This document shows positions 1 through 64,000 of a stretch of 64,000 nucleotides of DNA, one piece after another (within the stretch, counting starts at the first letter, position 1; the number at the start of each line of letters is the position of its first letter). The position numbers were made by a program, and so were the translations under genes. The notes beneath the pieces are model-generated. The model was not told where the DNA came from, did no database searches, and was given only the letters and a program-made list of their open reading frames with translations. Origin of the DNA: Oscillatoriaceae cyanobacterium Prado104 (GTDB lineage Bacteria; Cyanobacteriota; Cyanobacteriia; Cyanobacteriales; Microcoleaceae); contig JALOON010000009.1 of assembly GCA_025454405.1 (NCBI GenBank), forward strand, positions 1-64,000, read 5' to 3'.

Positions 1-2963
1 ATCGTCCCATCGGGGTCACTTCCGCCCAATCCCGTGACTCTGGAGACGCTGTTGGGTGTGGCGTTGAAATTCGTATTGTTGGCAACTGGCGGTTGATTGA
101 CAGGAGTTGGAGTCGGAACTGTTGCTGGAGTTGGAGTCGGAACTGGTGCCGGAGTTGGAGTCGGAACTGGCGCGGGAGTTGGAGTCGGAACTGGCGCGGG
201 AGTTGGAGTCGGAACTGGTGCCGGAGTTGGAGTCGGAACTGGTGCCGGAGTTGGAGTCGGAACTAGTGCCGGAGTTGGAGTCGGAACTGGTGCCGGAGTT
301 GGAGTCGGAACTGGTGCCGGAGTTGGAGTCGGAACTGGTGCCGGAGTTGGAGTCGGTGCGGGCGAAATGCTGGTGGTGACTCTAGCAGTAACAGCGCTGC
401 CGTTATTGTTGCCGGGAGTCGGGTCGTCAGTAGCTGAAGTGCTCGAAGCGGTGTTGCTGACGCTGGCCGCGTTCGGCGTGACAAAGCTGACGGTGCGCGC
501 GACGCTGGCTGCATTGGCTAAAGATGCGATCGCCGGAAAACTAACAACACCCGTTACCGGATTGTAGCTGCCGCCATCAGAGGCGATGACTCCTGTCAAT
601 CCCGGAATAATCGTGTCAAAAATTGCGACGTTAGTCGCCGCACTCGGCCCGTTGTTGACTGTAGAAATTGTGTAAGTAACTGTTGAACCGACGGTAGCAG
701 TAGCAGATCCGGTTTTGGTGGTAATCAGATCGGCAACAGGAGTCAAATTGGTAGTAACTCTAGCGGTAATAGCGCTCCCATTGTTGTTGCCGGGAGTCGG
801 ATCGTCAGTAGTTGAAGTGCTCGAAGCGATGTTGCTGACGCTGGCGGCATTGGGCGCGACAAAGCTGACGGTGCGCGCGACGCTGGCTGCATTGGCTAAA
901 GATGCGATCGCCGGAAAACTAACAACGCCCGTCACCGGATTGTACGTACCGCCATCAGAAACGCTTACTCCAGTTAAGCCGGGAATAATGCTGTCAAAAA
1001 TCGCGACATTAACCGCTGGATTCGGCCCGTTGTTGAGCGTAGAAATAGTGTAAGTAACTGTTGAACCGACGGAAGCAGCAACCGGACCGATTTTAGTAGT
1101 AACGAGGTCGGCAACAGCATCAACCATCGTCGTTGAAACTTGAGAAATTTCTGCAAAACCGCTGTTGTTATCGGGATTCGGATCGTAAGTTGTGCCGGTG
1201 CTAAATGCAGTATTAATAAAAGGACCGCCTTTGATTGCGGGAGCAATTACAGATATTGTGCGAGTAACACTAGCACCGTTAGCTATGTTAATGCTCGGCC
1301 AAGTAACAACTCTCGTTGCAGGGTTGAACACACCGCCGTCGCCAGCGCTGCCAAAAGTTAAACCGGGTGGTAGTTGATCTTGAATTAAAACATTTTGAGC
1401 TTCGTTAGGGCCGTTATTTACAGCAGTAATTTGGTAAACGATCGTGCTGCTAGGCAGTGCGAAATTCGGACCTATTTTTAGGGTAACAATGTCAGCTTGG
1501 CTGGGAGGAGGATCGATGCTTTCAACTTTGAGGGTGCGAACTTCGTGAATGTTAGTAGCTAGTCCTGTAGAACTTGCGAAACCAAATTTTAAGGTCGGCG
1601 GTATTGCTCCGTTTTCTGTTGTCAAATTTGGGATGTCAACAATCGTTTCACCCGCATCGGTAAATGAGTCGTTGCCATTCAAGTCCAAAGCAACTCTCAG
1701 ACGGTTGGGCGTTGCGGAAGAAGGAGGGTCTAAGGTAATTTGAACTCTTCTGGTAGCTAGATCGCGATTAGAAACCGTATAGTTATCTATACCGAAGACT
1801 GGAACAGACGCATTTGTTAAAAATTGATAGTTTGTTGATTCGCGACCTCTAATTGCTATTGAATCCGGTAACTGTCCCGTGCCTCCTACTCGCCCTTGAT
1901 TGGGCTGGGAAAAATTGCCAAATTCATCAAATCCAATCCCAAGATAACCTCCTACTAACCCCGGTACTGGTGTAATTGTTTCTTGAGCGTAACCGAGAGA
2001 GCCACCGTAGGCCCCAGCTTGGCTGGGGGTGGCCGTTCCATCGATTAAGAAAAAGCTGATGCCATCTCCGGGAATGCCGTAGTAAGCGCTGCCGGCATAG
2101 GCAAAGAATTCAAAGGTAACTCTCAAGCCTTCTGTGGCAGGAATCGGGCTGTTGTAGATGACGAATGCTGCCTGGTTTTCGGCACTTGAAGTCAATCTCA
2201 AGGCACCGTTACCGGGTGTATCCCCCGTTCCCAAACCTGGAAGAACGCCCGAACCGCTGCCTGCTGTTAAGCCCGGTAGGGCTGAAGAGCCGCTAATTCC
2301 GTAAATCCAAGGTCCGTAAACTGTGGCGTTTTGAAAGTTTTCTTTGACTAAAGTTGCCAGAACGTAACTGTAGGTTTCTAAGATTTCTGGTTGAAATGCT
2401 AGTGCGGCATTGATCGGCCCTGTGGTAATTTCTAGTTTCCAGTCGCCTCCTAATTTGGCGTTGCCTGTGGCATTTTCGGAAGCGGCTGTATTTTTGCCGG
2501 TAAGTTCGCTGAATTTATTTATGAATTCTCTGCCCGGTTTGCCGGCTGCTACGTTACATCCATAAAGTAAGATGTTGCCTGTTTTGCTGAAGGATTTTCC
2601 CCACTGTTGCAATTGGCTGCTGTAGCTTTCTAAATTGTGGAGGTTGAGTTCTGTTGACCCGATTTCTAGGGCTGCTACGGAACCGTGGGAAACGATGTGC
2701 AGGGTGTGGATGTCGGTTCGATCGCCCAAGATTTCGGTGATTTGTTCTATGCCATCCCGAGCGCGATCCAGCACGAATACTTCGGTTCCGGCTGTGACCG
2801 AACTCACTAATTGTTGGTAATCTTCTACCTTTGAGTCAACGATCGCTACAGTTTTTTTCTGCTTTCTTGTTGTCGGAAACTTTTCTTTTGGCTGGGAAAG
2901 TGTAACAGGTATATTAGTATTTAATTTGCGTGTTTTTACTGATGAAAAGCTTGGTAGGTGCAT
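1..2963 (-). CDS. Large DUF4347 / lectin-like / DUF11 surface protein, C-terminal part cut by window edge
   Basis: Reading frame open from ATG at 2963 to the left edge, so about 987 codons are visible and the C-terminus lies outside. The N-terminus (about residues 30-190) has the DUF4347 pattern: [13 protein letters not shown], then [21 protein letters not shown] and [10 protein letters not shown]. Residues about 210-400 resemble a legume-lectin-like beta sandwich. Residues about 480-870 hold three DUF11-type repeats ([19 protein letters not shown] is typical), and a PTPTPAPV tract fills about 866-955. Such proteins are large secreted or cell-surface proteins of cyanobacteria; an adhesive role is inference. 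No classical signal peptide is obvious, which is usual for DUF4347 proteins. Confidence 0.85.
103..360. repeat. 24-bp tandem repeat, about 11 units, coding for PTPTPAPV
   Basis: Units of the form ggagttggagtcggaact plus a variable hexamer (ggtgcc, ggcgcg, gttgct, agtgcc) repeat with exact 24-bp period. In the minus-strand frame of the surface protein each unit reads PTPTPAPV. Because the period is a multiple of three, other frames also stay open and produce artefactual reading frames on both strands. The variable hexamers show several sequence classes, consistent with expansion by slippage or recombination. Confidence 0.95.
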
Positions 2964-3845
2964 GATATGCTTCTCAATTTATTTGTTAGTTGCTATTTCT
3001 AACTTACCCGCTTTTTTTAAAGTTAATAAGGTCTAAAAAAGGAGTTTTTGTAAATTTTAGTCTGGAAAATTTGAAAAACTACGTAAGTATTTTTGACACA
3101 ATTATTGGGATATAAAATAAATTAAATAGGTAGCAAGTACGCCTGTGGCGATCGCCCAAAAACAAAAAATTACCGCAACTGCTAGATAAGCAAGCAGTTG
3201 CGGTTTGTAAATTTCGAGGTCAAGTCGGTCGATCGAGGATGCGGTAAGACTCGGTAGAGCAAGTACGATCGCCCGTTACTTAGATATTACTGAAAAATAA
3301 AGTTATTTTTATCACGCGAGTTAGCTGCGGTACGGATGCGTTAGCGAGCGATCGTTAAACATTATCCGCGAATCTACGTACAAAATTTGGTAGTCCTCGA
3401 CCGATGTTACAGGTTTGACCGCCAAATACTTCACAATCAATCCGAGTTATTCGTCCCCTTTTTGATATGGATCTCTAATTTCTGCTCTGTCCCTCTCTAC
3501 CCTTGACCCCCTTCTCAGTCGATCGAGGGGTTTTAACCCGGACTTGGACTCACCCCTGTTTCGTTACCTTCGTAAAAAAATACGAGCTAACCTAAGTACT
3601 GCAGAACTTATGTAACAAGTAATTTGATGCATAGGAAATTGCTTTCTATTGTTGAGATTTAATTCAAAACATTGGATCGCAGATTTTTTTTGGCTACAAT
3701 CTCTACCATAAGAACAATTGCATTAGCGTGAGTTTGATAGCTATTACTACCTACCATCTCATAGCTTACACCTGAGTGCGCATATTAAAGCTCTGTCTAA
3801 CTCGCGTTTTTGTAAAACGATTGTCAAGACTAAGGAGAAAAAATC
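2964..3845. other. Long intergenic region, no gene seen apart from one hairpin
   Basis: About 880 bases between divergent genes. It is AT-rich and contains HIP1-type sites and one strong hairpin (described separately). It should hold the promoters for the surface protein (minus) and the small membrane protein (plus). I see no convincing coding sequence, tRNA or insertion sequence. Confidence 0.6.
3160..3204 (-). terminator. Rho-independent-type terminator on the minus strand
   Basis: Perfect 12-bp inverted repeat ACCGCAACTGCT / AGCAGTTGCGGT (3172-3183 and 3193-3204) with a 9-base loop. Read on the minus strand the stem is followed directly by AATTTTTTGTTTTT, the U-rich tail of an intrinsic terminator; the plus-strand side is much less U-rich. 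No minus-strand gene lies upstream (3205-3845), so either a small RNA ends here or it is a dispersed hairpin. Confidence 0.55.
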
Positions 3846-4232
3846 ATGACTCAATCTACATACTCAGAAATGATGCCTCAAACTGCCTGGGGTTTCCGCA
3901 CTGTCAATCCGGGTGATGTTGTTAAATCGAATCAAACGCTTGAGGAAAAATCAACGCAAATTGCAGTAGATGCGCTGGATATTACGGGCGATCGCGTTGT
4001 TGTACCGACTTATTTTGTTGTAGAATATCCCAACGGTGAAAAGAAAGCTTTACACCATGTTTTAGATGCGAAGGAAATTTCTGATGTAATCCGCCAGATG
4101 CGGCTGCACGAAGAAGATGAGCCAAATTTGGGAAGTCACGATCGCGGGCTGTCTAGTGTGGGGTTGATGCTGGTGGTGTTGATGTCGCTGTTTACTCTGT
4201 TAACTTTTGCGATCGTCATCGGTATTTTTTAG
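3846..4232 (+). CDS. Hypothetical protein with a C-terminal membrane anchor
   Basis: 128 residues, start fixed by a clear AAGGAG ribosome site nine bases before ATG (3831-3836). The N-terminal ~100 residues are soluble and mixed in character, including a stretch like a small beta domain (RVVVPTYFVVEYPNGEKKAL). Residues about 106-128 (LMLVVLMSLFTLLTFAIVIG) form one hydrophobic helix ending at the C-terminus, so it should be tail-anchored. I do not recognise the family. It stands alone, with a long upstream region that may hold complex regulation. No function is proposed. Confidence 0.75.
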   Translation: MTQSTYSEMMPQTAWGFRTVNPGDVVKSNQTLEEKSTQIAVDALDITGDRVVVPTYFVVEYPNGEKKALHHVLDAKEISDVIRQMRLHEEDEPNLGSHDRGLSSVGLMLVVLMSLFTLLTFAIVIGIF

Positions 4233-4344
4233 CGATCGAAACTGATTCAAACTTAAATCCGATCGGGGGACTCCTGCGATCGGATTTTTGACTGAAAAGC
4301 AGATTTTTGATAACGATCTTTAGGTGTTTTTTCGGTGGTTTTAA

Positions 4345-4821
4345 CTAACAATTTTTTATGGTGGCGATCGCTTCTTCGCACCAAGCCAACCACCCCATCT
4401 CGTAGTTAATTCCATTGCGCAAGGTCAAGTAACGAAACTTTTCTTCGATCGCTAACAATTCGGGATTTGAGAAAAATTGTTGCTCTATTTGTCGGTACAC
4501 AGCTAATCGTTGTTGGTGTTGCGATCGATGTTGCTCCAATTCCTGCAAAAGAGGCGATTTAGACACCAAATAACCCGCAAAAACTTTCACCAACAATTCG
4601 TCACGAATGGGGGCCAGATCGCAAGGTTCAATAATCCAAGCTTGCAGGTACTCTTGACCGGTTTGTGTCACCTGATAAATCTTTTTATCGGGACGATTCT
4701 GCTGGCGGACGGTGTTGGAACTCAACAAACCTTGCTCTTCTAGCTTGTTGAGTTCCCGATAAATTTGTTGAAAGCTGGCTTGCCAGAAAAAGCCCACAGA
4801 CCCTTCAAACCGCTTGCACAA
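4345..4821 (-). CDS. PadR-family transcriptional regulator, N-terminally truncated
   Basis: PadR regulators are small winged-helix repressors, often divergent from the gene they control. The visible frame has the middle of the winged helix (CKRFEGSVGFFWQASFQQIY, then RELNKLEEQGLL) and the C-terminal helical dimerisation region. Upstream the frame continues only as ICSGYDL before a stop (4843-4845), so the usual first ~17 residues of helix 1 (normally begun with a MALAHAIL-like stretch) are absent. The only starts available are TTG at 4821 or a non-standard ATT at 4837-4839. It is either a 5'-deleted pseudogene or uses a rare start. It is divergent from the DUF4188 gene across a palindromic region. 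Confidence 0.7.
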   Translation of the reverse strand: MCKRFEGSVGFFWQASFQQIYRELNKLEEQGLLSSNTVRQQNRPDKKIYQVTQTGQEYLQAWIIEPCDLAPIRDELLVKVFAGYLVSKSPLLQELEQHRSQHQQRLAVYRQIEQQFFSNPELLAIEEKFRYLTLRNGINYEMGWLAWCEEAIATIKNC

Positions 4822-4851
4822 GTCGTAGCCGCTGCAAATACACTATCCTAC

Positions 4852-4889
4852 AATACTCAAATAGTTGAATAATAGTAAAGTTGAGTATT
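4852..4889. promoter_or_regulatory. Putative operator between padR-like and DUF4188 genes
   Basis: Inverted repeat AATACTCAA (4852-4860) and TTGAGTATT (4881-4889), nine perfect base pairs with 20 bases between, plus an imperfect inner copy TACTCAA-ATAG-TTGAATA. Repeated TTGA/TCAA half-sites between two divergent genes suggest the binding site of a dimeric repressor, most simply the adjacent PadR protein. Binding is inference. Confidence 0.45.
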
Positions 4890-4933
4890 CAACGAGAACA
4901 ACCTTGCCCTAAAACGATCGGGAGTAAATACCC

Positions 4934-5320
4934 ATGAGTTATTCCATTTTCCAAATCGATTTGCCAGAATCTCCAGAAGCCGTCGTTTTTATCAACGGCT
5001 TTGTCGCTCGCGATCGCGCGGGTTTCCTCTGGATGTGGAGAAAAGTGCTGTGGATCGCAAATGTCACGAATCAGGCTGAGGGCTGCGTGCAAGTCAAAGC
5101 CGGGATTTGCAGTCCAAAAGAAGTAGTGATGGTCAGTTACTGGCGTTCGGAAAACAGTCTGAAAACATTTTTCAGAGGGAACGCTCACCAAGAAATGATG
5201 CAATTTATTGTCAAACATCCAAACAGTTTGTGTCTGTATAATGAGACATACAAACCTGTCCGCAGTGGGAAATACAGTCACGAACCGCAAGGAATGGCAG
5301 CTATTTATGCACGAATTTAA
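4934..5320 (+). CDS. DUF4188-type (dimeric alpha-beta barrel, monooxygenase-like) protein
   Basis: 128 residues, start ATG after GGGAG (4919-4923). The C-terminal half has the DUF4188 pattern: VSYWRS, then LYNETYKPVRSGKYS and PQGMAAIYA, close to the YWRS...HETYxVPAGxYExIY...GLA of the family. Members are annotated as monooxygenase-like proteins with a ferredoxin-like fold; the reaction is unknown. It is divergent from the PadR-like gene and overlaps the next SDR gene by 14 bases, suggesting a two-gene operon under PadR control (inference). Confidence 0.7.
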   Translation: MSYSIFQIDLPESPEAVVFINGFVARDRAGFLWMWRKVLWIANVTNQAEGCVQVKAGICSPKEVVMVSYWRSENSLKTFFRGNAHQEMMQFIVKHPNSLCLYNETYKPVRSGKYSHEPQGMAAIYARI

Positions 5321-6011
5321 TTCTAGAGTAGCGATCGAACAGATGTTGATTGTAGGAGGCAGCCGCGGCATCGGGCTTGCAGTTGCCGAATACTATCATA
5401 CTAGGGTCAAAAATTTAGTTTGCGTTTCCCGCACTCGATCGAAATTCGGACGGTGGATCGAGGCTGATGTTGCGGATAATCGAGGTATCGATCGAGCCTG
5501 CGAGCCTTTTGCCAACCAACCTTTAGATGCCTTGCTGTATTTGGGCGGCACTTGGGAAAAAAATGCTTTCACTTCGGATTATGCCTTTGCAAACAGTAGC
5601 GATGATGAGATCGATCGAGTAATTGCTGTTAATTTAATTGCTCCCATCAAATTCACCAGAAGATTGATTCCATCGCTGCAAAAATCCCCAATTCGCAAAG
5701 TGATTTTTATCGGTTCGCTTTCGGGTTTGGAGAATCAAGCATCGAGGGAAGTTGCAAATACGGCTTCTAAATTTGGTTTGCGGGGGGCAGCGCAAGCTTT
5801 GCAAATCGAACTCAAACAGACAGGAATTGGTTTGACAGTTATCAATCCCGGCAATGTTGCTACTCCTGAAGTTTTGGATGATATTGCGACAGGAACTTTT
5901 TCCGAGCAAGTTCCGATTCCGTTAAGCGATCTAATTGCAGTTATCGATTGTACGCTGAGTCTTTCGCCAGCATCTTATCTACCGGAAATTAACCTGGCAC
6001 AAATTCAATAG
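5307..6011 (+). CDS. SDR-family (Rossmann) protein with altered catalytic tyrosine
   Basis: 235 residues from ATG 5307, which overlaps the end of the DUF4188 gene; ATG 5343 is an alternative. The Rossmann glycine motif GGSRGIG (residues 17-23) is present for NAD(P) binding, and SLSG (137-140) marks the active-site serine region. The expected YxxxK is NTASK (151-155): the lysine is kept and the tyrosine is replaced by Asn. The NNAG region reads YLGGTWEKNAF. It is probably a reductase-like protein with changed or lost chemistry. A degraded copy of its first ~17 codons lies at 6874-6924. Confidence 0.75.
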   Translation: MHEFNSRVAIEQMLIVGGSRGIGLAVAEYYHTRVKNLVCVSRTRSKFGRWIEADVADNRGIDRACEPFANQPLDALLYLGGTWEKNAFTSDYAFANSSDDEIDRVIAVNLIAPIKFTRRLIPSLQKSPIRKVIFIGSLSGLENQASREVANTASKFGLRGAAQALQIELKQTGIGLTVINPGNVATPEVLDDIATGTFSEQVPIPLSDLIAVIDCTLSLSPASYLPEINLAQIQ

Positions 6012-6148
6012 TAAGAGGAATTGCGATCGAGTTGGCAATAGTTGTTAATAGTCGCTCGACAGTTGCCCAAAATTGGGTTTTGACAATCTTTGATATTTGG
6101 GATATAATTATCATAAATTAATTGCGATCGAAGCCGAGCTATAAATGT

Positions 6149-6424
6149 ATGGAAGCTGTAATTGAAAACATTGTAGGTAAGCTGCGTTATTTACCGAAAC
6201 CGCAGCTAGAAGTAGTTCTGAATTTTGTCGAGTTTCTCAGTTGGCAATCGTCATCGAGTCAGTCATTGAAGGCAATCGATACTGATGCAGAGATCGGTGA
6301 GATAGCATTTGAAATGCTTTTAGATGAACTGGCTGATGATTTTATTAAAAGTTTGGGAGTTAATGTGCCGGCGTTATCGGATTTTGCCATAAGTCGTGAA
6401 GGTATTTACGAGGAGCATCCTTAG
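6149..6424 (+). CDS. Antitoxin-like small protein (VapB / DUF2281 type)
   Basis: 91 residues from ATG 6149; a longer frame from 6122 is possible but lacks a good start. The sequence begins MEAVIENIVGKLRYLPKPQL and continues with a helical EVVLNFVEFL stretch, a pattern of cyanobacterial antitoxin-like proteins that precede PIN-domain toxins. The next frame, two bases after its stop, starts like a PIN toxin but is cut short. The partner identity is inferred from position. Confidence 0.55.
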   Translation: MEAVIENIVGKLRYLPKPQLEVVLNFVEFLSWQSSSSQSLKAIDTDAEIGEIAFEMLLDELADDFIKSLGVNVPALSDFAISREGIYEEHP

Positions 6425-6426
6425 AA

Positions 6427-6546
6427 ATGTTATGCCTTGTAGATACGAATATTCTGCTGCGGTTTGCCGATCGCTCTCATCCTTTATATCCTACAGTCCG
6501 AAACGCAATAAAAAAATTGCGGCAGGATCGACACAATAACACTTGA
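6427..6546 (+). pseudogene. Truncated PIN-domain (VapC-like) toxin
   Basis: ATG 6427, two bases after the antitoxin-like gene, opens MLCLVDTNILLRFADRSHPL, the classic PIN start with the first catalytic Asp in VDTN. The frame stops at 6544-6546 after 39 codons, whereas PIN toxins have about 130-140 residues. The remaining acidic residues are missing, so it cannot be an active nuclease. A palindromic repeat begins about 40 bases further on, at 6588. Confidence 0.75.
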
Positions 6547-6587
6547 ATTCGATCGCCCGCCAAATCAAATCAAATTCCTTGTAGACC

Positions 6588-6647
6588 AGAAGCATTTGGG
6601 CGACAATCTCAGACACAAAACTAAAAATTTCATGTCCAAATGCTTCT
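6588..6647. repeat. Palindromic element, GGGTGAAGC family, copy 1 (diverged ends)
   Basis: Arms AGAAGCATTTGG (6588-6599) and CCAAATGCTTCT (6636-6647) flank a core with GGGCGACAAT. Same family as copies at 6769, 15945 and 38258; here the outer GGGTG is replaced. Confidence 0.75.
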
Positions 6648-6768
6648 CCCCAGCCTCACGAGAGGATATCGATCGCAACAAGGCTTTTTATCAAAGCAAA
6701 ATATTCGGTGGCGATCGCACCTAAATAATTGTAAAATATTTGGTAATTAGGGCTAGTGCGTGGGGGCT

Positions 6769-6834
6769 GGGTGAAGCATTCGGAAATTAGATGGTAGGTG
6801 GGGAATCAAAAATTGTCGCCCGAATGCTTCACCC
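6769..6834. repeat. Palindromic element, GGGTGAAGC family, copy 2 (inverted)
   Basis: Terminal inverted repeats GGGTGAAGCATTCGG (6769-6783) and CCGAATGCTTCACCC (6820-6834). The ATTGTCGCCC core reads in the opposite direction from copies 1, 3 and 4. Confidence 0.85.
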
Positions 6835-6873
6835 CTACAAATTGAACAAATTTATCGGACTTAAGTCCTCATT

Positions 6874-6924
6874 TTTAATTTTAGAGTAGCGATCGAACAC
6901 TTGCTGATTGTGGAAGGCAGTCGC
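6874..6924 (+). pseudogene. Short degraded copy of the 5' end of the SDR gene
   Basis: 51 bases match 5316-5366 at 44 positions. Translation FNFRVAIEHLLIVEGSR against FNSRVAIEQMLIVGGSR in the intact gene. The match starts nine bases inside that gene and is lost just after the GGSR motif. It lies next to the 3' end of the Rpn-like gene and has no start codon. Confidence 0.75.
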
Positions 6925-6934
6925 AGGAGCTGTT

Positions 6935-8143
<1,209 letters not shown>

Positions 8144-8244
8144 AAAACTTAAGTCGCATTTTATTTAATCTTACTAGATAGCGATCGGACATAATATAAA
8201 TATTTGTGTAAGATAGCATTCGATCGATTAGCATAACAAAAACA

Positions 8245-8278
8245 GTTCGTAGCGCGGACTTAAGTCCGCACTACGAAC
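8245..8278. repeat. Palindromic element, GTTCGTAG/CTACGAAC family, copy 1
   Basis: Near-perfect 34-base palindrome around GCGGACTTAAGTCCGC with outer arms GTTCGTAG and CTACGAAC. Related copies at 36994 and 54003. Confidence 0.85.
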
Positions 8279-8325
8279 CTGATTTATTGAGGTCGATCGA
8301 TCGGACACAATATAACCTGTTTTGC

Positions 8326-8474
8326 GCTGTCAACTGTCAACTGTCAACTCTCTTTCAACTCAAACCTCAAAACTCCCGAGAAACTCTCTTTCAACTCAAA
8401 CCTCCCAAACAACTCTCTTTCAACTCAAAACTCAAAACTCAAAACTCAAAACTCTTTAAGCGACTGTCTACTGT
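8326..8474. repeat. Heptamer arrays (CAACTGT and CTCAAAA types)
   Basis: Mosaic of CAACTGT, CTTTCAACTCAAA and CTCAAAA units between the palindrome and the 3' end of the oligopeptidase gene; the last units (ACTGTCT) run into its stop codon. Confidence 0.8.
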
Positions 8475-10571
8475 CTACTGTTTAATATCTAGTTCCCGCA
8501 CTAAAAAAGCCCATTCATCTGCCAATTCTTCAATGATTTTAGCAGTGGGTTTGCCGCCTCCGTGACCAGCTTTAGTTTCAATCCGAATTAACACCGGTTG
8601 TTCTCCCGAATGCGCTGCTTGCAAAGCCGCAGCAAACTTAAAACTGTGCGCCGGAACAACTCGATCGTCCCGATCTGCTGTAGTAATCATTGTTGCCGGA
8701 TAAGCGGTTCCCGGTTTCAAATTGTGCAGGGGAGAATAGGCGTAAATTGCAGGAAATTCTTCGGGATTGTCGGGCGAACCGTATTCCGAAGTCCAGGCCC
8801 AACCGATCGTAAATTTGTGGAATCGCAGCATATCCATTACCCCGACTGCCGGTAGCGCTGCGCCGAACAAATCCGGGCGTTGCATCATGCATGCCCCTAC
8901 TAATAAACCGCCGTTGCTGCCGCCCGCGATCGCTAATTTAGCAGGCTTGGTATACTTGTTTTCGATCAGCCATTCCGCAGCGCTGATAAAGTCGTCAAAC
9001 ACGTTTTGTTTGTTCGCTTTTGTGCCTGCTTGGTGCCATTTTTCGCCGTACTCGCCGCCACCGCGCAAACAGGCTGTTACGTACACTCCGCCCATCTCCA
9101 ACCACACGATCCTGCTAATCGAAAAACTCGGAGTCAGCGATACGCTAAAACCGCCGTAGCCGTACAGGTATGTAGGGTTGTTGCCATCTAGTTGCAAGCC
9201 TTTTTTATGCGTGATAAACATCGGTACTTGCGTGCCGTCTTTGCTCGCATAAAATACCTGTTTTGTCTCGTAATCGTCGGGGTTGAAATCTACATTTGGC
9301 TGTCGGTAAATCGAGCTTTCTCCAGTTTCCATGTTGTAGCGGTAAATCGTGTTTGGTGCAGTGAAACTGGTGTAAGCATAAAAGGTTTCGGTGTCGTGCC
9401 GCTTGCCGCCGAATCCGCCCGCCGAACCGATGCCGGGTAGCGCTACATCCCGCACGAAAGAGCCGTCTAAGTTGAAGATTTTAATCTGAGTGTAGGCGTC
9501 TTTCAAGTAGGAGGCAATAAATCGATCGCTGAGGATGCTGATGCCGGAAAGAGTTTCTGCTGCTTCGGGGATAATTTCTGTGAATTTGGATTGACTTTCA
9601 TCGCCGGCTAGAGTTCCGGGAGGTGGGTTTTGAGTGTCGATCGCAATTATCCGGCCGCAGGGTGCATTTAAGTCTGTTTGCAACCAAAATAATGACCCTT
9701 CATTGTCGATGAAGTTGTACTCTGCCTCGAATTCGTTAATCAGTTCGACAACAGGTGATTCTGGCGCGGTTAAATCTTTGTAAAAAATCAGATTTTTGGG
9801 GTCGGTGCCGCGCCAAACCGATACGATCAAATACTTGCCATCTTCGGTGACACCGCCGCCAAATCCCCATTCTTTTTGGTCGGGGCGATCGTAAATTAAG
9901 ACATCTTCAGATTGTGGCGTTCCGAGTTTGTGGTAAAACAGTTTTTGGTAGTAGTTAACGTCTTCAAATTGAGTTTTTTCATCGGGTTCGTCGTAGCGGC
10001 TGTAAAAAAATCCTTGACCGTCTTGAGTCCAGGATGCTCCCGAGAATTTGAGCCATTTTAAATGGTCTGACAAATCTTCGCAGGTTTCGATATCTCGAAC
10101 TTTCCATTCTTGCCAATCCGAGCCGGAAGTTGACAAACCGTAAGCCATATATTTGCCATCTTCGCTGATAGCTATGCCGCCGAGAGCGATCGTGCCGTCT
10201 TCTGAGAGAGTGTTGGGGTCAATTAATACTTTGGGTTCGCCGTCGAGGGAGGTTAAAGTGTAGAGAACGGATTGATTTTGCAGGCCGTCATTCTTGTAGT
10301 AAAAATAGCGATCGCCCTCTTTGAAAGGGATGCCGTATTTTTCGTAATCCCAAAGTTTTGTCAGGCGCTGTTTGATTTTTTCGCGGGCGGGGATTTGGTT
10401 GAGATAGCCGAAGGTAACTTGATTTTGCGCTTCCACCCAAGCTTTAGTTTCTTCCGATTCGGGGTCTTCCAGCCACCTGTAGGGGTCGGATACTCTGACG
10501 CCGTGGTAGTCGTCAATGATGTCGCTTTTGCGGGTTGTGGGGTAGGTTAAAGGTCGATCGGATTCTGTCAT
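8475..10571 (-). CDS. Prolyl oligopeptidase (S9A family)
   Basis: 698 residues, full family length. S9A prolyl oligopeptidases cleave short peptides after proline with a serine hydrolase domain gated by a beta propeller. N-terminal YPTTRKSDIIDDYHGVRVSD with DPYRWLED is the family start; a propeller-like middle follows. The hydrolase domain carries GGSNGG (nucleophile Ser552), DRDDRV (Asp635) and KAGHGGG (His670), a complete triad. No signal peptide, so cytoplasmic. The final codons and stop lie in a heptamer array. It is transcribed alone with repeats on both sides. EC 3.4.21.26 by family. Confidence 0.95.
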   Translation of the reverse strand: MTESDRPLTYPTTRKSDIIDDYHGVRVSDPYRWLEDPESEETKAWVEAQNQVTFGYLNQIPAREKIKQRLTKLWDYEKYGIPFKEGDRYFYYKNDGLQNQSVLYTLTSLDGEPKVLIDPNTLSEDGTIALGGIAISEDGKYMAYGLSTSGSDWQEWKVRDIETCEDLSDHLKWLKFSGASWTQDGQGFFYSRYDEPDEKTQFEDVNYYQKLFYHKLGTPQSEDVLIYDRPDQKEWGFGGGVTEDGKYLIVSVWRGTDPKNLIFYKDLTAPESPVVELINEFEAEYNFIDNEGSLFWLQTDLNAPCGRIIAIDTQNPPPGTLAGDESQSKFTEIIPEAAETLSGISILSDRFIASYLKDAYTQIKIFNLDGSFVRDVALPGIGSAGGFGGKRHDTETFYAYTSFTAPNTIYRYNMETGESSIYRQPNVDFNPDDYETKQVFYASKDGTQVPMFITHKKGLQLDGNNPTYLYGYGGFSVSLTPSFSISRIVWLEMGGVYVTACLRGGGEYGEKWHQAGTKANKQNVFDDFISAAEWLIENKYTKPAKLAIAGGSNGGLLVGACMMQRPDLFGAALPAVGVMDMLRFHKFTIGWAWTSEYGSPDNPEEFPAIYAYSPLHNLKPGTAYPATMITTADRDDRVVPAHSFKFAAALQAAHSGEQPVLIRIETKAGHGGGKPTAKIIEELADEWAFLVRELDIKQ

Positions 10572-10651
10572 GATATTTGAATTCGGGTAATTTTATTCAG
10601 TTTAACCTTTCCCGGCAGCAACAGCAATTTTGCTTTTTAAATAATAGATTT

Positions 10652-10982
10652 GTAGGTTGGGTTGAGCGAAGCGAAACCCAACATTTAAGTTGAATCCAAC
10701 ATTTGAGTTGAATCCAACATTTGAGTTGAATCCAACATTTGAGTTGAATCTGATATATTGCACCATTCCCAACAATGCTGTAGGGGCGGGTTCGCCAAGG
10801 ATTAAAAACGTAGCAAACAGGCTAAATAAACCCGCCCTCCCCCACCGATAGCCTCCAAATAACCCCCTGTGCAAGATCTCAGTTGAATCGAACATTTGAG
10901 TTGAGTCCCACATTTGAGTTGAATTCAACATTTGAGTTGGGTTTCACTTCGTTCACCCTCCACTACGTTCCGCCCAACCTAC
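10652..10982. repeat. Composite repeat block: GTAGGTTGGG inverted ends with internal tandem and palindromic repeats
   Basis: Left end gtaggttgggttgagcgaag (10652 on) and right end reading ...cgcccaacctac (to 10982) are inverted copies of one element. Inside are 18-bp units of the form CAACATTTGAGTTGAATC (about 10680-10750 and 10880-10940) and a GTAGGGGCGGGTT / AACCCGCCC palindrome (about 10781-10842). The open frame across it is repeat-derived. Confidence 0.7.
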
Positions 10983-10987
10983 GTAAC

Positions 10988-11920
10988 TTACAGCAATGGT
11001 GTTTCATCGATCGGCTGCAATGCTGATAAAGGATCGGACCTCAATCTCAAGTTATAATCCGTACCGCCTTGAAATTGAGAAACTCGCACAAAATAAGTAC
11101 CGGCCGGTAAAGCCCCGGCGCTAACAATTTCTTCAGCAGCCGTGCCTAAATTGTTGGAAGATGCGATAAGGTCATCCAATCCGGCGGCACCGTTGCCGTT
11201 AAGATCCTGAAGCAATTCTAGATCCGCATCGGCACTCAAACCGTCGAGATTCACGCTCAAAAAACTCGGAGTGTTCAGGATAAAACTGTAAATATCCGTA
11301 GGATTTGTCGCATCAACAAAATCGCTGACTTCTTCAGTTCCTGCCAAAATTCCCAGGTTGGTAGCTGCGTTGAAATCGTCTTCGGGACTGGGAAGAACGC
11401 TCAGCAGTCCTTCTGATTGACCGAATTGAATGTAGTGAGCGATCGCGCTTTTTACTGTCCCGTTTCTGACAAATTCCGCTATCAACGGGTATCTTTCTAG
11501 ATAAAAGTTTGGATCGAAAAGAATGCTAGATCTGCGATTTTCAAATTGACCGAATTTCAAATAGTGTTCAAACGGTGAAAATTGATTGGTTGCGATTGCT
11601 GTTTGAACGTCGGGATTGTTGGCGAGGTAGAAGGCAACATCGAAGAAAGGGTTCGGTTGGCGGTTTTCAAATTGACCGAAGGCGATGAAGTGATCGGCAG
11701 CAGAAAATCCATTTTCTTGGGCTGATATTAATACATCAGTATTCGTATCTAAATAATAGTTGGGGTCGAACAAGGCGTTGGGTTTGCGATTTTCAAACTT
11801 GCCAATTTGGCGGTAGTGATTGAAGGGACTCGATACCGTACCCCTGGCAACTGCAACGGCGACATCGGGGTTGTTTTCGAGATAATATTGTCTGTCGAAC
11901 AGCGTTCTGAGGGTTAGCAT
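10988..11920 (-). CDS. Secreted-type protein: four ~42-residue LFDxxYYL repeats plus PPC domain
   Basis: 310 residues. Residues 1-~170 are four tandem units beginning LFD..YYL or FFD..FYL, with NPDV and ending FGQFENR, a module found in large cyanobacterial surface or calcium-binding proteins. Residues about 180-300 resemble a bacterial pre-peptidase C-terminal (PPC) domain: TDIYSFIL, then LELLQDLNGNG and AGTYFVRVSQFQGGTDYNL. There is no N-terminal signal, so export would need another route. Function unknown; an extracellular matrix or surface role is inference. Confidence 0.7.
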   Translation of the reverse strand: MLTLRTLFDRQYYLENNPDVAVAVARGTVSSPFNHYRQIGKFENRKPNALFDPNYYLDTNTDVLISAQENGFSAADHFIAFGQFENRQPNPFFDVAFYLANNPDVQTAIATNQFSPFEHYLKFGQFENRRSSILFDPNFYLERYPLIAEFVRNGTVKSAIAHYIQFGQSEGLLSVLPSPEDDFNAATNLGILAGTEEVSDFVDATNPTDIYSFILNTPSFLSVNLDGLSADADLELLQDLNGNGAAGLDDLIASSNNLGTAAEEIVSAGALPAGTYFVRVSQFQGGTDYNLRLRSDPLSALQPIDETPLL

Positions 11921-12113
11921 TATTAAAAAATCTTTCTGGACTGAGCGTTAGAGTGCACAATTGAGTTCGACTTGACTTGCTCCGATAAAAATGCAAAATA
12001 GAGCCTGCGATTGCTTTGCGGGAGGCGCGCAATAACAGGAGATGCTTTGTTGGAGCTTAAGTCCTGTTCGATCGTAAACAGTCTATCTCAAAGTTTGGTG
12101 AGGCGTCGGAATT

Positions 12114-13805
12114 ATGGCTAAATCTGCGTTGATGGCAATACTGCACCGGGCTGCGGGTATTGCTCGAAAATCGATCGCGACTGGCATTCCTGCTGGCGAA
12201 TTGCTGGGAATGCTTGACGATCGCGCTCATCATGCTCGCATGTCCAGGCGCGCTTTGCTGTACGGGGGTTTGGCTGCTGCGGGGGCTGCGACTGCGACGC
12301 TGGCGGGGAATGGAGGCGCTTTCGCGCAGCAAAGGGGCCGATCGCCCATTTTGATTGTGGGTGCGGGAATTGCGGGTTTGACGGCTGCTTATCGGTTGCG
12401 CCAGTCGGGCGTGCGCGCCGATATCATCGAAGCAACTAACCGCGTGGGGGGCCGGATTCGCACTGCGCCCAAGGTGGCTGGAACGCAAATTTTTGCGGAA
12501 TTGGGAGGAGAATATATCGACACCGGCCATACTAATTTAATTCGGTTGGCTTCGGAATTGGGATTGCGGGCGATCGATGTAATTGAAGCGCAGGGGGCGT
12601 TAGTACCGGAGACTTTTTTCTTTGCAGGGCGGCGGTTGTCCCTAGAAGAAATCATCGCGGATTTTGGGCCGGTAGCTAGTAGAATTGATGCCGATATCCA
12701 GTCGATCGGCGATGAACTTAGCTATCTAGATTTTACGGAAGCAGCGGAAAGATTGGACAATACTTCAATCTCTGAATATCTAGCTCAAAGGGAGGCTAGC
12801 CCGCTACTCCAACAATTGCTCGAAGTAGCTTACACGGCAGTATACGGTCGGGAAGCTGAAGAACAGTCGGCTTTAAATTTACTGTTTTTAATCGGTACTG
12901 AAGCTGACAGTTTTAGCGAGTATGGTGACAGCGACGAACGCTATCAAATCGACGGCGGTAACAATCAAATTATCAACCGTTTGACAAGGCAATTATCGGG
13001 TTCGATCGAAGCGGGTACGGTGTTAGAAGCGATTACTTTGTTGCCGGACGGTCGCTATCGGGTCAGCTTGCGATCGGGACCTAGCGCGTTCGATCGCACT
13101 TACGAACGAGTGCTGTTAACTTTGCCGTTCACCACTTTAAGAGAAGTTCAAATTAACGTACCTTTACCCCAACCAAAACTGCGAGCGATCCAACAGTTGG
13201 GCTACGGTACTAATTCTAAGTTAATTACCGGCTACCGCAGTCGAATATGGCGCGATCTCTATCGATCGACTGCTGAAGTCTACACCGATTTAGCATTTCA
13301 AAGTAGTTGGGAAGCTACGCCTTTTGCTCCGACTGCTAACGGTTTAGTAACTAATTTTGCCGGAGGCACTCAAGGTTTAGCAATCGGCGCTGGACTTCCT
13401 GAAGACCAAGCGCAAAGATTTTTAGCACAATTTGAAAGAGTTTTTCCCGGTGTCAGCAATCTGAGAACGGGCAGGGCTTTGCGAGCTTTTTGGCCGGGCG
13501 AACGTTTTTTCAAAGGTTCTTATTCCTGCTATTTAGTCGGACAGTGGACGCAAATGTATGGAGTAGAAGGCGAACGAGTTGGCAATTTGTATTTTGCCGG
13601 AGAACACACTTCGTTAGAAAATCAAGGCTATATGGAAGGAGGTTGCGAAACGGGACAACGGGCTGCTGTAGAAATTTTGGAAGATTTGGGTTTTGGGGGC
13701 GCTGCTGCCGATATTAATGCTCGTTCTGCAAGCAATTTGCGCCGCCCGAGTCGCACAATTCCCGGTGCGGGCAATGCTACAAAGCGCAGGCAAAGAGTTA
13801 GATAG
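12114..13805 (+). CDS. Tat-exported flavin amine oxidase (L-amino acid/monoamine oxidase family)
   Basis: 563 residues. Around residues 43-70, MSRRALLYGGLAAAGA followed by GNGGAFAQ looks like a twin-arginine signal preceded by a 42-residue extension. The FAD-binding motif ILIVGAGIAGLTAAYRLRQS starts near 79, followed by NRVGGRIRT and the C-terminal LYFAGEHTS plus a GYMEGG segment that closes the FAD site. Family members oxidise amino acids or amines with O2, giving H2O2, ammonia and the oxo acid; the substrate here cannot be read. Export across the cytoplasmic membrane is inferred from the RR motif. Confidence 0.85.
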   Translation: MAKSALMAILHRAAGIARKSIATGIPAGELLGMLDDRAHHARMSRRALLYGGLAAAGAATATLAGNGGAFAQQRGRSPILIVGAGIAGLTAAYRLRQSGVRADIIEATNRVGGRIRTAPKVAGTQIFAELGGEYIDTGHTNLIRLASELGLRAIDVIEAQGALVPETFFFAGRRLSLEEIIADFGPVASRIDADIQSIGDELSYLDFTEAAERLDNTSISEYLAQREASPLLQQLLEVAYTAVYGREAEEQSALNLLFLIGTEADSFSEYGDSDERYQIDGGNNQIINRLTRQLSGSIEAGTVLEAITLLPDGRYRVSLRSGPSAFDRTYERVLLTLPFTTLREVQINVPLPQPKLRAIQQLGYGTNSKLITGYRSRIWRDLYRSTAEVYTDLAFQSSWEATPFAPTANGLVTNFAGGTQGLAIGAGLPEDQAQRFLAQFERVFPGVSNLRTGRALRAFWPGERFFKGSYSCYLVGQWTQMYGVEGERVGNLYFAGEHTSLENQGYMEGGCETGQRAAVEILEDLGFGGAAADINARSASNLRRPSRTIPGAGNATKRRQRVR

Positions 13806-13814
13806 TTGGTAAGG

Positions 13815-13930
13815 AGTTTTGAGTTTTGAATTTTGAGTTTTGAGTTAAAGATAGTTTGCTGGTTTTACTGGTTACTGGTTCCCAGGCTGTGCCTGGGAAC
13901 CCAGATCTAGAGGCTCTGCCTCGCGATCGA
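13815..13930. repeat. TTTTGAG heptamers and a GGCAGAGCC-type palindrome
   Basis: TTTTGAGTTTTGAATTTTGAG units are followed by CTGGTTACTGGTTCCCAGGC ... GCCTGGGAACCC and AGAGGCTCTGCCTC. The second part resembles the repeat near 33728-33795. Confidence 0.7.
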
Positions 13931-13953
13931 AAACAGAAAACAGCAATCATTTT

Positions 13954-14772
13954 CTATCTAAGTTTATAACAAACTCCTTTATCAAATTGCACCAGTTCAA
14001 AAGCATTATCGAGATTCACAGTAGTTTCCCCGCCGCCCAAAAATAAGTAGCCGTCAGGCCGCAGCACGCGCCGCACTTTGGCAAAAATAGATTGCTTGGT
14101 GGGAATGTCGAAATATATCAAAACATTTCGCATAAATATAATATCCATTTGATACATAAAACCCAAGCTTTCCGTCAAGTTGATTTGGCGAAATTCGATC
14201 GACTGGCGAATCTCTTTTTTAATCTGCCATTTGTGACCGCAATGCTGAAAATATTTGTGTAAAAATGCTGTTGGCAACCCGCGATTTACTTCCTGTTGCG
14301 CGTAAATTCCCGAATTAGCCCGATCGAGCATTGCTGTAGAAATGTCGCTGGCAATTAACTGTACTTTCCAGCTAGCAAGTTCGGGAAAATATTCCCGCAG
14401 CAACATCATAATACTGTAGGGTTCTTGACCGCTGGAACAAGCAGCGCACCAAATTTTTAAAGTTCGATCGCCCTGCCTTTTCTTTAACAATTCCGGTACG
14501 ATCGAGGTTTTTAAAATGTTAAAAGGGTGGACATCTCGAAAGAAAAATGTCTCGTTAGTCATCATTGCTTCCACAATCGGTTTGTGCAGGGGGCTAAATG
14601 GCTTTTGCTTTAACTGCGCGACTAATCCGCTGACAGAATTTGCTCCTGTTTCCTTAGCTAATACGTTCAAACGCGATTCAACGAGATAGCTTTTGTCTTC
14701 TGAAAGGAATACGCCGGTGCGATCGTACACCAGTTGGCGGATGTAATCAAATTCTGCAACACTTATGGGCAT
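13954..14772 (-). CDS. cheR: CheR chemoreceptor glutamate methyltransferase
   Basis: 272 residues, full length. CheR uses S-adenosylmethionine to methylate glutamates on chemoreceptors, setting adaptation. The N-terminal helical domain (1-~75) is followed by MTNETFFFRD, IWCAACSSGQEPYSI (SAM-binding), LIASDIST, and IIFMRNVLIYFD with LRPDGYLFLGGGE, all canonical CheR blocks. It is last in the minus-strand set cheA-cheW-cheR, though separated from cheW by 640 bases of repeats. It pairs functionally with CheB at 29264 and the receptor at 25524. Confidence 0.93.
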   Translation of the reverse strand: MPISVAEFDYIRQLVYDRTGVFLSEDKSYLVESRLNVLAKETGANSVSGLVAQLKQKPFSPLHKPIVEAMMTNETFFFRDVHPFNILKTSIVPELLKKRQGDRTLKIWCAACSSGQEPYSIMMLLREYFPELASWKVQLIASDISTAMLDRANSGIYAQQEVNRGLPTAFLHKYFQHCGHKWQIKKEIRQSIEFRQINLTESLGFMYQMDIIFMRNVLIYFDIPTKQSIFAKVRRVLRPDGYLFLGGGETTVNLDNAFELVQFDKGVCYKLR

Positions 14773-14779
14773 AATAATT

Positions 14780-15311
14780 ATTGGGAATGGGGAATGGGGA
14801 ATTGGGAATGGGGAATTGGTAACAAATTAAGATTAAAACCTTTTGGATTGGCGGTCGATCGCGGAGTTTCGATCCCCCTAAATCCCCCTTAAAAAGGGGG
14901 ACTTTGAGTGTTTTTGGATTTCTCGTCGATCGCGGAGTTTCGATCCCCCTAAATCCCCCTTAAGAAGGGGGACTTTGAGTGTTTGGGATTGATGGTCGAT
15001 CGCGGAGTTTCGATCCCCCTAAATCCCCCTTAAGAAGGGGGACTTTGAGTGTTTGGGATTGATGGTCGATCGCATGAGTTTAGATCCCTTTAAATCCCCC
15101 TTAAGAAGGGGGACTTTGAGTGTTTGGGATTGATGGTCGATCGCGTGAGTTTCGATCCCCCTAAATCCCCCTTAAGAAGGGGGACTTTGAGTGTTTGGGA
15201 TTGATGGTCGATCGCATGAGTTTCGATCCCCATAAATCCCTCTAAAAAAGGGGGACTTTAAGCATTTCCGGTCCCCCCCTTCTTAAGGGGGGCTAGGGGG
15301 GATCGAAAGTC
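14780..15311. repeat. Six tandem 70-71-bp units built on GATCCCCCTAAATCCCCCTT, plus an inverted copy
   Basis: Unit starts (GTCGATCGC) at 14854, 14925, 14995, 15065, 15136 and 15207. Each carries the palindromic core GATCCCCCTAAATCCCCCTT ... AAGGGGGACTTTGAGTGTTT. An inverted relative (CTTCTTAAGGGGGGCTAGGG) ends the block at about 15305. A GGGAATTGGGAATGGGG stretch precedes it. The block fills the cheW-cheR gap, with no gene seen. Confidence 0.9.
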
Positions 15312-15319
15312 TAATCGCC

Positions 15320-15418
15320 CAACAATTGACTAATGACTGATGACTAATAACTAATGACTGATAACTAATGACTGATAACTAATGACTAATGACTAATAAC
15401 TAATGACTAATGACTAAT
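15320..15418. repeat. Heptamer array GACTAAT / AACTAAT / GACTGAT
   Basis: About 14 contiguous 7-base units with interspersed variants run directly into the 3' end of cheW; the cheW stop (15414-15416) and the codons for its last two residues lie in or at the edge of the array. Confidence 0.9.
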
Positions 15419-15851
15419 GACTGGCTGCAAAATCCGCAACTTTATCAACATCTAAAAATAGCAGCAACTGCCCTTCCAGCTTGTAAGCACCTCGAATCAG
15501 AGAGCGAGTTTTACTCGTAAAAGTATCTGGAGGAGTTTCAAAATCCCCTGCATAAACTTCTAAAACATCCCCGATATCGTCCACTAACAAACTGACAGTT
15601 TCATCACCGACTCGGACGATCGCATTTAACGGCAATTGGTCGGCCGGCCGGTCGCTTAAATCTAAACGCCGCCTCAGATCGATCGCCGTGACAATTTGAC
15701 CCCTTAAATTAATCAATCCGCCGACTACTGCGGGCGCAAGCGGCACTCGCGTCATCTCCTGATAGCGGATAATTTCTTGGACTTTTTCAACCTCTATCCC
15801 AAGAAATAAGTTGTCAACAAAAAACGTACACAGTTGTGTTGCTTCGAGCAT
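15414..15851 (-). CDS. cheW: CheW coupling protein
   Basis: 145 residues, one CheW domain. CheW links chemoreceptors to the CheA kinase. Typical blocks: CTFFVDNLFLGIEVEKVQEI, then TRVPLAPAVVGGLINLRGQI and TAIDLR, and VSLLVDDIGDVLEV near the C-terminus. It lies between cheA and cheR on the minus strand. Its last residues SH and the stop codon are supplied by a heptamer repeat, so the C-terminus probably varies between strains. Confidence 0.93.
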   Translation of the reverse strand: MLEATQLCTFFVDNLFLGIEVEKVQEIIRYQEMTRVPLAPAVVGGLINLRGQIVTAIDLRRRLDLSDRPADQLPLNAIVRVGDETVSLLVDDIGDVLEVYAGDFETPPDTFTSKTRSLIRGAYKLEGQLLLFLDVDKVADFAASH

Positions 15852-15944
15852 AATATTTGAAGAAAAAATGAAGAAGGAAGAAGGGAGATTGACTGATGAC
15901 TAGACAGTTGATAAAAATAATTTCAAGCTGTTAAATAAATGTAG

Positions 15945-16010
15945 GGGTGAAGCATTTGGGCGACAATTTATGCCGAAAACCTGCCAATTTTATGTCCAAA
16001 TGCTTCACCC
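15945..16010. repeat. Palindromic element, GGGTGAAGC family, copy 3
   Basis: Arms GGGTGAAGCATTTGG (15945-15959) and CCAAATGCTTCACCC (15996-16010), perfect 15-bp inverted repeats around a GGCGACAATTT core. Confidence 0.9.
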
Positions 16011-16097
16011 TCTCTTACTACCACGATCGAACACTTCCAGCCAAATTTATTTTTTACCAGATGTCTACTGATGGCTGATGACTAATGACCAATGATT

Positions 16098-16147
16098 TAT
16101 GACAACTGTCAACTGTCAACTGTCAACTGTCAACTGTCAACTGTCAA
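16098..16147. repeat. CAACTGT heptamer array
   Basis: About seven perfect CAACTGT units. The final unit contains the cheA stop (TGA at 16146-16144) and its last Ser codon. Confidence 0.9.
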
Positions 16148-18648
16148 CTATGAACTAGCATCTGCTTTCCACCGTATAAATTGTTGCCAATTACTGCATT
16201 GACATCGAGGATTTCTGTTACTTGCCCCTGAATTACTGCGCAACAGGAAATCCCTTCTTGAGTAGCTGCACCTTTAACGTCGATCGACTGTTCTACTATG
16301 TCGAGGATGCGATCGACTGCCAAACCGACTTGCTGTGTTTCGCCGACTGAAACTACAACTAATGGTAGTTTATCATCTATTGCATCAGCTCGATCGCCCG
16401 CACCATTTTTCGATCGCGAATTCGGCGAATAACTGTCGCACCCAAACACATTAGACAAATAAATCACCGGCATAATTTGCTGGCGGTACTGAACTACATC
16501 CTGTTTGCCAACTCTCTCTAAAAGCTGCCGGGGCAACTCTTCTAAACGCGATACTCGCGAAAGTTCGATCGCCATCCGCCTGCTATCGGGTCCCTGAAAT
16601 ACTAACAACTGCTGCGGCGGTTCGGAAGATTCCCGCTGGCTGTTTTCATCTGCTAAAATAGCTTTTTCCTGCGCCTCTGTCATTTGGGTTTTCTGGGCGA
16701 TGCCGGCAACATCCAAAATTAAGGCTACTTTACCGTCTCCCATAATCGTTGCACCCGCAAAACAAGCTAGAGATTTGAGCTGTTTTCCTAACGGTTTGAC
16801 TACGATTTCTTGAGTGTCGTTGATGGCATCGACTACCAAGCCAAAGGGTTTATCTGTAGCTTGAACTACGACAATATTCAAGGCTTCATCTGCAAATTGC
16901 GATGGTTTGCCGTTACCGAAATCTGTTCGATCGATCTGCAATTCCCGATTTAAATAAACTAGAGGCAGCAGCTTCCCTCGCAAGCGGTAAACGGGCGTTC
17001 CGTGAAACATTTCGATTTTTTTAATTTGTTCTCCTTCCAAGCGCAACAGTTCTAGCAAATTGACTTGAGGGATGGCGAAGCGTTCCCCTCCAGTAGTAAT
17101 AATTAATGTCGGAATAATCGCCAGCGTCAGGGGAATTTTTAGCTTAAATGTCGTGCCTTTTCCTACTTGACTTTGGACATCGATCGTGCCGTTAATTTTT
17201 TCAATGTTTGTCCGCACGACATCCATCCCAACTCCTCTACCGGAGATATTGGTAACTTTTTCTGCTGTGGAAAAACTGGGCAAAAAAATCAAATTTAGCG
17301 CTTCGCGATCGCTCATTTGCTCTGCTCGATCTGCTGAAATTATGCCTTTTTGCACCGCTTTATTTTTGAGCCGATTCGGATCGATGCCGCCGCCGTCATC
17401 GGAAATTTCAATGTTTACTTGACCGCTTTCGTGATAAGCTCGCAAAAGAAGTTTTCCAGTTGCAGGTTTGCCCTTAGCTGCGCGCACATCTGAAGTTTCG
17501 ATGCCGTGGTCGAGAGAGTTTCGGACTAAGTGAGTTAGCGGATTTCCGATCGCCTCAATTAATGTTTTATCTAACTCTGTTTCCTCGCCTTCCATCTCTA
17601 ACTGCACTTGTTTTCCTAAGGCAAAAGCCGTGTCGCGTACCACGCGGGGAAACTTGCTCCAAATAGTCCGAATCGGCTGCATCCGAGTCTTCATTACTCC
17701 TTCTTGCAATTCGGAAGTAACTAAATTTAATCGACCGGATACGGACTTTAATATATCGTCATTGTGCGTGCTGGTTGCCTTCGTATTAGCAAACTCTAAA
17801 ATTTGGTTGCGGCACAATACCAGTTCGCCTACCAAATTCATCAATTTGTCGAGCAAACCGACATCAACTCGAATTGCAGAGTCGGCAATTTTATTAAATC
17901 GATCGCCCTCTGCATCGCCGCTGCCATTTACCTTTCCGTTAGTGCTAGATTCGGAGTTAGCAACTGCGGCAACTGGCGATTTGGCAACCGCAACTAATGG
18001 CGGTTCAGCAGATAGCAAAGCTGCTGTTTCTTCCTGCTGTTGTGGCTGGGGCGGTAGGGCGATCGAAGTTGCTATTTCTTCCTGTTTTTCTTGCTGCTGC
18101 TGAACGGCTTCTAAAACTTTTTCGATGGTTTCTCTAACTTGTTCGGAAGCTAGTTCCGACTCGATCGCGCCCTGTTCCGGTACGAATTCTAGAAGGTTTT
18201 CCGAAACTAATTCCGGCTCGATCGCCCCTGCCTGCACTGCCAATTCGGCAACAGGTTCAACACCGCCAGATTCTTGCAATTGAGCCAATTTTGCGAGCAA
18301 TTCTGTAGGCTCGATCGGGCTTTCTTCTCCTGTAGTTTCCAAGGCCTCCATGTGTTCCCGCACGGCATCAATTGTCTCCAGCAAAGCGCTAGCAATCTGG
18401 GGATTCATTGCTAGAGTTCGATCGCGCAAGCGGCTGAGCAAACTCTCTCCAGCATGGGCTACTGCTTCGAGTTTTTCTACTCCCAAGAAACCGCTGTTTC
18501 CTTTAATTGTATGGAGATTCCGGTAAATCCGATTCATCACTTCCGGATCGGATTCGCTTTGTTCTAAAGCTACTAAATCCCCTTCAATCTGACTCAAATA
18601 TTCATAACCTTCGATCAGAAATGCCTTTACATCTTCATCGATTTCCAT
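16144..18648 (-). CDS. cheA: CheA histidine kinase with two CheW-like domains
   Basis: 834 residues. CheA autophosphorylates on its Hpt histidine when receptors signal and passes the phosphate to CheY and CheB. The Hpt domain is at 1-~110 with NLHTIKGNSGF (His46). A Pro/Gln/Glu-rich linker without a clear P2 domain spans about 110-250. The dimerisation helix follows at ~260-330, then the HATPase with LTHLVRNSLDHGIE (N box), ISDDGGGID (G1) and GRGVGMDVVRTNIEKING (G2). Two CheW-like modules follow (about 515-650 and 680-820) in place of the usual one. Transcription order is cheA, cheW, cheR. Confidence 0.94.
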   Translation of the reverse strand: MEIDEDVKAFLIEGYEYLSQIEGDLVALEQSESDPEVMNRIYRNLHTIKGNSGFLGVEKLEAVAHAGESLLSRLRDRTLAMNPQIASALLETIDAVREHMEALETTGEESPIEPTELLAKLAQLQESGGVEPVAELAVQAGAIEPELVSENLLEFVPEQGAIESELASEQVRETIEKVLEAVQQQQEKQEEIATSIALPPQPQQQEETAALLSAEPPLVAVAKSPVAAVANSESSTNGKVNGSGDAEGDRFNKIADSAIRVDVGLLDKLMNLVGELVLCRNQILEFANTKATSTHNDDILKSVSGRLNLVTSELQEGVMKTRMQPIRTIWSKFPRVVRDTAFALGKQVQLEMEGEETELDKTLIEAIGNPLTHLVRNSLDHGIETSDVRAAKGKPATGKLLLRAYHESGQVNIEISDDGGGIDPNRLKNKAVQKGIISADRAEQMSDREALNLIFLPSFSTAEKVTNISGRGVGMDVVRTNIEKINGTIDVQSQVGKGTTFKLKIPLTLAIIPTLIITTGGERFAIPQVNLLELLRLEGEQIKKIEMFHGTPVYRLRGKLLPLVYLNRELQIDRTDFGNGKPSQFADEALNIVVVQATDKPFGLVVDAINDTQEIVVKPLGKQLKSLACFAGATIMGDGKVALILDVAGIAQKTQMTEAQEKAILADENSQRESSEPPQQLLVFQGPDSRRMAIELSRVSRLEELPRQLLERVGKQDVVQYRQQIMPVIYLSNVFGCDSYSPNSRSKNGAGDRADAIDDKLPLVVVSVGETQQVGLAVDRILDIVEQSIDVKGAATQEGISCCAVIQGQVTEILDVNAVIGNNLYGGKQMLVHS

Positions 18649-19264
18649 CGAACATATTCCTTTTGCGTGAATCTTAGTTTTTGAGAGAGGTTTGGGTTTT
18701 TAGAAACCCATCCTCCCGACAGCAGACTCATCAAATACTGGCACTATACCAGAAAGCAAAGTCTGTTTTTGCACCCGAACTATTTTCAGAATTCTAGAAC
18801 GCTTGAAAACCGAACTCGTCCCCACCGGCATTGCTGTTGCTCGGGCGATCGGGCGATCCAGTTGCATTTTTTACCACAGTATTATACTATATCTAGCAAA
18901 GTTTGCAAAACTTATCTAAATTTTTGTAGAGCGTTACTCATTTTCTACTCCAGGGATTGCGGATTTGGGATCTGCGATTTGCGATTTTCGATTGGCAAGC
19001 AAGGAATTTCCAGGTGCAGCATTCCCGTAGATGCTTGTGGGTGCAACAATTTGAGATTTGAGATTTGCGATTTACGATTTGAGAAGGTGCAAAATTATCG
19101 CAGATCCTTGTGGGTGCAGCAATTTGAGATTTGAATGAAGAACTGTCTTTAACTCAAAACTCAAAATTCAAAACTCAAAACTCCTGAAGAACTGTTTTTA
19201 ACTCAAAACTCAAAATTCAAAACTCAAAACTCCTTACCAACTGTCAATTGTTAACTATTCTAAA
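18649..19264. other. Divergent intergenic region between cheA and the hybrid kinase, rich in repeats
   Basis: Should contain both promoters. 18950-19135 carries GATTTGCGATTT / GAGATTTGAGATTT units and two TAGATGCTTGTGGGTGCA-like stretches; 19145-19230 carries CTCAAAA heptamers. No convincing gene. Confidence 0.6.
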
Positions 19265-22246
19265 ATGCTACCAGAAATAGAACAAGCCGAAAAACAATTT
19301 AGCGTGCTCGATCGAATTCCGATCGGATTGTGCGTCATCCGCAAAGATTTTACAGTGCTGTTTTGGAACCGTACTTTAGAGCAGTGGACAAAAATTTTAA
19401 AAAAAGACATAATCGGCACAAGTCTTAAAGCACACTTTCCCGATCTCGACCAGCCTAAATATCGGATTCGTTTGGAACAAGTGTTTAAAAGCGGCTTGCC
19501 GGCAATTTTTTCTCCCCAACTCAACCAATCGTTACTTGCCTCGCCTCAACCCAACGGCAAACCGCGAATTCAAAGCACAAACGTTACTCCTGTACCAGCA
19601 ATTGAAGGAGAAGGATTTTATGCTTTATTTGCCATTCAAGACCTGACAGAACTCACCTACAGAATCGAAAAATACCAGCAAGAAATTCAGCAAAGGTTGG
19701 TAGTAGAAGAAAAACTCAAACGTGCCAAAACAGAAGCCGAATCAGCCAACAAAGCCAAAAGCGAATTTTTGGCAATGATGAGCCACGAAATTCGCACACC
19801 GATGAACGGAGTCATCGGCATGACAGAACTGCTGCTGGACACGCAACTATCACCAAACCAGCGCAACTTTTTGAATACAATTCGCGCTAGTGGCGATACT
19901 TTACTCTCCATTATTAACGATATTCTCGACTTTTCTAAAATAGAAGCAGGAAAATTAGATTTAGAAGAAGTACAATTTAATTTAATAAATTGTGTGGAAG
20001 AAGCTTTGGATTTAGTGGCGGCGAGAGCAGCAGAAAAACAGATAGAATTGGCATCGGAATTCGATACCAGCGTTCCCGATTTTATCTGTGGAGATATCAC
20101 TAGAATCCGACAAATATTAATTAATTTGCTTGGCAATGCTGTCAAATTTACCGAAAGGGGTGAAATAGTCGTTAAGGTGACAGCAAAACAGATTGATGAA
20201 TTTGATATTCGCTGTTGGAATTGCGAACAGAAAGAACTAGAAACTGATGCTTGGGAAATTACATTTACAGTCAGGGATACGGGTATCGGCATTCCGCCCG
20301 ATCGCATGGATTTACTGTTTCAAGCCTTCACTCAAGTAGATAGTTCCACCACTCGGAAATACGGCGGTACGGGTTTGGGATTGGCCATCAGCAAGCGCCT
20401 CAGCGAAATGATGGGCGGCAGGATGTGGGTAGAAAGCGAAACTGGGAAAGGTTCCGCGTTTTCTTTTACTATTAAAACTCATGCTACCCCCCCCATACCA
20501 GAATGTTTAGACCTCAATGCGCCTCAGCCGCAACTATCAGGTTTGCGGCTGCTATTAGTAGATGACAACTCAACTCATCGCAAGATTATCACCCTGCAAA
20601 CAAAGTCTTGGGGCATGATTGTTCGCGCTGCTAAATCCGGCACTCAAGCGCTGAAAGTGCTGCAAAACGAAAGTCAGTTTGACTTGGCAATTTTAGACTT
20701 TCAAATGCCGGAAATGGACGGCATTACTTTAGGCGAACAAATTCGCACCTTGCCTCAAGGTAAAAATTTACCTTTAATGATTCTCAGCTCCGGAGGGCGG
20801 CCGAATCGCAAGGAATTGCAAGGGCGAAAAGTTGAATTTTCTGCTTTTATTTACAAGCCTATTAAAAGAGCACAACTTCATGAAGTTTTGCTCCGCATGG
20901 TTGGCGGTACTTGGAGTATGGAAAAATCTTATATCGCTGAGCCAGCATTTAATAATGAATTGGCAAAAAAATTGCCTTTGAGAATTTTGTTGGTAGATGA
21001 TGTTGAGGTAAATCAAATTGTAGCTGTGCAAATATTGCAGAAGTTAGGATACAACCCCGATGTTGCTAGCAGCGGGCAAGCTGCTTTGGATGCTTTAGAT
21101 GCTGCTGAATACGATATTGTATTTATGGACATGCAAATGCCGGGAATGGACGGTTTGGCAGCTACGCGCCGCATTCGACAGAAATTTTCCGGGGAATTCT
21201 TGTTAGAAACTGGTGAGAACAATCCAGAAATTAGCGAATCCACGATCGCAAATCCCCCATCAATTGACAATCCCGAAAATCCCCAATCCCCAATCCCCAA
21301 TCCCCAATTCCCCATCCCCAATTCCCCATCCCCAATCTCCAATCTAAAATCGAAAATCGAAAATCCAAAATCATCTCGTCCTTGGATTGTGGCGATGACG
21401 GCGAATGCAATGCAGGGCGATCGCGAGTTGTGTTTGAATGCTGGGATGAATGATTATATTAGCAAGCCGGTGCGGGTGCAAGCCGTGATTCAAGCCATCA
21501 ATTTGTACGATAGCACTTGCGTTCGATCGCACTTAAATTCTCCTGCTAGCAAGCCGGCACCGCCGCCGGATATTCCCCCTGCAACCTTGGCTGAAAATCA
21601 GCTCGTAAATCGGGAAATTGCTACCGAAAACACTGTCGCGCCCGCAACTGATGTAACGGCACTTGCAGAGTTAAAAACATTAATTGCCCGCGCCGGAGAA
21701 TTGATCGCGCAAATTGAAGCAGGAGGCAAATCCGCAACCTCAACTTTACCCGCAAATACTGGGGAAATCCTCGCTACTAATCTCAATCTGGCATCTCAGA
21801 TTTTACCCCCGACAACCGCAGCAAATTTATTAGCAGAAACCCCCGCAGTTTTGCCGCCAGCAGCACCAGAAATTTCCGTACCCGCAACGGTAGAATCTGA
21901 AATAGAGTTGCCTCCTCTAGACAATAGCACCTTTGAAGAATTGCAAGAGTTATTGGGGGAAGAAGCAGAGGCGTTTTGGCTGGAAATAGTAGCTAAATTT
22001 TTGGAAGTAGCTGCGGTAAAATTACAAGAGCTATCCGATGCTGTCAGTCAACTAGATGCAGCAGCAATTCGAGCGGCGTCTCACGCCCTTAAGGGTGCTT
22101 GCACAACTGTGGGGGCCGCACCTCTATTTAATTTGTGCGCCCAACTCGAAGAAATGGGGCGCAGGGGTGAAACTGCAGGTGCAGGAGTCCTAATGTCAAA
22201 GATTGCAGCCGAATACCGGCGGGTAGAAGCAGCTTTGCCGAAATAA
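19265..22246 (+). CDS. Hybrid sensor histidine kinase: PAS-HisKA-HATPase-REC-REC-Hpt
   Basis: 993 residues, no membrane segment. A PAS domain (about 10-130) starts [17 protein letters not shown] coiled coil leads to HisKA with [12 protein letters not shown] (His174). HATPase has [18 protein letters not shown] and [13 protein letters not shown]1 (about 427-545) has LLLVDDNS and [14 protein letters not shown]2 (about 572-748) has ILLVDDVE and [11 protein letters not shown]. The Hpt (about 888-992) has [12 protein letters not shown] (His940). This is a complete multistep phosphorelay in one chain. REC2 contains a ~35-codon in-frame insertion of intergenic repeat sequence between its third helix and fourth strand. 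It faces cheA and heads the plus-strand chemosensory genes. Confidence 0.93.
21271..21372. repeat. Intergenic-type repeat tract inside the hybrid kinase REC2 domain
   Basis: CAATCCCGAAAATCCCCAAT, then CCCCAATTCCCCATCCCCAA and AATCTAAAATCGAAAATCG units match the GGGAATTGGGGATTGGGG and GATTTTCGATTTTAGATT tracts found between genes (14780, 27845, 54985). Translated it gives a low-complexity [19 protein letters not shown] linker. Confidence 0.85.
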
Positions 22247-22676
22247 TGAATCGTTAATTTTGCCAAAAAAACTATCATAAATTTAGTACAAGTTGCGTAT
22301 TGACAAATATAAGTAACTGTGTATTTTGGGCTGTCAGAAGGTATGATGGCGCAGCGAGATCGTCCCAATGAAGTGCATCACATGAACTAGCGGTTGAGTT
22401 CGAGGTCATTTCCGATAATTTGGTGATTTTGCCGATCGCGGGACGGTCTGAATCTGCTAATATCTGATACACTTAATTGTTAATACGACCCAACCATACC
22501 AACAATAAACTTGTCAGTTAATAAGTCGATCTGGTAGATAAATATAACAGGTAAAGCATAAACAATAACCGCAGCGCGGCTGTGGGAGAACGATCGACAT
22601 TCTCTCGACATAGCAAATATTGCTCTCGGTCAAGCCTACTGAGCATTGAATACAATTCTTTAACTTTTAACGCCAA
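22247..22676. other. Intergenic region, no gene recognised
   Basis: 430 bases before the cyclase gene. It has no extended repeat and no convincing ribosome site or coding frame. It probably holds the cyclase promoter. Confidence 0.5.
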
Positions 22677-23768
22677 ATGATTGTCAGTCCTGAATTTAGA
22701 AAAAACCTGCCAACCGTACCGCAGGTCTTGATTGTCGATGACGAAGCGACACAGCAGTTATTGATGCGGCGAGTCATGGAAAAAGAAGGGTATCGAGTTT
22801 TAGAAGCAACAAACGGAGAAGAATGTTTGCAGATTTGTCAAACAACGCAGCCAGATATTATTTTGCTCGATGCCATGATGCCAGTCATGAACGGCTTTGC
22901 TTGCTGCAAAAGACTCCAAGAAAATTCCAAAACTCGACACATCCCCGTACTGATGATTACCGGCCTTGATGACAAACAATCGGTCAACCAAGCCTTTGAA
23001 GTAGGGGCAACCGATTACATTACCAAACCGATTCACTGGCCCGTATTCATCCAGCGAGTGCGCCGCTTAATCCAACAGTCGCAGCTTTACAGGCAGTTGA
23101 TTGAAAGTCAAGAAAAAACCGAAAAATTGTTATTAAATATTTTGCCAAAATCGATCGCTCAGCGGCTGCAAGAAGAAACACCTGGAGAGTTAATTATTGC
23201 CGATCACTTTCCCAGCGTCAGCGTTTTATTTGCCGATATGGTAGGCTTTACTAAATTTGCCTCCGCCATGCCTCCGATCGAATTAATTCTCAAACTCAAC
23301 TCGATTTTCTCAGAATTCGATCGCCTGACAGAAGAATACGGACTAGAAAAAATTAAAACTATAGGAGACGGTTATATGGTAGCATCGGGGCTGCCAATTC
23401 CTCGCGACGACCACGCGGATGCGCTCCTAGAAATGGCCCTCGCCATGCAGCAAGCAATGGTGAATTTAAAAACGCAAATACCCGAATACCTGGGCTTGCG
23501 CATCGGCATTCACAGCGGGCCCGTGATAGCAGGAGTTATCGGGACCAAAAAATTTAGTTACGACCTTTGGGGCGATACTGTAAATACGGCAGCACGCATG
23601 GAACAGTACGGTTTTTCCGGCTGCATTCAAGTAACAGAAAACACTTACAATTTGCTGTCAAAAAAACATTTATTTGCCGAAAGAGGCACGATCGAGATCA
23701 AAGGCAAAGGTAAAATGAAAACTTATTTGGCAGGAAGCTCAGATTGTTTGATTAGAGAGGTTGCATAA
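22677..23768 (+). CDS. Receiver-linked class III adenylate cyclase
   Basis: 363 residues. The REC domain (15-~135) has VLIVDDE, phosphoacceptor Asp65 in IILLDAMMPVMNG and TKPI lysine. A short coiled coil (about 138-160) with KLLLNILPKSIAQRL leads into the class III cyclase (about 180-350). Metal-binding aspartates are Asp187 (VLFADMVGFT) and Asp231 (TIGDGYM). The lysine of KIKT and the Asp of YDLWGDTVN are the adenine-specifying residues, and NTAARM carries the transition-state Asn and Arg. It should therefore make cAMP rather than cGMP, controlled by phosphorylation, plausibly from the adjacent hybrid kinase or CheA (inference). Confidence 0.93.
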   Translation: MIVSPEFRKNLPTVPQVLIVDDEATQQLLMRRVMEKEGYRVLEATNGEECLQICQTTQPDIILLDAMMPVMNGFACCKRLQENSKTRHIPVLMITGLDDKQSVNQAFEVGATDYITKPIHWPVFIQRVRRLIQQSQLYRQLIESQEKTEKLLLNILPKSIAQRLQEETPGELIIADHFPSVSVLFADMVGFTKFASAMPPIELILKLNSIFSEFDRLTEEYGLEKIKTIGDGYMVASGLPIPRDDHADALLEMALAMQQAMVNLKTQIPEYLGLRIGIHSGPVIAGVIGTKKFSYDLWGDTVNTAARMEQYGFSGCIQVTENTYNLLSKKHLFAERGTIEIKGKGKMKTYLAGSSDCLIREVA

Positions 23769-24000
23769 TACTATATGATATTTAAAAACTCCATCTCGAT
23801 CGGGATGCTATGGGCTATGTCCCCCGCATCCTGCGATGAGAAAGAAATTATTGTAGGGGCAAAACGGCAGGGTTTCTGGCATACCCGCATCGAGGGCAAC
23901 ACAGGATTAAAGCCGGATTCTTAGAGAGACTCCTACTAATGTTCGGGTTACAAAACCGACATTACAACATCCATGTAGTAAAGTAAAGGAAAGCCAAACA

Positions 24001-24363
24001 ATGGGTTTAATTTTGATTACAGACGATGCAGCATTCTCGCGGCGCATGATCCGCAAAGCTTTAGAAGAAGGCGGGCATCAAGTTATCGAAGCAGCTAACG
24101 GATTTGAAGCCATAGAAAAGGTGGCTGCCGAGTCGCCAGATTGCATCATGACAGATTTATTAATGCCGGAAATGGACGGTTTCACCTTGCTGAAAACCTT
24201 GGGCGAAAAAGGTTCAAAAATTCCAGTAATCGTACTGTCAGCAGACATTCAAGAAAGCGCCCGGCAGAAGTGCGAAGACTTGGGAGCATTTATGATGCTC
24301 AAAAAACCCCCAAAAGCACCGGAAATTCAGGCAGCAGTTCAAAAAGCCTTAGACAGCAAATAG
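24001..24363 (+). CDS. cheY: CheY-like single-domain response regulator
   Basis: 120 residues, a lone receiver domain. The acidic pair is TDDA (Asp8, Asp9), the phosphoacceptor is Asp52 in MTDLLMPEMDG, the Thr/Ser position is Ser80 in VIVLSAD and the conserved Lys is 102 in KKPPK. It has the compact CheY form without an output domain. The next gene, cheC, begins 12 bases after its stop, so the two are co-transcribed; CheC proteins dephosphorylate CheY. Start ATG is preceded by AAAGGAAAGCC. Confidence 0.9.
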   Translation: MGLILITDDAAFSRRMIRKALEEGGHQVIEAANGFEAIEKVAAESPDCIMTDLLMPEMDGFTLLKTLGEKGSKIPVIVLSADIQESARQKCEDLGAFMMLKKPPKAPEIQAAVQKALDSK

Positions 24364-24375
24364 GAGACATCAGGT

Positions 24376-24975
24376 GTGCTGCTAACAGCCGATGAAATAG
24401 ATGCTATCAAAGAACTGATCAATATAGGCGTAGGTCAGGCTGCCGCCATGTTGAATGAAATGCTGCAATTTCCGATCGAATTGCAGATTCCTGAAGTTGA
24501 TATTCTATCTCGAGCAGAACTGCAAGAGGTAATGATCCAACGCTTCGGTTTAGAGCCGCTATCCTTAGTTGAATTAGGTTTCAACGGTGCTTTTTGCGGC
24601 AGCGCCCAGCTACTTTTTCCCACAGAAAGCGCCTTGAATCTAGTCTCTGTTCTTACCGGAGAGGATAAAACCAGTCCCGATCTCGATTCTCTCAAAACCA
24701 GCACCCTTACCGAAGTAGGAAATATGCTGATTAACGGCGTGATGGGTTCGATCGGTAATGTTTTAGACCAAAATTTAGAGTATGAAGTTCCTTATTATCT
24801 AGAGGAGGGAGTCGCAGAATTACTACGGGAAAAACAGCCAACGGATTGCAACGATGTGCTGTTAGCTCCTGCTCACTTTTATGTTAAAGAATTGGAAATT
24901 CAAGGAGATATTCTCCTATTTTTTGATGTTGGCTCTTTTAAGGTATTGCTACAAGCGATCGCGGCAGTATCTTAA
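24376..24975 (+). CDS. cheC: CheC-family phosphatase
   Basis: 199 residues from GTG 24376, with GGAG at 24363-24366 nine bases upstream. CheC/CheX/FliY enzymes remove phosphate from CheY using paired E-x-x-N motifs. Both are present: Glu13-Asn16 in KELINIGVGQAA and Glu113-Asn116 in TEVGNMLING. Length and spacing fit CheC. It directly follows cheY and is 0.5 kb from the receptor gene. In Bacillus CheC works with CheD; no cheD is seen in the window. Confidence 0.88.
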   Translation: MLLTADEIDAIKELINIGVGQAAAMLNEMLQFPIELQIPEVDILSRAELQEVMIQRFGLEPLSLVELGFNGAFCGSAQLLFPTESALNLVSVLTGEDKTSPDLDSLKTSTLTEVGNMLINGVMGSIGNVLDQNLEYEVPYYLEEGVAELLREKQPTDCNDVLLAPAHFYVKELEIQGDILLFFDVGSFKVLLQAIAAVS

Positions 24976-25523
24976 CACATAGTTGACAGTTGATAGTTGA
25001 CAGTTGACAGTTGAATAGTGCGATCGTCCCCGCTCGCGATCGTCCCAGGGTTAACTGTAGAAAAACCACCAAAAATCTCATTTTTATCTGAAGTTCAGAT
25101 CCCCCTAAATCCCCCTTAACAAGGGGGACTTTGAACCTGAAAAAGGGGAACTTTAGTTCAGATCCCCCTAAATCCCCCTTAAGAAGGGAGACTTTGAAAC
25201 TGAAAAAAGGGAACTTTAGTTCAGATCCCCCTAAATCCCCCTTAAGAAGGGGGACTTTGAAACTGAAAAAGGGGAACTTTGAAAAGACTCCAGTCCCCCC
25301 TCTCAAGCAGCAGGAGAGACTGTGAAAACACTCCGGTCCCCCCCTTCTTAAGGGGGGCTAGGGGGGATCGAGATCTAAAGGTCAAACAGCAGTTTTTAAC
25401 TGCATTTGACACCATTGTTGACATCTTTGCAGAGTGCACGCTACACACAGAAATTAACTTAAGGTGCGCGCTGCGCACCCTACATGCAAATGTTGTGATT
25501 GAACCTTCCAGAAAGCAGAAAAT
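24976..25523. repeat. Repeat block: 63-bp tandem units of the GATCCCCC type, a heptamer array and a GGTGCGC palindrome
   Basis: CAGTTGATAGTTGA heptamers lie at 24980-25014. Three 63-bp units begin at 25098, 25161 and 25224, each containing GATCCCCCTAAATCCCCCTT, and an inverted copy ends at about 25370. AAGGTGCGCGCTGCGCACCC (25461 on) is a GTAGGGTGCGCAGTGC-family palindrome. No gene seen. Confidence 0.85.
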
Positions 25524-27842
25524 ATGGATACTCAAAATCGATCGATCGACTCAGAATCCCCCGATACCGAACTCAAAACTAGCGGGGAATTAACAGACAC
25601 AGAAATTGCAAACACCAGCGACAGCAGCGAGACAGCAGAAACTCTCAACAGCCAGTACCAGCAGCAATTAATTCAAGCTTTAGCAGCAGTGAGAGACGGC
25701 GATTTCAGCGTTCGCTTGCCCGCAGATAACGGCTGGGGTGAAATTGCCAAAACCTTCAACGAAATGGTAGCAGTCAATGAAAAATTTGCTGACGAAATCG
25801 ATCGCATCAATCAAGCAGTTGCTGAAGAAGGAAAAGTCCCCAAGGCAATAACAATTAAAGAATTTAAAGGTTCTTGGGTTAGCAGCATTGAAGCCGTAAA
25901 TACAACCCTCAACAGCTTAATGTTGCCGACAATAGATATGGCGCGGGTGCTGCATTCTGTAGCCAAAGGCGATTTGTCGGATAAATTCAAATTAGAAATA
26001 GAAGGCAAACCAATTAAAGGATTGTTCCGCCGCATCGGCACTACCCTCAACAAAATGGTAGACCAATTAAACGCTTTTGCTTCAGAAGTTACCCGCGTCG
26101 CCCGCGAAGTTGGCAGTGAAGGTAAATTGGGCGCTCAAGCTCAAGTTGAAGGGGTATCCGGTATTTGGAAAGAACTTACCGACAGCGTTAACTTGATGGC
26201 TGCAAATCTGACAAATCAAGTGCGAAATATTACTAAAGTTGCAACCGCTATTAGTGTGGGCGATTTGAATGAAAAGATTGCAGTTGAAGCCGAAGGCGAA
26301 ATTTTGCAACTGAAAGATACTCTCAATCAAATGGTTGACAGTTTGAACGATTTTGCTAGCGAGGTAAATCGGGTAGCAAAAGAAGTGGGAACTGAAGGCA
26401 AACTCGGCGGGCAAGCAGCAGTGCGCGGCGTAGCTGGCGTCTGGAAAGATTTAACAGAAAATGTGAATTTAATGGCGAGCAATCTCACCGAACAGGTGCG
26501 AAATATTGCCGAAGTAACGACTGCTGTCGCTAACGGTAATTTGACGAAAAAAATTACTGTCGAAGCGGAAGGGGAAATTTTAGAACTAAAGAATACCATC
26601 AATCAAATGACCGATCGACTCAGCGAATTTGCCAGTGAAGTTACTCGCGTCGCGCAAGAAGTCGGCGTCGAAGGCAAATTGGGAGGTCAAGCAACAGTTG
26701 AAGGATTGTCGGGTACTTGGCTGAATTTGGCGGGAAATGTCAACATTATGGCATCCCGACTTACCGAACAAGTGCGGAACATTGCCGAAGTTTCTACGGC
26801 GGTTGCTAAGGGCGATTTGTCTAAGAAAATTACCGTGGAAGCGGAAGGGGAAATCCTGGAACTCAAAGATACTTTGAATACAATGGTTGACCAACTAAAT
26901 ACTTTTGCTGACGAAGTAAATCGCTTGGCTAAAGATGTAGTAGCGGGGCAATTGGGAGGGCAAGCAAATGTCCCGGATGTCAGCGGTGCCTGGAAAGATT
27001 TAACGGATAATGTTAACTTGATGGCTGCTAATTTGACCGAACAAGTACAGCAGATTTCTCAAGTTGCGGTTGCTGTTAGCAGCGCTGCGGAAGAATTGAT
27101 CGGTGAAAGTCAAAATATGGGCGCTGCTGCTGAAGAAACTTCAACCCAAGCCGGTACTGTATCTGCTGCTGCGGATTTAGTTAGCAGCAATACTAATTCG
27201 GTGGCTACCGGTATCGAGCAAATGAATGCCAGCATTAAAGAAATTGCGAAGAATGCTGCGGAAGCCGCGACAGTTGCTAATTCTGCGGTAAGAATGGCGG
27301 AAACGACTAATGAAACTATTACCAAACTCGGTACTAGCAGTGCGGAAATTGGCAATGTGGTGAAGGTAATTACTTCGATCGCGCAACAAACTAATTTACT
27401 CGCTCTCAATGCAACTATTGAAGCAGCGCGCGCCGGGGAAGCGGGGAAAGGTTTTGCAGTTGTAGCGAATGAAGTGAAAGAATTAGCAAAACAGACGGCT
27501 GCTGCAACTGAAGATATTAGCAAAAAAGTCGAAGCAATTCAAGCTGACACGAAAAGTTCCGTGCAGGCGATCGGACAAATTACTTCAATTATCAACCAAA
27601 TTAGCGATTTTCAAACTATTATTGCGAGCGCGGTGGAGGAACAAACAGCAACGACTACAGAAATTGCGCGAAATGTCAATCAAGCCGCGATCGGATCTTC
27701 AGAAATTGCCCGCAATATTACCAGCGTTGCGGATGCAGCCGGCAGCACGACTGCTAGTGCCAGCAACACTCAAAATTCCGCGATCGAACTGTCAAAAACC
27801 GCAGCAGAATTGGAAGGGCTTGTCAGTCATTTCAAGTATTAA
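25524..27842 (+). CDS. Soluble methyl-accepting chemotaxis protein with poly-HAMP array
   Basis: 772 residues with no transmembrane segment or periplasmic domain. After an acidic N-terminus it has a chain of HAMP-like units with a ~92-residue period, marked by QVRNI.EV.TAVA.G.L..KI near residues 227, 319 and 412 with diverged copies before. The signalling domain spans about 510-772 with the hairpin tip [19 protein letters not shown] and [17 protein letters not shown]. It should be a cytoplasmic receptor feeding CheA. The ligand or input is not evident; the HAMP chain may itself sense. Methylation sites are expected because cheR and cheB are present. Confidence 0.93.
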
Positions 27843-28113
27843 TGTGGGAATTGGGCATTGGGAATTGGGCATTGGGAATTGGTAATTAGATTGTGTTCGG
27901 TAAATTTCCTTTGCTTCGATTCACCCGCAATCTCGTAGGGGCGGGTTCACTACTATTTCCGATACAACACCAATATCTCATAAAGCCACTTCACCCCAAC
28001 TTATGTAGGGTGCGCAGTGCGCACCTTACGGCTGTAAATAGCGCGTCAATCTACTTCTTGTGTAAGTCTCGATCGAGCGAAACAACACCGAATAAACTAT
28101 CAAAAACACCGTC
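27843..28113. repeat. GGGAATTGGGCATT units, GTAGGGGCGGGTTC fragment, GTAGGGTGCGCAG palindrome
   Basis: 27845-27885 has GGGAATTGGGCATTGGGAAT units, 27936-27948 GTAGGGGCGGGTT, and 28005-28029 the palindrome GTAGGGTGCGCAGTGCGCAC with CTTAC. No gene. Confidence 0.8.
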
Positions 28114-29127
28114 ATGAACAATTACCTACATCCGATCGCCCTAATTCTAATTGCTGGCAATTCCGACTCAGAAAATCAGCAACTGCACGAAACTTTGCAA
28201 GCCGACGAATATGTATTTGCCAGCAGTACAGATTTGTATAATTTCCTAGATATTGCCGAATGCCACCATCCGAAAGGCGTACTCGTAGACTTTGCCTCGA
28301 TCGAACACAATTATTTAGGAATCATCCAATTTTTACAATTTTTGCAAATACCCGCGATCGTCCTCAGCGACGAACTGCAAAACAACATGATTCAATATTT
28401 GTCCCTAGCAGGGGTATTTGCCACTCTCAAAAAAACGAACAATGAATTAGAATTGCGCCGCACGCTAGCAATGGCAGCTTATCCCGATCGCGCAGGTGCC
28501 GAAAATGCCAGCGATAAAAGTCGGCGTTTGGACTTAGCCAGCATGAAAAGCGGTACGCAAACAAAATTGCAAGATGTCGTCAACAAAGCGATCGGTATGG
28601 CAGTTTCTCAAATGAGCGAAATGATTGCCTGCGAGATAGAATACGAAGTGCCTTCATCTCAAGCGCTATCCCCTTTAGTTTTGCAAAAAACGCTGATTGA
28701 AACATTGGGAGAAGACTTAGTAGCCGTAGCGCAACTCGATTTTAGCGGCAATTTATCCGGTTCGGCGCAGATGTTATTTTCGCGGGAAGCAGCAGATGCG
28801 ATCGTCCTGACTCTCAACGGCGGCGGAGACGTGGAAAGCGAGGAATTCAAGCAAGACAAAGCCGACATCATGGGAGAAATTGGCAATTTAGCAATTAGTG
28901 GCATTGTCGGCACTTTTAGCAATACTTTGAAGTACAACCTCGGCTATGTAGTTCCCCATTATGTAGAAGGTTCTGCCCAGGAAATATTTAGCAATATGAA
29001 TTTTAGCGCGCGATCGACGATCGTACTATTTATGTCTCATTTCAAAATAGTTGACTTTCACGTAGAAGGCGATTTTATCCTATTTTTTCAAGCTCGTTTG
29101 TTGCTCGACCTGCTATTTCGCGTATAA
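28114..29127 (+). CDS. Degenerate receiver fused to a CheC-like phosphatase domain
   Basis: 337 residues. Residues 1-~125 have the receiver outline, with Asp59 in VLVDFAS, IVLSDEL and a TLKKTN lysine. The metal-binding acidic pair after strand 1 is gone (LILIAGNSDSEN), so normal phosphorylation is doubtful. Residues about 150-337 are CheC-like: the first motif is DVVN (Asp154-Asn157, Glu replaced by Asp) and the second is EIGN (Glu255-Asn258), with later VVPHYVEG and FILFFQA matching the other CheC (VPYYLEEG, ILLFFDV). It lies between the receptor and cheB. Confidence 0.82.
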   Translation: MNNYLHPIALILIAGNSDSENQQLHETLQADEYVFASSTDLYNFLDIAECHHPKGVLVDFASIEHNYLGIIQFLQFLQIPAIVLSDELQNNMIQYLSLAGVFATLKKTNNELELRRTLAMAAYPDRAGAENASDKSRRLDLASMKSGTQTKLQDVVNKAIGMAVSQMSEMIACEIEYEVPSSQALSPLVLQKTLIETLGEDLVAVAQLDFSGNLSGSAQMLFSREAADAIVLTLNGGGDVESEEFKQDKADIMGEIGNLAISGIVGTFSNTLKYNLGYVVPHYVEGSAQEIFSNMNFSARSTIVLFMSHFKIVDFHVEGDFILFFQARLLLDLLFRV

Positions 29128-29182
29128 TTAACTAACTCCGCCTAATTAAACGCAATATTTTCACAATCTAAAAGCTGAACGA

Positions 29183-29258
29183 TGGATATTCTTCCTCCTT
29201 CCTCCTTCCTTCTTCCTTCTTCCTCCTTCCTTCTTCCTTCTTCCTTCTTCCTTCTACT
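29183..29258. repeat. TTCCTTC heptamer array upstream of cheB
   Basis: Pyrimidine-rich units TTCCTCC / TTCCTTC repeat about ten times and end 6 bases before the cheB start, occupying the normal ribosome-site position. No AGGAG-like site is visible before ATG 29264. Confidence 0.85.
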
Positions 29259-29263
29259 TAAAA

Positions 29264-30355
29264 ATGTCCAAAATTAAAATTTTAGTTGTTGATGATTCCG
29301 TAGTAGTGCGTCGGTTAGTAACTAACGTACTAGAAGGCGATCCGGACCTGGAAGTTATCGGCGTTGCAGCCAACGGGAAAATTGCTTTGGCAAAGATTTC
29401 TCAAGTTCATCCCGATTTGATTGTTTTGGATGTAGAAATGCCGGAAATGGACGGCTTGGAAACGCTGGCTGCAATCCGAAAACAAGACAAGAACATTCCA
29501 GTAATTATGTTTAGCGCGCTGACAGAAATGGGCGCTACTTCCACTCTCGAAGCTCTTTCCTTGGGCGCTACGGATTATGTAACCAAGCCTCACAATATGA
29601 AGAGTAAAGAGGCAGCACTTCAGAACGTCCGCGAGCAGTTAATTCCCAAAATAAAGGTATTTTGCAGGGACGAGATGAGGCAAAAATTGGGGATGATTTC
29701 AGCAGCAAAAACTGAGAATAAAATATTTACTGCCGCACCGATAGAGCCGCGTTCGATCGCGCCGAAAATAGCAGTAAATATTCCCCAAAAAGTCGAAGTT
29801 GTAGCCGTAGGAGTTTCCACGGGAGGGCCGAATGCTTTGGAAACAATTTTGCGGGAAATTCCGGCTAATTTCCGAGTTCCAATTGTCATCGTGCAGCACA
29901 TGCCGCCAGTTTTTACAAAGCGTTTGGCCGAGAGGCTGACCCAAAAGTGCCAGATTCGAGTAGAGGAAGGTTTAACGGGAGGTATTCTCGAACCGGGAGT
30001 TGCTTGGATCGCACCGGGAGACTATCATATGGTGTTGGAAAAACACGGATTTGCCGTGCAAATTCGCACCAATCAAGAACCTCCAGAAAACTCTTGCCGC
30101 CCTGCAGTTGACGTGCTGTTTCGATCGGCTGCTAAGATTTACGGTGCGGGAGTTTTAGGTGTAATTTTGACGGGAATGGGACAAGACGGATTGTTAGGAT
30201 GCGATCGCATAAAAGAAGCAGGAGGGCGGATAATAGTTCAGGATGAAGCCAGCAGCGTAGTGTGGGGAATGCCGGGAATTGTAGCTAATTCTGGTTTGGC
30301 CGATCGAGTGGTATCATTGCAAGAAATGGCAAAAGAAATTATCGATCGAGTTTAA
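29264..30355 (+). CDS. cheB: CheB protein-glutamate methylesterase
   Basis: 363 residues. CheB removes methyl groups from receptors when its receiver is phosphorylated by CheA, opposing CheR. REC (1-~125): ILVVDDS, Asp56 in IVLDVEMPEMDG and TKPH lysine. The linker is about 130-175. The esterase domain (176-363) has the triad Ser185 (GVSTGGPN), His212 (VQHMPP) and Asp308 (TGMGQDG). It closes the plus-strand chemosensory set. The upstream TTCCTTC array replaces a usual ribosome site, so translation initiation may be unusual. Confidence 0.94.
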   Translation: MSKIKILVVDDSVVVRRLVTNVLEGDPDLEVIGVAANGKIALAKISQVHPDLIVLDVEMPEMDGLETLAAIRKQDKNIPVIMFSALTEMGATSTLEALSLGATDYVTKPHNMKSKEAALQNVREQLIPKIKVFCRDEMRQKLGMISAAKTENKIFTAAPIEPRSIAPKIAVNIPQKVEVVAVGVSTGGPNALETILREIPANFRVPIVIVQHMPPVFTKRLAERLTQKCQIRVEEGLTGGILEPGVAWIAPGDYHMVLEKHGFAVQIRTNQEPPENSCRPAVDVLFRSAAKIYGAGVLGVILTGMGQDGLLGCDRIKEAGGRIIVQDEASSVVWGMPGIVANSGLADRVVSLQEMAKEIIDRV

Positions 30356-30370
30356 ATATTACTCAGAGTT

Positions 30371-30390
30371 GTCAAAGTTTACGGCTCAAT
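30371..30390. repeat. 20-bp direct repeat, left copy
   Basis: GTCAAAGTTTACGGCTCAAT is identical to 31480-31499. The two copies bracket the small minus-strand ORF, the GIY-YIG gene and its 71-residue partner. Confidence 0.9.
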
Positions 30391-30410
30391 CTCGATCGAA
30401 TTCGTCTATA

Positions 30411-30533
30411 CTAAAGCACCGTTGCCTTGAGTTTTTTACGAATGTTCTGTATGTCTTCTAAGGTTGGATTAACCATCAGCTTGTCAATCTGGCTGATAAT
30501 CGGCTCAAAAAACTGCTCTAACGTTTCAAACAT
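30411..30533 (-). CDS. Small hypothetical protein, 40 residues
   Basis: ATG at 30533 with GAGGAA ending seven bases upstream, a good ribosome site. Translation starts MFETLEQFFEPIISQIDKL and ends with a basic helix IRKKLKATVL. It looks like an amphipathic helix pair. I know no family. It is within the segment flanked by 20-bp direct repeats and divergent from the GIY-YIG gene. The ribosome site and codon use argue for a real gene, but it is short. Confidence 0.45.
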   Translation of the reverse strand: MFETLEQFFEPIISQIDKLMVNPTLEDIQNIRKKLKATVL

Positions 30534-30875
30534 ACAAAGTTCCTCAATTACTGACTACTTATTCACCTCTCTGAGAACAAGAGCAGGATAATTTATCTAA
30601 AACTCCCAGATGATATCGGAACAGCCAAATTAGTACCTTAAATATTCTTATTGTAAAACCGTCTTTTGTGAAATTGGTCAGGAAGATAGTAGATTAGCTC
30701 GTTCAAAAGGGGTCTAACAACCATTTTGCAGCGCACCCACCATTCCTCGCCGTTCCCGCAGGCGACAGACATCCAGCACTCTATGCTTTACGATCGCCCA
30801 CACCAGTCTTGTTATCATTACAATCAACAGAATTTGTGGGAACACGATCTCTGTGCAATTAGCCTTCTTGCTTCC

Positions 30876-31253
30876 ATGCCAACGAACGATTCTGAACTGC
30901 AAGCCCAAGCGCGGAGAATTCTAGATGCGATCGCCTTTACTCCTTTCGAGCAATGTCAACCCTTGACTCGTGAGTTTGATAACATTCCTGCTCGCCCTGG
31001 TATCTATGCAATCAGGCACATAACTGACGGATTACTTTACATCGGTAAAACCAAGAGCCTACGAGGACGCTTCAGCGGCGGACACAAGGCTTTTTTATGG
31101 GCGTGGCTCGATAAATACAATGACGAGGATGTACGGATTGCAATGCAATTAATCCCTCACTGCCGAAACCCCGCGTTACTATTAGAGCTAGAAGCCATCA
31201 TTCTAAGAGCCACTGAACCCCCGTACAACGTTCAAATTCCAACCCAAAGGTGA
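30876..31253 (+). CDS. GIY-YIG domain protein (small standalone nuclease-like)
   Basis: 125 residues from ATG 30876; the frame extends upstream to 30726 without a better start. GIY-YIG domains cut DNA with Tyr, Arg, Glu and Asn residues in a small alpha-beta fold. Seen here: PGIYAIR, LLYIGKT, an Arg in GRFSGGHK, a Glu in LELEAIIL and Asn in PPYNVQ. It carries no recognisable DNA-binding domain. The next gene overlaps its stop by four bases, so they should be translated together. Confidence 0.75.
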   Translation: MPTNDSELQAQARRILDAIAFTPFEQCQPLTREFDNIPARPGIYAIRHITDGLLYIGKTKSLRGRFSGGHKAFLWAWLDKYNDEDVRIAMQLIPHCRNPALLLELEAIILRATEPPYNVQIPTQR

Positions 31254-31465
31254 ATGCCATGCAAGCCAAACTTCAAGAACAACTTTCTCCTGCTGATGCC
31301 GAAGTCATTTTGAGACGCTTGCCAGAACGAATTCAGGCCGCTCTAATTTCGCGTGCTGCCGAAATTGAATATCCGATCGAAGCGGTAATCGAAATGGCGA
31401 TCGCCAGTTTTTTAGACACAGAAGCATTAGGTTTCATAGATTGCAAACCAGGACGCGGGCAGTAA
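31250..31465 (+). CDS. Small helical, RHH-like partner of the GIY-YIG protein
   Basis: 71 residues from GTG 31250, or 68 from ATG 31259. The central stretch RIQAALISRAAEIEYPIEAV continuing EMAIASFLD resembles the two helices of a ribbon-helix-helix protein, though no clear N-terminal strand is visible. It overlaps the GIY-YIG stop by four bases. A similar association of RHH and GIY-YIG genes is seen at 58.8-60.8 kb. Antitoxin or repressor function is only a hypothesis. Confidence 0.5.
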   Translation: MNAMQAKLQEQLSPADAEVILRRLPERIQAALISRAAEIEYPIEAVIEMAIASFLDTEALGFIDCKPGRGQ

Positions 31466-31479
31466 AACAGAGAAGAGAT

Positions 31480-31499
31480 GTCAAAGTTTACGGCTCAAT
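31480..31499. repeat. 20-bp direct repeat, right copy
   Basis: Identical to 30371-30390. The sequence just after it (AATTCCGCGTCTGAAGTATCG, beginning inside the repeat) reads SIPRLKYRNGEVLLKL in one frame and resembles one CRISPR spacer. Confidence 0.9.
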
Positions 31500-31589
31500 T
31501 CCGCGTCTGAAGTATCGCAACGGAGAAGTGTTGCTGAAACTTGTTGATATAATGGTGTAAAAGTATAACATAAATCGAGAGAGTTTCCC

Positions 31590-32387
31590 ATGCCCAATCC
31601 ATTTGCGGGAATGAATCCCTACCTCGAACAACCAGAGTATTGGTCTGATTTCCACAATCAATTGGTGGCGGCAATTGCTCGATCGCTAGTCCCAAAACTC
31701 GTTCCAAAATATCGCGTGGTAACGGATAAATGGGTGTATAAAATTGCAGGTTCTACAGCAATTGCAATTGGTAGGCCAGATATCAGCGTGCAGCAAAACC
31801 GACGATCGAATGCGCCAGCGAATACAAACCCTCTTGAAGGAACTGTTGCCGTTTGCCCCTTGCCCGAACCCGTTAAAGTAACGGTGCCAATGCTCGAAGA
31901 AATTCAGCAATCTTATATCGAAGTCAAAGATGCGGCAACTCAACAAGTGGTAACGGCGATCGAAGTGCTTTCACCTGCAAATAAATCGGGAGATGGTCGC
32001 AAAAAATATACAGCAAAGCGACAGAACATTTTAGAGAGCCTCACTAATTTAGTGGAAATTGACTTGCTGCGCGAAGGTATTCCCTTGCCTGTAGAAACTG
32101 GCGACGTTCAGAGTCACTATCGCATCCTAATTAGTCCATCGCAAACTCGTCCGATTTCCGATATGTATCCTTTTAATTTGGGCGATCGCATTCCGGCATT
32201 CTTGTTGCCTTTGCGATCGGAAGATTCAGAACCTATATTAGATTTGCAATCCTTGGTTGACGAACTGTACGAGCAATTGGGATACGATTATTTCATCGAT
32301 TACAATAGCAATCCACCATCTCCTTGGTTAAGATCGGAGATAACGGAGGTTTTGTCAATCGATCGGCGATCGCTCGATCGACTGTAA
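31590..32387 (+). CDS. DUF4058 family protein
   Basis: 265 residues. The start MPNPFAGMNPYLEQPEYWSD with FHNQLV is the hallmark of DUF4058, common in filamentous cyanobacteria and often multi-copy. AIEVLSPANKSGDGRKKY in the middle (about 120-138) is the other conserved block and resembles a restriction-like nuclease core (E-x-LSP-x-NK). The function is unknown; nuclease activity is speculation. It lies just right of the 20-bp repeat and about 70 bases before the glycosyltransferase. Confidence 0.88.
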   Translation: MPNPFAGMNPYLEQPEYWSDFHNQLVAAIARSLVPKLVPKYRVVTDKWVYKIAGSTAIAIGRPDISVQQNRRSNAPANTNPLEGTVAVCPLPEPVKVTVPMLEEIQQSYIEVKDAATQQVVTAIEVLSPANKSGDGRKKYTAKRQNILESLTNLVEIDLLREGIPLPVETGDVQSHYRILISPSQTRPISDMYPFNLGDRIPAFLLPLRSEDSEPILDLQSLVDELYEQLGYDYFIDYNSNPPSPWLRSEITEVLSIDRRSLDRL

Positions 32388-32457
32388 ATCCTAAACACTG
32401 TCCGTATCAGATATTTTCACGTTATGCTAAGAGCGATCGAACTTCTTACCAATAACA

Positions 32458-33558
32458 ATGCCTCGACCAACATTATACATTGCCATCACCAATCACGGAT
32501 TCGGACACGCCGTCCGCGCCGCCTCAGTAGCAGCAAAAATTCAAGAATTAAACCCGGAAATCTTACTAATTATCACCACAACCGCTCCCCGTTGGTTGCT
32601 AGAATCTTACATTACAGGCGACTTCATCTACCGCACCCGCGCCTTTGATGTCGGCGTCGTGCAAGCTGACAGTTTGAACATGGATTTAGACTTGACGCTA
32701 GAAAAACTTCGGGAAATTAAGGCAAAACAAAATTCTCTAATTGCCAGCGAAGTCAATTTTATCAAGCAAAATCGGGTAGATTTGATGCTGGCAGATATTC
32801 CTCCTTTAGCCGCGCCAATTGCTAAAGCAGCAGGCGTTCCCTGCTGGATGATGAGCAACTTCGGATGGGATTTTATCTATCGAGATTGGGGTGGCGAATT
32901 TGCCGAGATTGCCGATTGGATTGGTGAATGTTTCGGCAAGTGCGATCGACTGTTTCGCCTGCCTTTGCACGAACAGATGTCGGCTTTTCCCAATATAGAA
33001 GATGTCGGCTTAACAGGCGGCACTCCCCGCTACAGTGCCGATCGAATTCGCGAAATTTTAGGCATCAAAACACCGCCAGAAACTACAGCATTGCTGACAT
33101 TCGGCGGCTTGGGATTGGCTCAAATTCCCTATCAAAACATCAAACAATTTCCCGATTGGCAATTTATCACTTTCGATCGCGAAGGTCCCGATTTACCAAA
33201 TTTGATTAAAGTTAAAGATGCGGAAGCTGCAAAAACTCTGCCAACTTTACTCCGCCCAGTCGATTTAATGCCTGTCTGCGGGCGGTTGATTTCCAAACCG
33301 GGATACAGCACTTTTGCGGAAGCTTTGCGATTGGAATTGCCCGTAATTTCTTTAATGCGAGAAGGTTTTGCAGAAGCTGCTGTGTTGCTGGCAGGAATGC
33401 AAAATTATGCGGAACATCAAATTGTAACGGAGGCGGAGTTTTTTGAGGGAGATTGGGAATTTTTGCGAAAACCTTTGCATCCGCCGCGCTTGTCGGATAA
33501 ATTGGATAAATGCGGTACGGAGTCGATCGCGCGATCGATTTTAGATTTTGGATTTTAG
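32458..33558 (+). CDS. GT-B type glycosyltransferase, MurG/UGT-like
   Basis: 366 residues. The N-terminal YIAITNHGFGHAVRAASVAA has the glycine-rich acceptor-side loop with HGFGH, as in MurG and related nucleotide-sugar transferases and the N-terminal part of arabinokinases. The C-terminal ISKPGYSTFAEALRLELPVI matches the donor-binding KPG..T..EA motif. There is no membrane segment, so it should be a cytoplasmic or peripheral enzyme. Donor and acceptor cannot be told. The last codons merge into an intergenic GATTTTAGATT repeat. Confidence 0.75.
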   Translation: MPRPTLYIAITNHGFGHAVRAASVAAKIQELNPEILLIITTTAPRWLLESYITGDFIYRTRAFDVGVVQADSLNMDLDLTLEKLREIKAKQNSLIASEVNFIKQNRVDLMLADIPPLAAPIAKAAGVPCWMMSNFGWDFIYRDWGGEFAEIADWIGECFGKCDRLFRLPLHEQMSAFPNIEDVGLTGGTPRYSADRIREILGIKTPPETTALLTFGGLGLAQIPYQNIKQFPDWQFITFDREGPDLPNLIKVKDAEAAKTLPTLLRPVDLMPVCGRLISKPGYSTFAEALRLELPVISLMREGFAEAAVLLAGMQNYAEHQIVTEAEFFEGDWEFLRKPLHPPRLSDKLDKCGTESIARSILDFGF

Positions 33559-33644
33559 ATTTTAGATTTGCGATTGGGAATTGGAGATTTGCGATTTAAT
33601 GTAATTATTATCGGGATGGAAAGCGACTAACATCACCTAGTGAG

Positions 33645-33800
33645 CAACCGGGTTTCTGATGGTAAATCTACATTTTTATGCAAAGTCTCGGCCAGAAACC
33701 CGGTTTCTGAGAATCATGATAAACTGGAGGCAGAGCCTCCGGATCTGCGTTACCAGGCAGAGCCTGGTAACGAGTAAGAGCCTGGTAACGAGTAAAACGA
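33645..33800. repeat. AAACCCGGTTTCT palindrome and GGCAGAGCC / CCTGGTAACG repeats
   Basis: AACCGGGTTTCTG (33646 on) and AGAAACCCGGTT (33694-33705) form inverted arms. GGAGGCAGAGCCTCC with ACCAGGCAGAGCCTGGT and GTAACGAGTAA units follow at 33728-33800. These keep a frame open upstream of the yjbQ start but are not coding. Confidence 0.8.
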
Positions 33801-33847
33801 GTAAAATCCCAAATCCCAAAATCGCCCCGCAATCTAAAATCGATCGA

Positions 33848-34264
33848 ATGTCTCATTACCAACAGATACTCAAAATTCAAACAACAGGAAAATCTTTGTG
33901 TCGCGTCACTTCTAAGGTAGAAGATGCGGTAGCAAATTCTGGTATTAAAACAGGACTTTGTACCTTATTTTTGCGCCACACTTCGGCTAGTTTGCTGATT
34001 CAAGAAAATGCCGATCCCGATGTACTTCGGGATTTAGCAAACTTTTTAGCAAAACTCGTACCCGAAGGCGCGCACTACATTCACGACGCAGAAGGACCCG
34101 ACGATATGCCGGCGCACATTCGTACTGCACTAACTCATACTTCCGAACAAATTCCGATCGATCGCGGCAGATTGTTGTTAGGAACTTGGCAGGGAATTTA
34201 CCTCTGGGAACACCGCCAGAGAGGTCACATCCGCGAATTGGTAGTTCACGTTAGCGGCAGTTAA
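33848..34264 (+). CDS. YjbQ / UPF0047 family protein
   Basis: 138 residues from ATG 33848; the longer frame to 33659 is repeat-derived. Typical UPF0047 blocks: GLCTLFLRHTSASLLIQENA, then DPDVLRDL, HDAEGPDDMPAHIR, LTHTSEQIPI and LGTWQGIYLWEHR. Members are small trimeric proteins with metal-binding histidines; some have been annotated as a secondary thiamine-phosphate synthase enzyme because E. coli YjbQ overproduction rescues thiE loss. The physiological role here is unknown. Confidence 0.93.
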   Translation: MSHYQQILKIQTTGKSLCRVTSKVEDAVANSGIKTGLCTLFLRHTSASLLIQENADPDVLRDLANFLAKLVPEGAHYIHDAEGPDDMPAHIRTALTHTSEQIPIDRGRLLLGTWQGIYLWEHRQRGHIRELVVHVSGS

Positions 34265-34405
34265 AGGGAGTTTTGAATTTTGAGTTTTGAGTTTTGAGTT
34301 AAAGACAGTTTTCGGGAGTTTTGAGTTTTGAGTTAAAGACAGTTTTCGGGAGTTTTGAGTTTTGAATCTTGAGTTAAAGACAGTTCTTAATTCAAAACTC
34401 AAAAC
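34265..34405. repeat. TTTTGAG heptamer array
   Basis: Repeated TTTTGAGTTTTGAGTTAAAG and GACAGTTTTCGGGAG blocks (three copies) occupy the gap between the converging yjbQ and SOUL genes. Confidence 0.85.
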
Positions 34406-34939
34406 TCAAAACTTCTTACCAACTAACTCGATCGGGATTTGTACCTCGCTGATTTTAGTAGATTCCGGTGTCATCGGGGAATTATAAAAAAAGCGGCGCG
34501 GCGGCCCGACTATTTTGTATTCGGGATGTTGTTTCAGCCAATCTTGAAGTTTTTGGAGGTTTTGTTCGTAACTTTCCCAAGTGTAGGGGCCTCGCACCCC
34601 AATGCTGACAACAGTCATGGGTGCTGTGTCGGTGACAGCAACAGCGGGATCTATGCGGCTGGGCGCAATATTTGGTGCGGGGTAAAGAAAAGAAACTTCC
34701 GCTCGATCGAACCCGCCCATTTGCCCTTCAATTGCTTTGTAGCGTGCCTCTACGGGAGCTGTCATAGCAATTTGGTTGTTGCTGATATGCTGGAATAAGG
34801 GATTGAAAGCAGCACCTGTTGCAGCGCGCAAATCCCCAGAATGGGTGTAAGTAACAGCTCGGTACTGAGGGTATTGCTTGATTTCTATGATTCCAATTGT
34901 TGCGGGATCGGGGAATCCACTAGGTAAATAGGCTGACAT
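34406..34939 (-). CDS. SOUL heme-binding / GyrI-like domain protein
   Basis: 177 residues from ATG 34939; the upstream extension to 34969 is less likely. The SOUL pattern IIEIKQYPQYRAVTY at the start, AAFNPLFQHISNNQIAMTAP with VEARY in the middle, and FFYNSPMTPE near the end fit the family. SOUL proteins bind heme or related tetrapyrroles in animals and plants; in bacteria the fold may bind other small molecules. There is no signal peptide, so it should be cytoplasmic. Confidence 0.82.
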   Translation of the reverse strand: MSAYLPSGFPDPATIGIIEIKQYPQYRAVTYTHSGDLRAATGAAFNPLFQHISNNQIAMTAPVEARYKAIEGQMGGFDRAEVSFLYPAPNIAPSRIDPAVAVTDTAPMTVVSIGVRGPYTWESYEQNLQKLQDWLKQHPEYKIVGPPRRFFYNSPMTPESTKISEVQIPIELVGKKF

Positions 34940-34969
34940 TGTTTGCAGGCATAATTTCAAGCGGCACAA

Positions 34970-35354
34970 TTAGTTTAACAGTTATTCAGGGTAATGCTAA
35001 ATGTCGAGCGCCAGAGAATTTTGTTGAAAATTTATTGATTAACCTAGTAATATTGCGGACGGCACCGATCTACTGCAGAAACTTTAATATAATTGTCCTT
35101 GAAAAATTAGATTTTTTCAGGGGTGCCTGCTATGTTTCGCCTGACAAAATTCGGGTGGACTACCGATCGAGCTGTACGTTATCAGTTTTTGGGACCAATG
35201 TTCGGAGAAATCTTTGGAGGAATCTTTGGAGGAATCTTTGGAGGAATCTTTGGACTAAGGTTCAGACAACTGTTCGGGCAAACGATCCTACTAATGTTCA
35301 GACTGGATGACATGCGGATGTCCGGTCAATTATACCGCTCTCAGGGAATGATAT
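34970..35354. other. Intergenic region with a 12-bp minisatellite
   Basis: Four GGAATCTTTGGA units at about 35205-35255 and phrases such as ACTGTTCGGGCAAACGATCC. The open frame across it (GEIFGGIFGGIFG) has low complexity and runs into the next gene out of frame, so I do not call it a gene. It probably carries the REC-EAL promoter. Confidence 0.6.
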
Positions 35355-36554
35355 ATGAAAAAGATTCTAGTGATCGAGGACGAGCAAATCATTCGCGAAA
35401 ATATTCTCAAACTCCTCAAAGCTGAGGGTTTCGATGTGACGGGTGCAGAAAACGGACTGCAAGGTTTATCTTCAGCGATGTCAAATTTTTTCGACGTGAT
35501 TCTGTGCGATGTCATGATGCCAAAACTTGATGGGTATGGGGTGCTAGCTGCCTTGCGATCGAATCCGGTTTCTGCTGCGGTACCTTTTGTGTTTCTCACT
35601 GGTAAGGCCGATCGAGCCGAAATGCGTCAGGGTATGGAATTGGGGGCGGATGATTATTTGACTAAACCTTTTACTAAAGCGGAACTTGTAGGCGCGGTAG
35701 TCAGCCGCTTGAAAAAACAACAAGCCGTGGCGGAACAGTACAATTCTGCGCGTACAGACAACAGCAAAATTACTAAAAAATCCTGCAACAGATTGGAGTG
35801 GTTGAAAACAAATTTGTGGGGGGCTTTGGAACGGGAAGAATTCCAAGTTTACTATCAGCCGCAAGTCAATCTCAAAACAGGTCAAATTACTGGTGCAGAA
35901 GCTTTATTGCGCTGGCGACATCCAGAAAAAGGGCAAATCTCGCCAGCCGAATTTATTCCTGTTGCTGAAGAAACTGGTTTTATCGTACCGTTAGGCGAGT
36001 GGGTGCTCAAAACAGCTTGCAAGCAACTTAAAGTTTGGCACAATGCGGGTTTGTCGGGCTTGCGAATGGCGGTGAATTTATCAGCGCGTCAATTTTACCA
36101 ACCAAATCTTAGCAGCAGAGTTGCTGGGATTTTAGAAGAAATCGGTTTGCATCCTAGCTGTTTGGAATTGGAACTCACCGAAAGCATGATGGTGCAGGAT
36201 GCAAAAATCGCTAGCAAAACTCTAAAAAACTTGAAAGATTTGGGAGTTTTTATTTCGATCGATGATTTTGGGACTGGCTACTCTTCATTAAGCTATCTGA
36301 CGCAGTACCCTTTCGATACTTTAAAAATAGACCGCTGTTTTGTCAGCAACATTGCGGAGGGTTGCAGAAACGCAGCGATCGTGAAAGCTATTATTAACAT
36401 GGCACACAGTCTCTCTCTGGAGGTAGTTGCTGAAGGAGTAGAAACCGAAGCCGAAAAAGATTTTATATCTGGCTACGACTGCGATACAATGCAAGGGTAT
36501 TGGTTCAGTCCTCCGGTGCCTGCCGCAGATTTTGAAAAGTTACTCGTGCTATAA
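35355..36554 (+). CDS. REC-EAL response regulator, cyclic-di-GMP phosphodiesterase
   Basis: 399 residues. The REC domain (1-~120) has ILVIEDE, Asp52 in ILCDVMMPKLDG and TKPFT lysine. The EAL domain (about 150-399) has AEALLRW, AVNLSARQ, LELELTES, SIDDFGTGYSSLSYL, LKIDR, VAEGVET and MQGYWFSPP, so the metal and catalytic residues appear complete. It should hydrolyse c-di-GMP under phosphorylation control. No cognate kinase is adjacent; the hybrid kinase at 19265 or CheA could supply it (inference). Confidence 0.93.
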   Translation: MKKILVIEDEQIIRENILKLLKAEGFDVTGAENGLQGLSSAMSNFFDVILCDVMMPKLDGYGVLAALRSNPVSAAVPFVFLTGKADRAEMRQGMELGADDYLTKPFTKAELVGAVVSRLKKQQAVAEQYNSARTDNSKITKKSCNRLEWLKTNLWGALEREEFQVYYQPQVNLKTGQITGAEALLRWRHPEKGQISPAEFIPVAEETGFIVPLGEWVLKTACKQLKVWHNAGLSGLRMAVNLSARQFYQPNLSSRVAGILEEIGLHPSCLELELTESMMVQDAKIASKTLKNLKDLGVFISIDDFGTGYSSLSYLTQYPFDTLKIDRCFVSNIAEGCRNAAIVKAIINMAHSLSLEVVAEGVETEAEKDFISGYDCDTMQGYWFSPPVPAADFEKLLVL

Positions 36555-37088
36555 AGATGCAGTTGACAGTTGATAGTTGACAGTTGACAGTTGATATTTG
36601 GTAAATTACAGCAGTTTTCAGATATGTGAGTACAGAGAAACCCGGTTTCTTGAAGAAACCGGGTTTCTGTGGTGTACTTTATAAACTTGCAATCTGCTGT
36701 AAATGTCGATCGCTGATGTAGTAGATGTAGGGTGCGCAGTGCGCACCTTACAATATAATTGGGAGTTGAGTAAATCGATCGCTCTCCCTAAATTGGATAG
36801 ATCGCACCTCGAATTTTATCGGCTGTAACTGAGTTCATTAAGTCCAATTATAAACAACGCCAAGCTCGTCAATCTGATTTCTCAGATATTTAAATTTTTT
36901 GTTCGATCGCACCATTTTTGAAACAGGATAAGCTATTGCCTCAGGTAATTTCTACTTGATTGGATTAGGCATTTTTCTGCTGCTAAATAACTGCTCGTAG
37001 TGGGGACTTCAGTCCTCTAAATTTGCGGACTAAAGTCCTCACTACGAACCTGAATTAGCGTCGGGAACGGGAAACTCAAAAATCGATT
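36555..37088. repeat. Repeat-rich intergenic region (four families)
   Basis: CAGTTGATAGTTGA heptamers (36560-36598); AGAAACCCGGTTTCT / AGAAACCGGGTTTCT palindrome (36635-36667); GTAGGGTGCGCAGTGCGCAC palindrome (36727-36751); and CTCGTAGTGGGGACT ... AGTCCTCACTACGAAC (36994-37049). No gene recognised. Confidence 0.8.
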
Positions 37089-37622
37089 TTATTGAACGGG
37101 AACTGGCTGCCCAAAATTGCGCGAACCCCTATAGCCTGATAAAATAGCAAGCTTTTCTAAAGATTGCGCACCCATATAAGATTTGCCCCGAATTACCCAA
37201 GTGGGATAGGCTTTAATATTGGCGGCTTTGCACAAATCCGGCTGCGCGTCTTTGCCCCTGGGAGCGCATTCAATATAATTAATGGCGCTAAATGCTTCTT
37301 TGCCGAAAAGTTCTTGTTGCGCGTGGCAGTGCGGGCACCAGTAAGCGCCGTACATTCTCGCATTGATGCGCTGCAAGTGAGTTGCTAAAGCTATTTCGTC
37401 AGGTCCCGATTCTGCTGCAATCGGCGGGCCTTCTTCTCCTCCCTCAATAGGAGTTGGTGAAGGCGTTGATGGCGGTGGGGGCGGTAAGGTTTGTGCTAAA
37501 TTTTGCGGCGATTTTTCGCTGATGTTTGATTTGACAATTCCTGCATTGGCTCCGATGGTGGCACCAATTCCTAAAACTAGAACTGCGCCGCTTAAATATA
37601 AGTTTAATTTGCTGAGTTTCAT
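37089..37622 (-). CDS. Membrane-anchored thioredoxin-like protein (VKOR-partner type)
   Basis: 177 residues. An N-terminal hydrophobic segment (about 8-28) is followed by a proline-rich linker (PPPPPSTPSPTP). The thioredoxin-like domain has YGAYWCPHCHAQ, active-site Cys96 and Cys99 (CPHC). Later ECAPRGKDAQPDLCKA carries extra cysteines, and IKAYPTWVIRG has the cis-Pro. This matches the Trx-like domain fused to cyanobacterial VKOR proteins and should act in disulfide chemistry on the lumenal or periplasmic side. No VKOR gene is adjacent. Confidence 0.85.
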   Translation of the reverse strand: MKLSKLNLYLSGAVLVLGIGATIGANAGIVKSNISEKSPQNLAQTLPPPPPSTPSPTPIEGGEEGPPIAAESGPDEIALATHLQRINARMYGAYWCPHCHAQQELFGKEAFSAINYIECAPRGKDAQPDLCKAANIKAYPTWVIRGKSYMGAQSLEKLAILSGYRGSRNFGQPVPVQ

Positions 37623-37660
37623 CTTGTTTTCTGAGGTCAGATTTTGTGATGCGAGATTTT

Positions 37661-38158
37661 TTATGTTCGATCGACCATAATTTGTTTGGCGCGATCGACC
37701 GCTTCATTAACATTGTTTACCACAAACAGGCGATCGGCTGCAATACTTTCAAAAAAAAGTTTACTTGCGGCGCTGTCGTTTAACAAGATAACTTGTTTGT
37801 TCGCTTTGAGAGCGAGGGCTATTTCTGATGCGGTGCCTGTTCCCATCCCGCAGGCAATTATCGCATCGGCAGAGAGAATGTTGATGTTATTGCGGGCATT
37901 TCCCATATCGGTAATTATCGCAATATCTACGGCTTCCGAAATGCCGTTGGTGTTGTTGCCGGGAAGGATGCCGATTGTTAAACCGCTAGCTGATTTTGCT
38001 CCTTTGTTGGCAGCATCCATAACACCAGAATTTCTGCCGCCGGTTAGCAGCACCCATCCTGCTTTAGCGATGAGTTGACCGAGTTGAAAGGCGTTTTCTA
38101 AATCTTTTGCGGTCGCGCTTTCGCCGGGACCCATAACACCGATAATTGTTTTTTTCAT
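37661..38158 (-). CDS. SLOG-superfamily protein (TIGR00725 type)
   Basis: 165 residues. Rossmann-like fold with IIGVMGPG, LLTGGRNSGVMDAANKGA and ACGMGTGTASEIALAL, the GG..GVM and G.GT..E signature of the lysine-decarboxylase-like/SLOG group. These proteins bind or cleave nucleotide derivatives; the TIGR00725 subgroup has no defined role. Residues resemble a nucleotide-binding rather than a LOG cytokinin enzyme (the LOG PGGxGTxxE is changed to GMGTGTASE). It lies 38 bases upstream of the thioredoxin-like gene on the same strand. Confidence 0.8.
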   Translation of the reverse strand: MKKTIIGVMGPGESATAKDLENAFQLGQLIAKAGWVLLTGGRNSGVMDAANKGAKSASGLTIGILPGNNTNGISEAVDIAIITDMGNARNNINILSADAIIACGMGTGTASEIALALKANKQVILLNDSAASKLFFESIAADRLFVVNNVNEAVDRAKQIMVDRT

Positions 38159-38257
38159 AATTTTAGATTTGAGGTGTTAGCTATTAGCTAGTAGGTGCTA
38201 GAGAGTCAGTATAGCAAAGCAAGTTGACAACAAGAAACAGATAGATAAAGGGTGTAG

Positions 38258-38322
38258 GGGTGAAGCATTCGGGCGACAATCTATGGGTAAGATCGACTAT
38301 TTTTTTTCCGAATGCTTCACCC
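38258..38322. repeat. Palindromic element, GGGTGAAGC family, copy 4
   Basis: Arms GGGTGAAGCATTCGG (38258-38272) and CCGAATGCTTCACCC (38308-38322), perfect 15-bp inverted repeats, with the GGGCGACAAT core next to the left arm. Confidence 0.9.
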
Positions 38323-38417
38323 AGTCAGGGTTTATGATATACCCAGACTGTATTGCTTTTGTCAATCTATTTTGCTGGACTGAGGCTTGCGGTACTAGGT
38401 AGTAAGTGGCAAGTAGT

Positions 38418-39275
38418 TTACTTGGCAAACTCATAAACAATATTAGTAATGCGGGCGCGCCAGTAAGGCTTTAACGAACCATCAGGCATTTCCCAGGCTA
38501 CCTCGCCTGCTTTGGGAATGCGCACGCCGTCTTGCATTTCCCAATCCCAGAAACGACCCTGCCAGGGCGTAAGTACCATTTTGCCGTTAACTGTACGGGG
38601 GCGCGCATCCGCACGAACAGCAACGATCGCCCCCGTTTCATCAAAGCTAAAATCCAGGGAAACACTCGTGTTACCATCTTTTAGGGTTGCTCTGGCAGAA
38701 GAATTATCGATCGCCTCCCACTCAATGCCCTGACTCGGTAGCAATCTTGTCGGATACCAAGCCGCTTCCGCCAAAAACCGCATCAATTCGCCTCGCGCAG
38801 CTTCGGGAGTGCCGCCAACTTCGGCAACGGTGGCGATGCCCAACACCGAGGCATGAAGGATTCCTTCGCCGGCAATATAGGCATCGCGAACCAAAACGCT
38901 GACACCGGGAATCATCGCAATTCGCGCATCCCAGTCAAAACCGGGGCGCTGGGAAATTACCAATTGAGTTGAAGTAAAAGGACTCCATTTTTCCTCGGTT
39001 TCGCTAGCGTTAAAAGTGCCTTGATGGGAAATTCGCACTGTGGAAATTAGCGGTTGTCCTTCTGCAAGTACGGTGCGAAAATAGCGCTGTACGGGTGCGG
39101 GTAAATCTGTTATTTCGCGGGCATCAAATGTTAGGGGTTGGATTGGCAAGCGTGCTGCTTCTAGATTCGATCGCGCTTCCTCAGTAGCGAGTTGCCAGCG
39201 GTATTTTCCCAGGGCGATCGTACTTGCAATAACACCAGCAAAGATGAGGATAATTATGAGAATGATTTTGACCAC
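38418..39275 (-). CDS. DUF6544/DUF6920-like membrane-anchored protein
   Basis: 285 residues. An N-terminal hydrophobic helix (about 3-22) should anchor it. Conserved-looking blocks are LPAPVQRYFRTVLAEGQP, GFDWDARIAMIPGV, YPTRLLPSQGIEWEAID and the end VRIPKAGEVAWEMPDG. This matches a group of beta-rich proteins of unknown function in bacteria (I associate it with DUF6544/DUF6920). It stands alone and its function is unknown. Confidence 0.65.
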   Translation of the reverse strand: MVKIILIIILIFAGVIASTIALGKYRWQLATEEARSNLEAARLPIQPLTFDAREITDLPAPVQRYFRTVLAEGQPLISTVRISHQGTFNASETEEKWSPFTSTQLVISQRPGFDWDARIAMIPGVSVLVRDAYIAGEGILHASVLGIATVAEVGGTPEAARGELMRFLAEAAWYPTRLLPSQGIEWEAIDNSSARATLKDGNTSVSLDFSFDETGAIVAVRADARPRTVNGKMVLTPWQGRFWDWEMQDGVRIPKAGEVAWEMPDGSLKPYWRARITNIVYEFAK

Positions 39276-39687
39276 AAATACCTCAATTTTTTAGGTTTGA
39301 CAATTGGAAATACAGGCGTTCGATCGAGCCTGTGTTGTACTTTGATTTATGGTAATTCTCTCGATCGCTGCCAGTCGAGATCGAGACACACCTGCTCGAT
39401 ATCGAGACCTATCTGAATTGTATCAAAAAATCGAAGTTCGATCGCCCGTTTTGTTGTTTGGCATTCTTGTGCGGGCACCGGGTTCTGAGTAGCATATACT
39501 AGAAACACAGCCAGATAGATTGAGTAATGCTGCTTGTTGAGGAAAAATTCAAGTAAAAACATCAAATCCGATCGACAAAATCATTCAATCGCGCGCGATT
39601 TCCGTGCCATAAATGCTGGCTTTCTCGGATGGAAGCCGGCAAATATCCTAAAATTCATTGCATGGCAGTTACCAGTAAATCTCAAAA
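39276..39687. other. Intergenic region, no gene recognised
   Basis: About 410 bases between divergent genes, without long repeats. Short frames present lack ribosome sites. It should hold both promoters. Confidence 0.5.
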
Positions 39688-40611
39688 ATGAAGAAAGCGA
39701 TCCAGTTTTTTATGATGGCAGTTTTGGCTGCATTGTTCGCGTTACAAACAGCAGAATCAGGTCGATCGATTGTTGGTGTTGCCGGTAGCAATTCCCAAAG
39801 TCCTTTAGCTTTAAATCAATATACAGGTGTCGTCTACATCGAAGAAGCTGAGTGTAGCGGTTCCTTACTAACAGGCGGATGGTACATTCTCACGGCAGCC
39901 CACTGTCTCAACGATGGCGGAGTCGAGGTTCCTAAAGGGACGAAATTTACGGTAACTTTTAAATTGCCCGTTGGTGAAGTTAGCATTCCAGCTAGCGAGT
40001 ATTACATCCATCCGGGATGGACGGGTTACGAGTCAGAAGTCGGCAACGATATTGCAGTTTTAAGATTGAGAAGGCGCGCGCCAAATACTGCGGAACAATA
40101 CGCAATTAATCGGGATAAAAATGAAGTTGGTAAAGTGTTTACTAAAGTGGGTTACGGATATATTGGTACGGGCGCGATCGGGCAAGATGAAGATTCTAAT
40201 TCTGATGAGAAACGATATGCAGGTCAAAATCGCTACGATGGGACGATCGACCTTTTGAAAAATGCTACAGAATCAGATATGTCTGAGTTAGTATTGGGAA
40301 GTCAATTAATTTTTGATTTTGATGACGGCAGCGCGGCGCACGATACTTTAGGCAGGCATTTTCCGAATTTGGTCGATCGGGGTTTGGGAAAAGATGAAAT
40401 AGCTACGGCTAGCGGAGATTCCGGCGGACCTTCGTTTATCGATGGAAAAATTGCGGGTATTAGTTCTTGGGGTTTCAGCGATCGGGGTTTTTTCAAAACT
40501 AATATTGGGGATATCGATAGTATTGACGACAACGGCAGTTTTGGGGAAATTTCCGGCGATACTCGGGTATCTTTTTATGCTAGTTGGATCGATCGGGTAA
40601 CAAGAAATTAA
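39688..40611 (+). CDS. Secreted trypsin-like serine protease (S1)
   Basis: 307 residues. The N-terminal signal-like segment MKKAIQFFMMAVLAALFALQ is followed by RSIVGVAG, which resembles the zymogen activation IVGG site. Triad: His72 in LTAAHC, Asp121 in GNDIAVLRL and Ser245 in SGDSGGPSF. An insertion of about 60 residues sits between the Asp and Ser regions. It should be a periplasmic or extracellular endopeptidase. The residue normally six before Ser is an Asp/Glu-rich DEIATAS, so specificity cannot be called. Monocistronic. Confidence 0.88.
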   Translation: MKKAIQFFMMAVLAALFALQTAESGRSIVGVAGSNSQSPLALNQYTGVVYIEEAECSGSLLTGGWYILTAAHCLNDGGVEVPKGTKFTVTFKLPVGEVSIPASEYYIHPGWTGYESEVGNDIAVLRLRRRAPNTAEQYAINRDKNEVGKVFTKVGYGYIGTGAIGQDEDSNSDEKRYAGQNRYDGTIDLLKNATESDMSELVLGSQLIFDFDDGSAAHDTLGRHFPNLVDRGLGKDEIATASGDSGGPSFIDGKIAGISSWGFSDRGFFKTNIGDIDSIDDNGSFGEISGDTRVSFYASWIDRVTRN

Positions 40612-40723
40612 CTATCGGACTTAATGCTGAATAGTTGTTATCAAATAGCGATCGACCTGTTGCTCGATCGATCGCCTATTGCGATAGAAATACACAGTAA
40701 ATGCACTCAAAAAATGCAACTTC

Positions 40724-41104
40724 TTAGGGATTAATAACAATAATACCTTTGCCCGGTCCTGCAAGAATTTCAACGTGGGCTACTCGTCCGCTACCTGCAT
40801 AAAATCTTACTTTTGCTTCAGATTTCGATGGCATCGATCGCCAAGTACCATCTCCTGAAAAAGTCAGATTAGTTGTAAATCCATCGCCCCAACTAATTGT
40901 TATTTGGTTGGGACTTTGCTTAATCGAACAAGAAATTGTTTGTGCTTGTCTTTGATTCTGTCCGTAAAAACTGCACTGAGATTTATAATTCTCAATAGGA
41001 GTTTCGCTCTCAGCTAGGGTGTGGGTGCTGACAGCAGTTATAGATACTAAAAGCAAATTAGCAACCAAAATCGCTTTAGACAAAAGACCTGAGTTGAGTT
41101 TCAT
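40724..41104 (-). CDS. Hypothetical secreted protein, 126 residues
   Basis: An N-terminal signal peptide is likely (ILVANLLLVSITAVSTHTLA, residues about 12-31). The mature part (~95 residues) is beta-rich, with two cysteines (QCSFYG and ISCSI) that could form a disulfide, and ends GPGKGIIVINP. I do not recognise the family. It is next to the CRISPR array but on its trailer side; no link is implied. Confidence 0.7.
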   Translation of the reverse strand: MKLNSGLLSKAILVANLLLVSITAVSTHTLAESETPIENYKSQCSFYGQNQRQAQTISCSIKQSPNQITISWGDGFTTNLTFSGDGTWRSMPSKSEAKVRFYAGSGRVAHVEILAGPGKGIIVINP

Positions 41105-41167
41105 GAGTTATAGATTCACGATAAGAATATTTCGATATTAATCTAATATTGATTTTTGAGCAAGTTG

Positions 41168-43808
41168 GTTTCAATCCCTAATAGGGAGTGTAGTTTATTG
41201 TGACTCTCTTAAAGGTTCGCTCTAAAAAGGCGAATTTCGTTTCAATCCCTAATAGGGAGTGTAGTTTTCGGTTTCAATCCCTAATAGGGAGTGTAGTTTA
41301 TTGTGACCCGTTCCACGATACTTCTCGATTGGAATTCTTACGTTTCAATCCCTAATAGGGAGTGTAGTTTATTGTGACTCAATCTGTTAGAAGACCAAGA
41401 ACTAAGAAAGACTATTAAAGTTTCAATCCCTAATAGGGAGTGTAGTTTATTGTGACCCACAACTATCATTGACGGCAGCAAAATATAAATCATGGTTTCA
41501 ATCCCTAATAGGGAGTGTAGTTTATTGTGACTTACGCAGCATTAGAGAAAGCGATCGAACGCGGGTGGGTTTCAATCCCTAATAGGGAGTGTAGTTTATT
41601 GTGACGTGCTTCGCGATCGGGTAGCGTTGTTTTTGAGGAGTTTCAATCCCTAATAGGGAGTGTAGTTTATTGTGACAGGCGATCGTAATCCAAACTTTGA
41701 GTAAAATATTTTGGTTTCAATCCCTAATAGGGAGTGTAGTTTATTGTGACTCTCAATGCCGCCAACACATACCCCGACAGCAGAAAAAGTTTCAATCCCT
41801 AATAGGGAGTGTAGTTTATTGTGACCGCATCCGCACGATCGCGGGGGCGATAGAAAAGTACGTGTTTCAATCCCTAATAGGGAGTGTAGTTTATTGTGAC
41901 ATAAAGCGCGCTGGTCTCGCAAGGAAAGAGCTTGTGTTTCAATCCCTAATAGGGAGTGTAGTTTATTGTGACCGATCGCGATCCGTCCGCACAGAACCAA
42001 CAATTAGTTTCAATCCCTAATAGGGAGTGTAGTTTATTGTGACCTACCAAGGTTTAACAGAGAGTTATCGCAGTAGCTTAGGTTTCAATCCCTAATAGGG
42101 AGTGTAGTTTATTGTGACCCTTGCGTTGAACTTTGATAAGGTTTAAGCCAACTAGAGTTTCAATCCCTAATAGGGAGTGTAGTTTATTGTGACCTTTGAT
42201 TATTGCCTTCCTTGCGTCATCTTTTGTTGTTTCAATCCCTAATAGGGAGTGTAGTTTATTGTGACTGAGATCGGTACTGTGAAATTCCGCGTCTCAAATA
42301 TCGGTTTCAATCCCTAATAGGGAGTGTAGTTTATTGTGACTAGAGAAAGCAATAGAGCAAGCCAAAGAATTTAATGCTGTTTCAATCCCTAATAGGGAGT
42401 GTAGTTTATTGTGACTCTACGTTGTTTGAGGTGTTTCGCAGTCTCGCTCTAAGTTTCAATCCCTAATAGGGAGTGTAGTTTATTGTGACAGGCGGAGAAA
42501 CCTGCTACGATATCTCAAGCAATGTTTCAATCCCTAATAGGGAGTGTAGTTTATTGTGACATTGCAGGAGCGATCGAGGCGGTCGGACCGGAAATCGTTT
42601 CAATCCCTAATAGGGAGTGTAGTTTATTGTGACTTGCCGCTTGGCTAACCAAGCGGCAACTAGCAATCCAGGTTTCAATCCCTAATAGGGAGTGTAGTTT
42701 ATTGTGACTTTTGCACATCTCTGAGTAACTTGCCAGCCACTGTTTCAATCCCTAATAGGGAGTGTAGTTTATTGTGACCCTTCGTTGCAGGCAATGAGTA
42801 CCTTGGCCTTACAGTTTCAATCCCTAATAGGGAGTGTAGTTTATTGTGACCTTCGCTTAAATACTTTTTCTCGCCTGCCGGAATTTCGTTTCAATCCCTA
42901 ATAGGGAGTGTAGTTTATTGTGACAATCATTTATCGAGCGGTCGTGAGATTTGAACTCACGTTTCAATCCCTAATAGGGAGTGTAGTTTATTGTGACTTT
43001 ACGATTTGCAGGAATGGATTGCTGCAAATGAGTTTCAATCCCTAATAGGGAGTGTAGTTTATTGTGACAAGAATTAGCAGCTCAAATTCGTAGAGTTGCA
43101 GATGTTTCAATCCCTAATAGGGAGTGTAGTTTATTGTGACGAGGGGCTTCGGGTACGGGGACGGAGGATTATCGGTTTCAATCCCTAATAGGGAGTGTAG
43201 TTTATTGTGACACCGGAAGGCTCTGCCATCGATTTTCTCCTTCATTAACTGTTTCAATCCCTAATAGGGAGTGTAGTTTATTGTGACAGGAATAACTTCC
43301 GCCGAGGACTGGTTTGCAGGGTTTCAATCCCTAATAGGGAGTGTAGTTTATTGTGACTTCCCGAAATCCCGATCGAGGCTCATCCTGATGCAAGTTTCAA
43401 TCCCTAATAGGGAGTGTAGTTTATTGTGACTTGACTTAACTAACCTAGAATTAAAAATTCTCGGTTTGGAGTTTCAATCCCTAATAGGGAGTGTAGTTTA
43501 TTGTGACACAGGCTTGTCCTATAAAAAGCGAATAGGAACTAGCTAGTGTTTCAATCCCTAATAGGGAGTGTAGTTTATTGTGACGAAACAGTCTCTAGGA
43601 AGCAATAGATATGGTTAGGTTTCAATCCCTAATAGGGAGTGTAGTTTATTGTGACGACGCGCTTCATCTGAGGAAGCCTCGATAAGCTTTGTAGGCTCGT
43701 TTCAATCCCTAATAGGGAGTGTAGTTTATTGTGACTGTCGATTTCGGACGTGCCAAAAGCAAGGGATTCGGGTTTCAATCCCTAATAGGGAGTGTAGTTT
43801 ATTGTGAC
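41168..43808 (-). CRISPR. CRISPR array: 37 repeat units (36 full, 1 truncated) of 37 bp, about 35 full spacers
   Basis: The plus-strand repeat begins GTTTCAATCCCTAATAGGGA (20 of 37 bases) and ends TTATTGTGAC. Read on the minus strand it ends GATTGAAAC, the usual 3' end of type I/III repeats and source of an ATTGAAAC crRNA tag, so the array is called minus. First repeat 41168-41204, last 43772-43808. Unit 2 (from 41239) is truncated after about 29 bases and followed by only three bases before unit 3 at 41271. Other spacers are 33-43 bases. Full repeats look identical. Degeneration at the left end supports a leader on the right. No cas gene lies in the window. Confidence 0.97.
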
Positions 43809-44160
43809 CGCTGGTGCTTGAAACCCTTGGTGTATTTAGTTTTCAAGGTTCATTTTCGTGAATCGATCCTCAAAATACCATTTCAGCCTTCGCCTTGTCA
43901 ATAGCACGTGAGATTTTTTTTGCTCAACGCCTTACTCGGTAAAGGTTTCAGCGATTCCGTGAATCGATTTTTGGGTGAGAGTGCCTCAAACCCTTACAGC
44001 CTTTGCATTCTAGCCGAAAAATTTGACACCCTGATTTTGACACCTACCGATTCACACTATTTTCAGCAAAAAATAATCTTCGATCGCCCGCCAGCACCGG
44101 ACTCAAGCTCTCGATCGCCCATCGAATCACCAGCCTGCAATCCTAAGATGGACATAATAT
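43809..44160 (-). promoter_or_regulatory. Probable CRISPR leader
   Basis: AT-rich, non-coding 350 bases next to the intact end of the array. An 11-bp direct repeat CGTGAATCGAT occurs at 43857-43867 and 43958-43968, and TTTGACACC / TTTTGACACC doublets lie near 44030. Leader position is inferred from repeat orientation and from the damaged distal end. Confidence 0.6.
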
Positions 44161-44176
44161 AGTTTAACTTTCCACC

Positions 44177-45238
44177 ATGTCTAAATCCTTAATTCCCGTA
44201 ATTCTCGCCGGCGGTAAAGGCGAACGTTTCTGGCCTCTCAGCCGCAAGCAGCGCCCCAAGCAATTTTTGAGTCTCGACGGCAGCGGCAAAAGTTTGCTGC
44301 AACAAACGGCCGATCGACTGTTAACTTTGGGTAACGGTTGGGACGACTTGTGGGTAGTCACCTCCGAAATGCTAGCATCGGGGGTTAGCGAACAGTTACC
44401 GCAGCTACCGGCCCAAAATTTGCTGGCGGAACCGGAGGGACGGGATACCGCGCCTGCTGTGGCTTGGACTGCGATCGAAACTGCGAAGCGTTACGGCGAA
44501 GATGCGGTTGTCGGCTTTTTCCCGGCGGATCACTGGATTGGAGAACCGGAGGATTTTGTCAAAACCTTGGAAGCGGCGGCCGAGTTGGCGGAAAAAGAAG
44601 GGGCGATCGCCACTTTAGGAGTCAAGCCGAGTTATGCTTCTACTGGTTACGGCTATATCGAACAAGGCGAATCGATCGGCAATTTTGGCGGTTTTCCAGC
44701 GTATCGGGTAGCGAGGTTTACGGAAAAGCCCGATCGGGCGACTGCTGAGGAATTTGTAGCCAGCGGTAAGTTTAGTTGGAACGGCGGAATTTTCGTATTT
44801 CGAGTCGGCACAGTGTTAGCAGAATTGCGCGAGTACGTACCGGAAATGATGGCTGCTTTAGAAGCAAAAGGCGCGGCCGCTTATTCCGAATTGCCGAAAA
44901 TTAGCATCGATTACGCCTTGATGGAAAAGACGCAAAAAGCTTGTGTTTTGCCAGTTAGTTTTAGTTGGGACGACTTGGGAGATTGGAACGCGATCGCCCG
45001 TTTGTTGCAGGGCGACAAGCCGAATGTCGAGCTAGCAAAACACGTCGGAATTGATAGCAAGCAGAACATTTTTTATGCAGTCGGTGAAGATGAAGTAATT
45101 GTCACTATAGGTTTAGAAGATGTAGTAGTTGTCAGGGATGGTAACGTAACTTTGATTGTCAAGAAAGAGCGATCGCAGGAAATCAAACAGGTAATTAAAG
45201 CGTTGGGAGAAGATGACAAATTAAAAGACCTATTGTAA
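44177..45238 (+). CDS. manC: Mannose-1-phosphate guanylyltransferase
   Basis: 353 residues, the nucleotidyltransferase domain without the isomerase domain found in longer bacterial enzymes. It makes GDP-mannose from GTP and mannose-1-phosphate for polysaccharides and glycans. PVILAGGKGERFWPLSRKQR then PKQFL is the catalytic loop. VGFFPADHWI, VARFTEKP (the conserved FxEKP), SWNGGIFVFR and SFSWDDLGDWNA are the other family motifs. It begins about 370 bases from the CRISPR array and is monocistronic. Confidence 0.93.
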   Translation: MSKSLIPVILAGGKGERFWPLSRKQRPKQFLSLDGSGKSLLQQTADRLLTLGNGWDDLWVVTSEMLASGVSEQLPQLPAQNLLAEPEGRDTAPAVAWTAIETAKRYGEDAVVGFFPADHWIGEPEDFVKTLEAAAELAEKEGAIATLGVKPSYASTGYGYIEQGESIGNFGGFPAYRVARFTEKPDRATAEEFVASGKFSWNGGIFVFRVGTVLAELREYVPEMMAALEAKGAAAYSELPKISIDYALMEKTQKACVLPVSFSWDDLGDWNAIARLLQGDKPNVELAKHVGIDSKQNIFYAVGEDEVIVTIGLEDVVVVRDGNVTLIVKKERSQEIKQVIKALGEDDKLKDLL

Positions 45239-45277
45239 CGATCGACTGTAGCAGTCCTAAATCATTCGTAAAAGTTG

Positions 45278-45312
45278 AGAAACCGGGTTTCTCTAAGAAA
45301 CCCGGTTTCTGA
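45278..45312. repeat. AAACCGGGTTTCT palindrome, plus a GGGGAGGG-type palindrome at 45380-45417
   Basis: GAAACCGGGTTTCT-CTA-AGAAACCCGGTTTC is a perfect hairpin 40 bases after manC and may serve as its terminator region. CTCCCTCCCCTTAATAAGGG follows at 45380. Confidence 0.8.
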
Positions 45313-45439
45313 ATCCTGGTAGTTTTTAAAACTTATTTTGAACAGCTATAGCAATCGTAAATCATTTGTAAATTTCTTACTCCCTCCCCTTAATAAGGGG
45401 AGGGTTGGGGTGGGGTAAAAAATGTCAAAAGTTAAACAC

Positions 45440-47227
45440 TTAATTGCTGCCCACAGGTGAGGTCCCCGGACGGCAAATTAGTTGACCTTGCACGTATAGC
45501 GGATCTGGCGGGCGGATGTTGCTGGCTCGATCGGTTTCGCAGATAATCGATACGGTAACAGGATTGCTTTTTGTAGCCGCGTCCGTCAAAAAAACAGCTC
45601 CCACATATGCTCTTTGGTTGATGCTCGTAGGTATCGCATAGTGATACGCTCCCCTAGTAGTCGTGTGGATGGCAAAGTTAAACTTCGACAGCGGCAGTTG
45701 AATGTTAAACGAGCGTTGCAGCAAACTGACACCACCAGTAAATACACCGTTGCGCGTGCGGAAGGTTTGCTGGCCGCGCATTAAAGCTTGAATTGCTGAT
45801 TCCGCTCCGGGCGCTGTTGCCTGTCGCGCTGCTTGAAGTGCGGGCTGACTGCGCGGCTGTGATGTTGGTGCAGGTGTCGCTGCTGGTTGTTTTGCTTCTA
45901 GGGAGTTATTGGGTACTGGGCTGGTTTGGGGAACATTCCGGACTGGCTGCCGCGGCTCAACTCTAGCAATTGGCTCCACTCTGGTATTTGGGCTGCTCGT
46001 CAAAAAGAGTCCCAGCCCGCTATTGACTGCTAGTTGGAAGGCGTCTTCATTACCTGATGCTCCGAGGGATGCTGCTCTTTGAGCGTCTTCATTGGCTCCT
46101 TCGCTGTCTCCGACTATGCGGCGCACTTCGCTGCGGCGGTAGTAGCCAACCCCACTGTTGGGAGCGAGGCGGATAGCTTGGGCTATGTCGGAGTTAGCTC
46201 CTATGTAGTCTTTGATTTGAGCTCGGCTGACGCCCCGGAGTCCGTAGGCATCTGCAAAATTAGAATTGATTTGGATTGCTCTATCGAAGTCTGCAATCGC
46301 TTCTCTATGATTTCCTAATTGAGCGTGGCTAGCGCCGCGAACGCGGTAGGCTTCGGCTAATTGGGGATTGTTTTTGATGGCTTCGATCGCATTTTCTAGA
46401 GCTGCTCTATAATTTTTTTGAGCGAAGTAGGCGTAAGCTAAACCGTTGAAGGCGTCGCCGGAGTTTTGATTGAATCGCAGTCCTTGGGTGAAATCGGCGA
46501 TTGCACCTTGATAATTTTGTCGTTTGAGTTTTTCTTTTCCCTGTTCGGCATAAGCTTTAGGAGCTAGTTCGACAAAAGTGTTAATCGGAATTCCCAAGTT
46601 TACCCATGCTTTAACTACTCGGTCTTCTGCGCTCCCTTCTGTACGTCCGTGAACGCCAATTACGCGACCGCGAACATCGAGAACTGGTCCTCCGCTCATT
46701 CCTTGACGAGTTGGATTTGTATAGATTAATTCATAGCCGTCATCTACTCGTTCGCGAGCTGAAATTTGCCCTGCTGTCATCTGACGGATCTGTCTGTTAA
46801 TCGTGTCCCCCGGTTTCGGCCAGCCGGAAACGTAGACTTGTTCTCCCACTGTAGCTGTTTTAGAATCTCCCAATTGTGCTATCTGGTAATTATTCGAGCT
46901 GACAAATGATACGATCGCTAAATCGACTCCTGGCAATTGAATAATGTTGTTCCGGTCTACTCGGTAGGAAGTGCGATCGGGTGCTACAATTGTTAATTCA
47001 CCTCCTGAAGTTATTACGTGTTTTGCAGTGAGCGCGTAATAGGTACTTCCTTCTTTCGCAACAATTATCCCCGAACCCTGATTTCCTCCTGTAATTAATA
47101 CTGTAATTTGCTCGGCAATTTTATTGACTTGTTCTGCTGTTTGTGCTGTGGCATCTTGCGTTTGTACTATCGCTATTGTTGCAACGATCGGGGCTGCTAG
47201 AAGTCCGTATTTCAGGTTAATTGTCAT
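45440..47227 (-). CDS. Trypsin-like protease - TPR - pilin-like fusion protein
   Basis: 595 residues with a signal peptide (LAAPIVATIAIVQTQDATAQ). The protease domain (about 35-225) has His70 (LTAKHV), Asp102 (GVDLAIV) and Ser178 (QGMSGGPV), so it should be active. Four or more TPR units follow (about 230-390; AIADFDRAIQINSNFADAYG is typical). A Pro/Gln/Ala-rich linker leads to a C-terminal domain (about 490-595) starting AIQALMRGQQTFRTRNGVFT, like the globular part of type IV pilin-like proteins. It is the last of six co-oriented genes. Exported; role unknown. Confidence 0.82.
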   Translation of the reverse strand: MTINLKYGLLAAPIVATIAIVQTQDATAQTAEQVNKIAEQITVLITGGNQGSGIIVAKEGSTYYALTAKHVITSGGELTIVAPDRTSYRVDRNNIIQLPGVDLAIVSFVSSNNYQIAQLGDSKTATVGEQVYVSGWPKPGDTINRQIRQMTAGQISARERVDDGYELIYTNPTRQGMSGGPVLDVRGRVIGVHGRTEGSAEDRVVKAWVNLGIPINTFVELAPKAYAEQGKEKLKRQNYQGAIADFTQGLRFNQNSGDAFNGLAYAYFAQKNYRAALENAIEAIKNNPQLAEAYRVRGASHAQLGNHREAIADFDRAIQINSNFADAYGLRGVSRAQIKDYIGANSDIAQAIRLAPNSGVGYYRRSEVRRIVGDSEGANEDAQRAASLGASGNEDAFQLAVNSGLGLFLTSSPNTRVEPIARVEPRQPVRNVPQTSPVPNNSLEAKQPAATPAPTSQPRSQPALQAARQATAPGAESAIQALMRGQQTFRTRNGVFTGGVSLLQRSFNIQLPLSKFNFAIHTTTRGAYHYAIPTSINQRAYVGAVFLTDAATKSNPVTVSIICETDRASNIRPPDPLYVQGQLICRPGTSPVGSN

Positions 47228-47398
47228 AGAATTATGCTCCCTTCTGGGCTTAAATATTTTTTAAAAGTTGGAACTTAAATACAGAGAACGGTCGATCGAG
47301 AATCCGACAGTTGCCAATTCAATAAAAATCAAATTGTCAACTGCCAACTGTTTGCTGCCAACACTTTAAAAAAGTGAGTTGCTATCGCCAGATTCGAT

Positions 47399-47968
47399 CT
47401 ACTGCGACGATTCAGATTCGATCGGTTGGGTATTGAGATATTCGCCCATATCGATGTAAAGTCGATCGTTAATTTCTACATCAATTCGGCTAGAAGGTGC
47501 ACTTTCGTTGAGTGAATTGGCTCCTGCTTGATGGCGCAAATTCAACAGGCGTTTTAATGTTTCTCGCGGATTGCTGCCCGGTTTAATGGTAAATAACAAG
47601 CCGCTGTTTGGTAACTCGCGAGCGCAGTCGCCACCGGGACGGTTGGCAACGCAAATTACAGGTTGTCGGTTAATAATTCCGGTAGTCAGGTATTTGAGCC
47701 GTCCGGTTTTGTAATATTGTTGAAATCTGTCAGACACCAGTTCGCAGCGTCGCTGAGCGTCAAATCCAGCGTCTGAAAAACTATTAGAAACCCAATTGAT
47801 TACTGTAAAGCTGCCTTCGGGCCTGCGCAAAATAGTTGCTGGCTGACCTGCTTTTTTGCCGCAAAAGAAGCCTGAGGTTTGGGCCGCAGCCGGACTGCTG
47901 GCTGCAATGGTGGTAACAAGTGCGATCGCCGATACAGCGATCGAAGATGTTAGTGTTTTAAGCTTCAT
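47399..47968 (-). CDS. COP23 domain protein
   Basis: 189 residues. Signal peptide: ALVTTIAASSPAAAQT (about 16-31). The mature protein has GFFCGKKAGQPATILRRPEG, FDAQRRCELVSDRFQQYYKT, GRLKYLTTGIINRQPVICVA and LFTIKPGSNPRETLKRLLNL, the pattern of the circadian oscillating protein COP23 family, common in multiple copies in cyanobacteria near TPR or protease proteins. Four cysteines may form disulfides. Periplasmic. Its place between kinase and protease genes is a recurring arrangement of such modules (inference). Confidence 0.88.
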   Translation of the reverse strand: MKLKTLTSSIAVSAIALVTTIAASSPAAAQTSGFFCGKKAGQPATILRRPEGSFTVINWVSNSFSDAGFDAQRRCELVSDRFQQYYKTGRLKYLTTGIINRQPVICVANRPGGDCARELPNSGLLFTIKPGSNPRETLKRLLNLRHQAGANSLNESAPSSRIDVEINDRLYIDMGEYLNTQPIESESSQ

Positions 47969-48329
47969 TAGCTATTCTGTTCCTTATTTGCGTGATGGAT
48001 TTGCGTGATGGATTTGTATGATGGATTTGATAGCTGATTCAGAATAAGTGGAGACGCGACTTTTCAGAGCGGATTTTAAATGTATAACCGACTAGCAGCA
48101 AACATCGCCCTTTAACTTGCGATCGCGGTTTCCTGAATATTTGCGTACATTCACTGAATGGTGATTTATTTTGACATCTGTATGGCGATTATAGCAGAAA
48201 CCGTATCTAGATGTTAAGTGTTAGGTTTGAGATTTTAGGTTTGAGATTTTAGGTTTGAGATTTTAGGTTTGAGACTTATGTCCTACCACTGTGCCACCTA
48301 CCACCTATCGCTTCATTAATGGTGCCGGA
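47969..48329. other. Intergenic region with short tandem repeats
   Basis: Three TTTGCGTGATGGA units (47989-48030) and four AGGTTTGAGATTTT units (48223-48270). No gene seen; likely COP23 promoter. Confidence 0.65.
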
Positions 48330-50075
48330 TTAGAAAAGAGTTTTGTTGCCGTCTTTAGGAGTTGGGGCATCGGGGAGAGAGGGGGAGGGTTTGGGATCTG
48401 GTGGGAGTTCGCTACTGTCGGATGGCGGTTTAAAAAGGTCGTAATCTGGACTTGGTGTAGCTTCGGAACTGGATGGTTCGGGAGTTGACGGTTCGGGACT
48501 CGCCTGTTCGGGGCTGGGGGCTTGGCGGATGGAATTTTCAATGTCTTGAATTTGGCGCTCCCATTCTGCTAAACGGGCTTTTACTTTGTCAGCAATCAAG
48601 GAATCGGTAGCTATTGTTTTGAGTTGGTCTGTTGCTTGAATCAACAGAGATTTCTGTTTGGATAATTCGATTTCTTTTGGTGCATTTTCCGCGATCGCCT
48701 CTGCTGCTTCTAATTGTTTCTCGGCTTGTGCTTCTCTTGCCAAATGCACTTCCATTCCAGTCAATTCGCTTTGATAGGAAGGCAAGAGTTTTTGGGTATC
48801 GGGATAAACTTTAGCCGTTGGCGGAATGCTTGAAAGTCGCTCGATCGCGCTTTTCATGCGATCGCGAGCGGCCTGCAAATCTCCGACTGTTTGAGCGTTT
48901 TGCCCTAAAACCCGCGCTCCAGCAGCCTGTTGGACGGCGCTATTGTAACTTTCGTTAAAGGGTTTATCCGCCACACAGTTATTGAGAGGGCGGCACAAAA
49001 AACCAATGCGAGGCGACTCAAGAGCGGCAACTCCACCGACTAGGAACAAAATTGGCAAGACAATTAGGGCGATCTTTTTCCACTGAGATGAATTGTCGCG
49101 GTTTTGATACTGTTGGGCTCGAGGATAATTTACAGACTGGTATGAATTGCCTGTATATTGACTGTCAGTAGAAATTATAGTTGAGTCTTGCCCAGCACCT
49201 TGACTTAATTCAGTTTCTGATGAACTCATAATAGTTTTTTGTGTTGTTCGATCGTTATCGATCGCATTTAAAACATCTCTAGCTGACTGATAGCGATCGC
49301 TCGGTTTTTCCTGCAACATTTTATCAACAATTATCGCCAATTTGTCGCTAACATTTACGTGCGATCGCCATTCCCAATCCCCATCGTAATTCCTCAAAGT
49401 ATTTGGTTCTTTACCAGTTAGCAAGACGATTGCCGTCACGGCCAAAGCATAGAGGTCGCTATTGGGATAACACTCACCGCCCCGTAACTGTTCCGATGGA
49501 GCATAAGCTACTTTTCCCACTTGAGTAGGTTGGCTTGAACTAGCAAAACCACCGCTACTTATGAGTTGTGTTTCCGCATATTTAACCACGCCGAAATCAA
49601 TCAGCACTGGTTTTGATTTGCCCTGCGGCAGCATGATATTATCCGGTGAAATATCGCGGTGAATAATCCCTTTTCCGTGAATGTATTCGAGAACTTCCAG
49701 AATATCCCGCAGCCATTGAACGATATCTTTTTCGGCAAATGTTTGACCTTGAAGCCGTAAATCCCAGTAAGTTTTGCCATTAACAAATTCCTGCACGATA
49801 AACAATCGATCGTTATCTTCAAACCACTCAACAAACTCTGGGATTTGGCGGTGATTGCACTTATCTAAAATTTTAGCTTCTCGAATAAATAGTTCGCGAG
49901 CTTTTTGCAATGCTTCTGGTTTGGTATTGCTGGGAGCAAACTCCTTGAGAACGCAATAATTATTTTTTTGTTTGTCTGACGCTAAATAGGTGCGACCAAA
50001 TCCACCTTGACCCAAAATTCGGTCAATTACATAGCGTTCTTTAATCAAAGTTGTAGCAGATAGTTCGGGTATCAC
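48330..50075 (-). CDS. Membrane-anchored Ser/Thr protein kinase
   Basis: 581 residues. The Hanks-type kinase domain is at 14-~275: GQGGFGRTY (P-loop), Lys44 in VLKEF, Glu in IREAKIL, HRDISPDN (Asp141) and IDFGVVK (Asp160). HRD then ISPDN replaces the more usual LKPEN. One transmembrane helix is at about 335-352 (IALIVLPILFLVGGVAAL), then an extracytoplasmic part with a Cys pair (GFLCRPLNNCVA), a long coiled coil (about 370-510) and a Pro/Ser/Glu tail. It is immediately downstream of the tubulin-like gene on the same strand. Confidence 0.92.
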   Translation of the reverse strand: MIPELSATTLIKERYVIDRILGQGGFGRTYLASDKQKNNYCVLKEFAPSNTKPEALQKARELFIREAKILDKCNHRQIPEFVEWFEDNDRLFIVQEFVNGKTYWDLRLQGQTFAEKDIVQWLRDILEVLEYIHGKGIIHRDISPDNIMLPQGKSKPVLIDFGVVKYAETQLISSGGFASSSQPTQVGKVAYAPSEQLRGGECYPNSDLYALAVTAIVLLTGKEPNTLRNYDGDWEWRSHVNVSDKLAIIVDKMLQEKPSDRYQSARDVLNAIDNDRTTQKTIMSSSETELSQGAGQDSTIISTDSQYTGNSYQSVNYPRAQQYQNRDNSSQWKKIALIVLPILFLVGGVAALESPRIGFLCRPLNNCVADKPFNESYNSAVQQAAGARVLGQNAQTVGDLQAARDRMKSAIERLSSIPPTAKVYPDTQKLLPSYQSELTGMEVHLAREAQAEKQLEAAEAIAENAPKEIELSKQKSLLIQATDQLKTIATDSLIADKVKARLAEWERQIQDIENSIRQAPSPEQASPEPSTPEPSSSEATPSPDYDLFKPPSDSSELPPDPKPSPSLPDAPTPKDGNKTLF

Positions 50076-50095
50076 TATTTTCTAATCTTGCTTCA

Positions 50096-50540
50096 GAGCA
50101 ACCTACAGAAATTTCGTTTTTACACAAATCTCGATCCCCCTAAATCCCCCTTAAGAAAGGGGACTTCAAGAACTTTTCCATCTCTCCCCATCGAAGAGAA
50201 ACCTAGAGAAATTTCGTTGTTACACAAATCTCGATCCCCCTAAATCCCCCTTAAGAAGAGGGGGACTTTAAGAACTTTTCCATCTCTCCCCCTCAGAGCA
50301 ACCTAGAGAAATTTCGCTTTTACACAAATCTCGATCCCCCTAAATCCCCCTTAAGAAGGGGGACTTTAAGAACTTTTCCATCTCTCCCCATAGAAGAGAA
50401 ATTTTGACGCTCTTGCTCCCCCCTTTTTAAGGGGGGCTGGGGGGGATCGGGCACCATTTTCAACAAGCATTAAGAAACCGGGTTTCTAACGATCGATCTG
50501 GGTTTTCTTGCATAATCTTTGCCAGAAACCCGGTTTCTGA
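50096..50540. repeat. Three ~100-bp tandem units with GATCCCCCTAAATCCCCCTT, inverted copy, and AAACCCGGTTTCT palindrome
   Basis: GATCCCCC cores at 50132, 50233 and 50333 give a 100-101-bp period, each unit with AACCTAGAGAAATTTCG. An inverted TTTTTAAGGGGGGCTGGGGG copy ends near 50450, and AGAAACCGGGTTTCT ... AGAAACCCGGTTTCT spans 50473-50540. It fills the kinase-tubulin gap. Confidence 0.88.
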
Positions 50541-50560
50541 CCTTGATGCAAAATCTCAGT

Positions 50561-53500
50561 TTAACCGAGTTGAATTAGCTTCGTACCGCACCGAGCGCAG
50601 AATTTAGAACTATGAGGATTCTTGTGACCGCAGCTCGTACAAAATACAAAATCTTGCTGGATTTTTGCCGGCGGTGGCTCAACCACATCAGGAGGATTGA
50701 TGACAGTATTAGCAGTATAAATTGACTCTTGTTTCTGAGTTGCGTTCGTTACATTCGGTTGAGATTGCGGCGGAGTTTGAGCAACGGGTGCGGGCGTCGG
50801 AGTTTGACCGGCCGCCGGCGGGAGAAACTTGTAAGTTTCGATCAATTCTTGAACAATCTTAAGTTCTCGTTTGTAAACCGGACTTTCGTTTCCTCCTTCT
50901 TTATCTAATTCAACTTCCCGCGCATCAAGATATGCCTTCAGTTGAGTGTATAACTGTTGTTTTTGCGGCACATCTTCCGCCGCCGTCAAGATTTCTGTCA
51001 CCTGTCTTTGAATCTCTTCTTTGTCAGGACGACAGGCGACAACTTCCAAAAGTTGCACCGTTTCTTCCCAACTCGAAGCCAAATCTACATTCTCCGTACC
51101 CAGCACATTTTTTACTGTGTAGCGAATCACTTTTTCCTTGGTATTGCGGTTTTCTTCCCGGCGCAAAACTCCCAAAGCACGCGCTTGCACTACCAGTTTC
51201 AAGATTTTCTCATCCTCGGGAAATACATCCCAAAAAGGCGCTTCTTTTTGAATGTGAACTGGGATGGGAGGGTCTTTGCTTTCTCCCCGTGCTTTGGCTC
51301 GTTTTGCCTGGATTGATTGCCCTTTCCAATCTTGATAAGATTGTCGCAATTCCCGCATTCCTTCAATGCAGCGCAAGGAAAAACCGCCGATTTCTTGCAC
51401 GAAAACTATGCGGTGGCGTTCTGCTTCTCCCAGTGGGGTAATTGCATCGTTGCTACCTACCCGTTCTCGGAGTAAAGGAATTAATTTAATGGCAGCGGGT
51501 TCGGTGCTGTTGCGCCCGCCAACAATGGCTGCTTTGGTATTGAGTGCTGGCGTAAAACCTGCATCTTTTCCCTTCATGATCGGATCGGAAAGCAGAATTA
51601 GGGGTTTAGATTTATTGTAGGCGATCTCGAGTTGACTGCGAATGTCTGTTTCGTCATTTTTAAACATTTTAAACAGTCCGTCGCAGGCCGCTAAATCTCG
51701 TTTTAAGCGACTGCTATTAGGTGCGTTTGTTATTACCAACCGCGTTTTTTCATCGATAATTTCCTTGAAATCCGGATCTTGTACGTCCTGCAATTGCGGC
51801 AAGTCAAACAGTCGCATTACTTCATCCGCCTCGCGGTTTTGTTTCCACAGCGGGCTAGCTTCTTCGAGCACTTGCTTTGACAAATTGCTGCAAGTTCCGT
51901 CCATTCCCAATTCGTACTTGCTGCGCGCACCTTCGGAAGCACCTGCTAATTGTTCGATCGTATCTCGGTACAAGTCATTTAGTTGCTGGCGATCGAACAA
52001 TTTGATACCGTTAATTACCAGTACATCCGCACTGCTGGCTTGTTTGTCTGCTGCTGCTTGAAACTCATCGCGATTTTGCCGCAACTTTTGATTCAAGCGA
52101 GCCAAACGAGTTTCTAAGTCTGTTAAATGCTCTTGCAGCCTGATAATTACTTCGACTCCCAAGTTTCTGATTTTGCGCTGAATAATCGCAATTAAACTTC
52201 CCTCTAACCCGCTCAGAGCCGCAGCACAATACCGTTCCATTGCATCTTGTTTGCTCAAACCAAACTTATCTTGGTAATGAGTAACATCTTCCAAACCCTT
52301 TTGGTATTGTTGCAGGAAACGCCCCTCATTTGGCTCCCAAATTTTTTCGGCTTCCCGCCGAAACTTCTCCACAGCATTTTCAAAAATTTGCCGCACTGTA
52401 ACGATAAAAGCATCGGCAAATTTTGGTCCTTTATTGCGGTCTTCAAGAATCGCGTAAAATTCAGTTTCTAGGCTTTTGCGTCCTTCTTTGATAAGGCGAT
52501 TGCGGTTATCGTACATTTTTTGCAGGTAATCGCCGTGCAATCGCTCGTCGGGACTCATTTCGCGCAGGTGTTCGCTGCGATATTCCTCAACTTTCTTTTG
52601 TAAATAGTTGACAAATTGCAGGATTTTGCCTTTTTCTCCCCCAAAAATTCCCAACAATCCTTGCTGGGTAGATTGGAGTTTGTTGTCTCCATTAATTTCG
52701 TTGCGGATGCTGTTTACCCAGTTGGAAAGTTCTGCTAAATAAGATTTATCGCCCGCAGCCATCAAATCTGTCAGCATTTCCATTTCTGTGAGTCGAATTC
52801 GTTTGAGGTCGCTTTGTACGACTTCCTGGAGATTGGGGACTAATTGTACTGATTCGTTCAGCCACCAACTCACAAAATCCGCCGCTAGTCGATTGGCTAA
52901 AGATGTGCGAATTTGGGCGATCGGAATTTCAATTGTTGACAGCCCAAAACTCATAAATTGTTTGGAATAGCTGCGACCGCCGGGGTCTGCTTGGGCCCAC
53001 GAACCTTTAATGTTATCTCGGATCGATCGCTTGTGGGGAGCAAAATCTGAGGTCAAGTCGAGGAAGATATTCTGAGCGATCATTTCCCGAATTTGGTCGA
53101 GGGGAAATTCTGTTTCGCCGTTTTTTGTTCCGACTAAATAAGTAAAGTCAAAAGGCGGTCTTTTGTCGCGGATTTCATCAATTAAACCAGCGCTGTACTG
53201 CACTGAATATTCCGTGCGGTAGTCGGAAAAATAGCTCAATTCCATTAAGGCTGCGTAGCCGTTAGCTAAAACTCGATCGCCCACATTAATGCCAGCAAAA
53301 GCGTTGGGCATCGGTACAATTGCTGTAGTATTGGGACTCGATTGTCCTTGCAACCACTTGCGCACGGCATAGCCGATATCGATAATCATCCCGCTACCCG
53401 TACCGCCAGAAATTGAGCCGGTCACAAACACGTTTATCGAGTTACTATTTACCTTGACGTTGTATTTGTCCAACATCGAAGTGTCGTGACCTTTGACGCG

Positions 53501-53926
53501 ATCGCAGGCTGCATTAAAGGCTCGTTTAATGTTATGATAGTTGTGAAAAAATGCAAACCGACCGCAGGCTCGAATCTGTCCGGCTCCCGCTTCTAACGCC
53601 GTCATGTTGCGCTCTAATTCATTGGGAAACCAAGCTTCGATCCACGGGAAGTTGTCCATGCTGGACATGATATTTTCTACTTCAGTACCGCTAACTTTAG
53701 CAAAGAATTTTTCGTTGTCTTTAAACGGAGTTCCGCCCGCACCGGGATTGTTGAGTTTGTATTCTTTGTCTGTATCGACGATCAGAAAACTGATAATCGG
53801 AAAATTCTTTAAGCTTCCGTAGGTTTCTTCTACTAAGCGGCGCACCCTCGCCAGCACTTCATTACCAGTTCCTCCGACTCCGATTAATACGGTAGGAACC
53901 ATACTTTTTTCATCAACAGCAGCCAT
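50561..53926 (-). CDS. Large tubulin/FtsZ-like GTPase (Tubulin_2 type) with C-terminal zinc ribbon
   Basis: 1121 residues. The N-terminal VPTVLIGVGGTGNEVLARVR is the first nucleotide-binding strand and loop; FVTGSISGGTGSGMIIDIGY (about 168-187) is the tubulin/FtsZ GTP-binding signature. The region to about 400 matches the Tubulin_2 family. Then come long helical segments (about 420-700) and a region with FVQEIGGFSLRCIEGMRELR. The last 29 residues hold Cys1096, Cys1099, Cys1110 and Cys1113 (FCTSCGHK and KFCARCG), a double-Cys zinc ribbon. FtsZ-like proteins of this kind are proposed to act in membrane remodelling with VWA proteins; the function here is unknown. Confidence 0.88.
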   Translation of the reverse strand: MAAVDEKSMVPTVLIGVGGTGNEVLARVRRLVEETYGSLKNFPIISFLIVDTDKEYKLNNPGAGGTPFKDNEKFFAKVSGTEVENIMSSMDNFPWIEAWFPNELERNMTALEAGAGQIRACGRFAFFHNYHNIKRAFNAACDRVKGHDTSMLDKYNVKVNSNSINVFVTGSISGGTGSGMIIDIGYAVRKWLQGQSSPNTTAIVPMPNAFAGINVGDRVLANGYAALMELSYFSDYRTEYSVQYSAGLIDEIRDKRPPFDFTYLVGTKNGETEFPLDQIREMIAQNIFLDLTSDFAPHKRSIRDNIKGSWAQADPGGRSYSKQFMSFGLSTIEIPIAQIRTSLANRLAADFVSWWLNESVQLVPNLQEVVQSDLKRIRLTEMEMLTDLMAAGDKSYLAELSNWVNSIRNEINGDNKLQSTQQGLLGIFGGEKGKILQFVNYLQKKVEEYRSEHLREMSPDERLHGDYLQKMYDNRNRLIKEGRKSLETEFYAILEDRNKGPKFADAFIVTVRQIFENAVEKFRREAEKIWEPNEGRFLQQYQKGLEDVTHYQDKFGLSKQDAMERYCAAALSGLEGSLIAIIQRKIRNLGVEVIIRLQEHLTDLETRLARLNQKLRQNRDEFQAAADKQASSADVLVINGIKLFDRQQLNDLYRDTIEQLAGASEGARSKYELGMDGTCSNLSKQVLEEASPLWKQNREADEVMRLFDLPQLQDVQDPDFKEIIDEKTRLVITNAPNSSRLKRDLAACDGLFKMFKNDETDIRSQLEIAYNKSKPLILLSDPIMKGKDAGFTPALNTKAAIVGGRNSTEPAAIKLIPLLRERVGSNDAITPLGEAERHRIVFVQEIGGFSLRCIEGMRELRQSYQDWKGQSIQAKRAKARGESKDPPIPVHIQKEAPFWDVFPEDEKILKLVVQARALGVLRREENRNTKEKVIRYTVKNVLGTENVDLASSWEETVQLLEVVACRPDKEEIQRQVTEILTAAEDVPQKQQLYTQLKAYLDAREVELDKEGGNESPVYKRELKIVQELIETYKFLPPAAGQTPTPAPVAQTPPQSQPNVTNATQKQESIYTANTVINPPDVVEPPPAKIQQDFVFCTSCGHKNPHSSKFCARCGTKLIQLG

Positions 53927-53936
53927 AATCCCCTCC

Positions 53937-54036
53937 TAAATAGTTGATAGTTGATAGTTGACAGTTGATATTTTGTTCGGTCAATTACCAGCGATTGAAA
54001 CGGTTTGTAGTGCGGACTTAAGTCCGCACTGCGAAC
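53937..54036. repeat. AGTTGATAGTTGAC heptamers and GTTTGTAG/CTGCGAAC palindrome
   Basis: Heptamers at 53940-53970; palindrome GTTTGTAGTGCGGACTTAAG ... CACTGCGAAC at 54003-54036, same family as 8245 and 36994. Confidence 0.85.
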
Positions 54037-54057
54037 AAATCCTCTTGTTTTACAAAG

Positions 54058-54972
54058 TTAACAACCGTCACCAAAAATTGGCAGACCGACTAATTTCCAA
54101 ATAATGCTAGGCGTGCAAGCCGTCCAGAAAAATGCATTGCCCAATGCTGCCTGACCTGCTAGAGTCATGTCCATCTTCATCATGCCTTGAAATAACCACC
54201 GATCGAGCGGCATCGTCAGCGTCCACATCAAAGCGATCCAAGCTGCACCCAACCAAAAAATTACCCATTTGATGTTACTATTCAACTTGGGAAAGATTTT
54301 TTCAGTAAATGAAGTATTGAGATTCACGTCGGCACCGGAAATATAAATTCCTCCTGTTTGTATAGTAGCTTGTTTGAGTGGCTCGAAACTTTTTCCCCCG
54401 AAGGTAATGCCATTAATTTTAACTTTGCGATCGACAGCTTCCTTAACAGTTTGCGGGGAAAGTTCGATGCCGGCATCGCTAACAATGACAATTTCGCGAC
54501 AGCTATTTGCCACAGTTTGAAAAGCATTTAGTGCCTGCCGGATGGGAACGTCCAGACTGTCTTGGGGAGGTTCTGGTTGCAGGGATCTGGGCAAGTTGGA
54601 GTCTTGCAAAGCTCTGACTAATTCTGCTTCTACCTTTTTGGTATCCGAACTAAAGCTACTGGTTAATGCTGGTGCTTTTCCACCGCCAATGCCAAATACT
54701 TGAATGGTATTGGGATTGCTCGGCAATTGAGAATTTACTGCTAAATAGGCTTTGACTGCTGCCACTTCTTGCTGCATAATTGTGCCTGGAGCATTGAAGG
54801 CTTGGGGCTGGTAGGTGCTGCTGCTGAGATCGAGGGCGATCGCAACTGCTATATTTGGTCTGCCAAACCCGAATATGCCGAAAAGTGCTGCGGCAATTAA
54901 ACAGAAACACAGCACGATTAACGGTCTTTGAAATAAAGGATGTTGCCACAGCGGGCGTTGAGTTCTAATCAC
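54058..54972 (-). CDS. Membrane-anchored VWA-domain protein
   Basis: 304 residues. Transmembrane helix at about 17-38, then a VWA domain (40-~225) with a MIDAS motif IALDLSSSTYQ (Asp48, Ser50, Ser52) and IVIVSDAG later. Two further helices are likely at about 235-257 and 272-295. The VWA domain should bind metal and partner proteins; by topology it could lie outside the cytoplasmic membrane. It sits between the binding-protein and tubulin-like genes on the same strand, with only repeats in the gaps. Confidence 0.82.
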   Translation of the reverse strand: MIRTQRPLWQHPLFQRPLIVLCFCLIAAALFGIFGFGRPNIAVAIALDLSSSTYQPQAFNAPGTIMQQEVAAVKAYLAVNSQLPSNPNTIQVFGIGGGKAPALTSSFSSDTKKVEAELVRALQDSNLPRSLQPEPPQDSLDVPIRQALNAFQTVANSCREIVIVSDAGIELSPQTVKEAVDRKVKINGITFGGKSFEPLKQATIQTGGIYISGADVNLNTSFTEKIFPKLNSNIKWVIFWLGAAWIALMWTLTMPLDRWLFQGMMKMDMTLAGQAALGNAFFWTACTPSIIWKLVGLPIFGDGC

Positions 54973-54978
54973 CGATCG

Positions 54979-55197
54979 GCCTAATGATTTTAGATTTTAG
55001 ATTTTGGATTTTCGATTGGAAATCGTTGGATTTTGGATTTTGGATTTTCGATTGGGGAATCGTTGGATTTTGGATTTTGGATTTTGGATGGTCGATCGTA
55101 GATTGAGGATTGTCAATCGATCGACTCTTCCTTCTTCTTTCTTCTTTCTTCCTTCTTCCTTCTTCCTTCTTCCTTCTTCCTTCTTCCTTCTTCCTTC
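54979..55197. repeat. GATTTTGGATTTT units and TTCCTTC heptamers
   Basis: TTTTAGATTTTGGATTTTCG blocks with CGATTGG at 54985-55090, then about nine TTCTTCC/TTCCTTC units at 55128-55197. The same pyrimidine array precedes cheB. Confidence 0.9.
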
Positions 55198-55215
55198 GTG
55201 TCAACGATCGACTGT

Positions 55216-56838
55216 TTATTTAACAGCATCAAACTGATATTTAGAGCCTGGCGGGCCGTCTTTACCTTCAACAGCCTTGACTAACGGAATCTCTTTTAAC
55301 AGGTCAAATTCCTTCGCCGTTCCCGATATCTGAGTTCCTGCAGTGAGAAATTTAACTGTTCCCTCGCGGGTAGGATTGCTGCTAATTGCTGCTGCTAAAG
55401 CTTGAGTAGCATCGAAAGCTGTTGCAGTGCGCCAACTGACTCGTCCTTTCCAAATCTCGGAGGCTTCTTTGGAAAAAGGATCGTCTTTTTCCCAGCGCCA
55501 AGGAACTGCTAGCACTAAATCTTTAATAGCGTCTCCTCCTTTAACTAAAGTCGTAGGAGTATAAAGTTCGCTGCCTCCCATTAATGCTAAAGGTGTGGCT
55601 GTTTCTTTATTGGCTTGAGCGATCGCGATCGCCTGTTCTACTTGGTCTTTGCTCATCGCCATAAATACCACATTTGCTCCGGCTTGGCTGACATCAGCTA
55701 CAGCAGCTTTAGCATCAAAAGTAGCACCCGCTTTGACATCGATTTCTTTAACAATTTTGCCGCCTGCTTTTGGCACTTCCAAAACTAATAGTTCTTTGAG
55801 TTGCTTGCTGTAAACGCTGTCAGAATTGTAGAAGATTGCGATCGCGGCGGGCGAGTGATTTTTGCTAGCATAATTTGCGACAGTTTCGCCAAGTTTTTGG
55901 AGGTAAACTTTGAGCATTTCCTCAGTTTTTTCCAGCATCTTGGTGAGTTTCAAGGTGGCTTTGTTAGCAGGGTCGATCGAAACGCTGGAACTAATCGGCG
56001 AAATAGCGGCTAATCCTGCGGTTTCATAGCTTTTTATTGCCTCTTGAGAGCTGCTATCAATGCCGTGTCCCAAAACTCCCAATACGCTGGCAGAGTTAAC
56101 TAAGTCTTGGGAGATCGATACAGTTTTGCCTGCTTCGTCATTAACAATTACTATTTCTAATAACCGACCGGGAACCGCAGGACTTTTGTTGAATTGTTCT
56201 TGATATAAAGCCGCGCCTCTGAGCACTTCTTTAGCTGCATCAGCACTGCCCGCGATCGGCACCACTACGGCAATTGTTAGGGGATTTCCTGTTTTTTGAG
56301 CCGCGGCATTGTTGAGATAAATTTTAGTTTCTGGGTCGTTGGGGTCTTTTGCGGCGGCTTCTTGATATTTCGCGATCGCATCATCCCAATTCTTACCTAC
56401 AAATGCGGCAGCTCCAGCTTGTTTTTCAGCATCAGCTTTGCCACCTGCGAGCAGAATTTTTTCCCCTTGACTCAGCAGCGAGGCGCTGACTGCTTTTGAG
56501 CTGAGGAATTCCCCCGGTGGAGCAGCAGTTATGGGAGTAGTCGGTGTGGCATCTCCAGGTGTCTCAGCAACCTCTGGCGTTTTGTTAGAAAACGCTTTGT
56601 ACAAACCAAATCCGCCACCACCGATGACTAATATTCCTGCAGCAGCGATCGCAATTGGTTTGATCGGCAGTCCATTTCCCGGTCCTGAAACCCTAGTATT
56701 TGTTGAACCAACTACAGCCTCTTTCGGCAAGCCGCACATCAAGCAAATTGGCCCGTCGTTGTCATAGGGCGGGTGGGGACCACTACCGTTATATTGTCCT
56801 GGATTGTGTTTGGGTACGCCGTCGCAGCTCCAACTCAT
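55216..56838 (-). CDS. LivK-type substrate-binding protein with Cys-rich N-terminus and membrane anchor
   Basis: 540 residues. The N-terminus (1-~40) has Cys5, Cys32 and Cys35 with His11 or His22, a possible zinc knuckle (CDGVPKHNPGQYN ... CLMCGLPKE). One membrane helix spans about 61-81 (IAIAAAGILVIGGGGFGLY). A TPR-like helical stretch (about 130-185) with AIAKYQEAAAKDPNDPETKI follows, then a type 1 periplasmic-binding domain (about 192-540) starting LTIAVVVPIAGSADAAKEVL and resembling amino-acid/amide receptors. No permease or ATPase is near, so it is more likely a sensor subunit than a transporter part (inference). First gene of the co-oriented run. Confidence 0.85.
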   Translation of the reverse strand: MSWSCDGVPKHNPGQYNGSGPHPPYDNDGPICLMCGLPKEAVVGSTNTRVSGPGNGLPIKPIAIAAAGILVIGGGGFGLYKAFSNKTPEVAETPGDATPTTPITAAPPGEFLSSKAVSASLLSQGEKILLAGGKADAEKQAGAAAFVGKNWDDAIAKYQEAAAKDPNDPETKIYLNNAAAQKTGNPLTIAVVVPIAGSADAAKEVLRGAALYQEQFNKSPAVPGRLLEIVIVNDEAGKTVSISQDLVNSASVLGVLGHGIDSSSQEAIKSYETAGLAAISPISSSVSIDPANKATLKLTKMLEKTEEMLKVYLQKLGETVANYASKNHSPAAIAIFYNSDSVYSKQLKELLVLEVPKAGGKIVKEIDVKAGATFDAKAAVADVSQAGANVVFMAMSKDQVEQAIAIAQANKETATPLALMGGSELYTPTTLVKGGDAIKDLVLAVPWRWEKDDPFSKEASEIWKGRVSWRTATAFDATQALAAAISSNPTREGTVKFLTAGTQISGTAKEFDLLKEIPLVKAVEGKDGPPGSKYQFDAVK

Positions 56839-56957
56839 GTTTGCTACCTTTCTTTTTTTACCCTTTTGGGTATTGTACAGCTTGACATCTGTCTTGAGAA
56901 AGGTTAACTGAGCAAAAACACGAAATCTTTAAAAATTGGACTTACGCATAAATTTAA

Positions 56958-57024
56958 AGAAACCGGGTTTTCGATCGAATCTGGGGGCTGTAATGAAGCC
57001 TTCTAGCAAAAACCCGATTTCTGA
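56958..57024. repeat. AAACCGGGTTT-family palindrome, diverged copy
   Basis: AGAAACCGGGTTTTCGATCG (56957 on) pairs with AAAAACCCGATTTCT (57008-57022) across about 35 bases. Confidence 0.75.
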
Positions 57025-57177
57025 CCGCCCGTGCGTCAGTCCTGTAATCCCTACGAAAGTAGACTTTGGGGAGAATTTAGCGGTAAGGTGCATCGCTACG
57101 GGATCGTTATCAAGAGTTAGTGTCGGTCGCGGGCGACGCACGCTAATTTTACTTTGGGGATAATCTAATGGTCCGAT

Positions 57178-57240
57178 CGCCAAGGAGAAATTCTAGAGGT
57201 CTTCTTCCGCAGCAGTTGGGATTGCATGAAAATCCTCCTA
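57178..57240 (+). pseudogene. Short degraded copy of the 5' coding end of the ABC1/UbiB gene
   Basis: 56 of 63 bases match 63653-63715. Translation RQGEILEVFFRSSWDCMK against RKGEILEVVFRNGWDYMK. The match starts at codon 10 of the intact gene and ends abruptly after 21 codons; there is no start codon or continuation. Confidence 0.85.
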
Positions 57241-57255
57241 CTGCTGTGTTTTTAT

Positions 57256-57423
57256 TTATTGCACTTGTTTCTGTCTTTCGGCTTGTTTAGTTTCCGACCA
57301 TTTTTGATATTTAGCCGTATTAGCTGTTATCAATTGACACATTTCTCTAGCTTTATGTTCGGCGTTTTTGACTGATTTCCAAATTTCTATCAGTTCCTTT
57401 TCATCGAGTTCTTTTTGTCTCAT
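57256..57423 (-). CDS. Small hypothetical protein, 55 residues, charged coiled-coil-like
   Basis: ATG at 57423 with GGAGAA ending seven bases upstream. Translation MRQKELDEKELIEIWKSVKN, then AEHKAREMCQLITAN and ends KQAERQKQVQ. It is highly charged and helical, and I recognise no family. Amino-acid use and the ribosome site favour a real gene. It ends 16 bases from the UbiB fragment. Confidence 0.55.
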   Translation of the reverse strand: MRQKELDEKELIEIWKSVKNAEHKAREMCQLITANTAKYQKWSETKQAERQKQVQ

Positions 57424-57481
57424 TGCAAATTCTCCAAACGGGTTTTAACGCTACTAACTATTATTAATTAAAAATTGTCAA

Positions 57482-57598
57482 CTATCGATCGCGAGCGGGG
57501 ACGCTCGCACTTACAACTATCAATCGATCGCGAGCGGGGACGCTCGCACTTACAACTATCGATCGATCGCGAGCGGGGACGCTCGCACTTACAACTAT
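57482..57598. repeat. Three tandem ~38-bp units with a GCGAGC/GCTCGC hairpin
   Basis: GATCGCGAGCGGGGACGCTC occurs three times (from about 57486, 57524 and 57563), each followed by GCACTTACAACTAT. It abuts the Uma2 stop. A related inverted sequence (CGTCCCCGCTCGCGATCG) is at about 25025. Confidence 0.9.
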
Positions 57599-58183
57599 TT
57601 ACATAATTTCTGCTAAATCCAACACAAAACCCGGCAGTACATCTTCCCCTGAAAGAGCGGCAGGATTTTGGAGGATTTCAACATCTCGATCGGGCCGATA
57701 AATTTCCACCCGCCGATTTTTCCTGTCAATTAACCAACCCAACTTAGCACCGTTATCTATATATTCCTGCATTTTTTCTTGCAGTTTTTTCAAAGAATCA
57801 GTCTTAGAGCGCAACTCAACTACAAAATCGGGACACAAAGGAGCAAAACCTTCTTTTTGTTCTGCTGTTAAAGCATCCCACCGTTCTTTTTTCACCCAAG
57901 AAGCATCAGGAGAGCGATCGGCCCCATTGGGCAGCGTGAAACCCCCTGAAGAGTCAAACGCAACTCCTAGATTATTTCGCCGGCTCCAGGATTGAAGTTG
58001 ATAGGATAGATCGATATTGCGCTTGCTAGTTTCGCTACCTGTTGGTGGCATAATAATTAATTCCCCTGATGCTGTTCGTTCAAATTGATAATCGCGGTTG
58101 TTCTGACAAAGCTCAAAAAATTGCTCGTCCGTTAAGTTGATGAATAATTCGATCGAACTTGCAGGCAAATGGGTTCCAATCAT
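57599..58183 (-). CDS. Uma2 family (DUF820) endonuclease-like protein
   Basis: 194 residues. Uma2 proteins have a PD-(D/E)XK fold and are very abundant in filamentous cyanobacteria. Blocks: FFELCQNNRDYQFERTASGE with LIIMPPTG, RSPDASWVKKERWDAL, FAPLCPDFVVELRSKTDSLK (Asp, Glu and the ELRSKTD motif) and YIDNGAKLGWLIDRKNRRVE. The catalytic acids appear intact. The biological role is unproven. It is alone, with divergent intergenic space. Confidence 0.92.
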   Translation of the reverse strand: MIGTHLPASSIELFINLTDEQFFELCQNNRDYQFERTASGELIIMPPTGSETSKRNIDLSYQLQSWSRRNNLGVAFDSSGGFTLPNGADRSPDASWVKKERWDALTAEQKEGFAPLCPDFVVELRSKTDSLKKLQEKMQEYIDNGAKLGWLIDRKNRRVEIYRPDRDVEILQNPAALSGEDVLPGFVLDLAEIM

Positions 58184-58387
58184 ATTTTTTATCCTGTTTT
58201 AAATTCTTTTGAACTCATTTTTGTTATTACTTACTAGCGCGAGTTTTAGAGAAAAATTTTTAACTCGATCGATCTAATTATAAACAGATTATTCCTAATT
58301 TAACTGTATGCTAGCACAAACAGGCGTTTGCAGCTTGATAAACTGCGATCGCCCTTGAATAAGAAAAAGAGCGATCGCCCTGACAAA

Positions 58388-58621
58388 TTACTGTTTCCAG
58401 TAACGGGTTAAAATTCGCATTATTTCACCCGCGATCGGCGATGGTAAAGGCGGACTCCACTCATCAACTTTGGCAAAACCCAAGACGTGAAGTAAATTGA
58501 TGATGCTTTCTACTCCTTTGGGAACGCCGCAAATTAGCAACCGGATCGGTTGTTTGCCGGCGGGCGCGTCGGGAATTTCTTCGCGAAGCAGTTCGGGAAC
58601 TGATTTTGGCTGTGATATCAT
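58388..58621 (-). CDS. Conserved-type small cyanobacterial protein, 77 residues
   Basis: Start ATG 58621 follows AGGAGAAATATCT. The core IRLLICGVPKGVESIINLLH with VLGFAKVDEWSPPLP and GEIMRILTRY resembles a small protein seen widely in cyanobacteria and of unknown function. No membrane segment. An imperfect hairpin (58648-58691) lies in its 5' leader region and could regulate it. Confidence 0.65.
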   Translation of the reverse strand: MISQPKSVPELLREEIPDAPAGKQPIRLLICGVPKGVESIINLLHVLGFAKVDEWSPPLPSPIAGEIMRILTRYWKQ

Positions 58622-58647
58622 AGATATTTCTCCTGAATATGGGAGTT

Positions 58648-58691
58648 CCAGACCCCACTGAACGATTGTCAGTCCGAGCGGTGGGGGCTGG
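58648..58691. promoter_or_regulatory. Hairpin between the 77-residue gene and the RHH/GIY-YIG cassette
   Basis: Arms CCAGACCCCAC (58648-58658) and GTGGGGGCTGG (58681-58691) pair with one mismatch across 22 bases. On the plus strand it is followed by TTTTT (58692-58696), like an intrinsic terminator 120 bases before the RHH gene. On the minus strand it lies in the leader of the 77-residue gene. Attenuation in either direction is possible. Confidence 0.4.
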
Positions 58692-58812
58692 TTTTTACAT
58701 ACACTCTACAGTACCGCGGTATGCACTCCCTGTCAACCCATAAGGGTAAAATAAACGGTGTGGAAGGTCAAAACAAGTTACAATGGGGCAGTAATAGCAA
58801 AAAACAACAGCC

Positions 58813-59019
58813 TTGCCAGCCAAATTACCAAGAATAGTTGTCTATCTTCCCGAAGAAGTCAAAGCAGACCTAGAACTGCTGGCCAAATCGCACTATCGGC
58901 CGGTTTCAAATATGGTGCTGTCACTAATCCAAGAAGCAATAGAACAAGCTAAATCTGAGGGTAGAATTCCCAGGGACGATCGATCGTCACAAAACAGCGA
59001 TAACGACAAGGAGTATTGA
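58813..59019 (+). CDS. Ribbon-helix-helix protein 1
   Basis: 68 residues from TTG 58813; no ATG is available upstream in frame before a stop. PAKLPRIVVYLPEEVKADLE has the N-terminal DNA-contact strand RIVVYLPEE, followed by LLAKSHYRPVSNMVLSLIQE, the two helices with a turn. This is an RHH/CopG-like repressor or antitoxin. It resembles RHH protein 2 in order and length (PAKxPRVxxYxPxE), so the two are tandem paralogues. It is first of the RHH-RHH-GIY-GIY cassette. Confidence 0.72.
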   Translation: MPAKLPRIVVYLPEEVKADLELLAKSHYRPVSNMVLSLIQEAIEQAKSEGRIPRDDRSSQNSDNDKEY

Positions 59020-59078
59020 AACAGGAAGTTAATATTTGTCGGCTAAAATGACATTAAACCACTTATCCCCAAAACGAC

Positions 59079-59258
59079 GTGAGTCCAGCAAAATCTCCCA
59101 GAGTCGCTTTTTACCCACCACCGGAAATTAATGAGAAATTAGAGAAACTAGCTAATATTGAGCGCCGATCGATCTCTCAAATGGCATTACTTTTGGTGGA
59201 AGAAGGACTCGAAAGAGCTCAGAAACAAGGAAGATTCGATGAATCGAAAAACGATTAA
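59079..59258 (+). CDS. Ribbon-helix-helix protein 2, overlaps the GIY-YIG gene
   Basis: 59 residues from GTG 59079. SPAKSPRVAFYPPPEINEKL, then EKLANIERRSISQMALLLVE and EGLERAQKQGRFDE match RHH protein 1. Its last 20 bases overlap the start of the GIY-YIG gene in another frame (ATG 59239), so translation of the two should be coupled. Probable DNA-binding autoregulator or antitoxin. Confidence 0.72.
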   Translation: MSPAKSPRVAFYPPPEINEKLEKLANIERRSISQMALLLVEEGLERAQKQGRFDESKND

Positions 59259-59709
59259 ACCTCTAACTTTGCCCTCACTGCCATTGGTCGATCGCTCTCA
59301 ACTGCCTGCGTGTCCTGCCGTATACTTTGTATTGGAGGGTGACACAGTTTTGTACATCGGCCAGACAGGGAACCTTCAACAGCGTTGGATAGCACATCAT
59401 CGCTGGCATCAACTAAAGGTAATCGGCGGTAATATTCGGATTGCTTGGCTTGAATGCAGCGATGTTAATCTGCTGGTAGGTATTGAAAAAGCTGCGATCG
59501 AATACTTCCAGCCATCTCTCAATCAAACGAGGGTTGGAGGCGAACAAAATACTGTCAAACTTGTAATTCCCAAGGCTTTGAAGATCCGGTTCAAAGCTTT
59601 GTGCGTTCGTGCGGAAAGAGATATGAGCAGCGTCGGATGCGAACTAATAGAAAGCTGGTGTCAAGAGCAAGAGGAAGCCGAGGCAAAACGGCGCGAGTCA
59701 GATAGGTGA
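59239..59709 (+). CDS. GIY-YIG-like protein A with C-terminal helical domain
   Basis: 156 residues from ATG 59239 with GGAAG six bases upstream; the ORF upstream of it is the overlapping RHH frame. PAVYFVLEGDTVLYIGQTGN gives variant GIY (AVY) and YIG; then LQQRWIAHHR (catalytic-type Arg), WLEC, a Glu in GIEKAAIEYF and Asn in PSLNQT, so the nuclease residue set is complete. Residues about 100-156 (VIPKALKIRFKALCVRAERD) look like a further small helical or RHH-like region. Paralogous to protein B. Confidence 0.75.
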   Translation: MNRKTIKPLTLPSLPLVDRSQLPACPAVYFVLEGDTVLYIGQTGNLQQRWIAHHRWHQLKVIGGNIRIAWLECSDVNLLVGIEKAAIEYFQPSLNQTRVGGEQNTVKLVIPKALKIRFKALCVRAERDMSSVGCELIESWCQEQEEAEAKRRESDR

Positions 59710-59817
59710 AGGGGCGAAATTGCGATTTCCCAAACACTTATTATTAAAAATTTGTCTGCTTTACCTTAAAATATTTAGATGAAATTGTATATTATAATAA
59801 CGAAAAATTGCTCAAAA

Positions 59818-60750
59818 ATGCTGAAAGAATTTGGGATATTACCCAGTCTAAAACTGACAGAGCGGCACAGATTGCCAGAATGTTCAGCAATCTACTTTGC
59901 GATCGCTCGCGAGCAAGTTCTCTATGTTGGCTTGGCAACAAATTTGAGAAATCGCTGGCAAAATCACCATCGCTTGCCCCAACTGGAAGCAGTCGCTCGA
60001 AAGTGCGAAGTTAAACTATTTTGGCTGAGTTGTACTCCAAGTGAACTGAATGAGTTAGAACGCCAGTATATCAAACACTACTGTCCGACTTTGAATCAAA
60101 CTAAAATTCCCGATCGGCAAATTGTACCTAGCTTTCAGATGTTGGCGCTGTCACTCAAGAAGTTAAACGAACGAGTTATTGGACTGGGAGTTTGTCCGGC
60201 AGAGAATCACCAACTAAAAACAGTTGTTTTAGGTTATTTAACTTATTTTGAAAAAATTGTAACTACTAATTTGCGGAAGAGTTTAAAAGCGATTAACAAA
60301 AAGCCAAACAGTTTATTTAAATGGACGGAGACTCTACGGCGTCAAGAGGGCGCTCGCTGGCGAACACGTTTCAATGGAATTGAAATTCAGATCGTTCCTA
60401 TTTTTGAAAAACGCATCGCGCACAATCCAAGTCTATATGAGGTGATGGCAGAGAAACGCTTTGGACGTAACTGGACTGAAATTCCTTTAACTGAATATGA
60501 CGCAATGAGAAAAGAAGTTAAAGCAATGTCTTTTAGAGAAAGGCTAGAGTTGGCTCGCAGTTCAGAAATAGGCTGGAAACTTTTTCCTTGGGAATGTGGG
60601 GCGAAATATCGTACAATCAGTGGCATAGAAATTATGTGTCTGACGAGCAGCCAATTAGAGGCTTTATTCTCCAACTATCCGTATCTAGAAGAACAGTATC
60701 CGAAAATGTATGCGATCGAAGACGATCCAATCCCCAAGCTAATATTTTAA
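59818..60750 (+). CDS. GIY-YIG-like protein B with large C-terminal domain
   Basis: 310 residues from ATG 59818 (ATG 59779 also possible). The GIY-YIG domain (about 10-105) is SAIYFAIAREQVLYVGLATN, with LRNRWQNHHR, FWLSC, LERQYIKHY and PTLNQTK, clearly paralogous to protein A. YIG is YVG. Residues about 110-310 are a domain I do not recognise, with RTRFNGIEIQIVPIFEKRIA, GRNWTEIPLTEYDAMR and LFPWECGAKYRTISG; it could bind DNA or a partner. It is last of the cassette. Confidence 0.68.
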   Translation: MLKEFGILPSLKLTERHRLPECSAIYFAIAREQVLYVGLATNLRNRWQNHHRLPQLEAVARKCEVKLFWLSCTPSELNELERQYIKHYCPTLNQTKIPDRQIVPSFQMLALSLKKLNERVIGLGVCPAENHQLKTVVLGYLTYFEKIVTTNLRKSLKAINKKPNSLFKWTETLRRQEGARWRTRFNGIEIQIVPIFEKRIAHNPSLYEVMAEKRFGRNWTEIPLTEYDAMRKEVKAMSFRERLELARSSEIGWKLFPWECGAKYRTISGIEIMCLTSSQLEALFSNYPYLEEQYPKMYAIEDDPIPKLIF

Positions 60751-61044
60751 TTTAAGTTCAATATTTCAAGGGAATCCCTACGCGCTCCGGCGGCTTCCCA
60801 TCTTCAAGTTTTTCAGGGAGTACGATCGAAATTTAAAAGGTGGGCATTGTCCGTAGCGAGTTCAATTTAACCATCATTTACATACAATGCCTGCGCTACA
60901 GTTCGATCGGACAGTCCTTTACAGTTTTGCTCGATCGAGACCATTCTCAATAATATTATTTCAACAATGTACGCTCCAATTCCCCAAACTTGCTAACATT
61001 TGAAATGGCGATCGCGACCGTTACGACGAAGGGAAAAAGAATCT
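60751..61044. other. Intergenic region, no gene recognised
   Basis: About 290 bases containing a GCGCTCCGGCGGCTTCCCAT fragment; presumably the promoter of the aldolase/SDR gene. Nothing else seen. Confidence 0.5.
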
Positions 61045-63015
61045 ATGAAAAGCCTGTGGAACGACCTGGAAGCGCAGCAATATCCCGATGACTTAGCTTT
61101 GCGCGTTTACACCTCCCGCCTGTTGGGACGCGAACCGGCATTAGTCTTGCATGGCGGCGGCAACACCTCCGTCAAAATCCGCGAAACCAACATCGTCGGC
61201 GAACCAGAAGACATTCTCTACGTTAAAGGCAGCGGCTGGGATCTCGCCACCATTGAAGCTGCCGGATTCTCTCCCGTCCGCATTCCCCACCTGCTGAAAC
61301 TGGCGCAACTCGAATCCCTCTCCGACCCCCAGATGGTCAACGAACTGAAAACTCAGATGACCCGCGCTAGCGCCCCTTCTCCATCTGTCGAAACGATTCT
61401 TCACGCTACGCTGCCTTATAAATATGTAGACCACACTCACGCCGATGCGGTGATTGCGATTACAAATACAGCTAATGGATTCGATCGGATTCGGGAGATT
61501 TACGGCGATAGTTTGGTGATTATTCCCTACGTGATGCCGGGATTCGATCTCGCTCGTTTGTGCGCCCAGAAATTTGCCGCCGATGCAACAGAAAAAACTG
61601 TCGGCATGGTATTGCTAAATCACGGATTGTTCTCCTTTGGAGAAACAGCCCGCGAATCCTACGAACGGACGATCGAACTTGTTTCCCTGGCCGAAGATTA
61701 CCTCCGCAAAAACGGCGCGGGCAGCCCTCCTTCCGCCCAAGCAACCGCCGCACCAGAAGACAAATCCCTGCGCCACAGCCTCGCCGAATTGCGCCACCAA
61801 CTCTCTAAATCAGCCGGATTCCCCGTCATTTTGGCAACCAGTCGCACTCCGAAAACCCTCGCCTATGCCCGCCGCGACGACATCGCCACGATTTCCCAAC
61901 AGGGGCCGCTGACTCCGGATCACGTCATTCGCACCAAGCGCGTCCCGATGTTGGGAAGAGATGTTGAGGCTTATATTGCAGCCTACAAAGCTTATTTCCA
62001 AGCCCATGCTGCTGCCAATCTCACCATGCTAGACCCCGTACCGAGAGTGATTCTCGACCCGGATTTCGGGATGTGTGCGGTGGGGCAGACGGCGAAGGCG
62101 GCGCAGATTGTAGCAGATATTTACGATCGCACCACCGACGCGATCGAATCGGCAACTCTCCTCGGCGGCTACCAAGCTTTGCCTGCCAAAGATATCTTCG
62201 CTGTCGAATACTGGGATTTGGAACAAGCCAAACTGCGTCAAGGTGGCAAACCGCCCGCATTTACCGGAGAAGTGGCGTTAGTTACCGGGGCGGCATCGGG
62301 AATTGGTAAAGCTTGCGTCGATTCGCTGTTAAAACGCGGCGCGGCGGTGGTGGGATTGGATATTAACCCGCAAATTGAAAGCTTGTATTCCCGTGCCGAT
62401 TTTTGCGGCATTACTTGCAATGTTACTGATGAATCTGCGATCGTTGCTGCCTTAGAAAAAGCAATTGAGAAATTTGGCGGTTTAGATATTCTGATTCTCA
62501 ATGCCGGAATTTTCCCCAAAGGTCGATCGATTTCTCAACTCGGCACCGATGAATGGCGCAAAGTCATGTCAATCAATCTCGATGCCAATCTAATATTAAT
62601 GCGGGAATGCCACCCGTTCCTCAAACTCGCACCGAAAGGCGGTCGCGTTGCCGTCATCGGGTCAAAAAACGTCCCCGCACCGGGGCCGGGTGCGGCTGCT
62701 TATTCTGCGTCTAAAGCAGCGCTAAATCAACTGGTGCGCGTAGCTGCATTGGAATGGGGGGGCGATCGCATTCGGATCAATACTCTGCATCCAAACGCGG
62801 TTTTCGATACCGGAGTTTGGACGGATGAAGTGTTGGAATCCCGCGCCAAACATTACGGTTTATCGGTGGAAGAATACAAAACTAATAATGTGTTGAAAGT
62901 GCAAGTAACGAGTCATGCTGTTGCGGAATTGGCGGCGGAATTGTGCGGCGATTTGTTTGCCAATACCACGGCGGCGCAAATTCCGGTAGATGGAGGGAAC
63001 GATCGGGTTATTTGA
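61045..63015 (+). CDS. Bifunctional class II aldolase / short-chain dehydrogenase (RhaD-like)
   Basis: 656 residues from ATG 61045; the frame extends to 61000 but MKSLWND is the usual family start. The N-terminal class II aldolase region (about 1-400) has LVLHGGGNTSVK, YVKGSGWD, YVDHTHADAV (zinc histidines) and LLNHGLFSFG. The C-terminal SDR (about 408-656) has LVTGAASGIGKA, LILNAGIFP and YSASKAALNQ with the catalytic Tyr and Lys. Such fusions act on rhamnulose-1-phosphate-type substrates and lactaldehyde; the exact substrate is not readable. Cytoplasmic and monocistronic. Confidence 0.9.
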   Translation: MKSLWNDLEAQQYPDDLALRVYTSRLLGREPALVLHGGGNTSVKIRETNIVGEPEDILYVKGSGWDLATIEAAGFSPVRIPHLLKLAQLESLSDPQMVNELKTQMTRASAPSPSVETILHATLPYKYVDHTHADAVIAITNTANGFDRIREIYGDSLVIIPYVMPGFDLARLCAQKFAADATEKTVGMVLLNHGLFSFGETARESYERTIELVSLAEDYLRKNGAGSPPSAQATAAPEDKSLRHSLAELRHQLSKSAGFPVILATSRTPKTLAYARRDDIATISQQGPLTPDHVIRTKRVPMLGRDVEAYIAAYKAYFQAHAAANLTMLDPVPRVILDPDFGMCAVGQTAKAAQIVADIYDRTTDAIESATLLGGYQALPAKDIFAVEYWDLEQAKLRQGGKPPAFTGEVALVTGAASGIGKACVDSLLKRGAAVVGLDINPQIESLYSRADFCGITCNVTDESAIVAALEKAIEKFGGLDILILNAGIFPKGRSISQLGTDEWRKVMSINLDANLILMRECHPFLKLAPKGGRVAVIGSKNVPAPGPGAAAYSASKAALNQLVRVAALEWGGDRIRINTLHPNAVFDTGVWTDEVLESRAKHYGLSVEEYKTNNVLKVQVTSHAVAELAAELCGDLFANTTAAQIPVDGGNDRVI

Positions 63016-63112
63016 TAGTAGATCGTCGATAGTTGGGATGCTTGTAAGATGCGTATTACTAGCGCGGCATGAAAAGCGAAGTAATACCAATTTTTTATGA
63101 GGCTGCATAGAA

Positions 63113-63372
63113 TTCGATCCCCCCTAACCCCCCTTAATAAGGGGGGGACAAGATTCTTCTCAAAGTCCCCCTTCTTATACCAATTTCATAAAGTTATGCT
63201 ACAGATAACAGCAGTCAAACCCATACTGCGACAAGAAGCATCTGTCGCGCTACTTAATGAAATTGGTATTAAGGGGAGCCGCTGCGGTCTTGGGCTCCCC
63301 CCAAGTGGATCGAGCGGCGTGGATGCGAGGGGGATCTAGATCTGTGCAACTTCACATTAAATTGGTATGAGT
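63113..63372. repeat. GATCCCCCCTAACCCCCCTT block with a nested MITE-like insert (63177-63269)
   Basis: The outer repeat is GATCCCCCCTAACCCCCC and, further on, AAAGTCCCCCTTCTTA then TTAAGGGGAGCC. Between the halves sits an element with 13-bp inverted ends ATACCAATTTCAT (63177-63189) and ATGAAATTGGTAT (63257-63269), flanked by TTA on each side. A lone ATTAAATTGGTATG occurs at about 63357. No gene in 63016-63625. Confidence 0.75.
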
Positions 63373-63625
63373 TTCTTCAGCATCTGGTTTAACTTTGCTT
63401 ATAACAAAACGCGGCAGCTCATCAAAATAGCAACCATTTTCAATGAAAGTAGAATAATTGTTTGTTGTACAGTAATAGCCTGGGATTTTCACAGCCAAAG
63501 TTAATCGCTACCCGATCGCCCGTTTCCCCATACCCTCAAAATCTTCCTCAAGACACTCGTGTGTCCGGTCAACAGCGCTATCCTAAGAATATATAGCCCT
63601 TAAACCCGATCGACCCGGAGGCAAC

Positions 63626-64000
63626 GTGTTCAGCCTAGTTCAAAACACTTCTCGCAAAGGAGAAATTCTAGAGGTCGTCTTCCGCAACGGTTGGGATTAC
63701 ATGAAACGCCTCCTAACCGGCAGCAAAACCGACGAGCCCAGTCTCCCGACACCCGCTGTGCTGCGCAATATTCTCATAGAATTAGGCCCGGTTTTTGTCA
63801 AATTGGGGCAATTGCTGAGTACCCGTCCCGATTTGTTGCCTGCCAGCTACATTGAGATTCTCTCTACCCTGCAAGCGGAAGTGCCGCCCGTACCGTGGTC
63901 GCAAGTAGAAGCTATCGTCCGGATGGAACTCAAACAACCTCTCGAAACTACTTTTGCTAAATTTAACACCGAAGCGATCGCAGCAGGTTCGATCGCCCAA
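63626..64000 (+). CDS. ABC1/AarF/UbiB kinase-like protein, N-terminal part cut by window edge
   Basis: GTG 63626 is preceded by CCGGAGGCAAC, a strong ribosome site, and 125 codons are visible. MFSLVQNTSRKGEILEVVFR begins it. ELGPVFVKLGQLLSTRPDLL then PASYIEILSTLQAEVPPVP is the UbiB KxGQ motif region, and AAGSIAQ the alanine-rich loop that replaces the P-loop. UbiB proteins support quinone and lipid metabolism in membranes; cyanobacteria have several. A short copy of codons 10-30 is found at 57178. Confidence 0.93.
   Translation, partial: MFSLVQNTSRKGEILEVVFRNGWDYMKRLLTGSKTDEPSLPTPAVLRNILIELGPVFVKLGQLLSTRPDLLPASYIEILSTLQAEVPPVPWSQVEAIVRMELKQPLETTFAKFNTEAIAAGSIAQ

Follow-up and report, generated by a model that had tools for sequence, protein, structure and literature searches.

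A receptor with a constant CHCC head accompanies a VWA protein and an FtsZl1-family tubulin-like GTPase in cyanobacteria

Why should genes for a LivK-type binding protein, a membrane VWA protein, a giant tubulin-like GTPase and a Ser/Thr kinase lie side by side in a cyanobacterium? A sequence-only reading of the window (the whole stretch of 64,000 nucleotides analyzed here) proposed that these four genes form an undescribed membrane module, and all four open reading frames are indeed found on the minus strand between positions 48330 and 56838. The unit that recurs in other genomes, however, consists of three genes rather than four, in the order receptor, VWA, tubulin-like. Moreover, the module is new only in part. 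FtsZl1-type tubulin-like GTPases with vWA proteins and kinases have been known since 2010, and the review section of that report also mentions one binding-protein neighbor (PMC2875224). New relative to that text are the receptor-linked unit of three genes and the constant head of its receptor.

This gene order appears repeatedly in distant cyanobacteria. A tree and neighborhood counts within 5 kb were restricted to tubulin-like open reading frames of at least 800 amino acids (133 proteins from 132 loci), which leaves out truncated copies such as those of L138, L144, L148, L152 and L165. Receptor-clade and sister-clade clusters were defined at 97% identity, which merges genomes present twice. 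Of the 68 receptor-clade clusters, 46 have a receptor-profile match and 45 a VWA-profile match no more than 5 kb away, compared to 1 and 0, respectively, of the 28 sister-clade clusters. Because the genes recur in this way and also co-occur when unlinked (see below), the condition set to refute the sequence-only reading, namely relatives in which no two of the four genes stay together, is not what is observed.

The receptor (540 amino acids; 55216..56838, minus strand) combines a short N-terminal head, a single transmembrane helix at residues 62-80, weakly matching TPRs and a Peripla_BP_6 sensor domain (E 8.4e-19 in a Pfam search), in agreement with the predicted LivK-type sensor carrying a Cys-rich head. 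No ABC permease or ATPase genes of the kind expected for a LivK-type transporter were found among the window genes scanned. The head spans residues 3-35 (feature at 56707..56838, minus strand; other heads were located genome-wide by profile), and its residues W3, C5, G7, H22, C32 and C35 do not vary across an alignment of 41 heads chosen for having W-x-C. The invariant C, H, C and C suggest that the head probably binds zinc. AlphaFold2 models it with a pLDDT of 86, and comparison of this fold with the PDB gave no match at E 0.001. Lysine and arginine are richer on the head side of the membrane helix (116 versus 73 over 42 proteins; 27 proteins for this bias, 4 against and 11 equal).

What follows the head is exchangeable between species, whereas the head itself is constant. 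In relatives, it precedes Peripla_BP_6, PBP_like_2 or Phosphonate-bd domains, or a helical region. In the L153 group, a different zinc ribbon takes the place of this head. Exactly one head is present in 19 of 21 head-bearing genomes. Full-length receptors were called at E < 1e-180, a threshold that leaves out the head protein of G056 (6.5e-84 versus that profile).

The head also follows the tubulin-like protein from genome to genome. All 20 genomes that encode a close relative of the tubulin-like protein have a CHCC head, compared to 1 of 272 others. The profile used for this search (A3) was made from the heads of 10 of these 20 genomes, and all of the other 10, which supplied none, match it. 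The 20 exclude three basal receptor-clade members (G064, G085 and G241) that lack the head; with them, the count becomes 20 of 23. In an overlapping sample from the window's order, among the matches listed, heads were found in 77 of 83 genomes with a receptor-clade tubulin-like protein and in 13 of 295 without one, figures that overstate independence because the genomes are related by descent, and in which absences are not absolute because scoring was limited to the top-ranked candidates per genome. At a stricter E of 1e-6, these values are 76 and 9, respectively, and one of the 77 heads, that of G469, is weak (E 9.6e-5); the basal members G064 and G486 lack heads in this sample (all among the matches listed). 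The profile used here (A7) comprises 41 heads, all but one (40) taken from next to named loci, and many of them are probably from the same species as genomes searched; since profiles were drawn from the same loci, linked cases match partly by construction. On the same terms, all 29 genomes of the window's genus are concordant among the matches listed, 9 having both the head and the tubulin-like gene and 20 having neither. The 13 head-only genomes include four of genus g14 (G056, G398, G409 and G428), three of which carry only a more distant tubulin-like gene among the matches listed.

This co-occurrence extends to genomes in which the two genes are apart. They lie more than 12 kb from each other or on separate contigs in 27 genomes, of which 20 come from two genera (12 from g23 and 8 from g153), and contig breaks may explain some of the remaining 7. 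In G089, G179, G247, G095, G360, G460, G481 and G497, head and tubulin-like gene share a contig at a distance of about 280 kb to several Mb, and the two are clearly unlinked in at least three genera. The short W-C-G-H-C-C head is the most constant partner feature of the tubulin-like protein that we found. We consider the partnership of the two genes well supported, and the biochemistry connecting their products is what we infer below.

The VWA gene (304 amino acids; 54058..54972, minus strand) lies 131 bp upstream of the tubulin-like gene. Its product is predicted to have a transmembrane helix, an extracytoplasmic VWA domain with a MIDAS, a second helix, a loop with the motif PLDRW and a third helix; two of the helices are called at the default threshold and the third at a lower one. 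The window protein itself falls under the Pfam cut-off (17.2 versus 27 bits), and VWA_2 is matched by 21 and VWA by 13 of 33 family members at E 0.01. The expectation of an intact MIDAS is nevertheless borne out, with D48, S50 and T53 in 33/33, S52 and D166 in 32/33 and T104 in 31/33. Two cysteines, C158 and C304, are jointly present in 32 of 33 members and jointly lost in the other, a pattern fitting an external disulfide. Some relatives have deleted the VWA domain and retained the membrane part, and 6 of the 20 close genomes have no VWA match in a count that leaves out a 25-bit match in G254.

The tubulin-like GTPase (1121 amino acids; 50561..53926, minus strand) belongs to the Tubulin_2/FtsZl1 family by a wide margin (E 3.3e-110; 369 bits versus a curated cut-off of 27), with the Tubulin_2 domain encoded at 52871..53890 on the minus strand. 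Its GTP-binding loop GGTGSG (G174-G179) is invariant in 34/34 proteins. The predicted C-terminal zinc ribbon (50576..50644, minus strand) narrowly passes its cut-off (25.3 versus 25 bits). No transmembrane helix is predicted, which leaves the receptor, the VWA protein and the kinase as the three membrane proteins anticipated earlier. In the AlphaFold model (pLDDT 84.8), long helices lie between residues 434 and 784, and residues 794-950 are mixed alpha/beta; the family's elongated helical middle and largely helical C-terminal region are thus recognizable. Archaeal CetZ2 (4b45) is the closest structural match (E 1.4e-4, probability 1.00), though a modest one (TM 0.49 on the target, 14% identity), and the CetZ target chain, at 334 residues, is too short to include a counterpart of the long helical part. 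The model also matches other tubulins; a search of solved structures by sequence gave a best E of 0.6 and none convincing. Among relatives, the tail exchanges the zinc ribbon for GYF_2 or SHOCT under an unchanged receptor head. We therefore reject a pairing of the two zinc modules.

The kinase (581 amino acids; 48330..50075, minus strand; Pkinase E 9.6e-42) has one transmembrane helix, as anticipated, and a predicted extracytoplasmic helical region, the putative coiled coil, but its standing as a fourth conserved gene is not supported. Of the 68 clusters, 15 have a kinase no more than 5 kb away, where the kinase density of the window's genome would predict about 12.6% (p 0.02), and after clustering at 80% the count is 9 of 46 (p 0.12); the observed count comes from a single-sequence search and the expectation from a Pfam profile, a mismatch that works against enrichment. 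The Microcoleus/Tychonema group, Spirulina (L114), L134 and L135 have a co-oriented kinase adjoining the tubulin-like gene on its 3′ side, split into two pieces in L134. We therefore no longer treat it as a general member of the module; it was mostly added locally, within the Microcoleus/Tychonema group, and elsewhere enrichment is not clear. The 485-bp gap ahead of it contains three direct repeats of about 100 bp (50093..50401), and a weak terminator-like hairpin follows the tubulin-like stop codon directly (50555..50569, minus strand). The latter is a pattern match only, in a region where such hairpins are about as frequent as in shuffled sequence (16 versus a mean of 12.1, sd 3.4).

Beyond the kinase, and outside positions 48330-56838, the co-oriented cluster extends in close relatives into COP23 and trypsin-type genes (47968-45440 in the window). 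The former is the next gene in the Microcoleus/Tychonema cluster (47399..47968, minus strand), and the latter encodes a Trypsin_2-TPR-Pilin_GH protein (45440..47227, minus strand). Around loci of the receptor clade, genes for trypsin-like proteins are enriched, and COP23 is near 8 of 68 clusters only.

How does this unit relate to known systems? Makarova and Koonin described FtsZl1/vWA/kinase operons in 2010 and proposed a role in membrane remodeling. The window shares with them the Tubulin_2 domain, a membrane vWA protein with a MIDAS, nearby kinases and membrane-bound partners. In that paper, a reviewer remarked that FtsZl1 of Arthrospira has a binding protein for branched-chain amino acids as a neighbor, which the authors discounted as limited to a single organism or a handful of close ones; here, such a neighbor is widespread. 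OmpA-family and P-loop GTPase neighbors were described there as frequent but not universal (PMC2875224). In contrast, none of the 68 receptor-clade clusters (0 of 68) has a match to the OmpA-like profile nearby, and the window's clade has a CHCC-head receptor with exchangeable sensors instead. Among the eight window proteins scanned, no P-loop GTPase was found. No paper on a receptor-linked FtsZl1 was found among the matches listed from the open-licence PMC literature.

Kaur et al. (2020) described GTPase-centered systems with tubulins, membrane vWA proteins and kinases. The GAP1-N2 type resembles the window in its tubulin with a coiled-coil or helical C-terminal part, outside-facing membrane vWA, zinc ribbons and kinases, but occurs in Firmicutes and Actinobacteria and is accompanied by DO-GTPase, GAP1 and FNIII proteins (PMC7159879), none of which was recognized among the window proteins scanned. 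In the sister cyanobacterial clade, the same tubulin family lies in the order VWA-like, tubulin-like, MotA/ZorA-like, OmpA/ZorB-like, such that a ZorAB-like pair replaces the receptor. Profiles built from these same neighbors find the VWA-like protein in 27, the MotA-like in 27 and the OmpA-like in 26 of 28 clusters, and the best PADLOC E values are 3.4e-16 for three ZorA-like and 7.4e-11 for three ZorB-like proteins scanned. The upstream protein reads as a VWA protein, an assignment that rests on its sequence in L049, where Pfam gives no hit.

We tentatively favor, with confidence a little short of even, the reading that the locus is a trans-envelope signaling module in which exchangeable periplasmic receptors control a membrane-anchored FtsZl1-family GTPase. 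The single-pass receptor would place its ligand-binding domain outside and its probably zinc-binding head inside, where the head would couple to the soluble GTPase, either directly or via one partner. The conserved membrane part of the VWA protein, with its PLDRW loop, may anchor the GTPase and expose a metal-dependent VWA domain outside, perhaps for adhesion. Ligand binding might then act on the GTPase at the membrane by altering its nucleotide state or its assembly, with the kinase, COP23 and trypsin-like proteins as lineage-specific additions. What the sequences show directly is the co-occurrence and order of the genes, the exchange of domains, the conserved motifs and the topology bias, from which we infer zinc binding, contact between head and GTPase, anchoring, assembly in response to ligand, and adhesion. 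That such genes merely cluster by common descent without joint function is very improbable: the weak kinase association and the repeats and hairpin ahead of the kinase gene would fit, but the gene order repeats in distant cyanobacteria, co-occurrence persists without linkage, and the 29 genomes of one genus are concordant among the matches listed.

Other functions for a genuine unit have to be weighed against trans-envelope signaling. In the membrane-remodeling or vesicle machine envisaged by Makarova and Koonin, the inner membrane would be deformed by filaments of the tubulin-like protein, with the binding protein as a minor accessory. The family and its vWA and kinase neighbors agree with PMC2875224, and the model resembles CetZ and other tubulins, yet no partner feature found here is as constant as the receptor head, and no remodeling activity or factor is evident among the neighbors identified; we regard this role as unlikely. 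We give still less credence to an envelope-damage or anti-phage sensor, an NTPase-centered conflict system whose trans-envelope sensor triggers cytoplasmic tubulin assembly. The ZorA/ZorB-like proteins of sister-clade loci, the GTPase-centered systems in PMC7159879, the patchy presence within genera and the exchange of sensors all point that way; however, the known sensors are ligand-binding proteins, and PADLOC at E 0.01 assigns no family to the window's tubulin-like, VWA or receptor protein (kinase hits to PD-T4-6 and MAD6 were dropped as generic kinase similarity). Comparably doubtful is control of polarity or surface motility, with the tubulin-like protein as a scaffold connecting receptors to gliding or type IV pili. 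Genes that read as CheA and MCP end 92 bp upstream of the tubulin-like gene in L031 and 135 bp upstream in L032, where one that reads as a pilin follows it (identities by sequence reading), L121 from Thermosynechococcus shows the same order of sizes, Jekely noted a pilin neighbor (PMC2875224) and the window's trypsin-like neighbor has a Pilin_GH domain. The chemotaxis neighborhood was nevertheless seen in L031, L032 and L121 only and not in their close relative L034, and COP23 is rare near these loci.

A more far-reaching proposal is a receptor-controlled cytoskeleton in cyanobacteria: the CHCC head would serve specifically for docking and would allow an external ligand to switch bacterial tubulin assembly at the membrane, the receptors would act solely via one tubulin-like GTPase, and the sister clade would pair this GTPase with a ZorAB-like ion-driven motor, making the whole family trans-envelope sensors with a tubulin output. 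We consider this combination unlikely to hold in full, though less so than the alternatives above. If true, it would provide an instance in which receptors control tubulin-like assembly in bacteria, and it would tie the ZorAB-like loci to the same output. More generally, the gene content points to possible control of a cyanobacterial tubulin-like protein by signals from outside. For FtsZl1 proteins, described in 2010, no tested function was found in the open-licence PMC literature, and a partner that stays with one clade of them as the genes are gained, lost or become unlinked offers a direct, testable handle on function, namely a short head and sensor domains with assayable ligands.

Two further observations concern how such sensors can be joined to other domains. 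In G187, regions behind both heads resemble the kinase from residue 286 on (28% and 27% identity, E 6.1e-12 and 4.5e-6, among 38 chosen genomes), and for this reason a kinase may take the place of a head in such an arrangement. In L174 and L175, a Peripla_BP_6 sensor of the same type is in one chain with an AAA/STAND-type NTPase or a TPR part, and both L174 proteins have one transmembrane helix. Unlike these fusions, the window's receptor carries a small CHCC module as its head, and its NTPase is a separate protein.

The sequence-only reading had grouped four genes, and all four are borne out, on the minus strand of the window: a binding protein, here termed the receptor (55216-56838), a VWA protein (54058-54972), a tubulin-like protein (50561-53926) and a kinase (48330-50075). 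Pfam assigns the receptor to Peripla_BP_6 (E 8.4e-19) and the tubulin-like protein, encoded by the only Tubulin_2 gene in this genome, to Tubulin_2 (E 3.3e-110); it also names the kinase as such and scores the zinc ribbon of the tubulin-like protein barely above cut-off. Taken singly, the VWA protein of the window lies under the Pfam cut-off. VWA_2 is matched by 21 of the 33 members of its family, and the alignment shows the MIDAS metal site conserved in nearly all of them. Hydropathy gives one transmembrane segment for the receptor, two or three for the VWA protein, one for the kinase and none for the tubulin-like protein. Judged by the latter, the closest named relatives among the best 80 of 107 named loci belong to Tychonema and Microcoleus, and also to Oscillatoriales. 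Three direct repeats of about 100 bp with G-rich and C-rich arms (50093-50401) lie between the tubulin-like and kinase genes.

Tubulin_2 occurs above cut-off in 57 of 292 cyanobacterial genomes. Weaker matches (E 1e-8 to 7e-4) were seen in frames of 494-532 amino acids in several genomes, and these perhaps represent a second, short family. Neighborhoods were sampled from 63 stretches around the stronger Tubulin_2 matches and from named loci, the best 80 of 107 encoding relatives. A tree of 133 tubulin-like proteins, each at least 800 amino acids long, splits into two main branches, with a small number of outliers. The branch that includes the window's protein, which we call the receptor clade, holds 94 rows that form 68 clusters at 97% identity. 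Within 5 kb of the tubulin-like gene, a receptor-profile match is present in 46 of these 68 clusters but in only 1 of the 28 sister-group clusters, with part of the receptor-clade matches due mostly to a short N-terminal head. VWA genes (45/68), the head itself (37/68), kinases (15/68), trypsin-like genes (15/68) and COP23 genes (8/68) are all absent from this distance in the 28 sister-group clusters. The sister group instead has as neighbors a different membrane protein reading as VWA (27 clusters), along with MotA/ZorA-like (27) and OmpA/ZorB-like (26) proteins.

The head, residues 3-35 of the receptor, has the pattern W-x-C-x-G followed in turn by H and by C-x(2-4)-C. None of these six residues varies among the 41 aligned heads, which were preselected as profile matches holding W-x-C. 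In a whole-genome profile search, the head turned up in all 20 genomes that encode a close relative of the window's tubulin-like protein, versus 1 of 272 others. Half of these 20 genomes were the source of the profile, and the profile matches all 10 outside that set (G089, G179, G247, G280, G095, G097, G235, G237, G253 and G111). The count becomes 20 of 23 once the basal receptor-clade members G064, G085 and G241 are included. At the cut-offs used, full-length receptors were found in 18 of the 20 close genomes (10 of the 18 outside the profile set) and VWA proteins in 14 (5 outside), compared with none of the 272 others in either case.

The window's order (378 genomes, overlapping the first sample) was searched with a profile from the 41 heads, and 77 of 83 genomes with a receptor-clade tubulin-like gene carry the head versus 13 of 295 others. 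Of the six genomes lacking a match, four are below 90% completeness and the other two, G064 and G486, contain divergent copies. Among 29 genomes of the window's genus, head and tubulin-like gene occur together in 9 and are both absent from 20. The two lie within 12 kb of each other in 50 of the 77 genomes holding both, but not in the other 27, of which 12 belong to genus g23 and 8 to g153; contig breaks may account for part of the remainder. In G089, G179, G247, G095, G360, G460, G481 and G497, about 280 kb or more separates them on the same contig. The receptor and VWA genes of G089 and G179 are at genomic sites other than that of the tubulin-like gene.

Most sensors behind the head match Peripla_BP_6 or the receptor profile. 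Other loci carry PBP_like_2 (L103, and by sequence reading L109, L140, L152 and L165) or Phosphonate-bd (L145 and L052) at this position, and in two proteins of genome G187 the head is followed by a helical stretch akin to the one in the kinase of the window. Locus L166 encodes a head-like protein, missed by the head profile, with a weak PsbP/DcrB-like match under cut-offs. In most receptor-clade members the tubulin-like protein ends in a zinc ribbon or in a GYF_2-like or SHOCT-like tail; of one tail each of the GYF_2 and SHOCT types submitted to Pfam, the SHOCT tail fell under its cut-off. The VWA domain has been lost and the membrane part retained at L068/L124/L122, L085/L147 and L133. Because sensors, tails and the VWA domain vary, what stays constant is the head together with the tubulin-like body, plus the VWA protein's membrane part wherever it is present.

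The kinase fares less well as the proposed fourth member, since kinases near these loci scarcely exceed the frequency expected from the 70 kinases in the window's genome. A kinase gene stands directly after the tubulin-like gene in the Microcoleus/Tychonema group, at the Spirulina locus L114 and at L134/L135. Trypsin-like genes are enriched near receptor-clade loci (15/68 versus 3.6% expected, p 1.5e-8; 9/46 at 80% clustering, p 3.2e-5), with the expected density derived from the window's genome alone, above which they stand about six-fold. In the window, a COP23 gene (47399-47968) and a Trypsin_2-TPR-Pilin_GH gene (45440-47227) follow the kinase, and such genes recur at other receptor-clade loci.

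An AlphaFold2 model of the tubulin-like protein (mean pLDDT 84.8) has CetZ2 as its top PDB match (E 1.4e-4, TM 0.49 on target). Its D290, invariant in 34 of 34 sequences, falls between predicted helices 276-289 and 296-309 and might mark where the catalytic T7 loop is expected. The head is predicted with pLDDT 86, and a search for PDB matches to it returned none at E 0.001.

These data show the gene partnership, gene order, domain exchange, conserved GTP-loop and MIDAS residues, and a charge bias that places the head on the inner side of the membrane. We propose that an outside ligand would alter the receptor, whose head would then act on the tubulin-like GTPase, with the VWA protein keeping that GTPase at the membrane. 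The output would be the assembly or nucleotide state of the GTPase, and kinase, protease and COP23 proteins may tune the module in some lineages.

A 2010 study already describes the tubulin family together with its vWA partner and with kinases, and includes a reviewer's listing of a branched-chain amino-acid binding protein adjoining FtsZl1 in Arthrospira; the authors left such neighbors aside as too narrow (PMC2875224). An Arthrospira locus (L146) is among our receptor-clade loci with a binding-protein partner. In our survey this partner proves widespread within one tubulin-like clade, and the receptor head emerges as its constant element. We therefore regard the locus as a variant of the described FtsZl1 kind. 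Related GTPase-centered systems with tubulins and vWA in Firmicutes and Actinobacteria have been proposed to be conflict systems (PMC7159879).

Several related loci were seen alongside. At L049 (5431-12214), and in most of the 28 similar clusters, a sister-clade tubulin-like gene is flanked by a VWA-like gene and a ZorA-like/ZorB-like pair. PADLOC Zorya models match all three ZorA-like and all three ZorB-like proteins scanned, and an aspartate is invariant in 20 of 20 aligned ZorB-like proteins, so an ion-driven motor with a tubulin-like partner is a possible reading of these sequences. At L031, L032 and L121, genes reading as CheA and MCP precede the tubulin-like gene, which is followed by a pilin-like gene. 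In other cyanobacteria, at L174 (86-5777) and L175 (938-6287), the same Peripla_BP_6 sensor forms one chain with an AAA/STAND-type NTPase or a TPR protein.
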